This document shows positions 1 to 44,353 of a stretch of DNA of 44,353 nt, in pieces. The position numbers and the translations under genes are program-made. How positions within the stretch are numbered: position 1 is the stretch's first letter; each line of letters starts with the position of its first letter. The stretch covers positions 1 to 44,353 of the forward strand of contig JAAZZC010000234.1 in assembly GCA_014239335.1 (NCBI GenBank). The letters run 5' to 3'. Below the pieces are notes generated by a model. That model made no database searches, had not been told where the DNA came from, and worked only from the letters and a program-made list of their open reading frames with translations. This DNA is from Verrucomicrobiales bacterium. GTDB taxonomy: Bacteria > Verrucomicrobiota > Verrucomicrobiia > Verrucomicrobiales > DEV007.

Positions 1-672
1 GATAAACCGAAGCCGAAAATTGAGCTCGGATGCATACTCACTATCGAGCTTTCCCCTTATGATTTCTCTCAACGATTTAAAGATAAGAAGACAGGGTCCG
101 AAGGGTTGGAGCCTTACCTCAAGGAAGAGAAGTTCTTGGAGAAAAGCTCCCCATCCATCATTAGCTTGGCCAAGGTATCGGCTCCGAAGAAAGAATCGGG
201 TGAACGCTTATTGCAGTCACTTTTCAGTGGGACCTTGGAGAACCTTAAGACGCACGGATTCGTTAATGAGGCTCGAGGCGCTGACCTTGCTCTAGAGTTA
301 GGAGGAGGCGACTGCACTGATTTCACGGACGTCCTAGTCACATTGTGTCGTGTGAGGGGTCTACCCGCGCGTCATATTAGAGGAGTCATAGCTGCTCCTT
401 TTGCTAGATCTGATACCCCGAAACATTCATGGGCAGAAGTTTACTTGCCCAAAAATGGTTGGATCAGGCTGGACCCTTACCTAACGAAATTGGGACATGC
501 AGGCTATAAGAGACTAAAGAATCATTATATTACTTTCAGTTATGATCGTAATGATGAGATAGGTAATTATTGGAGGTACTGGTCCTGGGGTGCTCCGATA
601 AGCGTGACTGAACGCCTAGACTGTGGGCATGGTGTGTTCACAGAGACCGTAGGCGGTAGTCCCAAAAAGTAA
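1..672 (+). CDS. Transglutaminase-like superfamily protein (5' end outside window)
   Basis: Frame +1 is open from base 1 (DKPKPKIELGCILTIELSPYDFSQRF...) into the tracked ORF 106..672. Cys/His/Asp motifs GGDCTDFTDVLVTLCRVRGLPARHIRG, KHSWAEVYLP, WIRLDP. Confidence 0.85.
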   Translation, partial: DKPKPKIELGCILTIELSPYDFSQRFKDKKTGSEGLEPYLKEEKFLEKSSPSIISLAKVSAPKKESGERLLQSLFSGTLENLKTHGFVNEARGADLALELGGGDCTDFTDVLVTLCRVRGLPARHIRGVIAAPFARSDTPKHSWAEVYLPKNGWIRLDPYLTKLGHAGYKRLKNHYITFSYDRNDEIGNYWRYWSWGAPISVTERLDCGHGVFTETVGGSPKK

Positions 673-691
673 GGGAAGAGTTTTTACCGGT

Positions 692-3001
692 TTAGTTTTT
701 GATGGCTCTGAAGAAATGATTTGAGTCACCAAGATCAAAGGACCTTTCGATCATTTGTCCGTTCCCTTGAATGTTAGATTCGATTGAGCGCCAGGATCCC
801 AGATCAGATGAGCTCTGAATAGCGTAATTCTTTGATGTTTCGGTAGGAAATACTATTTTTATCTTATCAGCCTTGCCTGAGGGCAGACGCACGATGCTGG
901 TTGAAATTGTAAATTCTACTGGCTTATCTAATATGGCACCAGTGAGGTCAGCCCCGATCGCGCCGATGAGGTTAGTTCCGCTGATCAGCGTGCCAGTGAA
1001 GTCGGCTCCAGTCAGGTCAGCGCCTGAGAGGTTCGCATTGGTGAGATCAGCGCCGGACAAGTTCGCGTTCGTCAGGTTCGCTCCCGCCAAATTGGAACTG
1101 GTCAGATTGGCTCCGCTCAGGTTGGCCCTTGCGAGGCTAGTGGAAGTTAAGTTTTCCGGAACACTGACCTGACCGTCAATATCTGCTCCCCATAAGACTA
1201 TGGTCCCATCACTCTTGATGGCTCCGCTATGATAGTACATTCCGGTAATCGCAACAACGTCCATGAGTCCCGCCGGGACCGTCGTCTCCCCGTACTGGTT
1301 GCTCCCTCCCCAACAAACAACTGTCCCGTCACTCTTTAGTGCCATGGAATAGAAGTCAGCTGCCTGAATGGCGATGACGTTACTGAGCCCTGCCGGCACA
1401 TTGCATTGGCCTAGAAGATTATTACCCCATGCCGCGACCGTGCCATTTTCTTTTAAGACAAGAGTATGTTCGTAGCCTGCTTCAGCGGCAATGAGTTTCC
1501 CGAGCCCTGCCGGCACGAGCGATTGCCCGTAATCATTACTTCCCCAGTTCACGATCGATCCGTTCTCCCGCAAGGCGACGGTATGATAGCCGCCGGCCGA
1601 GACAGTGGTCACGTCTCTAAGTGTTGATGGGACGCTGCTTTCACCGTAAATGTTTCTTCCCCATGCCACGACAGTTCCTCCTTGCCTAAGGGCAACTGTC
1701 CTCCCGTGCCCAGCATCAATGGCAATGACGTTATTGAGTCCGGCAGGGGACATGCTCTGTCCATATTCATTATTGCCCCAACCGACGATCGTTCCATTAG
1801 CCAGTAGAGCCATAGAATGGAAGTCGCCTGCGGAAACATTTTCCACGTTAGTGAGTCCTTGTGGAACGTCACATTGACCTTGGACATTGCTACCCCAGGC
1901 ACGGACTGTCCCTTCTGCCTTCAGTGCGAGAGTGTGATAATCGCCGATACTTAGTGCTGTGACGGTCCCATTGCCAAAGTCCACTCCTGTAAGCTCAGAG
2001 TCACTGAGGTTTGCTCCTGTAAGAGTTGTTCCGCGAAGTATGGCAGGGCTAATTCCTGGCATCGGGTCACCTTGCCCATAATCATTGCTTCCCCAGGTAA
2101 CGATGATCCCATTTTCCTTTAATGCTGCATTATGAACAGTTCCTGAAACTATTGATGTGACATCGTTTAGATCGGTTGGGACATCAGTTTGTCCATAAAT
2201 ATTTCTTCCCCACGCCACGACAGTCCCGTCATCCTTTAAAGCCATGCTGTGAAATCCTCCGGCAGAAATAGCCACGACATCATTGAGTCCTGCAGGGACA
2301 TCAGTTTCCCCATACTTGTTACTTCCCCATGCCACGACGGTCCCGTCCTCTTTAAGGGCAAGAGAATGATAATAGGCTGCAGCGACTTGAGTGACGTTCT
2401 CTAGTCCTTCTGGCACATTGGACTGTCTTGAGTCATTCCTTCCCCATGCCATGACGGTATTGTCTTTTTGGAGCGCTATGCAATGTTCGCGACCAGCTAC
2501 GATTTGAATCACTTCTAATAAGGCTTCAGGAGGAGAAATTTGTCCATAGTTATTTCTTCCCCATAGAACGATTGTGCCGTCATCTTTGAGGGCCGCGCTG
2601 TAGCCATGCCCAGCGCTCACTGAAGTCACTGATCCGAGTCCTTCGGGAACGTCTCTCTGTCCATAATTGTTTCTTCCCCATGCGACAACTGACCCGTCTT
2701 CCATTGAAGCTAATGAGTGATAGTAACCACCAGAAACGGACTCTGCCTTTTCAATGTTCTTTGGGACAGTGGACTGATTGTTATCGTTCCACCCTTTGGC
2801 AACAATTAATCCGTCTTCCCTGATTGCTAATGTGTGGTAGTAGCCGGCAGCTAGAAGTTTGGGGTTCGAAGCCTTGAGTATAACATTAGGTCCTATCGGA
2901 TACCCATTAACGGTTCCGGTCCCGTCAGGTCCTAGCTGTGCAGGTGAATTGTATTGGAGTATTGCCAATGCGGTGAAAGTAATGAGTATTTTGCTTATCA
3001 T
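692..3001 (-). CDS. Secreted RCC1-repeat protein with pentapeptide-repeat segments
   Basis: N-terminal signal-like segment; about 14 units of roughly 39 aa (SAGxxHSxALKxDGTVVAWGxNxYGQxxVPxGLxxVxxI); ANLSGANLTSSNLAGANLTNANLSGADL pentapeptide segment; C-terminal domain with NYAIQSSSDLGSWRSIES. Confidence 0.85.
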   Translation of the reverse strand: MISKILITFTALAILQYNSPAQLGPDGTGTVNGYPIGPNVILKASNPKLLAAGYYHTLAIREDGLIVAKGWNDNNQSTVPKNIEKAESVSGGYYHSLASMEDGSVVAWGRNNYGQRDVPEGLGSVTSVSAGHGYSAALKDDGTIVLWGRNNYGQISPPEALLEVIQIVAGREHCIALQKDNTVMAWGRNDSRQSNVPEGLENVTQVAAAYYHSLALKEDGTVVAWGSNKYGETDVPAGLNDVVAISAGGFHSMALKDDGTVVAWGRNIYGQTDVPTDLNDVTSIVSGTVHNAALKENGIIVTWGSNDYGQGDPMPGISPAILRGTTLTGANLSDSELTGVDFGNGTVTALSIGDYHTLALKAEGTVRAWGSNVQGQCDVPQGLTNVENVSAGDFHSMALLANGTIVGWGNNEYGQSMSPAGLNNVIAIDAGHGRTVALRQGGTVVAWGRNIYGESSVPSTLRDVTTVSAGGYHTVALRENGSIVNWGSNDYGQSLVPAGLGKLIAAEAGYEHTLVLKENGTVAAWGNNLLGQCNVPAGLSNVIAIQAADFYSMALKSDGTVVCWGGSNQYGETTVPAGLMDVVAITGMYYHSGAIKSDGTIVLWGADIDGQVSVPENLTSTSLARANLSGANLTSSNLAGANLTNANLSGADLTNANLSGADLTGADFTGTLISGTNLIGAIGADLTGAILDKPVEFTISTSIVRLPSGKADKIKIVFPTETSKNYAIQSSSDLGSWRSIESNIQGNGQMIERSFDLGDSNHFFRAIKN

Positions 3002-3132
3002 GGAAGTTATAATTTTGCTAATGGTAGGGTTTTCTACGTAAAAGTGTCTATTATAAAAGCCAAATTAAATTATAATCGCCTTTTCCTCTGTATTAGACGA
3101 AGTTGATAAGTGATAGGGGATAAAATTTCGCT

Positions 3133-4122
3133 GTGAAATTCATTATTAGGCTACTTGTGTTTCTCGTTACCATTATTCTTGGTTACGAGGTAATTCATCT
3201 TATTTGGCTCCGTGACATGGACGGATGGGCTGTCCTGTCCTGGGTCGAGGAGGTCAATAAAAATGGTCCGTCCTCCAAGGCTGAATCTGAAGATGTTGGA
3301 GCATTTTCTCAAGTGAAGTCTTTTGATGGGGAAAGGTCACTTTTTCTAATCGATATTCTTACCTTAAGCTCGTTAGCGATGGTGGTCTTATCGGCGTGGG
3401 TTCTTTGGGCAAGAAAGAAAGTGACGACTCGGCGACGACCATGGTCGAGAACGTTTTGGATGAGCTTAGGGACTTTCATTGCGGTCATGGCCTTTACTCT
3501 TTTTGGTTCTTTTCCTAAGCACACAGAAATTTCTGATGAGAAATGGGCTGAGATTATCAATGATATCAGAGTCGGTGACGTTATCGGCTATCGTAAGGAG
3601 AAGTGGAGCGCGCGGCGCGAACTCTTTGCTGAGGGGAAAGCGACCGTGATCGGTTACCGTTTATTTAAATATGGTCACCTTGCGATTGTAGTTGATGATC
3701 CGAATGTCCCTGGGAGGAAGGCTCTCTTCACGAGTCAGGGCCAGAAAGGAGCGAACCTTGACGAGGACATTGAATCATTGCGCACGCACAACTGGGACGC
3801 GTGGAGGTTGGATAAGTGGGACCGCGTTGATAAAGATCGTATCAGGGAAGGAGTGATTCGTTGCCAGGAAAAGGCAGGGCATTTCTTTGGCTATGATTAT
3901 TCGGGTATGTTTTCACTTTGGAACGAGAACCTCAAGCCTGAGCAAATAAACGAATTTGGGGACGAGTACATTTGTTCTACAGTAGTAGTGACCTTGCTTT
4001 ATTTTGCGGGTTTCGAAAGCGATGCTACGCCTCGGCAAGGCCTTGATTTGATTACTCCTTTACAGGTAGTCAAAGCTAAAGGACATTTTATCGAATTGCC
4101 GGATTTACCGAAGGTTGATTGA
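3133..4122 (+). CDS. Membrane-anchored YiiX-like permuted papain/NlpC-fold protein
   Basis: N-terminal TM segments; GDVIGYR...FKYGHLAIVVDD (His) and later EYICSTVVVTLLYFAGF (Cys), the permuted His-before-Cys order of the YiiX/YaeF family. Confidence 0.6.
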   Translation: MKFIIRLLVFLVTIILGYEVIHLIWLRDMDGWAVLSWVEEVNKNGPSSKAESEDVGAFSQVKSFDGERSLFLIDILTLSSLAMVVLSAWVLWARKKVTTRRRPWSRTFWMSLGTFIAVMAFTLFGSFPKHTEISDEKWAEIINDIRVGDVIGYRKEKWSARRELFAEGKATVIGYRLFKYGHLAIVVDDPNVPGRKALFTSQGQKGANLDEDIESLRTHNWDAWRLDKWDRVDKDRIREGVIRCQEKAGHFFGYDYSGMFSLWNENLKPEQINEFGDEYICSTVVVTLLYFAGFESDATPRQGLDLITPLQVVKAKGHFIELPDLPKVD

Positions 4123-4167
4123 TTAGGGAGTTGCTTGGGCTGAGCTGATTTATTAACATTAATTTCG

Positions 4168-5577
4168 ATGAAGGGATTAATTGAGTCGCTGGAAAAGATC
4201 AAAGAGGATCGGATGCTAGGATCGGCTGGGGCTGAGCTCCTTGAGCGGTTCGTTGGAGATCAGTTCAATGCCCGATTTTCATTTGTCTCATCGACTAGAA
4301 CGTTCAGCTTGAGGCATGATTCTTCCTATAACAGTGGCTACACTGTGACTTGTAAGCCTGAAGGAGAAGAGATTGATGTTACGGTCCTCTTTAGGCCCTC
4401 TGAGGATAAAATGGTTGAGTCTCTCTCTGCTGGTGAGGTCTTTGAGTCTGGAGTGAATTTTGTGGAATTTGATTCCTTGTACCAGCGTGCCGTCTTTACT
4501 GCGTCAGGGGCCGAGGATGTGTTAGGGGCTATTTCTGATGATGCATCGACTGAGGCCGAGGAAGTGCCGGTTCCTGAATCACATAAAACTGCAATTGAAA
4601 TTGAGGTGAAATTGGAACCTGAACCTGAACCTGAACCTGAAAAAAGAACTGAAGAGGGAGTCAAAGTTCCAACCAAGAGGCAGTCAACGGTGACTGGTCA
4701 GAGATGCACTCTTGAAATCGATGGTAGGGTGAAGCAGGTCTCTCAAGAATCCATTAATTCAATTATTGAGGAGCTTAAAAGTGCAGACAATTACTGGGTA
4801 TTTAAACCTGGTTCGCAGTATTCATGGAGGAGAGAATTAATCAGATACACCCGGCAGACACTCTCTATCAATGAAGACGAACCAGCGAAGAGAGTCCATT
4901 CTTTTGAGCATTGGAAAGGCAAAGGCTGGAAAGAGAATTCGATTATTAGTCCTGAAGATGCCTGCGAAAAAATGAGGGCATTGCTGGAGGCTAATGAGTT
5001 TGGAACTGAGAGTCCATTCAAGGCTCCTAGAGAACTTGGTCGGGAAGTTCAATTGGACTGGGGTTCACCAGTGAACAGGAATTCTGAATCTGTTGGTGAG
5101 GTGATCCAATCTTTGTCTGGAGCGAAGGAATGCTGGGTCATTACTAATGGTTCTGAGAAGTTAGGATATAAAGAATTTATCCAGTACCTCTATGATGAAG
5201 GGGAGGGAATTGGAACCTATGAAAAGTGGAGAGGAGGGGCCCCAGTCCAGAGAGAAAAAATTTCACCTGAAGATGCTCTCAAGAAGGCAAAAAATTATCT
5301 AAAATCCGAAGAATTTGTGACAGCGTCCTACCTGAGTCATTTCAGCGGAGAGCTCAAGCAGAAGCAACCAGTGAAGGCAGTGAGTCGAAGCGGGGGCAGG
5401 GTAAGTAGACAATCGAGTTCAGCTGTTGGAATTGATGGTTCGGCCTGTGGCTGCATTGCGGTCTTTGTAGCCGTTGCTATTGGATTGTTTGTGGCTCAAG
5501 CCTGGGGTCCAGCCATTATTGTGACCCTTCTTGGCGTCTTTGTTGGGCGTTTTATGACGAGCCAAAGGAAATCGTGA
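4168..5577 (+). CDS. Hypothetical protein with internal repeat and C-terminal TM segments
   Basis: Intact 469-aa ORF; E-P rich linker (EPEPEPEP); two related about 90-aa segments; hydrophobic C-terminus. Confidence 0.65.
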   Translation: MKGLIESLEKIKEDRMLGSAGAELLERFVGDQFNARFSFVSSTRTFSLRHDSSYNSGYTVTCKPEGEEIDVTVLFRPSEDKMVESLSAGEVFESGVNFVEFDSLYQRAVFTASGAEDVLGAISDDASTEAEEVPVPESHKTAIEIEVKLEPEPEPEPEKRTEEGVKVPTKRQSTVTGQRCTLEIDGRVKQVSQESINSIIEELKSADNYWVFKPGSQYSWRRELIRYTRQTLSINEDEPAKRVHSFEHWKGKGWKENSIISPEDACEKMRALLEANEFGTESPFKAPRELGREVQLDWGSPVNRNSESVGEVIQSLSGAKECWVITNGSEKLGYKEFIQYLYDEGEGIGTYEKWRGGAPVQREKISPEDALKKAKNYLKSEEFVTASYLSHFSGELKQKQPVKAVSRSGGRVSRQSSSAVGIDGSACGCIAVFVAVAIGLFVAQAWGPAIIVTLLGVFVGRFMTSQRKS

Positions 5578-5593
5578 AGGCCATAGGCCCTTC

Positions 5594-6910
5594 TCAAGGG
5601 TTGAAATTTTCCCTGATCCAATCGCGGACCCGTTCCTGATGAGTGGGCCCGAGCGAATGATTGGCACGGGCATAGACCTGATATTTTTTGGGTCCTTTGG
5701 TATGATTTAAGGCGGCAAAGTTTGTGGCCGGAGGGCAGACCGGATCCTGAAGGCCGACTCCCATGAAGACTGGGCACTTGATCCGAGTCGCCAGATTCAT
5801 GGAATCAAAGTAACTCAGAGTCTTGAGTGTCCTTTCCCAGGTCCGCTCTTTTTTGGATTCGACCCATTCGTTCATCTCGGGCCAGTCCGAGGTCTTGAAG
5901 TATTTTTTCCAGTGAGCGAGGAAAGGAACGACCGGAGCGCAGAGGCTCACTCGCTGGTCCAGGGACGCCGTGGCGAAGCTCAGTCCTCCCCCCTGACTCC
6001 CTCCGAACACGGCAATTTTACTCTTATTTATTTCTTTCCGTGAACAGAGAAAGTCGATTCCCCGAACACAGTCCATGTAAGCGCCCCGGTAATAATAGAG
6101 TTCCTTATCATCGAGTCCGCGTATCCAATAGTTTTTGGGTTGGGCTTTAATATCTTCTTGGCTGTTCCCGTGGCCCCTGGGATTGAGTGAGAGTAAGGCA
6201 ATGTCCTTAAAGATTCCGACTGGTTTCATGTTTTGACCATAACCGGGTAACCTGAGGGCAGCAGGGAATGGTCCCTCTTTATTTGGGACCTCGTACCATC
6301 CTCTGATTCTGGTTCCTCTAAAGCTGCACATTTTCACTTCGTACACCGTCAATGAAGGGGTGCTTTTTTCAGGACTGTGGATGAGTTCGAATTGTGGATC
6401 CACTTGTTTGAGGGCAGTCATTGATTCTTTCCAGAAACTCTCAAAATCGGGCTCTTTAGTGAGCGGTGGTTGTACCGATTCGGGGTCATAACCGATTTGC
6501 ATTATTTGAATCGAGTTTCCCTCTTCCCAGGCACATTTAACAATGACCTTGTAAAATCCGGGATCCTTCACGTTGAATCTGAACTTGCGAGTGGATTTAT
6601 CTCTTGCCGCTATAAGATGCTTTTCTGACATCGAATAAATGAAGGTGTCTTCATCAGTTGTCAGTGAACAGGTCAGAAGAGTTTCGAGTTCTTTCTCTTT
6701 TGTGTTTTCTAAATGAACATCGAGTCTCAGCGGTTCGTTCGCATTGAAGATACCATTGATATCGTCCGTTGGCTCGATCCTAATGAGGATAGGGTCAGGT
6801 TCTTTTCCGTATGAGGAATGATTTGATATTAGTAACGCTAATAAGAGTGACGCAAAAAGAACAATGAGCGTTCGGTCCTTTAAAGAACAGCGATGAGAGC
6901 TCTTATGCAT
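5594..6910 (-). CDS. Acetylxylan esterase (AXE1)/cephalosporin-C deacetylase-like alpha/beta hydrolase
   Basis: N-terminal signal-like segment; RIRGWYEVPNKEGPFPAALRLPGYGQ, AVFGGSQGGGLSFATASLDQRVSLCAPVVPFLAHW, GLQDPVCPPATNFAALN, ANHSLG. Confidence 0.85.
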   Translation of the reverse strand: MHKSSHRCSLKDRTLIVLFASLLLALLISNHSSYGKEPDPILIRIEPTDDINGIFNANEPLRLDVHLENTKEKELETLLTCSLTTDEDTFIYSMSEKHLIAARDKSTRKFRFNVKDPGFYKVIVKCAWEEGNSIQIMQIGYDPESVQPPLTKEPDFESFWKESMTALKQVDPQFELIHSPEKSTPSLTVYEVKMCSFRGTRIRGWYEVPNKEGPFPAALRLPGYGQNMKPVGIFKDIALLSLNPRGHGNSQEDIKAQPKNYWIRGLDDKELYYYRGAYMDCVRGIDFLCSRKEINKSKIAVFGGSQGGGLSFATASLDQRVSLCAPVVPFLAHWKKYFKTSDWPEMNEWVESKKERTWERTLKTLSYFDSMNLATRIKCPVFMGVGLQDPVCPPATNFAALNHTKGPKKYQVYARANHSLGPTHQERVRDWIRENFNP

Positions 6911-6921
6911 GGAGTACTTTA

Positions 6922-7470
6922 TTAATCCGTAAATGCTTTCGGCTTGCCGAGGATTTCGGAAAGAATGATCGCTTCTTTAGCACCTCCTTCGCGACGTAAT
7001 TTTAGAGCGATAGGGTGTGTTTTTTTGAACTTTCTATCTGAGCTTATTGTGAATGTAGGTACAGGTTTCGGATCTTTGAGTCCTGTAGTCTTTGTTCTCA
7101 GTTGGGATTTCCATTCAGAGATTGCTGTATCGTGTTGAATTTCTTGAACTTTACTCTGTTCCTGTAATTCTTTTTCATGAGTGATTACGGGTACTGGCTG
7201 GGGCTGTTGAGGGGCCTCGGACCCTGACAGGGCTGCTAAGAATTCACGGACGCCCATCTCCGGGCCTGGCCTTTGTGGGGAAGGTTCTCTGGCAATCTCC
7301 TGATTGTGAATGTACTGAGGTTCTTTTTTAGCTGCAGTAGCCCGCTCGTTGGATTTATCAACGAGTTCACCATCTTTCTTGGCTGCCTTTTGCTTGAGGG
7401 TCTGTGAGAGCCAATTGATAAAAGTGATGACTAATATCGCGATTACTATGAGGCCCTGTCCGTCTTCCAT
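6922..7470 (-). CDS. Hypothetical single-TM protein upstream of the esterase
   Basis: 182-aa ORF, N-terminal TM helix, low-complexity P/Q/E linker; collinear with floA. Confidence 0.5.
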   Translation of the reverse strand: MEDGQGLIVIAILVITFINWLSQTLKQKAAKKDGELVDKSNERATAAKKEPQYIHNQEIAREPSPQRPGPEMGVREFLAALSGSEAPQQPQPVPVITHEKELQEQSKVQEIQHDTAISEWKSQLRTKTTGLKDPKPVPTFTISSDRKFKKTHPIALKLRREGGAKEAIILSEILGKPKAFTD

Positions 7471-7506
7471 GGCAGTACTTTTTTATGGTTGATTAGTTGT
7501 GAATGA

Positions 7507-8565
7507 TTAGACGCTAGGATCCTCTCCTGCATTTAGGCCTTCTTCCCCGGCGATTGATTCTCGCATCTTTGTATCAGAGATCAGGTTCTTGTATTTAGTA
7601 TAGTCCATGATGCCTAAGTTTCCGGTACGGAACGATTCGGCGATGGCCATAGGAATTTCTGCTTCAGCCTCAACGACCTTGGCGCGTTGCTCTTGGGTCC
7701 TGGCCTGCATTTCCTGTTCATTTGCGACTGCCGCTGCGCGACGGACCTCAGCCTTGGCTTGAGCTACCTGCTTATCAGCTTCGGCCTGCTCAGTTTGGAG
7801 TTTAGCGCCGATATTATCTCCCACATCAACATCAGCAATGTCGATGGAAAGTATTTCGAAAGCAGTGGATGCGTCAACGCCCTTCTCAAGAACTAGCTTA
7901 GAAATATTGTCCGGGTTTTCGAGGACATGTTTGTGTGATTCGGCTGATCCAATCGAGGTCACGATTCCTTCACCGACACGGGCAATGACGGTCTCTTCAG
8001 TGGCTCCTCCCACAAACCGGTCCAAGTTAGTTCTCACAGTGACTCGGGTCCTGACTCTTAATGAGATTCCGTCCCTTGCAACGGCTTCGATTTTATCTTT
8101 TCCGGAACTTGGATTTGGGCAGTCAATGACTGCTGGATTGATGCTTGTACGGACCGCTTCGAGGACTGTTTTTCCAGTCCCTTTGACAGCAAGATCAATG
8201 GCGCAGGCTCTTTCGAAATCGAGGGATATGCCAGCCTTATCAGCGGCGACCAATGAGAGTACCACGTCACCGACATTGCCGCCTGCTAGGTAATGGGCTT
8301 CGAGATTGTCAGTTGAATAGTCCAGCCCTGCCTTGAAGGCAGTGATCCGGCCATCAACAATCAGTGAGTTTGGAACTTTTCTTAACCACATAGCTATTAG
8401 TGTGCCGAAACTAACAGGAGCTCCTGAGACCTTGGCCCTCAGCCATATCTTGAAGAAGCCACCAAATATTGCAACGATAGCAATGATGATTACCAGCGCG
8501 ATGCCGCCTAGTATCAATTTAAAGTTTCCTGATTCTAGTAAGTTTGCAGTGATGAGTTGATTCAT
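7507..8565 (-). CDS. floA: Flotillin-like protein FloA
   Basis: [69 protein letters not shown] and [21 protein letters not shown] are FloA (UPF0365) hallmarks. Confidence 0.93.
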
Positions 8566-8591
8566 TTTTATTCTTTTTAGAGATTTATATT

Positions 8592-9086
8592 TTAAGCTGT
8601 TATCTGACGCACGGTGACTTTTCTTCCGTCGACTTGAATTATTTTAATGATTGATCCGGCTTCGATGAATCCATTCTCGGCGTGCACGTAGCAGGTGTCA
8701 GGGAGTCCCTCTATCTTGACGTTTCCGGTAGGCTTCAGGTCAGAGACGGCTTGTCCGGTAGTGCCTATAATTTCTTTGTTATCGAGGCTTTCAATTTTTC
8801 CGTCACTCGATGACTTGAGGACTAGTCCCTTTGCCAATGGCAATCTGTCGAAGTATTTGAGCCAGGTTCCGACGCTGATGACGGTGACCAGCAGAATGAT
8901 CGTTGACAGAAGGAACCTTCCGCCGAACCCGAGGAAGGCCGATGGCAGGTCATCAGCAGTAAATGCTGTAACAATAGAGGAGAAGCATAATATCACACCC
9001 AAGATTCCCATGATCATTCCCGGCAATATTACTTCGAGTGAGATGAAAATGATTCCTGCCAGTGCCAGTATAATAACAAATGACAT
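8592..9086 (-). CDS. NfeD-family membrane protein
   Basis: N-terminal TM segments plus C-terminal OB-like domain ([20 protein letters not shown]...[19 protein letters not shown]); immediately upstream of floA. Confidence 0.85.
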
Positions 9087-9145
9087 TAATTATTTCTTAG
9101 CGGATTGTGGTTGTGGAAATTTAAAATGTCAAAGCTATATAAGAA

Positions 9146-9919
9146 TTGATTATGATTTTTCGGTTATTCACTGTCGGAGTGTTTGCCTTTTGTGGCATCA
9201 TGACCACTTGGCTCGTTAGGAATGTGTATTTTCCAGAATATGAACGGCTTGCGAGCGTTGACCCTTCCCATGTGCTCGATCTTTTTCTTAAAAATGAAGA
9301 GGTGACTCATGCGTTCGTTTATCGTGGCCGTACTCTGGTCGGAGATGTGATGGTGACTTCACGAAAGTATGGAGATTCAAATGAGAGGGCCAAGATAAGG
9401 TTTATAGCTAGTAGTCAGGCCGATTCGCCGAACTTTCAGAAGCAAGATCTCAAATGGAAGGGGTCATTGGATCTTGGCCCTGCACCTTCAAGATCAATTG
9501 AGAAGATAGGTTTAACTGTGAAATTCAAAGAACCTGAAATGACCTTATCTATTAACGTCAACCCACAGAATTTCGAATTTCATTACTTGCTTATTCAGGA
9601 CGGGGAAGTTCTCGCCGATTCGGACAAGGATCCAGAGAATGAGGAAATAGCAAAGATGAAATTGCTCTTTGAGGTTTTACGAATGTCTCCGAAAAGTTCT
9701 CAGGTATCGTCGCTGCCCTTCGATGCGAGGTGGGGCAAGGCTAACATTGCAGGTCGACGTTCATCGGTATATTTCCTTAGGTTTGAGTTGCCAGGCTCAG
9801 GGGAAACAAAGTTAACCTTCAGTGAGGCTGGAGAATTTCTAGAAATGTCAACGTCTCTAGGTTATCAGATTCTTTCAGAAACTCTTTCTCATTCACAGTA
9901 TTTAAAAATCTCCCAATGA
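9146..9919 (+). CDS. Hypothetical membrane-anchored protein
   Basis: Intact 257-aa ORF with N-terminal TM; overlaps the start of the next ORF by 4 nt. Confidence 0.6.
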   Translation: MIMIFRLFTVGVFAFCGIMTTWLVRNVYFPEYERLASVDPSHVLDLFLKNEEVTHAFVYRGRTLVGDVMVTSRKYGDSNERAKIRFIASSQADSPNFQKQDLKWKGSLDLGPAPSRSIEKIGLTVKFKEPEMTLSINVNPQNFEFHYLLIQDGEVLADSDKDPENEEIAKMKLLFEVLRMSPKSSQVSSLPFDARWGKANIAGRRSSVYFLRFELPGSGETKLTFSEAGEFLEMSTSLGYQILSETLSHSQYLKISQ

Positions 9920-10650
9920 TAAATATTCAAGATTTAACAGTTCTCTATGGTGAGTACGTGGCCGTTGATGGGCTAGACCTTAAGGTGAAGGAAGGAGAGC
10001 TATTTGCTTTCCTAGGGCCCAACGGGGCAGGGAAGACAACGACTATCAAGGCGCTCACTGGGCTCCTCGGGCCTGACCGAGGTTCGGTTAGTGTGGGTGG
10101 TTATGATATGCAGACAGACCCGATCGCGGCTAAGTCAATCATGGGATATGTTCCTGATGTTGCTGTGTTCTATGATAAATTAACATCTATAGAATTCATG
10201 AGATTCATTGGAGACCTTTATGAGGTTGATCGTTCGAAGCTCAATGATAATACCGTTTATTTGTTTCAAAAGTTTGATCTTAATTCCTTTTCTCATTGTC
10301 CTATTGAGGAGCTGAGCCATGGGACGCGTCAACGTTTGGCGATTGCCGCGGCCTTAGTTCATGATCCAAAAGTGTTTGTCATTGATGAGCCGATGGTTGG
10401 ACTGGATCCACTCCATGCTCAGGCAGTTAAGGAGGAGCTCCGAGCACGTAGCGATCAAGGGGTCACGGTCCTCATGTCTACGCATCTACTAAATGTGGCA
10501 GAAGAACTCGCGGATCGGATAGGGATCATTGACCAAGGAAAATTGGTGGCCCTCGGGACTCTCAATGAATTGCGTGAGGGGGGGGATTCTTCTGCTCTGG
10601 AGGAAATTTTCCTTAGGCTCTTTAAAGATAAGGGCTCTGATGGCTCTTAA
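9916..10650 (+). CDS. ABC transporter ATP-binding protein
   Basis: Walker A GPNGAGKTT, signature LSHGTRQRLAIAAAL, Walker B VFVIDEPMVGLDP, STHL switch. Confidence 0.95.
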   Translation: MINIQDLTVLYGEYVAVDGLDLKVKEGELFAFLGPNGAGKTTTIKALTGLLGPDRGSVSVGGYDMQTDPIAAKSIMGYVPDVAVFYDKLTSIEFMRFIGDLYEVDRSKLNDNTVYLFQKFDLNSFSHCPIEELSHGTRQRLAIAAALVHDPKVFVIDEPMVGLDPLHAQAVKEELRARSDQGVTVLMSTHLLNVAEELADRIGIIDQGKLVALGTLNELREGGDSSALEEIFLRLFKDKGSDGS

Positions 10651-10713
10651 TTTAAGGGACAGGGCTTGAGTCTTGGAGTGAAGCAGATAGACTTGCGAAT
10701 TTAGATGATCTGA

Positions 10714-12147
10714 ATGCAGGAAGATTTCCAATTAACCATCAATGGGCTCAGCTATAGAGCTGTAGGGACTCCATTAAGGATGAGTCTGGCTGATTTTCTT
10801 AAAAATCAGTCCATTGAGCTTAGTGATGGTCTAGTTCATCGAGGACATGTAGGGCTGTTGTTTTTTCTTATCGATTTTAATGCCTGCGCAGGCCCCGTGC
10901 ACCGTCTAATCAAGCCTTCTCGAACGAGTCTCATATCAATGGCAGAACGTGAGCTTGTAGTGATTGATTCTCGTGTCGAAGATCCTAATGAGAGTTCCTT
11001 ATGGGTGAAGCTTAAGGAAGTCAAAGACAGTTCAAAGGATAAGGGCGTTTCACTGAGCAGGACGATCAGTGTTGGTCTTGAAGGTCTCGATGATGGGCAA
11101 GGGTACAGTTTGTTCTCTGATCATTTGTCCTCTGTTCTTAGGATGAATGAATCTGGAATGAAGCTTTCTACAAAGCACCTTTTGACGGTCCCGTCTTCTG
11201 TTGGGAGACTCAAAAAATTAACTTATAAGAGCTCTGAGGGTGAGCTTTTTTATCGGCCCGGAACCGTTCTCGAAGCCATCAGAATCCATGTCCTCCGGCA
11301 AGGTTCTTGTTTTGTCGGTGGAGGATTGTTTACAGAGGACGAAACATCTGAGTCAGGTGAGGCCGTTTTTATATCTCTCGAGAGCATTGATGAGTTGCGC
11401 GAAATAATATTTGAAGATGGGTATTGGACCATAGGCGCTTGCGTTTCTCTGCGCTCATTTACTGAGAGACTGAAGACTCAATTTCCCTTGATAGATGATT
11501 TTTGTAAGGGTTTCAGAGATACGCATTTTGTTAACCGCTACACTATATGGGAGGAGTTTAGTACCTCTGGGCCAAGTTCAGGGATTTTCACAGTCTTATT
11601 GTCCTTAGGCGCTGAAGTGATCATTGATGGCTTGGATGAGCGAAGGAGGATGAGTTTAGAAGAACTATTATACGTAGAAACTTTATCGACTGTGGGTGAG
11701 CAGGAACTCATCAGTGCGGTGATAGTTCCTGAGATGAAGAATTCAGAGACAATTACTTCACATTACCAAGTCATGACTGGGCCATATGAAAAAGACTCGA
11801 TCATCAGGGCGTCATTCCTAGTTGAACTGGATTCAAAAAATAAAGTTTCTAATTCCAGTATATGGTTCGATGTAGGTTCTGGCCTGCCTATAAGATTCGA
11901 GAGTGCAGAAAAACTCATCAAGGGAAGGCCTTGGAGTAGAGAGTTGGAGCAGCAGGTCAGTTCAGTAATCAGTTCGGGGGACGGGATCGGAGGATCACTC
12001 GAGATCGGAGAGGGTTTTCAAAAAGTATTAATACAGAATCTGCTATTAAAGTTCATTAATGAACATCTTGGTGAATTTGGACAGGGGCCAAGTAGATATC
12101 AATTCATTGACCTGGAATCTGAACTGACTGTGAGAAAAAATAATTAG
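10714..12147 (+). CDS. Divergent xanthine-dehydrogenase small-subunit (XdhA)-like protein, degenerate Fe-S region
   Basis: N-terminal LTINGLSYRAV...MSLADFLKN resembles the ferredoxin-like domain without its cysteines; FAD-domain-like FYRPGTVLEAIRIHVLRQGSCFVGGGLF, ISLESIDELREII, WTIGACVSL, LLSLGAEVIIDGLDERRRMSLEELL. Confidence 0.65.
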   Translation: MQEDFQLTINGLSYRAVGTPLRMSLADFLKNQSIELSDGLVHRGHVGLLFFLIDFNACAGPVHRLIKPSRTSLISMAERELVVIDSRVEDPNESSLWVKLKEVKDSSKDKGVSLSRTISVGLEGLDDGQGYSLFSDHLSSVLRMNESGMKLSTKHLLTVPSSVGRLKKLTYKSSEGELFYRPGTVLEAIRIHVLRQGSCFVGGGLFTEDETSESGEAVFISLESIDELREIIFEDGYWTIGACVSLRSFTERLKTQFPLIDDFCKGFRDTHFVNRYTIWEEFSTSGPSSGIFTVLLSLGAEVIIDGLDERRRMSLEELLYVETLSTVGEQELISAVIVPEMKNSETITSHYQVMTGPYEKDSIIRASFLVELDSKNKVSNSSIWFDVGSGLPIRFESAEKLIKGRPWSRELEQQVSSVISSGDGIGGSLEIGEGFQKVLIQNLLLKFINEHLGEFGQGPSRYQFIDLESELTVRKNN

Positions 12148-12150
12148 AAG

Positions 12151-13899
12151 ATGTCGGAATCTAAGGAAAAATCGCAGTCTCCACTGGAAATGGCCTTCGT
12201 GGTTTCGCCGTTCGAGTCTGCTCGCATTTGTTCTATAGATTTCGAAGAGGCGGCTCAACTGAGTGGAGTCCATGCTGTTCTCACCTCGGTTGATGTTTTA
12301 GGCGAAAATAATGCAATTTGTGGTCTTGGAGACATTCCCTTATTTGCGAAGGATGAAGCGGCTTTCATAGGCCATTTGGTTGCTGTTGTTGTGGCAGAAA
12401 GAGCTTCCATTGCCCAGGCTGGAGCGGATTTGGTACGTGTCGATTATAAGCCAAAGCCACCAGTTCTAGAGATTGAAGAGGCACTAAAATTGAGTTCTTT
12501 TCATTCGGATCCTCAGGAATTACGTAATGAAAAATCCTCCGAAGGTGAGCCTGATGAATTGAAAGAAATTGATAAGAGTTTTGTATTTCCGGATCATGTC
12601 TGTCTGCAGGAATTGGGTGGTGTAGAAGCGAACGTTGTCGACTCGGGCGGGCTTAGTGTTTCTGTTGATGCGTCGTGTGATTCGTTAGTTCTTAGAAATA
12701 GCATTGCTTCTTTAGTGGGGCTCAATGAGGAACAGGTTGAGGTCACTTGTGAACGAGAAATTAAGTGCATTGATGGGAGGTTCTCCCAACTTTTTATCTG
12801 TGCGGGCCTCGCTTCTCTGTGTTCATTTAAGACAGGAAGATTGGTCCGGTTTAGGCCCACGAATGCCCCGAAGGAAATGCTCACTGCACGTTCGGGTCAG
12901 GTCCAAGCTAGGATCCTTTTGAGGCATGACCCTTCCGGGCTGATTAAATCGATAGATTGTAATGTGAATGTGGATTCTGGATCAGCGGCCGGCATGAGTG
13001 ATTCTTTCAGTAGCTCATTAATGAGTTACTTTGATGAGGTTCACTCCTGTCCTCAGATCCGGATATCATGTTCCTTGTGTAAAACGAACCGGCCTCCGAG
13101 CCTGATTGGGGACAAGGAAGGTATTGCTATTGGTCTGTTCATCTCTGAGGAGCTGATAGCAGAGATTAGTTTGCAAATGAATGGATCAATTCATTCTCTT
13201 AGAGAGATTAATTTTATCCATTTCATGGATGATGAAAATCAAGATGACGATGCGCTTTGTGCTCATCACAAAATCATTAAGGAATCGTGGTATCGACTCA
13301 TTGATGATTCGTCTTACAAGGAAAGACAAGAAGAGATCGTTCGATTTAATGAGTCTGCTCCTCATTATAAGAGAGGCATAGCGGCTGTCCCTGTGAAGGT
13401 GGGCGAGGGGACTGAAGTTGTTGATGAGGACGAGTCAGGATCGGTGGAAGGCTCTCGAGGGTTTTCTTTCGGGTCAGCCGTTGCGGAGGTTCAGGTAGAC
13501 TCGTTCACTGGAGAGGTTTTTCTGATCAGGGCCGATGTTCTACAATTATCTACCGACAAACTGAGGCCGGCTGTACAGATCTCAGAGATGAGCGCTTCGT
13601 TCTTAGATGGTCTGCGGAATTATTTCTTTCTTGGTGAGGGAGAAACTGCTCAGGAACTCAGTGATTCACTTCTTTTAGGTTCGAGGGCAGTGCCCGAAGA
13701 CCTCAGATTTAATTTAATGGATCATAACGAAACATCAGTAAGATTTTCATCATCAGTATCTTATTGCCTTTCGATGAGCGTTTATCAGGCAGTAAGAAAG
13801 GCGCTGAGCCAATATAGAAAATCACTTTCATTAGTTGATTTGCCATTAATATTAAACCCTGAGAGTGTTTATAACGCTATTCATTACAGAGATTCTTAA
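12151..13899 (+). CDS. Divergent xanthine-dehydrogenase large-subunit (XdhB)-like protein, degenerate molybdopterin site
   Basis: AQLSGVHAVLTSVDVLGENNAICGLGDIPLFAKDEAAFIGHLVAVVVAERASIAQAGADLVRVDYKPKPPVL and C-terminal GFSFGSAVAEVQVDSFTGEVFLIRADVLQ...LRPAVQISEM match the XdhB layout; only 582 aa. Confidence 0.7.
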   Translation: MSESKEKSQSPLEMAFVVSPFESARICSIDFEEAAQLSGVHAVLTSVDVLGENNAICGLGDIPLFAKDEAAFIGHLVAVVVAERASIAQAGADLVRVDYKPKPPVLEIEEALKLSSFHSDPQELRNEKSSEGEPDELKEIDKSFVFPDHVCLQELGGVEANVVDSGGLSVSVDASCDSLVLRNSIASLVGLNEEQVEVTCEREIKCIDGRFSQLFICAGLASLCSFKTGRLVRFRPTNAPKEMLTARSGQVQARILLRHDPSGLIKSIDCNVNVDSGSAAGMSDSFSSSLMSYFDEVHSCPQIRISCSLCKTNRPPSLIGDKEGIAIGLFISEELIAEISLQMNGSIHSLREINFIHFMDDENQDDDALCAHHKIIKESWYRLIDDSSYKERQEEIVRFNESAPHYKRGIAAVPVKVGEGTEVVDEDESGSVEGSRGFSFGSAVAEVQVDSFTGEVFLIRADVLQLSTDKLRPAVQISEMSASFLDGLRNYFFLGEGETAQELSDSLLLGSRAVPEDLRFNLMDHNETSVRFSSSVSYCLSMSVYQAVRKALSQYRKSLSLVDLPLILNPESVYNAIHYRDS

Positions 13900-13940
13900 T
13901 CGTTGAATAAAGAAATTATTCCGCTTTTGTATGAATCAAA

Positions 13941-14017
13941 GCCGACGTAGCCCAATTGGTAGAGGCAAACGACTTAAAATCGTTCAAGTGCGGGTTCGAG
14001 TCCCGCCGTCGGCACCA
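13941..14017 (+). tRNA. tRNA with UAA anticodon (Leu-type decoding), encoded CCA, short variable loop
   Basis: GCCGACG/CGTCGGC acceptor 7 bp; GCC/GGC D stem; AACGA-CTTAAAA-TCGTT anticodon arm; variable CAAGT; GCGGG-TTCGAGT-CCCGC T arm; A73 then CCA. Confidence 0.9.
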
Positions 14018-14230
14018 CCATTATGCGATATCTTGGGGTTCGATTAAATTCTTTGTTTTCCCGCGTTAGTGATCTCATTTATCCACCCCTAAATTGATAC
14101 TTATTTGTTAGTCTCGGTGCTACTATTGTAGTTGTTTTGCGTTTATTATAAACGAATCATGCGTTTTACGGTTGGTCTTTCTCCTAAAATTGATCTTGCC
14201 CTAAATTTGCTAAAATGATATTTCTATATG

Positions 14231-14334
14231 GTCCGCAGTGGCGGGCACACAGAGGTGAATCGAGGCAGTTCGGATAGACAAGTCTGCGCGAGTTTTTTTT
14301 GGGGGATCTCGCAATGATCTAACCGAGCTGCCTC
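14231..14334 (+). ncRNA. Candidate structured non-coding RNA (strand uncertain)
   Basis: GC-rich helices in an AT-rich intergenic gap: GTCCGC-AGTG-GCGGGC hairpin (14231-14246), 12-bp helix GAGGCAGTTCGG (14262-14273)/CCGAGCTGCCTC (14323-14334) with one U.G wobble, enclosing GCGAG/CTCGC (14288-14292/14308-14312). Confidence 0.45.
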
Positions 14335-14358
14335 TATTCTTTGTGAATTCTTGGCCTC

Positions 14359-14385
14359 CTCAAATTTTTCCTCAGAAAAATTGAG
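14359..14385. terminator. AT-rich imperfect inverted repeat, possible bidirectional terminator
   Basis: CTCAAATTTTT cctcag AAAAATTGAG between the ncRNA candidate and the 3' end of the minus-strand regulator gene. Confidence 0.3.
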
Positions 14386-14416
14386 AAGATGACAGGGCTA
14401 ATTGAGTTCTCTTGAG

Positions 14417-15781
14417 CTATGAATTAAGCAATTTGTCACGCTCTACTTTGAGGCCCATCTTCCTATAAAGGGTCGCGATACTGACCCCAAGCATACCTGC
14501 TGTCTTTTCCCTTGAGCCGTTATTGTATTTTAGAGTCTCTCGGATGAATACTTTTTCCTGCTTCTTGATGTAGTCGGATAATTTTGACCCTATCGGAAGC
14601 TGGTGTTTGATGGCTGCATTTTCATCGTCATTAATTTCCACCTTATTCGTTATTTTGGGTGGAAGGTCAGTGGGCCTGATTCTTTTATCCTCTGATAATG
14701 CGCAAGCCCTCTGTATTGCATTTTGCAACTCTCCAACATTGTGAGGCCATTTGTAGTTTGTCAGAAAATTCATGGCAAACTTGTCTATTTCTTTTCTCTT
14801 GGACCCGGTAAGATTGGAGTAGTTCTGAAGGAAATGGTTAGCAAGTAATTCAATGTCTTCTTTCCTCTTCCTTAGGGGAGGGACCATGATAGGGATGACT
14901 GATATCCGATAATAGAGATCTTCACGGAACTTTCTCTCATCTACCCATTCCTCTAAACGTTCAGTTGATGTGGCAATTAGGCGGAAATCAGGTCCCTCAT
15001 TATCGGATCCATGTAACTTGAGGTTGCCGAGCTCATCGAGGAAACTATTAAGTTGAGACTGTAGCCTGACAGGAAGGACGTTAATTTCTTCCAAGACAAC
15101 GGTCCCTCCATGAGCCCTTGCGAATATCGTTTCTCGCCCGTCCCCGCCGAACAGTTCCGCTTCGAGAAGGTCTTCGGGCAGCGCTGAACAGTGAAGAATT
15201 TTGAAAGGTTCATCACAGCGACGGCTCCGATCATGTATGGCTCGTGCGACTATTTGTTTTCCTGATCCGTACTCTCCTTCTAGTAGGGCGGGGCTATCAT
15301 TGTTGGCGATCTTTTCGACGACCCGGAGAATTTCCTTAACTTCAGGGCTATTTCCTATGAGTTGGCTTTTTGGCTTAATCTTAGCAACTCTTGTTTCGTC
15401 AGTTTGTGTGGATTCTTTGGAAGAAATCTTCAGCGCTCGGTTAAGTGTCCTTTGCAAGTCATCTAGTTCGAATGGTTTGGTCAGGTAATCAAAAGCGCCT
15501 TGGCGCATAGCTTCGACGGCGGTCTCAACGCTTCCGAATCCAGTGACCATGATAATTGGCATTCCTGGATGATTTTTGGAGCATTGCTCAATGATCTCAA
15601 TTCCACTCATGTCGCCGATTTTCAGATCAACTATGAGTAGATCTGGCGATTCCTTACTGATTGTTTGGAGTCCCTCTGATCCGGTCATGAGAGAAAAGAC
15701 TTCATGACCTAGTCCGCTGCACAGTTTGGTCATTAATTGAAGGACTGACGGTTCGTCATCAATAATTACTATTTTGGCCAT
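14417..15781 (-). CDS. NtrC-family response regulator (REC-AAA+-Fis HTH) lacking GAFTGA
   Basis: Receiver IIDDEP/LIVDLKIGDMSG/TKPF; AAA+ GEYGSGKQIVARAIH, FREDLYYRISVIPIMVPPLRKRKEDI; HTH REKTAGMLGVSIATLYRKM. Confidence 0.92.
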   Translation of the reverse strand: MAKIVIIDDEPSVLQLMTKLCSGLGHEVFSLMTGSEGLQTISKESPDLLIVDLKIGDMSGIEIIEQCSKNHPGMPIIMVTGFGSVETAVEAMRQGAFDYLTKPFELDDLQRTLNRALKISSKESTQTDETRVAKIKPKSQLIGNSPEVKEILRVVEKIANNDSPALLEGEYGSGKQIVARAIHDRSRRCDEPFKILHCSALPEDLLEAELFGGDGRETIFARAHGGTVVLEEINVLPVRLQSQLNSFLDELGNLKLHGSDNEGPDFRLIATSTERLEEWVDERKFREDLYYRISVIPIMVPPLRKRKEDIELLANHFLQNYSNLTGSKRKEIDKFAMNFLTNYKWPHNVGELQNAIQRACALSEDKRIRPTDLPPKITNKVEINDDENAAIKHQLPIGSKLSDYIKKQEKVFIRETLKYNNGSREKTAGMLGVSIATLYRKMGLKVERDKLLNS

Positions 15782-16065
15782 GTTTTTTAGTGTTTTAGTG
15801 TGTCAGCTGTTGATATTCAATAAGAATAAATAATGAAGATATCTTAGATTTATTTTGCAGATTAGCGTGCATATTGAGAATTCTCAATAATGAAAGTGTC
15901 GAATTTGCAATTTTTTCACGAAAAGTTTTTAAAAATCTGAGGTTCAGTCACTTACAAGTGTTTCGATTTCGAGAATGGACAGGATTTGAGAAAGAGGCAG
16001 ATTCGCTTATTTTTGTGCATCAAGTGAAAGTCCAATGTAGACCCTTTCAGCTCCTGTCACCGTTA

Positions 16066-16707
16066 ATGTGCTGCTTACTTACTTTCGTTACGTGTTCCTG
16101 CTATTCGTTAAAAAATAAAAACGGAACTGAGCAATTAAAGGATCAGCCCATTTTCTGGACCGACGGCCTTCAGGAGGACTCCTCAGAGGCTAGAGCAATG
16201 AGAGGGGCTTCTTTCTTAAAACAAAATGCCTTAGCGGAAGGAGTAAGGAGGCATCGCAGTGGCATGCAGTCGTCCATTATGAAGGAAGGGAAGGGAGCGT
16301 TCCCGGGCGTGCATGACATTGTAACTGTAAAGTACAAAATGAAGACAATTGAAGGAACTTTACTCGATGATTCCTCTAATGATAATGAGCTTGCGGAGTT
16401 TAGAATGTCAGATGTCATTGGAGGATGGAAAGAGGCCCTAGTTAAAATGAGGGTAGGTTCTGAGTGGAGGCTTTTCATACCTCCTCACCTAGCTTATGGG
16501 GATGAGGGATTAGCTCAGGTTCAGGGCGGACAGACTCTCGTTTATGATCTTGAATTAGCCGGAGTAAGAGAAGATTCAAAAGTGACTCAGGGCCGTAGGC
16601 TCAGGCTATTGAAGAGAATTAAGGCAAATAAAATTAAGGGGACATACGACAAGAGTGGGAGTTCTGGCCCCGGCCTTCTTCTCGATAACCTTGATCTGAT
16701 AGAATGA
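16066..16707 (+). CDS. FKBP-type peptidyl-prolyl isomerase, probable lipoprotein
   Basis: FPGVHDIVTVKYKMKTIEGTLLDDS...VIGGWKEALVKMRVGSEWRLFIPPHLAYGDEG...GGQTLVYDLELAGV. Preferred start gives MCCLLTFVTCSC (lipobox-like); tracked ORF begins at 15874. Confidence 0.85.
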   Translation: MCCLLTFVTCSCYSLKNKNGTEQLKDQPIFWTDGLQEDSSEARAMRGASFLKQNALAEGVRRHRSGMQSSIMKEGKGAFPGVHDIVTVKYKMKTIEGTLLDDSSNDNELAEFRMSDVIGGWKEALVKMRVGSEWRLFIPPHLAYGDEGLAQVQGGQTLVYDLELAGVREDSKVTQGRRLRLLKRIKANKIKGTYDKSGSSGPGLLLDNLDLIE

Positions 16708-16711
16708 TTTG

Positions 16712-17395
16712 CTAGCCGCTATAAATAGTCCTGACGGCAACTACTAAGAGGAGAGCGGCGAAGATAATATTGAATGATTTTTGATTTGCTAGAAAGGTCT
16801 TTCGTATGGGAGGCGCCTGCAAAGCCACAGAAAATAAGGCCCAAAACACGAACCCCTGAACAATGATGATTGTTGCATAGGTCAATTTAACATGCAGTGA
16901 AGATTCTGGACTAATGAATCCACTGAGCATTGCCGAGATAAAAATGACAACTTTAGGGTTCAATAAATTTGTTAGAAAACCCTGCAAGAAGGCAAGACCA
17001 TTACTTAAGCTTTTAGAGTTCTTGTTGTTTTCGAATGGGTCTGATGATGAGTGTTTTTTTGTTGAGTAAAAGAGCCGGAAAGAGAGGTATGCCAGATAAA
17101 TTGATCCTGCATATTTAATTGTCTCACCTAAAGGTTGTGAACTGTTGAAAAGAAAAGCAAGCCCTGCAATCGCAATGGTACAATGGACGATTAAGCCGAT
17201 CGTGATGCCGAGTGAAGTGAATATACCTGATTTCTTTCCGTGATTGAGTGAGACTTTAACGACAAGAAGAAAGTCTGGACCCGGAGTGAATTGTCCGGCC
17301 AGCATTACTAATGCGAAAAAGAGATACGAGTTAAGAGTCAGTTGTGTGAATTTATTTAAGCATGTCCTGCGCCAATGCCAATGACCCGAGGACAC
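16712..17395 (-). CDS. LysE/RhtB-family amino-acid exporter
   Basis: GQFTPGPDFLLVVKVSLNHGKKSGIFTSLGITIGLIVH and FLTNLLNPKVVIFISAMLSGF. True start is probably downstream of 17395 because the ORF overlaps the ROK gene. Confidence 0.88.
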   Translation of the reverse strand: MSSGHWHWRRTCLNKFTQLTLNSYLFFALVMLAGQFTPGPDFLLVVKVSLNHGKKSGIFTSLGITIGLIVHCTIAIAGLAFLFNSSQPLGETIKYAGSIYLAYLSFRLFYSTKKHSSSDPFENNKNSKSLSNGLAFLQGFLTNLLNPKVVIFISAMLSGFISPESSLHVKLTYATIIIVQGFVFWALFSVALQAPPIRKTFLANQKSFNIIFAALLLVVAVRTIYSG

Positions 17396-18239
17396 CGGCC
17401 TGCGCGCCTAGTCCCGGCGGGACAATGAATTTTTCAGGTTCTGGAACGTCGATGTATTTGGCTAAACGCGAGGTGACACGTTCCCGAATCATTGGGAAGA
17501 GGTGCTTCTGGTCCATTACTCCTCCCCCAAGAATGAAACGTTCAGGGGATAGAGTGAGTGTGATATTGATTATTGCATCAGCTAGGTAGGAGGATTCCAG
17601 TTCCCATGCTAAATGCTCGACCGATAGCTCTGATGGGTCCTGAGACCAGCGCTGTTGTAATGCTGTTCCGCTGGCTAATCCTTCTAGGCAGTCACCATGA
17701 AATGGACAAGAACCTTCGAATGGGTCAACTGAATCGTCTTTATTTATTCTTAGGTGCCCCATCTCCGGGTGAGAGATCCCATGCACAATTTTTCCGTTTG
17801 AGACGGCTCCTCCTCCGATCCCTGTGCCTACTGTAATGTAAATGAAATCATTTAGGTCCTTGGCGGCGCCCCATTGCCTTTCGCCCCAGGCAGCTGCATT
17901 GACATCCGTTTCGAAGGCCAGGGGGATGTCATCCAGAGCTGCTTTTATTGGAGACCCTAGGTCCGTATTTGACCAGTCCGCCTTCGGTGTGTTTTTTATG
18001 TAACCGAAAGTGGATGATTCTGGATTAACGTCAGCGGGGCCAAAGGTTCCGATCCCGATAGCCTTTACTTTTCCTTTGCGTTCTTGGACCTCATTAAAAA
18101 ATTCGATGGACCTTGATATTGTTTTTTCTGGGGACGTAGTAGGAAATCTTGCCTCCTCGATGTCCTCTGGACCATGGCCAACGGCGCAAACGAACTTTGT
18201 GCCTCCTGCTTCGATGGCGGCGACTAGTGGTGAGTCCAT
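17352..18239 (-). CDS. ROK-family sugar kinase (fructokinase/glucokinase-like)
   Basis: AAIEAGGTKFVCAVG, FETDVNAAAWGERQWGAA, TVGTGIGGGAVSNGKIVHGISHPEMGHLRI, CPFHGDCLEGLASG zinc motif. Confidence 0.92.
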   Translation of the reverse strand: MDSPLVAAIEAGGTKFVCAVGHGPEDIEEARFPTTSPEKTISRSIEFFNEVQERKGKVKAIGIGTFGPADVNPESSTFGYIKNTPKADWSNTDLGSPIKAALDDIPLAFETDVNAAAWGERQWGAAKDLNDFIYITVGTGIGGGAVSNGKIVHGISHPEMGHLRINKDDSVDPFEGSCPFHGDCLEGLASGTALQQRWSQDPSELSVEHLAWELESSYLADAIINITLTLSPERFILGGGVMDQKHLFPMIRERVTSRLAKYIDVPEPEKFIVPPGLGAQAGVLGSLALAQDMLK

Positions 18240-18263
18240 TTTATGGGTGCCTAGTATGGGTTA

Positions 18264-19163
18264 TTAACGGTGAAGGCCTAAGGATTGAAAGATTCCTTTA
18301 GTGGCATCGCTCCTGTTCAGTGTATAGAAATGGATCCCATCGATACTATTATTTAACAGGTCAGAGCACTGTTCTGTGGCGTATTGTATTCCTACACGTT
18401 TAATGGATTCGGTGTCACCGTTGCAACGATCAATGGCCTTTAGCAGTTTGCCAGGGATTCGGGCCCCGGCCGCGAGTTCTGCCATCCTGAGTAATCCTTT
18501 GGCTGAGGTGACTGGCATGATGCCGGCAATGATGGGAACGTTGATGCCTGATAGTTGGCAACGTTCTTGAAAGTCGTAAAAGTCATGGTTATCGAAGAAG
18601 AGCTGAGTGCAGATGTAGTCGGCCCCAGAATCTATTTTTTGTTTTAGGTGATCCATTTCCAGGATTCTGTTAGGTGTTTCCGGGTGACCTTCGGGAAATC
18701 CTGCAACTCCTATCCCGAATCCTCTCGGATCTTTGCACTGTCCGGACTCTTTGAACTTTTGAATGTACCCAACTAGATGAGATGCGTATTGGAAAGCGTC
18801 TAATGACCTGTCATGAGGAGCATCTCCCGTAGGCGGATCTCCCCTCAAAGCCAGGACATTGGAGATTTCATATTTGGCATATTTTTCTAAAATTGAAAAT
18901 ATTTCCTCTTCGGTATGGTTGACGCAGGTCAGATGAGGGACTGGAGTCAATGAAGTTGAATCTTTGATGCGTAGTACCAGTTCATGTGTCAGTTCTCTCG
19001 TTGAGCCTCCGGCCCCATAAGTGATGCTGACGAAGGAGGGCTTCAGTTCCTCCAGCTCCTTAATGCATTGGAAAAGTGCCTGAGAGGACTGCTCTGTCTT
19101 CGGTGGGAAAAATTCAAATGAGATAGTGGGCTTACTTTCCCCGATAATGTCTGTTATGTGCAC
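18264..19163 (-). CDS. metF: Methylenetetrahydrofolate reductase
   Basis: SFEFFPPKTE, FVSITYGAGGST, HLTCVNHT, NVLALRGDPP, GADYICTQLFFD, PIIAGIMPVTS. Confidence 0.95.
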   Translation of the reverse strand: MHITDIIGESKPTISFEFFPPKTEQSSQALFQCIKELEELKPSFVSITYGAGGSTRELTHELVLRIKDSTSLTPVPHLTCVNHTEEEIFSILEKYAKYEISNVLALRGDPPTGDAPHDRSLDAFQYASHLVGYIQKFKESGQCKDPRGFGIGVAGFPEGHPETPNRILEMDHLKQKIDSGADYICTQLFFDNHDFYDFQERCQLSGINVPIIAGIMPVTSAKGLLRMAELAAGARIPGKLLKAIDRCNGDTESIKRVGIQYATEQCSDLLNNSIDGIHFYTLNRSDATKGIFQSLGLHR

Positions 19164-19168
19164 AGCGT

Positions 19169-20200
19169 TTAGTTATTGCCTTGATTTTGAGATTTTAGTT
19201 TATCGGCAATTTCTTTCACTAACGATGAAGGAAGTGCAAACGTAGTGACTCTGTCTGAGCGCGCGATATTTACGCCAATCGCTAAACCTTTGAGGTTCAT
19301 TAACGGTCCTCCCATGGCCATCGGGCTGAGTGGTATTTCATGTTTAAGGACATCCGAGAACCCTGCCTTTCGCTTTGAAGTGAGCCCGCTCATGCGCTGG
19401 TTCCTATCAAGCATATCAAAGACATTCGACATGTAGTTCAAGGTCACCTTGAAAGGGATCCCTTCTTCTCCTCTAAGGATCTTTAGTCGCACCTCTTCGG
19501 TTGGTGCGAATTTCTTTATTTCCTCAGATATGTCCTTGCGTGATTTAATTTCTTTACCTTCGACACGGATGACTAAATCTCCTTGCCGTATCCCTTCTTT
19601 TTTTGCCGGGCTATTCGGTCCGAAATCCATGACGGCAACTCCAAGTTCCTTAGGGTCATCATTAGGATCCAATAAGACTCCCAGGACCCCGGACCTGCCT
19701 TCGATGCTCCTTCGCTTTGCTGAAATGACTCCTATCATCAATGTTTCGGATTCATGATTCATAGAACCTACCCAAGTTCCTTGCTGTACATTGTTGGGGT
19801 CAGCCCATTGGACTGGTATCCCTGTCCCCGGATCAACCTTCATGAGGGCCAGATCAGTTTTCTGATCTGAACTTATTAGAGTTATATTTATTTCATCACC
19901 TGTAGAAGAAAGAGCAGACAGTTCTTCCATCCCTTCCAGTTCACTGGCCTTTGTGACTGCGTGGCCTTCAAGGTCAAGTACCGTTGCGAGGGCAATGGCT
20001 TTCCCGTTACTTAGAACTGTCAGTGTTGAACTTTTGGCAGAGACTCCAGCGTCACCAAATGCGAGGACTGTTGATTTGCCGTTGAGTCTTCGGCTGGAAG
20101 GTAATTCATCAAGGAAGTCCTGAGCAGAAACTTCTGAAACTGCTAACAAGGGAAGGAGTAGTGCTACTACTTTCATTTGAATTAGTCGCTTCATTTGCAT
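19169..20200 (-). CDS. HtrA/S1C-like pseudoprotease with PDZ domain nested in the protease fold
   Basis: Protease-like segments DLEGHAVTKASEL, DLALMKVD, PMAMGGPLMNLKGLAIGVNIAR; PDZ-like VAVMDFGPNSPAKKEGIRQGDLVIRVEGKEIKS lies between the Asp and GGPL segments. Confidence 0.7.
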   Translation of the reverse strand: MQMKRLIQMKVVALLLPLLAVSEVSAQDFLDELPSSRRLNGKSTVLAFGDAGVSAKSSTLTVLSNGKAIALATVLDLEGHAVTKASELEGMEELSALSSTGDEINITLISSDQKTDLALMKVDPGTGIPVQWADPNNVQQGTWVGSMNHESETLMIGVISAKRRSIEGRSGVLGVLLDPNDDPKELGVAVMDFGPNSPAKKEGIRQGDLVIRVEGKEIKSRKDISEEIKKFAPTEEVRLKILRGEEGIPFKVTLNYMSNVFDMLDRNQRMSGLTSKRKAGFSDVLKHEIPLSPMAMGGPLMNLKGLAIGVNIARSDRVTTFALPSSLVKEIADKLKSQNQGNN

Positions 20201-21292
20201 TTAACCTTCTGGAGGAACTGGCGTTTTCTTAGGCGGAATGAATTTATCTCGATTTCCAAGTGTCACTTCTATTTTATCATCGCCACCTTCCCAACGCTTA
20301 ATTGTTTTGAGGATGACTTTTTCTCCAGGCCCGTGCTGATTGATTAAGTATCTGAAGAGGTTCAGGCTTTCAATTTTTTCTTCATCGATGTGGGTAATGA
20401 TATCACCTGGTCTTAATTTTGCAGTTGCAGCGGGGGAGTTGCCAATTACTCCGGTAATTAGAACTCCCTTAGGGTGTGATATTCTTTTGATGCCGAGGAA
20501 ACCGCCTTTCCTCTCAATCTTGGCGAAAGAATCATCAATGGTTACTATTTTATTAGCAAGCATACGGTCCCAGTCGCGCTTAAAGGCCCTCACTGTGACG
20601 TGGAAGTTCTGTTCATTCGTTTTGGAAACACGACTATGAATACCAACGACGCGGCCTAGCATGTCGAATAGAGGGCCTCCTGAATCTCCTCCTATTAATT
20701 TACAGTCAGTTTGAATGGTGTCAGTGCTTCTGTGGATGACTCTGCCCACTCTCAGGACAAGGCCGCGTTCCTTGTCAAATCCACCGGGATGGCCAACAGC
20801 AAAGATCCAGTCACCCTTATGAACAGTTGCTGGTGGAGCGACATCGACGAAAGGATACTTCCCTTTTTCAGTGATTCTTATTAGCCCGGAATCTGCAGCG
20901 GCGGAACGGCCCAGAGCCTTAGCTTTGAGTTTTGTGCCGTCCTGTAAAACGACATGAATTTTCTTTCCAGGTTCACCGCTCACGTGGCCAGCGGTGAGGA
21001 CGAGCCCGTCTTCAGAAATGATGACTCCGCTCCCGGACCCGTTCCCTTGGATGCATACGGTCGCAGCCTTTGAGTTTTTTAGAACGGATCGGACCTGTTC
21101 TTCGATAGCAATGAGATCGCTGGGAGATTCAGGGACTTTCTTTTCGAAGACTGCGTGACTGGGCTTTTTGGCAGACGAGGTTTCAATAGCTTTCAAGTTT
21201 TCTGTCCCAATGCAGGAAAGAATCAACAAGTAGCTAAATGTTACCTTCATTAATTTATAGGATGAGTGAAAATATTTGTGGGGCAAGTGCAA
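20201..21292 (-). CDS. S1C serine protease with C-terminal PDZ domain
   Basis: GSGSGVIISEDGLVLTAGHV, ADSGLIRI, GGDSGGPLFDMLGRVVGIHS catalytic motifs intact; PDZ GVIGNSPAATAKLRPGDIITHIDEEKI. Confidence 0.9.
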   Translation of the reverse strand: MHLPHKYFHSSYKLMKVTFSYLLILSCIGTENLKAIETSSAKKPSHAVFEKKVPESPSDLIAIEEQVRSVLKNSKAATVCIQGNGSGSGVIISEDGLVLTAGHVSGEPGKKIHVVLQDGTKLKAKALGRSAAADSGLIRITEKGKYPFVDVAPPATVHKGDWIFAVGHPGGFDKERGLVLRVGRVIHRSTDTIQTDCKLIGGDSGGPLFDMLGRVVGIHSRVSKTNEQNFHVTVRAFKRDWDRMLANKIVTIDDSFAKIERKGGFLGIKRISHPKGVLITGVIGNSPAATAKLRPGDIITHIDEEKIESLNLFRYLINQHGPGEKVILKTIKRWEGGDDKIEVTLGNRDKFIPPKKTPVPPEG

Positions 21293-21322
21293 ACCGATTA
21301 ATTAAGAGGCTCTATAGCCTCG

Positions 21323-21811
21323 TTAAATGCCGAGATCTTTAGGGATCTGATCTCCTACCTTTTCTTCAACTTCTTCATCATCTTTGTAGAGGACCTGCTT
21401 AGTTGGGACGCCCTTTTCATCCCAATATGTTGTGATTCCGTGGCGCATGTTTTCTTTGTATTGTTTATAAGTGCTGCGTTGTCCATTTTCCCACCATTCC
21501 TCAATGATTCCGTCGAGCATTCCATCCACGAACTGGTAACGGCTCTTTAATTTGCCGTCAGAATGATGCTGAACAGCTGTTCCAGTGAAACCTTTTCCGC
21601 CCTTCGTGAAAAGGCCCTTATCGTATCCTAAATCTTTGTAAGGAAATTCGTCAGCGGCTTTCTCATCGATGATGGCTCCTGGCGGGGCTACTTTGGCGGT
21701 ATCTTTATTGGTTTCATTCTTTGCTGAGTTGGCAGGTTTATCCTTCGAGCAGGAAATGCAAATGATGGATGCAATTGTAAGTTCTAAGAGAATAATCAGA
21801 CTCAGTTTCAT
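21323..21811 (-). CDS. YwqK/MORN-like repeat lipoprotein
   Basis: Lipobox-like IICISCSK; DGKLKSRYQFVDGMLDGIIEEWWENGQRSTYKQYKENMRHGITTYWDEKG. Confidence 0.75.
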   Translation of the reverse strand: MKLSLIILLELTIASIICISCSKDKPANSAKNETNKDTAKVAPPGAIIDEKAADEFPYKDLGYDKGLFTKGGKGFTGTAVQHHSDGKLKSRYQFVDGMLDGIIEEWWENGQRSTYKQYKENMRHGITTYWDEKGVPTKQVLYKDDEEVEEKVGDQIPKDLGI

Positions 21812-21873
21812 AAGATATTTTTGTTGGCTCTTTTTACTCTAATTTAAGGAAGAGGCTCAAAGGGGGCAAAGGA

Positions 21874-22278
21874 TTAAGGCTCGACGGAATTACAGCAGAG
21901 CGCCATTGCGATGACGTATCCGATTCTGCACAATATATGAAGTGCTTGGTCACTATGAATGTTTGTGATTCCTTCGCATTTTAGGAAATCGATAATCCAA
22001 TGTAGGACCAGCTCAATGAGTCCAATGATAACAGATCCGGTAATGGCCCAAACCGCTCCGGCGTGCATTAATGAATGAGCAGTTAGGCAGTGAACCCAGA
22101 GCAGGGGTGGGTTTGTTTCGTCACCCTTGCAATGACGGTTCTTATATTTTGCAAGGAAATCACCCTGTAACGGATAATCGAAGAGGACATGAGCAATGAT
22201 TAGAGCGAAAAGAATCTGGAGCCCGGCTCCGAGATTGCCGCTGCTTTGCAATAGCTCTATTTGTTCAGTAAAAAACAT
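21874..22278 (-). CDS. DUF3307-like membrane protein
   Basis: LIIAHVLFDYPLQGDFLAKYKNR...WVHCLTAHSLMHAGAVWAI...ELVLHWIIDFLK. Confidence 0.7.
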   Translation of the reverse strand: MFFTEQIELLQSSGNLGAGLQILFALIIAHVLFDYPLQGDFLAKYKNRHCKGDETNPPLLWVHCLTAHSLMHAGAVWAITGSVIIGLIELVLHWIIDFLKCEGITNIHSDQALHILCRIGYVIAMALCCNSVEP

Positions 22279-22311
22279 CTCTTTTTTATGATGCTTTTGA
22301 TAGCATTAACC

Positions 22312-22770
22312 CTAAAGCACTTTCTCATTCGCGGCCCTCAATCGACCAGCTAATCCTTTTGCAAGTGAAGATACAAATTCTAGGGCCTGAGCGGGATGGC
22401 TTTTACAGAAGGCTTCGAATGATTCGGGTGTCACTTTTAGTGCTGAGGCGTTTCTCATGGCCTTGACTGAAGCGCTGGCTTTACTTTCGGAGTCAAATAA
22501 TGTCACTTCGCCAATAAATTCTCCGGGTTCAATTCTTCCTAGAAGTCTCTGGGGGGCATGTTCATTAGCGTGGCTTATTGCATGAAATACACCAGAAATA
22601 GTGAAGTAAAGAGCATCAGGCTCTCCTCCCTGTGTAACAATAAGTGTATCTTCTTGATAATTAACAACTTCCGAAAAGCTTTCGCTTGTCAGGAGGGCTC
22701 TAGTTTCGGCGCTGACCCCATTTTCTTCTGAAAGGAGGCCCTGATTAAGTAGTTCTTCTACGTCAGACAT
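22312..22770 (-). CDS. Cyclic-nucleotide-binding (CRP-like sensory) domain protein
   Basis: VTQGGEPDALYFTISGVFHAI...GRIEPGEFIGEVTLFDSESKASASVKAM; no DNA-binding domain. Confidence 0.85.
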   Translation of the reverse strand: MSDVEELLNQGLLSEENGVSAETRALLTSESFSEVVNYQEDTLIVTQGGEPDALYFTISGVFHAISHANEHAPQRLLGRIEPGEFIGEVTLFDSESKASASVKAMRNASALKVTPESFEAFCKSHPAQALEFVSSLAKGLAGRLRAANEKVL

Positions 22771-22886
22771 TATTGAATGATGGCTCTTTATAGGCCTTTC
22801 TTCAAGACGTAAAGCAAGGACATTACTGTATCTATATTATTTCTTACTTGCATTTGGCAACAATATGGATACGTATTCCCCCCCCT

Positions 22887-23156
22887 ATGGCTAAGAAAAG
22901 CTGGATAGAACGTAATAAGAAAAAGCAAAGAGCGGTGGCAAAATATGCCAAGAAACGATCCGAGCTTAAGGAAAAAGGAGACTATATTGGTTTATCCATG
23001 CTTCCTCGCAATGCTAGTCCTTGCAGGGTCGTTAATCGCTGTGAGGTGACTGGTCGTCGTCATGGATTTCTTCGTCGTTTTAAAATGTCCAGAATCACTT
23101 TTCGTGAGTTGGCATCCAAGGGTCATTTGCCTGGAGTTACCAAATCAAGCTGGTAA
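22887..23156 (+). CDS. rpsN: 30S ribosomal protein S14 (uS14), short form lacking the zinc CxxC motifs
   Basis: [14 protein letters not shown]...[51 protein letters not shown]; start moved from 22848 to the canonical MAKKS ATG. Confidence 0.95.
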
Positions 23157-23270
23157 CAGTTTCTTGAAAAAGATTGAGTCAAAGTTGTTGTTTTCACGGG
23201 AGCTTTAACAGGTTAAGCTCATCTCATTAAAGAAGAGTCGATCACAGTTCGGCTCTACTCGCAAATTAAG

Positions 23271-23522
23271 ATGCCAATTTATGAATACATCTCGGAAGAT
23301 CAGAGCAAAGGCTGCAGGGTCTGCTCGGATGGTTTTGAGTTAAGGCGTCCCATTGACAGGGCCCCTCTGATCGCGTGTCCGATTTGTAAGAAGCCGGTTC
23401 AAAAATTAATTTCATCAATAAATACTCCCAAAATAACAAAGCCACTTTCAGTTTCCGATGCAAAGTCTGCTGGGTTTACCGTTTTGGAAAAACGGGACGA
23501 GGGAACTTACGAGAAGTTATGA
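23271..23522 (+). CDS. FmdB-like zinc-ribbon protein
   Basis: MPIYEYISEDQSKGCRVCSDGFE...LIACPICKKPVQKLIS. Confidence 0.85.
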   Translation: MPIYEYISEDQSKGCRVCSDGFELRRPIDRAPLIACPICKKPVQKLISSINTPKITKPLSVSDAKSAGFTVLEKRDEGTYEKL

Positions 23523-23567
23523 TATTCAGCTATGGAAGTGTTGCAGTCTCATGCGATTTCCAGTTGA

Positions 23568-24869
23568 ATGATTGATCAGATGGAATCTGATCAATACTTT
23601 GGCGACCCTGATGAAGGGATTCGCTACTCAATGAAGGCTAAGCCAAGGCGTTGGCTTGGGCTCTTTGCTGGGCTTGTCGTTGGGGTAGTTCTCGGAATCT
23701 TGTCATCAAATACATTTGTTGAATTTACTTTTTGGATCCTTTTAGGGTGCTCCACTGCTTGCGTGTCTTGGGTCATTGTATTGCTGTCTTCTTTGATTGG
23801 CGGATCACTGTGCAATAGGCTAGGTCTTCATGCTCGAACATTGCCCCGAATTTTCAGGTTCATGGGTATATTAATTGCGAGCGTAGGATTTACCTGCCTC
23901 TTGGGTGTGCTTTTCAAATCGTGGGGTCTGGGGATCGGACTCACGCTTGCTCCAACAATCTTTTTTATTTGCGTTTACTGGACCAAGCCTCGTGGCCAGA
24001 GGTTTGGATTAATGTCTATCTTGCTTGTAGGGTCCTTATTCTTTATTTCAAGTTTTAAACTCTTTACTGTCCCGGCATTAGAAAAGCCCCCCACAGCGTT
24101 AAAGAAGGATGATATACTCCATGACAGGGAGGACCTTATCAGGGTCCTCACTTTGAACCTCCGTGGATCAGGTATTTTGAAAAAGGATGGAATAAAGGAT
24201 CCAACAAGATTGGCCAATGTTATAGAGTCTTTAGATCTTGATGTTGTACTTTTGCAGGGCCTTAATTCTAACGAATATCTGAGTGCTGTTGTGTCCGAGC
24301 TTGGGAAGGACTGGTCAGCTAATGAGCTTCCAGATGAGTATAACTCCACAGCAATTATTAGTAAGCTTAATGGGCAACTAGAATCCTTAGCGGAGCCCAA
24401 TTACGGGATGACTTTATTTGGTATTTTAAAGGAAAATAAGGTGATCAGGTTCGTGAGCTGTGAGCCGGTAGCGGGTAGAAGTTCAAGGGACAGAAGAAAG
24501 ATGGTAGATTGGTTGCTGAGTGAGCGCCGCGAATCAGGTGAGTCGGTAGTGGTGGCGGGAAATTTTTATTTTAATCCTCATGACCGCTGGAATTTGATTT
24601 CTCCAATAATGACCGATTCGATTTCTATTGATCGTGCAAGTTGGAGATCACTTGGTCTCTTAGGTCATGTTATCAGTTATAGGTACTCTGATCCTCTTGG
24701 AGCTTTTTCATGGAAGTTAAGTAAGAACAGAGAATGGATAGTGGTAGATCCGAGCATTAAAATTGTAGATTCTTCTCAGCCGGCCATTTCTTTTGGCGAG
24801 GGGAACGCTTTAGTTTTCACACTCAAGACGACGATTCAGAAGGAAAATAAACCCGAGAACAGTTTGTAA
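23568..24869 (+). CDS. Membrane-anchored endonuclease/exonuclease/phosphatase (EEP)-fold protein, degenerate motifs
   Basis: Several N-terminal TM helices, then LIRVLTLNLRGSG, LDLDVVLLQGLNSNEYLSAVV, ESVVVAGNFYFNPHDRWN, with EEP-like spacing. Confidence 0.65.
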   Translation: MIDQMESDQYFGDPDEGIRYSMKAKPRRWLGLFAGLVVGVVLGILSSNTFVEFTFWILLGCSTACVSWVIVLLSSLIGGSLCNRLGLHARTLPRIFRFMGILIASVGFTCLLGVLFKSWGLGIGLTLAPTIFFICVYWTKPRGQRFGLMSILLVGSLFFISSFKLFTVPALEKPPTALKKDDILHDREDLIRVLTLNLRGSGILKKDGIKDPTRLANVIESLDLDVVLLQGLNSNEYLSAVVSELGKDWSANELPDEYNSTAIISKLNGQLESLAEPNYGMTLFGILKENKVIRFVSCEPVAGRSSRDRRKMVDWLLSERRESGESVVVAGNFYFNPHDRWNLISPIMTDSISIDRASWRSLGLLGHVISYRYSDPLGAFSWKLSKNREWIVVDPSIKIVDSSQPAISFGEGNALVFTLKTTIQKENKPENSL

Positions 24870-24911
24870 GTGAGCTTTTAAAATTTTTGTGATTAATAAG
24901 TAAATTAAAAG

Positions 24912-25283
24912 ATGAATACAGAAGATCTTAACCATGTTGCTCTGCACGTATCTGATTTAGATGAGAGTAGAAAGTTTTATGGGGAGTTGCTAGGGCTTGA
25001 AAGTATACAGAGGCCTAATTTTAATTTTCCAGGCGAATGGTACCGTCTAGGTCAGCATCAGGAGCTTCATTTAATTGCGGGAAGAGAGGATGAGGTGAAT
25101 TCATCTTCCCGAGGAAATCACTATGCTTTAGGCGTAAAATCCATGGACGAGGCAGAATCGTATCTTGCAGAGAAGGGGGTGCCACACACTCCTAGGCAAG
25201 TTCGTCCTGATGGAGTCTTTCAGATCTACTGTGAAGATCCTGACGGGTACTGGATTGAGTTTTGCCAAAATAATACCGACTGA
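24912..25283 (+). CDS. VOC-family (glyoxalase/bleomycin-resistance fold) protein
   Basis: LNHVALHVSDLDESRKFYGELLGLE...QELHLIAG...YCEDPDGYWIEFCQ. Confidence 0.93.
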   Translation: MNTEDLNHVALHVSDLDESRKFYGELLGLESIQRPNFNFPGEWYRLGQHQELHLIAGREDEVNSSSRGNHYALGVKSMDEAESYLAEKGVPHTPRQVRPDGVFQIYCEDPDGYWIEFCQNNTD

Positions 25284-25330
25284 TTTTTTGGCTTTTCACT
25301 GTGGCCATGGCTGTCTAAATTATTAATTCA

Positions 25331-26251
25331 ATGACTAAACGAATATTACCTCTATTTATTGCTATTATCGCTCTTCTCGGTGCCGCAGGGCTTGGAATTT
25401 CTAAGTCAGGAGCCGGTGACAAGATCCGGGTCCTGATCATTGACGGAAGAAATAATCATAACTGGAAAGACACAACGCCATTCTTGAAGCAGCAGCTAGA
25501 GGGAACTGGTAAGTTTCAAGTTAGTGTTGCTACGACTCCGCCGAACGGGGCCAAGGCAGAGGACTGGAATTCATTTGATCCTGATTTCAGCAAATGTGAT
25601 GTTGTTCTTAGTAATTATAATGGTGCCAAGTGGGAGCCAGAATCAGTCCGTAATTCTTTTGAGAAATTTCTTAATGAGGGAGGAGCACTGGTAAACGTTC
25701 ATGCTGCCAATAATGCACATAAGGGATGGATCGGTTTTGAGGAGGCCACGGGCCTTCTCTGGAGAGGCAATAAAGATGGGGCTCGTCTGTATCTCGATGA
25801 GGTCGGTAAACTTCTCAAAATTGAAGTAGGAAAAGGCCGAGGTGCCGGCCATGGACCTCAGCACGAATACATTGTTCAGATGCGCGATTCTGTGCACCCG
25901 ATCACTAAGGGCATTCCTAAGGAATGGCTCCATGGAAAAGATGAACTCTATCATGGGCAACGAGGCCCAGCCAAGGATATGGAGATTCTAGCGACCGCCT
26001 TTTCGGATAGTAAGAAGGGAGGGACTGGTGTTCACGAACCTATGCTTTGGACTATCCCTGTAGGTGAGGGAGTCGCAGTCACTAATGTTCTTGGTCATGT
26101 TGGCGGTAACGGTAAGAACATGCCGGCCATGAAGTGTGTCGGGTTCCTTACACTCGTAGCGCGTTCATGTGAATGGGCAGTGACTGGCAAAGTCACGATC
26201 CCTGTTCCAGGAAACTTTCCTGACGATAAGAAGGTCAGTCTCGTTGACTAA
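25331..26251 (+). CDS. ThuA-like domain protein, exported
   Basis: Signal peptide; IRVLIIDGRNNHNWKDTTPFLKQQLE, FDPDFSKCDVVLSNYNGAKWEP, GGALVNVHAANNA, HGKDELYHGQRGPAKDMEILATAFSD. Confidence 0.9.
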   Translation: MTKRILPLFIAIIALLGAAGLGISKSGAGDKIRVLIIDGRNNHNWKDTTPFLKQQLEGTGKFQVSVATTPPNGAKAEDWNSFDPDFSKCDVVLSNYNGAKWEPESVRNSFEKFLNEGGALVNVHAANNAHKGWIGFEEATGLLWRGNKDGARLYLDEVGKLLKIEVGKGRGAGHGPQHEYIVQMRDSVHPITKGIPKEWLHGKDELYHGQRGPAKDMEILATAFSDSKKGGTGVHEPMLWTIPVGEGVAVTNVLGHVGGNGKNMPAMKCVGFLTLVARSCEWAVTGKVTIPVPGNFPDDKKVSLVD

Positions 26252-26276
26252 TAGGCTATATTAATAGCAATTCCCC

Positions 26277-27299
26277 TTAGCCTTCTATTTTTGTTAGCTG
26301 TTTTATCAGGGCAGGTCCTTGGTATATTAGTCCGGTGTAGATTTGTATCAGAGAAGCTCCTGCCGAGAGTTTTTCTTCTGCGTCTTTAATGGAGCTAATT
26401 CCGCCCACTCCGATGATTGGAATTTCACCCTTAAGTTCTGTGTGGAGTTCAGCTATCACTTCATTGCTTCTTGCGCTGAGAGGTGTGCCGCTCAGTCCTC
26501 CCTTTTCACCTGACAGAGGGTGATCACTAATGCTCTTTCGTGAGATGGTAGTGTTCGTTGCAATGACTGCGTCGATTTGTAACTCGCTGAACAAGTCACT
26601 CAGGTCTTTGATTTGATCATCCCCCATGTCCGGATCAATTTTTACAGCGACTGGGACGTTCTTTCCTGTCTCTTCTTTTAGTTTTTCTTTCTCATTCATT
26701 AGTGGGGACAGAAGTTCTCGAGCGAACTTTGGAGTTTGCAGTTCACGTAAGCCGGAAGTGTTAGGAGATGAAATGTTCACGGCAATGTAATCTGCGTGGT
26801 CATAAGACTTTCTGAAACAGTGAAGATAATCATCTAGTGCATTCTCGTTCGGGGTACTTTTATTTTTTCCTATATTAATTCCAAGGATCCCGTCGAATCC
26901 TTTTCGTGATTTTTGTATGTTATCAAGAGCACTGTCTATTCCGGGATTGTTAAAACCCATGCGGTTAATGATTGCCTCATGTTCGCGAACGCGGAAGAGT
27001 CTGGGCTTAGCACTTCCGTCTTGAGCGCGCGGAGTGATTGTTCCCACTTCGACAAAGCCAAAACCCATTGAGCCGAAACCTGCAATGCAGTTACCTGATT
27101 TATCGAGGCCTGCAGCTAGTCCGACCCGGTTAGGGAAGTTCAAACCCATTACGGTGACCGGTTCTTGTTTGGTATTGGGCCTTAGAAAAGAGGTAATTCC
27201 CAGCCTCTGAGCTATGCGTAGGCCACTCAGCGTTAGGTGGTGAGCCTTTTCGGCATCAAGCCTGAATAGCAAGGAACGAGCAATTTTATAAAAATTCAC
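26277..27299 (-). CDS. pyrD: Quinone-dependent (class 2) dihydroorotate dehydrogenase
   Basis: FPNRVGLAAGLDKSGNCIAGFGSMGFGFVEVGTITPRAQDGSAKPRLFRV, INRMGFNNPG, VNISSPNTSGLR, VGGISSIKDAEEKLSAGASLIQIYTGLIYQGP. Confidence 0.96.
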   Translation of the reverse strand: MNFYKIARSLLFRLDAEKAHHLTLSGLRIAQRLGITSFLRPNTKQEPVTVMGLNFPNRVGLAAGLDKSGNCIAGFGSMGFGFVEVGTITPRAQDGSAKPRLFRVREHEAIINRMGFNNPGIDSALDNIQKSRKGFDGILGINIGKNKSTPNENALDDYLHCFRKSYDHADYIAVNISSPNTSGLRELQTPKFARELLSPLMNEKEKLKEETGKNVPVAVKIDPDMGDDQIKDLSDLFSELQIDAVIATNTTISRKSISDHPLSGEKGGLSGTPLSARSNEVIAELHTELKGEIPIIGVGGISSIKDAEEKLSAGASLIQIYTGLIYQGPALIKQLTKIEG

Positions 27300-27397
27300 G
27301 GTAATTAGTACTGATTTGCCACATTTTTTATTAATTTAAGATATCTTGAATATTTTGCGTGACATATCATTTCTGGTTGCTAAATCTCGGCTCATAC

Positions 27398-27424
27398 AAA
27401 ATATAAAATATAAAATATAAAATA
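27398..27424. repeat. Heptamer tandem repeat (AAAATAT)3 + AAAATA
   Basis: Read directly: AAAATATAAAATATAAAATATAAAATA, 9 nt upstream of the purC-like start. Confidence 0.9.
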
Positions 27425-27432
27425 AACTTCAC

Positions 27433-28746
27433 ATGGGTAATTACCAAGAAGCAATTCGTCAAGTTTCCTTAGAAAATATGAATGAGCCATTCTATGAGGG
27501 CTCTGTTCAGAAATTGTATGCCATTCCTGATGAGCCAGATTATATGGTCACGGAAACGACTGCCGGGGGATCAGTTTTTGATGTAGGAACAATTTTCGCG
27601 ATAGATGGTAGTGATGTAGCAAGGGCCGTCTTTAGGCATGTCCTTTATACGAACCTGTCAAAGCCAGAAACTTGGCAAGAGGTACGTGAGGCTGTCAATT
27701 CGGCAGAAGGGCTAGATCCGAAGATGAAGGACATCTTATTGGAGGGAACCATGGATAAGTTAACCTCAGTTGGTGGAGTCACACACCATTGCGGTATGGT
27801 TGACGCGACGACTGGAGAAGTTTCGCATGAGGGCCTCCCCGAGAATGAGAGCGCGTTGAACATTGTTCGAAGATTCAAGATAGAGAAACCTGACCAGGAT
27901 AAGTTCCTTAAGCATTCGTTTTATGATTACAGTAAATTCAATGATCTGGACCGTAACGTTGTTCCTCTGGAATGCATTGTCAGATTCGGTATCACGAGTG
28001 GAAGTTCTGTTTTTAGGAAGTATTTGAAACTTTCGGATTCTGATAAAAGAAAATTTGAGTTGGAGCTTGGGGCCAATGGTCCACTAACTGCTTGGGAGTA
28101 TCTGACGACTCCGATCGTAGACTTTACCAGCAAATATGAACCTGAAGATCGAGCAGTAACGAAACAAGAAGCTCATAACATGTCAGGACTTGACGCGAAG
28201 ACCTTCGCTGAGCTTGGTAAGTTAGCTATTCTGGGAGGCTGGGCAGTCAGGGTCATGGTTGAGAAGATGGGACTTCAGTTGTGGGACTTGAAATGGGAAT
28301 TTGCTAGAGACGGTGATGATCTTGTCTTCGTGGATACCATTGATACGGATTCTTTCAGGGCAACTTCAATCCTTGAGGATGATGGTGACAGGATCGTAAT
28401 TCACTATAATAAGCAGGCGATGCGAGATTATTACAAGATTGCCCATTCTGATTGGCTCAGCGCTATCAATGATGCAAAGGAGCAGGGCAGAGCAGAGGGG
28501 GTTCCTTTTGTTGAAATTTTAAGAGCCAGACAGGAATCGGGCGAGGCTCCGAAAGATCCAGTCGTGGATGAGACATTCTTAGCCATTCAGGTCGGCAAGA
28601 TGAATCTGATAAAGGACTGCATCCTGGGTCGCCGTGAAAGTGCCGAGGTCGCTTCAGCGCTTGAGGATTGTGGTAAAAGAGAGGTCGACTTTTACACTGG
28701 CAATGGTCATAGGGATGCTCTGAAAGAACTTAACGGATTGGCCTAA
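27433..28746 (+). CDS. purC: Divergent SAICAR synthetase (PurC-like)
   Basis: FYEGSVQKLYAIPDEPDYMVTETTAGGSVFDVG; VPLECIVRFGITSGSSV; MGLQLWDLKWEFARDGDDLVFVDTIDTDSFR; first gene of the pur cluster. Confidence 0.75.
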   Translation: MGNYQEAIRQVSLENMNEPFYEGSVQKLYAIPDEPDYMVTETTAGGSVFDVGTIFAIDGSDVARAVFRHVLYTNLSKPETWQEVREAVNSAEGLDPKMKDILLEGTMDKLTSVGGVTHHCGMVDATTGEVSHEGLPENESALNIVRRFKIEKPDQDKFLKHSFYDYSKFNDLDRNVVPLECIVRFGITSGSSVFRKYLKLSDSDKRKFELELGANGPLTAWEYLTTPIVDFTSKYEPEDRAVTKQEAHNMSGLDAKTFAELGKLAILGGWAVRVMVEKMGLQLWDLKWEFARDGDDLVFVDTIDTDSFRATSILEDDGDRIVIHYNKQAMRDYYKIAHSDWLSAINDAKEQGRAEGVPFVEILRARQESGEAPKDPVVDETFLAIQVGKMNLIKDCILGRRESAEVASALEDCGKREVDFYTGNGHRDALKELNGLA

Positions 28747-28755
28747 ATTAAATTA

Positions 28756-29217
28756 ATGGAAAAAATCAGCGCTGAAGTAATTGGTAAATTTGAATCAGAG
28801 GGAGATGCGAATAAGCTCGTGTATGCTCCTTTGAATGCTCCGGTGAAGTATCGTCGAACCAGAATTTACATACTTGAGTATGAGGGGCAGGTACAATCTG
28901 CTGAGGATTTTGTGAACAGAAGCTTGGTCGATGATTATGCGGACGAGGTTTTCTTTACGGGTGAACCGGCCGTTCAGGATTTTTCTTTCTACATTGATTA
29001 CGAAATGAAGCCTGGGGCCTTGGACCTTGAAAAGGAGGCGATTCTTTCAAGCCACAAAGGAACGGAAGGTTTCAATATCCTTTCACTTAAGCTAGTCCAA
29101 CGCATTTATATTTTCTCTGATCCTTCAATAACCTCTGAGCGTTTTGTGCGCGATGTTTGTAACCCAGCAATTCACGTTTGGAGCGTGACTGATTCTAATG
29201 GACGAAAAGTTGCCTGA
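28756..29217 (+). CDS. purS: PurS-like subunit of FGAM synthase, extended
   Basis: YEMKPGALDLEKEAILSSHKGTEGFNILSLKLVQRIYIFSD resembles PurS; directly upstream of purL with 20-nt overlap. Confidence 0.6.
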   Translation: MEKISAEVIGKFESEGDANKLVYAPLNAPVKYRRTRIYILEYEGQVQSAEDFVNRSLVDDYADEVFFTGEPAVQDFSFYIDYEMKPGALDLEKEAILSSHKGTEGFNILSLKLVQRIYIFSDPSITSERFVRDVCNPAIHVWSVTDSNGRKVA

Positions 29218-31615
29218 TCAGCCCTCTAGTAATTATCGAGAGATTCCAATAAGGGACCTCGATCCGGAAGGGTTAGGTTCTTTGAGTGACGCAATGAAGT
29301 TGTCATTGTCTGTGGAGGACATGATAGAGATAAAGGTCTATTACGAAGCAGAAATGCGCCGAGAGCCTACAGATGTTGAGCTGGAGTGCATTGCTCAGAC
29401 CTGGAGTGAACACTGTAAGCATAGGATTTTCGGGGCTCGGATCGAGCATTCGGGTTCGCAGGGGGAAGAAGTCATTGATGGGTTATTTAAGACTTACATC
29501 AAGGCAGTTACTGAGAGGATAATGGAAAGGAAGCCAGGTTTTGTTCTCGGCTGTTTCGTTGATAATGCTGGGTTCATTCGACTCGATGACGAGCAAGCTA
29601 TCTGCCTTAAATTAGAAACACATAATCATCCTTCGGCTATCGAACCTTATGCCGGTGCAAATACTGGGCTAGGTGGTGTGATACGGGATATTTTGGGTGC
29701 GGGCAAAGGCGCCAAGCCCATCGCAAGCTGTGATGTGTTTTGTTTTGGGCCGCCTGACACGGACCCTGATACAATCAAAGCGGACGATGTCATACATCCT
29801 CTCGGGATAATGAGGGGAGTAGTAAGAGGTGTCCGTGATTACGGAAACCGTATGGGTATACCGACCATCAGTGGGGCCATACAATTTGATCCTTCATACA
29901 TATATAATCCATTAGTCTTTTGTGGGACCGCGGGACTGATACCTATCACTGACATAGATAAGGAAATGTCATCAGGTCTTAAGGTGATTGCGGTCGGAGG
30001 CAGGACCGGCAGAGACGGTCTCAAGGGTGCGACCTTTTCTTCAATGGCTCTGGACACGGAGAGTCACGAAGAGGATCAGCAGGCTGTGCAAATCGGCAAC
30101 CCGATCGAAGAGAAGAAGGCCGCCGACTTTGTTATCGAGGCGAGGAAGAAGAATCTTATAGTGTTCGTGACAGATTGTGGAGCAGGAGGCTTTTCGAGTG
30201 CTGCAGGTGAAATGCTCAGTGAGGTTGGCGGGAACCTTTACCTTGAGAAGGCACCACTGAAGGAGCCGGGAATGACGAGCTGGGAAATCTTTTTATCCGA
30301 GAGTCAGGAAAGGATGGTCCTCGCCGTCAAAGAAGAATCAATGCCTCAGCTCATTGAGCTTGCTCAGATCTATGAGACTGAACTAACTGAGATTGGAGAT
30401 TCGGATGAATCTGGGCTATTGAAGGTTTGGCACAATGGGGATCTTGTCTGTGAGCTTGATAATTCTCGCTTACATGATGCCCCGGTGCGGCATTTGAGTT
30501 CCGGTTACCAGCTACCATCAGGAATTGAGTATGATTGGAGTGAGAATAAGCTAGGCGATGATCTTTTATCAGTTCTCGGGGACTTTGCGGTAGGTTCACG
30601 TGAGCCAATTATACGAGAATATGATCACGAGGTTCAGGGTAATACTTTGCTTAAGCCTCTCGCGGGTGCTGAGGGGGATGCTCCTCAGGACGCGTCTGTG
30701 GTGAGGATAGACGACAGTGAGAAGCTCATGGCGATGGGCCTCGCCTTATTGCCGGAATGGGGCAAGACGGACCCTCTGGCCATGGGCAAGGGGACCGTCG
30801 ATGAATGTGTCCGCTCTCTGGTCGTTTCCGGAGCTAACCCAGATAAGATAGCTCTCCTTGATAATTTCTGCGTAGGTAATCCGGACAATCCAGAAGAGTT
30901 GGGGATGCTAGTTGAAACTTGTAAAGGGATGGCAGCAGCGGCAGAGGCATACGGTGCGCCTTTTGTTTCAGGCAAGGACTCCTTTTATAATTACTTTGAA
31001 ACGGATGACGGTGCAGTTTCTATCCCTACGACTTGCCTCATCAGTGGCATGGGAGTCATTGAGGATGAGTCGAACGTTACTGGGTCCTCTGTCCGTAGGA
31101 GTGATTCTCTGATTGCAGTTATTGGAACGACTGATTCTGCAATGGGTGGGAGTGTATATGCGAGGATCAAAGGTCGGACCGGGGCGAAGGTTCCTGACAC
31201 TGGCTTTGATGAGGCGCTGAGATCTTACCGATCATATCATCTGGCCGTGAGTGAGGGGCTTATTCTTGCCGCTCATGATGTCTCTGAGGGTGGGTTAGCA
31301 GTGTCCGCGGCGGAGATGGCCTTTTCAATGGTAGCTGGGATGGAAATTAATCTCGATTTGTTGCCGATTAGCGAGGATTTGAATAACGTTGAAAAGTTAT
31401 TTGCAGAGTCATCATCGAGAATTCTCATCGAATGTGAGTCCGAATCTATTGACCGGATCCAGGAAATATTCTCTGAATCTGCTTTTGCTGTCATCGGCAG
31501 AACAGAATCGAGCCATAAGAGCCTTCGCTTCGAGAGCGATGGTGTTAATATTTTAGATAATGAAATAGAATCTCTCAAAGAGACATGGAAAAACGTCCTC
31601 ACGCCCTATTATTAA
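29198..31615 (+). CDS. purL: Phosphoribosylformylglycinamidine synthase subunit PurL
   Basis: TWSEHCKHRIFGARI, LKLETHNHPSAIEPYAGANTGLGGVIRDILGAGKGAKPIA, SDCGAGGFSSAAGEM-like motif, SGKDSFYN, AHDVSEGGLAVSAAEM. Confidence 0.96.
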   Translation: MDEKLPDQPSSNYREIPIRDLDPEGLGSLSDAMKLSLSVEDMIEIKVYYEAEMRREPTDVELECIAQTWSEHCKHRIFGARIEHSGSQGEEVIDGLFKTYIKAVTERIMERKPGFVLGCFVDNAGFIRLDDEQAICLKLETHNHPSAIEPYAGANTGLGGVIRDILGAGKGAKPIASCDVFCFGPPDTDPDTIKADDVIHPLGIMRGVVRGVRDYGNRMGIPTISGAIQFDPSYIYNPLVFCGTAGLIPITDIDKEMSSGLKVIAVGGRTGRDGLKGATFSSMALDTESHEEDQQAVQIGNPIEEKKAADFVIEARKKNLIVFVTDCGAGGFSSAAGEMLSEVGGNLYLEKAPLKEPGMTSWEIFLSESQERMVLAVKEESMPQLIELAQIYETELTEIGDSDESGLLKVWHNGDLVCELDNSRLHDAPVRHLSSGYQLPSGIEYDWSENKLGDDLLSVLGDFAVGSREPIIREYDHEVQGNTLLKPLAGAEGDAPQDASVVRIDDSEKLMAMGLALLPEWGKTDPLAMGKGTVDECVRSLVVSGANPDKIALLDNFCVGNPDNPEELGMLVETCKGMAAAAEAYGAPFVSGKDSFYNYFETDDGAVSIPTTCLISGMGVIEDESNVTGSSVRRSDSLIAVIGTTDSAMGGSVYARIKGRTGAKVPDTGFDEALRSYRSYHLAVSEGLILAAHDVSEGGLAVSAAEMAFSMVAGMEINLDLLPISEDLNNVEKLFAESSSRILIECESESIDRIQEIFSESAFAVIGRTESSHKSLRFESDGVNILDNEIESLKETWKNVLTPYY

Positions 31616-32328
31616 AGTTCCCTGGAACTAATTGTGATGCTGAAACCTCTCGAGCCTTGGAGGAGGCGGGTTTTTCTAGTGAAATCTTACCCATTGCCTG
31701 CGTCGATGAGAAAAGTTTAGAATCTGCGCAATTGATTGTTCTTAGCGGAGGATTCAGCTACGGTGATTATGTGATGGCTGGTAGGCTTGCACAGCTCGAA
31801 CTCGAACGCCGGGTCGGTGATGCTCTGATGAGGTTTCGTGATGGTGGTGGGTACCTACTCGGTATCTGTAACGGATTCCAAATCCTTACAAAGTTAGGTC
31901 TCCTGCCAGAGGGGAGTTTAATTAATAATGTTTCGGGCCGCTTCATTTGCCGGTGGGTCAAGCTTGAGCGGAGGGTTGATGATAATGCTTTCTTACGTGG
32001 GCTGCCTGAGAATTTTGAGTTACCAATAGCGCATGCCGAGGGTCGGTTTGTGGCTCCTGAAGGAGCCGCTGAGAAGTACATTGATGAGGGCCTCGCTGCT
32101 CTTGTTTATGGAGAAGATGTTAATGGATCAACTAGTCGTATCGCTGGACTAACGGACAGATCAGGTAGGGTCCTTGGACTCATGCCTCATCCGGAGAGAT
32201 TCCTTTGGGCTTCACATCATTATGACCGGGACTGGGTAGGTGATGGTGATGGTAAGGGATTCGGGTACCAGATGTTTAAATCAATTTACACTACAATAGC
32301 GGGCGAAATGGCTCATGAACCGGGATAA
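31585..32328 (+). CDS. purQ: Phosphoribosylformylglycinamidine synthase subunit PurQ
   Basis: KFPGTNCDAET, LSGGFSYGDYVMAGRLAQLE, GICNGFQILTKLGLLPEG, PIAHAEGRFV, GLMPHPER. Confidence 0.96.
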   Translation: MEKRPHALLLKFPGTNCDAETSRALEEAGFSSEILPIACVDEKSLESAQLIVLSGGFSYGDYVMAGRLAQLELERRVGDALMRFRDGGGYLLGICNGFQILTKLGLLPEGSLINNVSGRFICRWVKLERRVDDNAFLRGLPENFELPIAHAEGRFVAPEGAAEKYIDEGLAALVYGEDVNGSTSRIAGLTDRSGRVLGLMPHPERFLWASHHYDRDWVGDGDGKGFGYQMFKSIYTTIAGEMAHEPG

Positions 32329-32332
32329 ATAA

Positions 32333-33319
32333 ATGGCAGAACAGATCACATATAAGGAGGCAGGTGTTGACATTCATGCGGCAGCGGAACTGGTCGGCGA
32401 CATTGGTGAGTTACGTGCACGAACAGAGAAGAATAGAAAGCTTTATGGAGCATTTGGTCTATTTGCTGCAGGTTTCGACCTGAGTTCCTACAATGAGCCT
32501 GTCATTTTCACTGGGTGTGACGGTGTCGGAACGAAGTTGGAACTTTTACTCGAACATGATCTCTTGGAAATTGCCGGTAAGGATCTTGTGGCAATGTCCG
32601 TCAATGATATCCTGACGACTGGTGCCGATCCTGTGATGTTCTTGGACTATATTGGTGTAGGAAAACTGGACAAGACAAAGATTTCCAGAGTCATTGCCGG
32701 AATCGTTGAATGGTGTGAGGCTTGTGATTGTATTCTTGCAGGTGGAGAAACTGCGGAAATGCCTGATCTGGTAATTGAAAACATGATTGAGTTGTCTGGG
32801 TTCGGGATTGGAGTCGCGGAAAAGCCAGACGTCGTGGATCCTACCACGATCGCAGAGGGGGACATATTAATTGGTTATCCTTCTGACGGAATTCATGCTA
32901 ATGGTTGGAGTCTTGTGAGAAGGATCCTTTCAAGTTTTCCGCAGGAGTTCACAGATGAGGATGTTATTTCCCTGTTAGCTCCGACTAGGCTCTACCATGA
33001 TGTCGTGAAAGGGCTCCGCGATGCTGGAGTCAAAGCCAAAGCGATGGCGCACATTACTGGTGGAGGATTGCCTGAAAATCTTGAGAGGATACTAGGTGAT
33101 AAGGGTGCTTCATTGGAGGTTCCAGTGTGGGATTTGCCCGCTGTAGGTAAAGTTTTGAACCATGTCGAAACGGATGAGGCTTTTTCAACATTTAATATGG
33201 GGATTGGCTGGGTCAGTATTGTCAACTCTGATGATGAGGATGCTGCGATGAATGTGGTCTCTGGAGCAGTGCGTTTGGGCTCAATAGGTGGAGATAAATT
33301 ATTAGTAAATTTAGTGTAA
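32333..33319 (+). CDS. purM: Phosphoribosylformylglycinamidine cyclo-ligase
   Basis: YKEAGVDIHAAAELVG, GCDGVGTKL, DLVAMSVNDILTTGADPVMFLDYIGVGKL, AGGETAEMPD, GIHANGWSLVR, MAHITGGGLPENLERIL. Confidence 0.96.
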   Translation: MAEQITYKEAGVDIHAAAELVGDIGELRARTEKNRKLYGAFGLFAAGFDLSSYNEPVIFTGCDGVGTKLELLLEHDLLEIAGKDLVAMSVNDILTTGADPVMFLDYIGVGKLDKTKISRVIAGIVEWCEACDCILAGGETAEMPDLVIENMIELSGFGIGVAEKPDVVDPTTIAEGDILIGYPSDGIHANGWSLVRRILSSFPQEFTDEDVISLLAPTRLYHDVVKGLRDAGVKAKAMAHITGGGLPENLERILGDKGASLEVPVWDLPAVGKVLNHVETDEAFSTFNMGIGWVSIVNSDDEDAAMNVVSGAVRLGSIGGDKLLVNLV

Positions 33320-35245
33320 ATGGGAGACTTCTTAAAACATGAGTGCGGTATTGCGGTTCTTCGCCTCAAGAAGCCCCTTGCCTATTATCATGACAAGTAC
33401 GGCAGCTCTCTGTATGGCTTTCAGAAGCTTTTCTTGCTCATGGAAAAGCAGCACAACCGTGGTCACGACGGCATAGGCATTGGATGCGTTAAGCTCAACA
33501 TGGAGCTTGGGGATCCTTACATGTTCAGGGAAAGGTCCGCGGCAAGGGATTCGCTCACTGTTGTATTCAAGAACCTAATGGATCGGTACCATGGTGTCTG
33601 TGAGAGGAGAGGGATTGATCCTGAAGATCCAAACAATGTGAGTCGGTACTTTGATTTTGGCGGAGAAATCTTATTAGGTCATCTCAGGTACGGAACGTCC
33701 GGCGAATTTGAAGAGGGTTCATGTCATCCGTTCCTCAGGAGGAGTAACTGGGAGACGAGAAGTTTGATGGTGCTCGGTAACTTTAATATGGCGAATGCAC
33801 CCGAGCTGAACCGTACTCTTGTCGACAGGGGTCAGCATCCTGTCTTTGGAACTGACACCCAGACTGTACTGGAGGAAATTGGTTTTTTCTTGGATCAGGC
33901 GCACCAGAACATTTACCGGAGGTCCAAGGCCAGTAAGGTTCCAGGGACCGAAATTCCTGGACTAATCAGTGACAGGCTTCATATGCCCAGGCTCCTGAAG
34001 AAGGCAGCAAAGATATGGGATGGAGGATATGCTATTGCTGGTGCAGTTGGTAATGGTGATGTGTTTGTGATGCGTGATCCTAACGGTATAAGGCCTGCCT
34101 TTTACTTTGAGAATGACGATTTCATTGGTTTCGCCTCCGAAAGAGTTCCTCTGATGACGGTATTTGGACTGGAGAAGGAAGAAGTTTCTGAGGTCCCTGC
34201 AGGTCATGTCGTATCCATTAAAAATACAGGAGAGCTGACCGTGGAGAGGTTTGCAGAAAAGAGACCACTCACTCCCTGCTCCTTTGAAAGAATTTATTTC
34301 TCAAGAGGCAATGATCCTGAGATTTATAGTGAAAGGAAGGAGCTCGGGAGGCTCTTGTCTAAGCCGATACTGAAAGCGATTAATTATAACTTCAGAGATA
34401 CTGTTTTCAGTTTCATTCCGAACACGGCTGACGTTGCCTATCATGGCATGATGGGGGGGTTGCGTGAGTATCAGAGGGGAGCAGTTAAGGCAGAGGTCCA
34501 GAAGGCACTAGCTGACGGTGATCTTAACGAAGAAAAAATTGATGACCTGATTCTTCATAATTGGCCAAGGGGTGAAAAAATTGCGCACAAAGATATTAAG
34601 ATGCGCACTTTCATTAGTCAGGAAAAGGGTCGCAAGCAATTAGTGTCCCACGTTTATGATATTAGTTATGGTGTCGTCAAGCCTGGTGAGACCTTAGTAG
34701 TCATTGATGATTCAATTGTCAGGGGAACTACACTCAGAGAGTCCATCCTAAAGATTTTGGCTCGCACTGATCCTAAAAAGATCGTTGTTGTTTCCAGTGC
34801 TCCTCAGATCCGTTATCCCGACTGTTATGGTATCGACATGTCTGAGCTGGGTAAATTTATTGCTTTTCAAGCAGCTATTGATTTACTGAAAAATTCTACC
34901 AGAGCCTCCCTCATTGCTAAAGTTTATGATGAGTGCCGGGCAGAGTTAAGGAAGCCTGCCGAGGAAATGCGCAATTGTGTTCGTGATATTTATGAGCCTT
35001 TCACGGCAAAGGAAATATCAAAGCAGATAGCGCGCCTCGTCTATCCACAGGACATCAAGTGGAATGGGGAAGTCGAAGTTATTTATCAGGGCATTGAGAA
35101 TCTGAGGTCTGCGTTAGGAGCGAACTGCGGAGACTGGTACTTTACAGGAAATTATCCGACACCGGCCGGAACTGCCGTGGTTAACCGTGCTTTCATTCAA
35201 TACTGTGATGGGATTGAGGGAAGGCCTTATGATTTAGGATTATAA
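33320..35245 (+). CDS. purF: Amidophosphoribosyltransferase (long form)
   Basis: KHECGIAVLRL, ILLGHLRYGTSG, FVMRDPNGIRPAFYFENDDFIGFASE, YISYGV-like region with LVVIDDSIVRGTTLRESILKIL, SAPQIRYPDCYGIDMSELGKFIAF. Confidence 0.93.
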   Translation: MGDFLKHECGIAVLRLKKPLAYYHDKYGSSLYGFQKLFLLMEKQHNRGHDGIGIGCVKLNMELGDPYMFRERSAARDSLTVVFKNLMDRYHGVCERRGIDPEDPNNVSRYFDFGGEILLGHLRYGTSGEFEEGSCHPFLRRSNWETRSLMVLGNFNMANAPELNRTLVDRGQHPVFGTDTQTVLEEIGFFLDQAHQNIYRRSKASKVPGTEIPGLISDRLHMPRLLKKAAKIWDGGYAIAGAVGNGDVFVMRDPNGIRPAFYFENDDFIGFASERVPLMTVFGLEKEEVSEVPAGHVVSIKNTGELTVERFAEKRPLTPCSFERIYFSRGNDPEIYSERKELGRLLSKPILKAINYNFRDTVFSFIPNTADVAYHGMMGGLREYQRGAVKAEVQKALADGDLNEEKIDDLILHNWPRGEKIAHKDIKMRTFISQEKGRKQLVSHVYDISYGVVKPGETLVVIDDSIVRGTTLRESILKILARTDPKKIVVVSSAPQIRYPDCYGIDMSELGKFIAFQAAIDLLKNSTRASLIAKVYDECRAELRKPAEEMRNCVRDIYEPFTAKEISKQIARLVYPQDIKWNGEVEVIYQGIENLRSALGANCGDWYFTGNYPTPAGTAVVNRAFIQYCDGIEGRPYDLGL

Positions 35246-35250
35246 AAACG

Positions 35251-36501
35251 ATGAAAGTTATTGTAGTAGGAAAAGGGGGACGTGAGCATGCTATTGTGAC
35301 CGCATTAGCGGAATCAGAATCATCTCCTGAAGTCTATTGTTATCCTGGCAGTGACGCTATTTTTGAGCTAGCAAAGCAGCTACCCGGGGAAGTTTCTGAT
35401 GTTGATTCTCTAGTCCAGGCCATGCTCTACGAAGGCATCGATTTTTGTGTCGGGGGCGAAGAATCATGGCTGGCCAAGGGATTAGCTGATAAGGCAAGGG
35501 AGAAAGGGATTCCGACATGGGGACCTGTTAAGGAATCCGCGCAACTTGAAGCTAGTAAAGAATTTGCAAAGAAATTTATGTTTAGGCATAATATTCCTAC
35601 GGGCGGTTACGAAGTGGCTAATGATTATGAGTCCGCAATGTCTGCCATCAAAAAATATCCCACAGTGCTAAAGTTTGACGGATTAGCTGCAGGTAAAGGT
35701 GTTGCGATATGTGCTGACGAATCTGAGGCCGAGGCTTTCTTGAAGGAGGTCTATGTTGATGGTCGTTTCGGTGATGGTAGGGTACTCATTGAAGAGTTTC
35801 TTGAGGGCCCTGAAGTGTCTGTGATTGCTGCAGTCAGTGATGGGGAATACCAGATATTTACTCCTGCCCGTGACTATAAGAGGTTAGCCGACGGGGACGA
35901 GGGCCTTAATACTGGAGGAATGGGAGCCGTTGCTTCTCGGGTTCTGATAGATAAGGATTTACTCTCTCTCATTGATCGTGAAGTCATTAAGGCCAGTGTC
36001 GATGGTCTTATTAGTGATGGGATGGACTTTAGAGGTTTCTTGTACGCGGGGCTAATGCTCACTGAGGACGGGCCCAAGTTGCTTGAATATAATTGCCGCT
36101 TTGGTGACCCGGAAGCACAAGCGGTCCTGCCATTAGTAGGAGGTGATTTCAGTTCATATCTTTTTGAGGCGGCAACAGGAAATCTTCAGGAGGACCTGAT
36201 CTCATTTGATGAGAGTTGGAGCATTTGTTTGGTTCTTGCTTCTGCCGGATACCCGAACTCATCGAGGAGCGATGATGTTATCAGGGGCCTCGATTCTGTT
36301 GAAGGTGTGAGGGTCTATCATGCTGGGACAAAAATGAACGAGAATGGTGAATATGCGACCAATGGAGGAAGGGTCTTGGCTGTAGTTGGGCGTGGAGATG
36401 ACCGTGAATCCGCCGTTAGAAATTCCTATAATGAAGCCATTAAAGTCAGTTTTGATGGGGATCAACGTCGCTCAGATATAGGGCGAATGCATTTTGAATA
36501 A
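35251..36501 (+). CDS. purD: Phosphoribosylamine-glycine ligase
   Basis: KVIVVGKGGREHAIVTALAES, FCVGGEESWLAKGLAD, FMFRHNIPTGGYEV, LKFDGLAAGKGV, LIEEFLEGPEVSVIA, NTGGMGAVAS, YNCRFGDPEAQAVLP. Confidence 0.96.
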   Translation: MKVIVVGKGGREHAIVTALAESESSPEVYCYPGSDAIFELAKQLPGEVSDVDSLVQAMLYEGIDFCVGGEESWLAKGLADKAREKGIPTWGPVKESAQLEASKEFAKKFMFRHNIPTGGYEVANDYESAMSAIKKYPTVLKFDGLAAGKGVAICADESEAEAFLKEVYVDGRFGDGRVLIEEFLEGPEVSVIAAVSDGEYQIFTPARDYKRLADGDEGLNTGGMGAVASRVLIDKDLLSLIDREVIKASVDGLISDGMDFRGFLYAGLMLTEDGPKLLEYNCRFGDPEAQAVLPLVGGDFSSYLFEAATGNLQEDLISFDESWSICLVLASAGYPNSSRSDDVIRGLDSVEGVRVYHAGTKMNENGEYATNGGRVLAVVGRGDDRESAVRNSYNEAIKVSFDGDQRRSDIGRMHFE

Positions 36502-36533
36502 TTCAAACTAATAAACATAAATTAAATAAAATA

Positions 36534-36947
36534 ATGAAAGTAATCATCATTTACGGTAGCGCTAACGACAAAGAATTCATGAAGCCTGCACACACCTATC
36601 TGGAGGAACAGGAGGTAAATTATGAGGAGCATGTTATTTCAGCGCATCGGAATTTACCTGAGCTAATTCAATTTTTAAGAGATCTTAACGAATCTGGAGA
36701 AAAGGCTGTTATATTAGCAGTTGCGGGCCTCGCTGCTGCTCTACCAGGGGTCGTAGCAGTCGAAACGGAGCTGCCTTGCGTGGGTGTTCCTGTTCCCGGA
36801 GGACCACTAAATGGGATCGATGCATTATTGGCAATGTGCCAGGTCCCAGGGGGCGTTCCGGTAGGCTCAGTGGGACTACATAGTAAAGCGCCCTTGAATG
36901 CTGCCATGTATGCGCATAGAATACTCAAATTCGCAGGACTTGAGTAA
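36534..36947 (+). CDS. purE: 5-(carboxyamino)imidazole ribonucleotide mutase-like (PurE)
   Basis: IIYGSANDKEFMKPA, HVISAHRNLPEL, VAGLAAALPGVVA, CVGVPVPGGPLNGIDALLAMCQVPGGVPVGSV. Confidence 0.88.
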   Translation: MKVIIIYGSANDKEFMKPAHTYLEEQEVNYEEHVISAHRNLPELIQFLRDLNESGEKAVILAVAGLAAALPGVVAVETELPCVGVPVPGGPLNGIDALLAMCQVPGGVPVGSVGLHSKAPLNAAMYAHRILKFAGLE

Positions 36948-37503
36948 CTCGCACGATCAGGCAACAGGGTGCCCCGGGGGGCAAAGCCTCCTAGGAGAGG
37001 ATGATATTTCCAATAAACTTCGTAGACTCGCGGCGCAGATAGCCGAGATACATCCTGAAGGGCTCTTATCTTTTGTAGGAATTCATACTAGAGGAGTCAC
37101 TGTAGCTGAGAGAGTAAAAGAGATTTTACTGGAGATGGGAAGGGAAGTCCAGATAGGGACTCTGGACATTTCTTTTTATCGTGACGATCTCGATCATAAG
37201 TTAACGAACCCAACAGTGCAGGCCTCTGAGATCCCTTTCGAGATAGAAGGGAGCCGCATCGTTATTTTTGATGATGTTCTTTACACTGGGAGGACCATCC
37301 GTTCAGCCATCGAAGGTGTATCAAAGTATGGTAGGCCATCGAAGGTGGAATTGGCGGTCCTCATTGATAGAGGGAACCGTGAGTTGCCCATACAACCTGA
37401 TTACGTTGGTCATGTTGTAGAGACTGAGCGCTTGGACAGAGTTAAGGTCTGTTTCAAGGAACATGATGGAGAAGATTCAATTAGCCTCATTCCTGGAATA
37501 TGA
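36898..37503 (+). CDS. pyrR: Bifunctional pyr operon regulator/uracil phosphoribosyltransferase PyrR (true start may be inside this ORF)
   Basis: LSFVGIHTRGVTVAERV, GTLDISFYRDDLDHKLTNPTVQASEIPFEIEG, IVIFDDVLYTGRTIRSAIEGVSKYGRPSKVELAVLIDRGNRELPIQPDYVG. Confidence 0.95.
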   Translation: MLPCMRIEYSNSQDLSNSHDQATGCPGGQSLLGEDDISNKLRRLAAQIAEIHPEGLLSFVGIHTRGVTVAERVKEILLEMGREVQIGTLDISFYRDDLDHKLTNPTVQASEIPFEIEGSRIVIFDDVLYTGRTIRSAIEGVSKYGRPSKVELAVLIDRGNRELPIQPDYVGHVVETERLDRVKVCFKEHDGEDSISLIPGI

Positions 37504-38444
37504 GTGAACCTCACAAAGACCTTCTACAGATAGAGGACCTGAACAAGGATGAAATTGAAAGCATCCTTGCTGCTGCCCAACCGTTCAAGGAACTCTTTAA
37601 GCGATCTGTTAAAAAGGTGCCAACACTTCAAGGTAAGACGGTCCTTAGTCTCTTTTATGAGCCTTCGACAAGGACCAGTTCTTCATTTGAGGTTGCAGCA
37701 AATAGGCTCTCTGCAGATTTTACGAGCCTCGCCGTTGCCAGCTCATCTGTTGTGAAAGGGGAAACGGTCCTTGATACGGTAGATACGTTAGGGGCGATGA
37801 GAGCCGACTACATTGTCATAAGGCACAAGAAAGCGGGAATCCCGAACCTCGTTGCAGAGCACACTGATGCTTCGGTCATTAATGCAGGTGACGGGTTTCA
37901 TGCCCATCCGACTCAGGCCCTGCTTGACGCTTCGACATTATACGATGTCTTTGGAAAGCTGGACTTTTCGGGTAAAAAGATTCTAATCGTCGGAGACATA
38001 CTGCACTCGAGAGTGGCCCGCTCAACTAGCCGGATCATGACCATGCTCGGGGCTGAAGTTAGGGTGCTTGGTCCTGGAACATTAGTTCCGCCCGGGAGGC
38101 CGGATAAGATGAAGAAATTTAAGGATTATGAGGAAGCCCTAGACTGGAAGCCGGACGTGATTTACCTGCTTCGGGTTCAGTTTGAAAGGCAAGGGGAGCA
38201 GTTCTTCCCAAGCTCTGGTGAGTATCATTCCGTTTACGGGCTCAATGAGGACAGATTTAGCAGGATTAAAGATGAAGGTGTCTGGGTAATGCATCCCGGC
38301 CCAGTGAATCGAGGCGTTGAATTGGCCGATTCCGTGACCACTTACGATAGGTGTCTTATCAATAGACAAGTTGAAAATGGCATAGCGACTCGCATGGCAG
38401 TTCTCTACTGGCTCAAACCTCAAACTTTTCAACAGGATGGATGA
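37500..38444 (+). CDS. pyrB: Aspartate carbamoyltransferase catalytic subunit
   Basis: LSLFYEPSTRTSSSFEVAANRLSAD, VVKGETVLDTVDTLGAMRADYIVIRHKKAG, GDGFHAHPTQALLDASTLYD, ILIVGDILHSRVARS, MHPGPVNRGVE. Confidence 0.97.
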   Translation: MSEPHKDLLQIEDLNKDEIESILAAAQPFKELFKRSVKKVPTLQGKTVLSLFYEPSTRTSSSFEVAANRLSADFTSLAVASSSVVKGETVLDTVDTLGAMRADYIVIRHKKAGIPNLVAEHTDASVINAGDGFHAHPTQALLDASTLYDVFGKLDFSGKKILIVGDILHSRVARSTSRIMTMLGAEVRVLGPGTLVPPGRPDKMKKFKDYEEALDWKPDVIYLLRVQFERQGEQFFPSSGEYHSVYGLNEDRFSRIKDEGVWVMHPGPVNRGVELADSVTTYDRCLINRQVENGIATRMAVLYWLKPQTFQQDG

Positions 38445-39738
38445 TCTGATATTACTTAAGCAGGCATCAGTGGCCAGTGAGGATAGTGCAGACCTATTTG
38501 AGTCTGATGTTCTTGTGGAGAATGGTGTCATTAAGGCAGTTGGTTCGTCTTTGGATTCAAGAGATGGGACAAGAGTCATTGAATCAAAAGGTAAGGTCCT
38601 TCTCCCTGGCCTTTTTGATCTGCATGTTCATGTGAGGGAACCAGGCCAAACATCCAAAGAAACTATAAAGACTGGATCTGAAGCAGCAATCAATGGAGGA
38701 GTTACGGGTATCGTTGCTATGCCGAACACGGTCCCGGCCATAGATAGTGGAGGAATGGTCCGAAGTGTATTGGAGATTGCTGGTAGGGATTCTAGGATTG
38801 ATTTTTTCACTACTGGTTGCATTACCAAGGACAGGGCAGGAGAGGAAATGGCTGCGATCGGAGGAATGAAGGAGGCTGGAGTCGTTATGATCACAGATGA
38901 CGGTTCCCCGGTAGAAAATCCCCAACTCCTTCGAAGGGCGATGGAATATGCACGAGAATTTGAACTGCCACTGGCTTCTCATTGCGAGACTATGCAATTG
39001 TCTGGGGCCGGAGCGATGAATGAAGGGAAAAGGTCATACAAGTTAGGTATCCCTGGAATTCCTTCAATTAGTGAGGAGGTATGCATCGCTAGAGACCTTC
39101 AAATAGCGGCCTACACCGGGGCTCATCTGCACCTTCAGCACGTTACTACGGCTCGCGGCATGGAGATTATTAGGCGTGCCAAGAATGATGGGATCAAAGT
39201 TACCTGTGAGGTGGCTCCTCACCATTTAATTTTCAATGAGAATGACATTGTTAATTATGATACGTATTTCAAAATGAATCCTCCTTTGAGGACCGAGGAA
39301 GATAATGAGAAGTTGCTTGAGGGGCTCATCGAGGGTGTCTTTGATGTCATCGCCACGGATCACGCGCCTCATACTGAATTTGAGAAAAAGCAGCAGGACT
39401 TTGAGGATGCTCCTTTTGGGATAACTGGTCTTGAGACTGCTCTCCCATCCCTCTATCACCATTACATAAAAGAAGGAAAGTTTGGCTGGGATCTTCTGGT
39501 GAAGAGATATGCAGCAGAGCCGAGAAGGATACTTAACCTGGACAAGGTGTCCATTGAGGAGGGGAGCAGAGCCGAGTTGGTTCTTTTTGATCCGCAATCA
39601 ACGACGACCTTTACTCAGGAATTTATGAAGTCTAAATCTCCGAACACGCCATTTCTTGATAAGGAACTCCAGGGAAGTGTTGATCTCGTCGTGAATGGAG
39701 ACGAAGTGCTATTAGACAGGTCAAATGGTGGAGCCTAA
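38437..39738 (+). CDS. pyrC: Dihydroorotase
   Basis: LLPGLFDLHVHVREPGQTSKETIKTGSEAAINGGVTGIVAMPNT, LHLQHVTTARGMEIIRRAK, CEVAPHHLIF, FDVIATDHAPHT, GITGLETALP. Confidence 0.96.
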   Translation: MDDLILLKQASVASEDSADLFESDVLVENGVIKAVGSSLDSRDGTRVIESKGKVLLPGLFDLHVHVREPGQTSKETIKTGSEAAINGGVTGIVAMPNTVPAIDSGGMVRSVLEIAGRDSRIDFFTTGCITKDRAGEEMAAIGGMKEAGVVMITDDGSPVENPQLLRRAMEYAREFELPLASHCETMQLSGAGAMNEGKRSYKLGIPGIPSISEEVCIARDLQIAAYTGAHLHLQHVTTARGMEIIRRAKNDGIKVTCEVAPHHLIFNENDIVNYDTYFKMNPPLRTEEDNEKLLEGLIEGVFDVIATDHAPHTEFEKKQQDFEDAPFGITGLETALPSLYHHYIKEGKFGWDLLVKRYAAEPRRILNLDKVSIEEGSRAELVLFDPQSTTTFTQEFMKSKSPNTPFLDKELQGSVDLVVNGDEVLLDRSNGGA

Positions 39739-40512
39739 TTGATGATGGGGTATTCAGAGAAGCTTAGTAACAGAATAGATGAGATTGGATCGAATCTATG
39801 CGTAGGTATTGATCCGAGGCCAGACTTAATAGATGGTGACTTTGAGACCTTTGTCAGAGACTTAGTTGATCAGACCATTCCTTATGCTGCGTGTTACAAA
39901 CCAAACGCGGCATATTTCGAGGCTCTCGGTTCTAAGGGCTACGCAATCATGGAAAAGTTAATTGCGGATGTACCCAAAAATATCCCGGTCATTCTTGATG
40001 CTAAGAGAGGTGACATAGGTGCGACTCAATCCTATTACGCGAAAGCCTATTTCGAATTTATGGAAGGAGTGGATGCGGTGACAATTAGTCCTTACATGGG
40101 CTTTGATTCAGTTGAACCAATGCTCAAGTACCCCGGGAAAGCTGTTTATCTTCTCGGTGTCACTTCCAACCCCAGTGCCCAGGACATTGAAACTAAAAAG
40201 TTAGATGATGGGAGGCAAGTCTTTGAGCTAGTATGTGAAATGGCTAAACAATCAGAGCCTTTGGAAGGTGAGGTCGGATTCGTGGTCGGGCTGACCAATG
40301 CAGAGCCGGAAATCATAGGAAAAATACCGGATTCTCCGCTATTGTTGCCAGGACTCGGTGCGCAGGGAGGGGATCTGAGCCTTCTCGCTGGATCAGGGAG
40401 AAGTGCTCCGTTAGTGATTAACGTCTCAAGGGGAGTTATGTTTGGTGAAGGGAGTGCCTCAGAGAGGGCTCTAAATTATAGAAACCAAATCGCTGAAGCT
40501 CTTGGTAAATGA
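39739..40512 (+). CDS. pyrF: Orotidine 5'-phosphate decarboxylase (PyrF group 2)
   Basis: NLCVGIDPRPD, CYKPNAAYFEALGSKG, VILDAKRGDIGATQSYYAKAYFE, TISPYMGFDSVEP, LLPGLGAQGGD. Confidence 0.95.
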   Translation: MMMGYSEKLSNRIDEIGSNLCVGIDPRPDLIDGDFETFVRDLVDQTIPYAACYKPNAAYFEALGSKGYAIMEKLIADVPKNIPVILDAKRGDIGATQSYYAKAYFEFMEGVDAVTISPYMGFDSVEPMLKYPGKAVYLLGVTSNPSAQDIETKKLDDGRQVFELVCEMAKQSEPLEGEVGFVVGLTNAEPEIIGKIPDSPLLLPGLGAQGGDLSLLAGSGRSAPLVINVSRGVMFGEGSASERALNYRNQIAEALGK

Positions 40513-40526
40513 TTCGTCCTTGAATC

Positions 40527-41849
40527 TCAAGATGTGGAGCAATTTGAATCTACCCACTCCAGCGCCTCTTCCTTAGTGCTAAGATTCCCTTCGAGTTGCA
40601 GGTCCTGAACTTTAGTCAGGACCTTACCTAGTTCGGGTCCGGGATCCCAGCCAATTTCAATAAGGTCATTTCCGGTCAGGATCGGGGGAGGTATGATCGG
40701 TTCATTGTCGAACTCGTTTCTTTTCTGATTCAGAAAATCATAGTTATCCAGGCCTCCCCAACTACCTAGGCAGTCGACGCGGTGCAGTTCGGTTTCGTCC
40801 TCGAAAGTTGGTCTTGCCATGAACCTCTTGAGCTTTGATTCACGCATCTTTTGAACATCTTTAAATGTCATGTGATTAGCGACCATTTCGGTCACCTCTT
40901 CAACGGTCTTATTAGAGTACTTGAGCCGCCGTAAGATTGTAGTGGCCATGTCGGATCCGATCTTGTCATGGCCATTGAACCTGATCCTGTCAGCTTCCTC
41001 GTCATAGGAGAAGGTGGCGGGCTTTCCGATGTCGTGGAGTAAAACGCTAAGCACTAAGGACAGGGATAGCTCCTCTTTTAATAGACTTAACATCAGTCTC
41101 GTATGGACAAAGACGTCACCTTCGGGATGGAATTGTGGAGGCTGTTCACACCCTTTCAGCTCTATAATCTCTGGAATTATGGCCTCCATTAGACCGCTTT
41201 CTATGAGGAGGTCGAATCCCCGGACCCGTTGAGGGTCGACGAGTATCTTGGATAGTTCGTCACGGATCCTTTCTGCACTGATATTTTTTATTTCTTTAGC
41301 ATTGCTGCATATGGCGGCCCATGTATTTTCTTCGATTTTGTAATCGAAGCGTGCAGCGAATCGGACGGCCCTCAAGAGTCTTAGATGATCTTCTTTAAAA
41401 CGAGATTCAGGATTGCCGATTGCCCGAACAGTACCTGATTTAATATCATCCTGTCCGTTAACGTAATCAATTGTAAGGTCCTCTATCGGATCATAGAAGA
41501 TTCCATTGATGGTAAAGTCTCTCCTTAACACATCTTCCTCGGGGCTAGTGAATTCAACGGTCTCTGGCCTTCGCCCGTCACCGTAGGATCCGTCGTTCCG
41601 GAAAGTGGCAACTTCAAAAGCGAATTCTCCTGAGATTACAATAATAACGCCAAAGTGAGCGCCGACTGACCGGGTTTTACTGAAAAGGGCCATGACCTGT
41701 TCAGGTAAAGCGTTTGTTGCGATGTCATAATCAGTTGGAATCTCATCTCGTAACAAATCTCTTACACAGCCTCCAGCGAAGTAGGCTAGATAGCCGCTTT
41801 GTTGAAGCTTGCTTATGACCTTTATGGCCTCTTCGTTTATGCGATTCAT
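40527..41849 (-). CDS. CCA tRNA nucleotidyltransferase/poly(A) polymerase-like with HD domain
   Basis: GYLAYFAGGCVRDLLRDEIPTDYDIATNALPEQVMALF, DVLRRDFTINGIFYDP, DHLRLLRAVRFAARF, LLHDIGKP. Start at internal Met14 of the tracked ORF (MNRINEEAIKVI). Confidence 0.92.
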   Translation of the reverse strand: MNRINEEAIKVISKLQQSGYLAYFAGGCVRDLLRDEIPTDYDIATNALPEQVMALFSKTRSVGAHFGVIIVISGEFAFEVATFRNDGSYGDGRRPETVEFTSPEEDVLRRDFTINGIFYDPIEDLTIDYVNGQDDIKSGTVRAIGNPESRFKEDHLRLLRAVRFAARFDYKIEENTWAAICSNAKEIKNISAERIRDELSKILVDPQRVRGFDLLIESGLMEAIIPEIIELKGCEQPPQFHPEGDVFVHTRLMLSLLKEELSLSLVLSVLLHDIGKPATFSYDEEADRIRFNGHDKIGSDMATTILRRLKYSNKTVEEVTEMVANHMTFKDVQKMRESKLKRFMARPTFEDETELHRVDCLGSWGGLDNYDFLNQKRNEFDNEPIIPPPILTGNDLIEIGWDPGPELGKVLTKVQDLQLEGNLSTKEEALEWVDSNCSTS

Positions 41850-42001
41850 TGAGATTACTCCAAATAATCTAGAACTGGTATAGTTCAAATGCTCTTATTC
41901 TGGACTCCTTGAAAATACGTCAATATTGTGCTAATTGAATAAATTATTAGCAGAAATCAGTCGAATGTTATCATTCTACTGCTTTATTTGCTCATAAAGA
42001 T

Positions 42002-42076
42002 GGCAGGATAGCTCAGTGGTAGAGCAGAGGATTCATAAGCCTAAGGTCGGGAGTTCAACTCTCCCTCCTGCTACCA
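42002..42076 (+). tRNA. tRNA with CAT anticodon (elongator Met or Ile2), encoded CCA
   Basis: GGCAGGA/TCCTGCT acceptor (G1.U72 wobble), GCTC/GAGC D stem, loop TTCATAA, GGGAG-TTCAACT-CTCCC T arm, A73, CCA. Confidence 0.88.
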
Positions 42077-42206
42077 CTCTATAATAAGGGAGTTATGGGG
42101 ATTTACAGATTTTACAGAAAATGACTATTGCCCTATTATTGCCCGGGCGACGATCAGTGCTAGCGTCAACGAACTCCATGATTCGCACTCGCACCCTCAT
42201 CACAGC

Positions 42207-44353
42207 ATGAAGATCCTCCCTTCCTTCCTCGGAGTTTGCTCGCTATTCGTTACCGCCCCAGCGCCTGCCGCGCCGCCGGTGCTCCTCGACGACCAGTTCG
42301 TGCTTCCGCCGGGATTCCACATCTACCGCGCCGCAGCACCGGAGTTGACAGGCGGTTCGTACGATCTCACCTTCGATGGCGATGGCAGACTGCTGGTCGG
42401 AGACGGCCAGAACGTGCGGCGCTTGAAGGATGAGGATGGCGACGGCGTCTACGATTCGCAGGAGGTGATCGCGAAAGGGCTCGGAGGTCGCGGTCCGCAG
42501 GGGTTGCTCGTCTACGGCGACCATCTCTACGCGGTCGGCGGCGATGGCGTGCAGCTGTTCAGCGGTTACAATTCGGACGGGCCGCTGAAGCACGAGGGGC
42601 GGGTCGGCGCGCCATTTAGCACCGGCGGCGATCACGCCGCGCATACTTTGTTGCGTGGGCTCGACGGATGGATCTACCTGGTCTCTGGCGACGGCGGCGG
42701 CACCGGCGGTCGCAAACACATCACGGAGAAAAGTTCGCCGGTACAGACTGAGCGTGCGGCCTCGGTATTCCGTTTTTCTCCCGATGGCAAGAAGTGGGAG
42801 TGCATCGGCGCAGGCGGGCGCAACCCGCCGAGTCTCGGCATGAACTACCTCGGCGAGTTCTTCAGCTTCGACAGCGACATGGAATGGCACGTCGATATCC
42901 CGTTCTACCGCCCGGTGCGGTTGAACCACTGGTCGACCGGGGCCGATCTCGGCTGGCAGGGCACCGGCGCGTTTCCGCCCTACTACATTGATACGATTCC
43001 CAGTGTGCTCGACGTCGGGCGCGGTTCGCCGAATTGGGGTGTCTTCTACGAACACTACCAGTTCCCAAAAGCGTACCGTGATGCATTCATCTGCTGCGAC
43101 TATCGTTGGAAGTCCGCGACCAGTGGCGGCTACGACAAGTCCGGCCGGCTGGTGACATTTTTCATGAAGCGGGCCGGGGCGAGCTGGAAGGCGGAGATGA
43201 GATTGCTCGCGGAAGCAAAGCCCGGGGCGAAGGAGCCGGGCGGCAAGGGCATCAGTTTTGCGGTGGTCGATGTGGATGTCGCCCCTGATGGCAGCCTGAT
43301 GGTCAGCGATCACAACCAGGGCGTGTGGCGGATTTTTTATGACGCGGAACAGAGCGAGGAAATTCCACCCATCGTGCCGGATCTCGAAAAGCTCCCGGGC
43401 GGAATGTTTGGTGTCCCGCAACCGGGGTCGGAGTGGAGCCGATTGCGCTTCGAGTCACTCCGCCGGGATAGATTAGTTGATATGGCGGGGAACTCATTCG
43501 CCGGCAAGCCGCAACGCCTACGGTTCATCGGTCGGATGGCCGCCGAATTCGACACACTCGACTTGGCTGTATTGAAGAATTGGAGCGTCGCGGCGCAGGA
43601 GGAAGTGCGTGCCCAGGCAGCCTGGCTGATCGGCATCCGCGGCCGGCCTGAAGAGGTGCCGTTGCTGTTGGAACTGGTCACGGACAAGGATCCGTTTGTG
43701 CGCCGCCGTGCTGCTGAAGCCCTCGGCCATTTCGGGGATCCGCGCGCGACGAAACCATTGATCGAACTCATGGGCGACGCGGATCGTCACGTGCGTTATG
43801 CCGCCATGACGGCGCTGGCGCAACGGCCGCGTGACGAATTCCTCGCCGCTGCCGCGGCGCAGGGAGACCTGCGCATCGCGATGCGGGCGCTGGTTGCCAC
43901 CCAGGTGCGCAATGAACGCGCCAGTGCCGATGCGGTGCAGCCAATCGTGCAACGTCTCCTTAAGTGGAAACCGGTCGCGCTCGAAGACCAGCTCGATCGC
44001 CTGCGCGTGTTCAGCCTGTTCAAGAACGAGATCGTGCAGAGCGCGGAGCTTCGTGGTGCGGTCCATCAGTTTCTATTGACCGGATTGCCTGCAGACGAAC
44101 GCGATCTTCGCTGGGAGCAGGTGCGTCTGGTCGGGCAGTTCGGTGTCGGAGAGGGGTTTGCACCACTATTGAAAATGTTGGAGTCCGGAACCGATGGGAC
44201 CACGCAGTTTCACATTGCAATGGCGATGGCGGGAATCCCCGAGGGGTGGACGCCTGCGGAGAGTACGCGTTTGGCAAAGTGGCTGATCTCAACCCAGACC
44301 GGATGGTTCGCAGAACTCAACGGTAAGGGCCGGCAGTTTGGAGGATTCTGGGC
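42207..44353 (+). CDS. PVC-type putative membrane-bound dehydrogenase (TIGR02604-like N-terminal propeller) with HEAT repeats; 3' end outside window
   Basis: Open frame from ATG 42207 to the window end with no stop: MKILPSFLGVCSLFVTAPAPAAPPVLLDDQFVLPPGFHIYRAAAPELTGGSYDLTFDGDGRLLVGDGQNVRRLKDEDGDGVYDSQEVIAKGLGGRGPQGLLVYGDHLYAVGG...; HEAT-like VRAQAAWLIGIRGRPEEVPLLLELVTDKDPFVRRRAAEALGHFGDPRATKPLIELMGDADRHVRYAAMTAL. Not in the supplied ORF track. Confidence 0.88.
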   Translation, partial: MKILPSFLGVCSLFVTAPAPAAPPVLLDDQFVLPPGFHIYRAAAPELTGGSYDLTFDGDGRLLVGDGQNVRRLKDEDGDGVYDSQEVIAKGLGGRGPQGLLVYGDHLYAVGGDGVQLFSGYNSDGPLKHEGRVGAPFSTGGDHAAHTLLRGLDGWIYLVSGDGGGTGGRKHITEKSSPVQTERAASVFRFSPDGKKWECIGAGGRNPPSLGMNYLGEFFSFDSDMEWHVDIPFYRPVRLNHWSTGADLGWQGTGAFPPYYIDTIPSVLDVGRGSPNWGVFYEHYQFPKAYRDAFICCDYRWKSATSGGYDKSGRLVTFFMKRAGASWKAEMRLLAEAKPGAKEPGGKGISFAVVDVDVAPDGSLMVSDHNQGVWRIFYDAEQSEEIPPIVPDLEKLPGGMFGVPQPGSEWSRLRFESLRRDRLVDMAGNSFAGKPQRLRFIGRMAAEFDTLDLAVLKNWSVAAQEEVRAQAAWLIGIRGRPEEVPLLLELVTDKDPFVRRRAAEALGHFGDPRATKPLIELMGDADRHVRYAAMTALAQRPRDEFLAAAAAQGDLRIAMRALVATQVRNERASADAVQPIVQRLLKWKPVALEDQLDRLRVFSLFKNEIVQSAELRGAVHQFLLTGLPADERDLRWEQVRLVGQFGVGEGFAPLLKMLESGTDGTTQFHIAMAMAGIPEGWTPAESTRLAKWLISTQTGWFAELNGKGRQFGGFW

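Follow-up and report, generated by a model that had tools for sequence, protein, structure and literature searches.

The window, meaning here the whole stretch of 44,353 nucleotides analysed from Verrucomicrobiales bacterium contig JAAZZC010000234.1, carried two adjacent ORFs on the plus strand, at 10714-12147 (477 aa) and 12151-13899 (582 aa). Both started with ATG and had open frames, and the gap between them was 3 nt, exactly as given in the original prediction, which regarded them as xanthine dehydrogenase (XDH)-like proteins that keep the XdhA/XdhB layout. The features of the locus are listed below.

9146..9919, + strand: protein with one N-terminal hydrophobic stretch (TM protein), upstream of the pair
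9916..10650, + strand: ATPase of an ABC transporter, no permease recognised, upstream of the pair
10714..12147, + strand: XdhA-like ORF, 477 aa (Pfam, NCBIfam, model, Foldseek)
10714..10977, + strand: XdhA-like aa 1-88, where the first [2Fe-2S] domain is expected; four of four Cys ligands absent
10975..11190, + strand: XdhA-like aa 88-159, expected second [2Fe-2S] helical domain; four of four Cys absent, pLDDT <50
11248..11733, + strand: XdhA-like FAD_binding_5 fold, aa 179-340 (Pfam); both FAD loops replaced
11794..12063, + strand: XdhA-like CO_deh_flav_C-like domain, aa 361-450 (Pfam)
12151..13899, + strand: XdhB-like ORF, 582 aa (Pfam, NCBIfam, model, Foldseek)
12190..12459, + strand: XdhB-like Ald_Xan_dh_C a/b hammerhead, aa 14-103 (Pfam), the best preserved part
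12688..13215, + strand: XdhB-like MoCoBD_1-like region, aa 180-355 (Pfam)
12754..12795, + strand: REIKCIDGRFSQLF where GGGFGGKE is expected in XdhB (alignment with genuine XDH)
13087..13122, + strand: NRPPSLIGDKEG where TNxxSNTAFRGFGGPQ is expected in XdhB (alignment with genuine XDH)
13411..13455, + strand: XdhB-like deletion junction, aa 421-435 (alignments); low-confidence loop in the model
13747..13779, + strand: SSSVSYCLSMS where KAVGEPP with the catalytic Glu is expected in XdhB (alignment)

A tRNA gene (13941-14014) was located just 3' of the XdhB-like ORF.

Homology and cofactor sites

The Pfam search gave matches over the cut-off for FAD_binding_5 in the XdhA-like ORF (62 bits) and for Ald_Xan_dh_C (69 bits) and MoCoBD_1 (47 bits) in the XdhB-like ORF. 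CO_deh_flav_C (narrowly) and MoCoBD_2 (36 residues only) scored under it, and neither Fer2 nor Fer2_2 was matched by Pfam in the pair. The best NCBIfam matches were xanthine_xdhA (TIGR02963) for the XdhA-like ORF and xanthine_xdhB (TIGR02965) for the XdhB-like ORF, with 72.8 bits against a cut-off of 467 and 169.8 bits against a cut-off of 849.5, respectively. A sequence search of the PDB with the XdhB-like protein detected mammalian and bacterial XDH, with E down to 1e-34. Judged from these matches, the pair is certainly homologous to XdhA/XdhB, and by score it falls outside both equivalog families.

Motif tables were prepared from L-INS-i alignments that included 20-24 rows of genuine XDH. 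All eight Fe-S cysteines of XdhA were missing from the XdhA-like ORF. The regions of the plant-type [2Fe-2S] cysteines read DGLVHRGHVGL and RLIKPSRT, and the region of the second [2Fe-2S] motifs, QCGxC and NLCRCTG, was absent or unstructured. Only one Cys occurred in the first 175 residues, compared with at least eight in most genuine XdhA rows. The FAD loops AGGT(D/E) and RNxATLGGN...SPIGD were replaced by GGGLFTE and VNRYTIWEEF. In the XdhB-like ORF, GGGFGGKE, AFRGFG and (K)AVGEPP, the last with the catalytic Glu, were all replaced. The motif replacements quoted in the original prediction were thus all found in the sequence and at the expected positions, and the tables agreed with its claim that all redox cofactor sites are lost in this pair. 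The L-INS-i alignment placed every motif region and the residues differed, which ruled out an intact XDH under another alignment.

Beyond the losses predicted originally, the large subunit had also lost an internal stretch of its second Moco domain. The motifs TEMGQG and TAASSGTDLNG were missing from the XdhB-like ORF because this stretch, of about 130-170 aa (about 140 mammalian residues in the PDB alignment), was deleted at aa 421-435.

Predicted structure

The AlphaFold2 models reached pLDDT 75 and pTM 0.77 for the XdhA-like protein, and pLDDT 84 and pTM 0.84 for the XdhB-like protein. Confidence was low at the deletion junction and where the second Fe-S domain would be. The position of the first Fe-S domain (aa 1-88) was predicted over most of its length as a confident fold of strands and short helices. 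The best Foldseek matches of both models in the PDB were xanthine/aldehyde oxidoreductases, with E of about 1e-45 for the large subunit and 1e-21 for the small subunit. The XdhB-like model matched the overall XDH fold with a TM-score of 0.77-0.80 over the query, and Pfam, the model and Foldseek agreed on the FAD_binding_5/CO_deh_flav_C fold in the XdhA-like protein. Retention of the XDH fold is well supported by these models, although this support is not independent of homology, as the input alignments consisted of window and database-locus sequences with genuine XDH rows among them. The kept XdhA/XdhB layout was consistent with both the Pfam domains and the predicted folds, and the two checks proposed for it, the HMM search (FAD_binding_5 and Ald_Xan_dh_C over the cut-off, CO_deh_flav_C just under) and structure prediction of each subunit, came out in its favour.

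Distribution among relatives

Whole-genome searches detected the stripped pair in eight of the ten genomes that represent the window's genus. The two exceptions had contigs that broke off within the small subunit (G001) or immediately past the ABC gene (G009). In a profile search, the small subunit was near full length (E <1e-90) in 50 of the 75 genomes and 10 of the 18 genera of one Verrucomicrobiales family. The genus copies in G002, G003, G004 and G006 were of a shortened form without the CO_deh_flav_C-like C-terminal domain. The two genes were adjacent in all 30 pairs tabulated, with gaps of -14 to 77 nt. As the pair is conserved across the genus and the family, it is not a chance product. 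The other family members bore the database labels Verrucomicrobiales, Verrucomicrobiaceae or Akkermansiaceae, and the wider collection search used a subset of the large subunits.

Elsewhere in the phylum, the strongest matches were mostly to XDH encoded as a single chain, in long ORFs of roughly 1230-1370 residues; the four of these that were readable had intact motifs. A PF01315 search of the genus genomes, which are incomplete, found no intact XDH besides the pair, and the possibility of a spare copy beside an intact XDH was rejected within that scope. One family member, G031, had both a stripped pair and a genuine XDH. A contig of a MAG labelled Chloroflexi (L140, 2-1789) carried a large subunit of the big clade described below, nearest to that of G015, and is probably a binning error.

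Phylogeny and order of loss

The large-subunit tree separated 30 family rows from 25 XDH rows with support of 100/100. Within the family, a big clade of 18 stripped large subunits (100/100) and a small clade consisting of G023, G020, G025, L077 and G033 (98/94) were recovered. The window's genus was monophyletic (100/100) and grouped with the small clade, not with the big clade (100/99). A single clade of the big clade and the genus was rejected with p-AU 0.009, which is indicative since the grouping was named after seeing the tree. The neighbourhood of the window locus, with NfeD/FloA, a sigma-54 regulator, FKBP, LysE, a ROK kinase and metF, was common to the small-clade loci, which supported orthology by position with the small clade. 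The pair descends from genuine XdhAB and forms one clade, confined to one Verrucomicrobiales family among the genomes searched.

The original prediction had raised the question whether the same cofactor residues are lost in all homologues. This held for Moco: the FRGFG, TEMGQG and TAASSG motifs were missing in every family member examined, so that the loss of the Moco site is best placed on the family stem. It did not hold for Fe-S and FAD, as G023, G020 and G025 retained an FAD loop and the full set of eight Fe-S cysteines, and Fer2 and Fer2_2 were still matched by Pfam in G023. At the position of the catalytic Glu, these three had Pro, Pro and Ala, respectively. In the big clade, Glu was kept at this position (CAEAP) and the rest of the motif was lost. 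Both [2Fe-2S] sites were lost at least three times, with at least three changes of the Fe-S state on the tree, and the window's genus, in which the FAD loops and the block of the second Moco domain were also missing, was the most stripped of the family members.

Selection on the gene pair

Pairwise dN/dS was calculated by the Nei-Gojobori method with our own script, for the window versus G008, G005 and G007. The values were 0.20, 0.16 and 0.10 for the small subunit and 0.29, 0.23 and 0.21 for the large subunit, respectively, and 0.08-0.38 in every domain tested of the pair. Among the neighbours, the ABC ATPase (0.06-0.07) and the response regulator (0.03-0.08) gave lower values, NfeD and FKBP gave values similar to those of the pair, and the LysE and ROK rows for G005 were mismatches, both genes being absent from the G005 contig. 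The dN/dS of the pair in the window's genus was 2-4 times that of most neighbours. No internal stop was present in the eight genus copies at a synonymous divergence of 0.25 to >1, and simulated neutral drift gave about 15-40 expected in-frame stops on average. Both genes are thus under purifying selection, with a constraint looser than that on most neighbours.

Since dN/dS was 0.10-0.29 and no stop was found, the pair is not a pseudogene, and a decayed copy with relaxed selection and broken frames was rejected. The original prediction had called decay unlikely, and it was borne out by the open frames, the dN/dS test that it proposed and the conservation of the pair across the family.

Cofactor supply and gene context

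XdhC is the Moco inserter for XDH (PMC2997495). It was absent from all ten genus genomes, including the window genome, which is 59% complete, and none was found in the sampled family genomes whose stripped pair was near full length. G016 and G018 did have it, as did several genomes from other families, and most of these carriers also gave other molybdohydroxylase matches. Most genomes of the genus, though not the incomplete one of the window, encoded MoaA and MoeA domains, which ruled out loss of Moco synthesis as the cause of the stripping.

At the window locus, the ABC ATPase is likely to be in the same operon as the stripped pair. The TM protein sat beside the ABC ATPase in the family loci examined, and adjoined the stripped pair in some lineages only. 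In genus g17 the pair was at the same locus without the TM-ABC genes, and in the big-clade examples examined these genes were elsewhere in the genome, which ruled them out as a general partner. As the neighbours are not conserved across the family, the gene context gave no functional clue.

The pairing of the TM protein, which has no Pfam match, with the permease-less ABC ATPase was observed in its own right at 9146-10650 of the window, 8557-10102 of L168 and 8083-9614 of L171. It spanned the family loci of several genera, sometimes near ExbB/ExbD-like genes, and is possibly an undescribed two-gene unit. A lipoate-protein-ligase-like gene directly preceded the stripped pair on its 5' side in four big-clade loci among those checked (L059, L090, L094 and L114), and was absent in the window. 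At the end of the window (42001-44353), a tRNA gene (42002-42073) marked an abrupt rise in G+C, from about 46% before it to 62% after it, and an ORF from 42207 to the window end encoded a secreted dehydrogenase/HEAT-repeat-like protein, as judged by eye. This segment is possibly a recent acquisition or a misassembled join.

Probable refilling of the pocket

Of the positions with ≥95% fixation in genuine XDH, about a dozen were ≥85% fixed for a different residue in the big clade. The swaps included Q to R, Q to E, F to E (FRGFG), F to D (GISFT) and G to R, together with E to D and Q to D in TEMGQG, and the replacement residues were conserved and often charged. Judged from motif membership, the swapped positions would lie in the old cleft. 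Decay alone is not expected to fix new residues there, so the replacement of the pocket suggests repurposing in the big clade. This is extended to the window's genus by analogy only.

Discussion

The old XDH fold probably has a non-redox job now, because the cofactor sites were lost stepwise and the pair is nevertheless still under selection. The reading that we favour, with moderate confidence, is a cofactor-free XDH-fold complex for ligand binding or scaffolding. The XdhA-like and XdhB-like proteins would still assemble as an XdhAB-like complex, which would be free of redox cofactors and function in binding or scaffolding. Other residues would have refilled the former substrate/cofactor cleft, among which the conserved, often charged ones of the big clade may bind a new non-redox ligand, and the window's genus would have kept a reduced form of the complex under looser constraint. 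We put forward more tentatively that this is a neofunctionalised xanthine oxidase lineage, widespread within a single bacterial family, whose Mo pocket may have been rebuilt with conserved polar residues for a new ligand or non-redox catalysis. Of what was proposed originally, the stripped, non-decaying pair with an XDH fold stood; a repurposed heterodimeric scaffold or binding protein is an inferred role and the most suitable reading left, though the pair evolves faster than most neighbours in the window's genus.

Parts of the pair keep being lost in the window's genus, which is compatible with slow erosion too. According to this explanation, the family ancestor made use of the pair, which is now eroding in the genus and has little or no function there. 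It would account for the deleted block, the lost C-terminal domain of the four short small subunits and the elevated dN/dS, especially of the large subunit, but dN/dS is well below 1 in every domain, the eight genus copies have no internal stop, and the two genus assemblies without the pair end inside or just before it. We consider slow decay unlikely. It is quite improbable that the pair serves as an accessory or regulatory part of the upstream TM protein-ABC ATPase system: the genes share the strand and are closely spaced in the genus, G023 and G020, but the g17 pair does without them and the big-clade examples have them elsewhere.

An oxidoreductase with a flavin or a new metal site at altered positions and a different reaction would fit the FAD_binding_5 score, the Fe-S sites and FAD loop kept in G023, G020 and G025, and the large-subunit cysteines, including a CxxC at 307/310, common to G000, G008, G005 and G007. 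However, neither FAD loop is preserved in the window's genus, a new Cys/His metal site was not supported there by any Cys set common to all members, and no intact Moco motif set occurs anywhere in the family, so that a retained redox role is very improbable.

The window pair has the same two-subunit order as bacterial XdhAB of the Rhodobacter capsulatus type (PDB 1JRO/2W3R), and its domain order and predicted fold match XdhAB and bovine xanthine oxidoreductase. It differs from them in lacking the [2Fe-2S], FAD and Moco motifs, the catalytic Glu and XdhC, and in having lost part of the second Moco domain to a deletion. Within the CO dehydrogenase family, flavoproteins of the CoxM/CutM type share FAD_binding_5 and CO_deh_flav_C with the XdhA-like protein and have intact FAD loops, unlike the rewritten ones here. 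Among the MopB proteins, Nqo3/NuoG of complex I and others lost Mo/W-bisPGD and had their fold reused (PMC10100899). Nqo3/NuoG resembles the stripped pair as a molybdoenzyme fold kept for another role after losing the Mo cofactor, but belongs to the DMSO reductase superfamily, whereas the stripped pair is of the xanthine oxidase family; Nqo3 still has Fe-S clusters and serves electron transfer, unlike the window pair. In that other large molybdoenzyme superfamily, Moco loss with the fold kept is also known for ActB and FhcB. No report of a Moco-less or pseudoenzyme XDH was found in the literature searched, which omits most subscription journals.

Annotation pipelines may label these stripped proteins as xanthine dehydrogenase and so infer purine oxidation that is unlikely. 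The living relatives show a series from Fe-S and FAD without the Moco site, through the loss of Fe-S, to the loss of all sites with a shortened protein, which makes the order of cofactor loss and the retained purpose of the scaffold directly testable.
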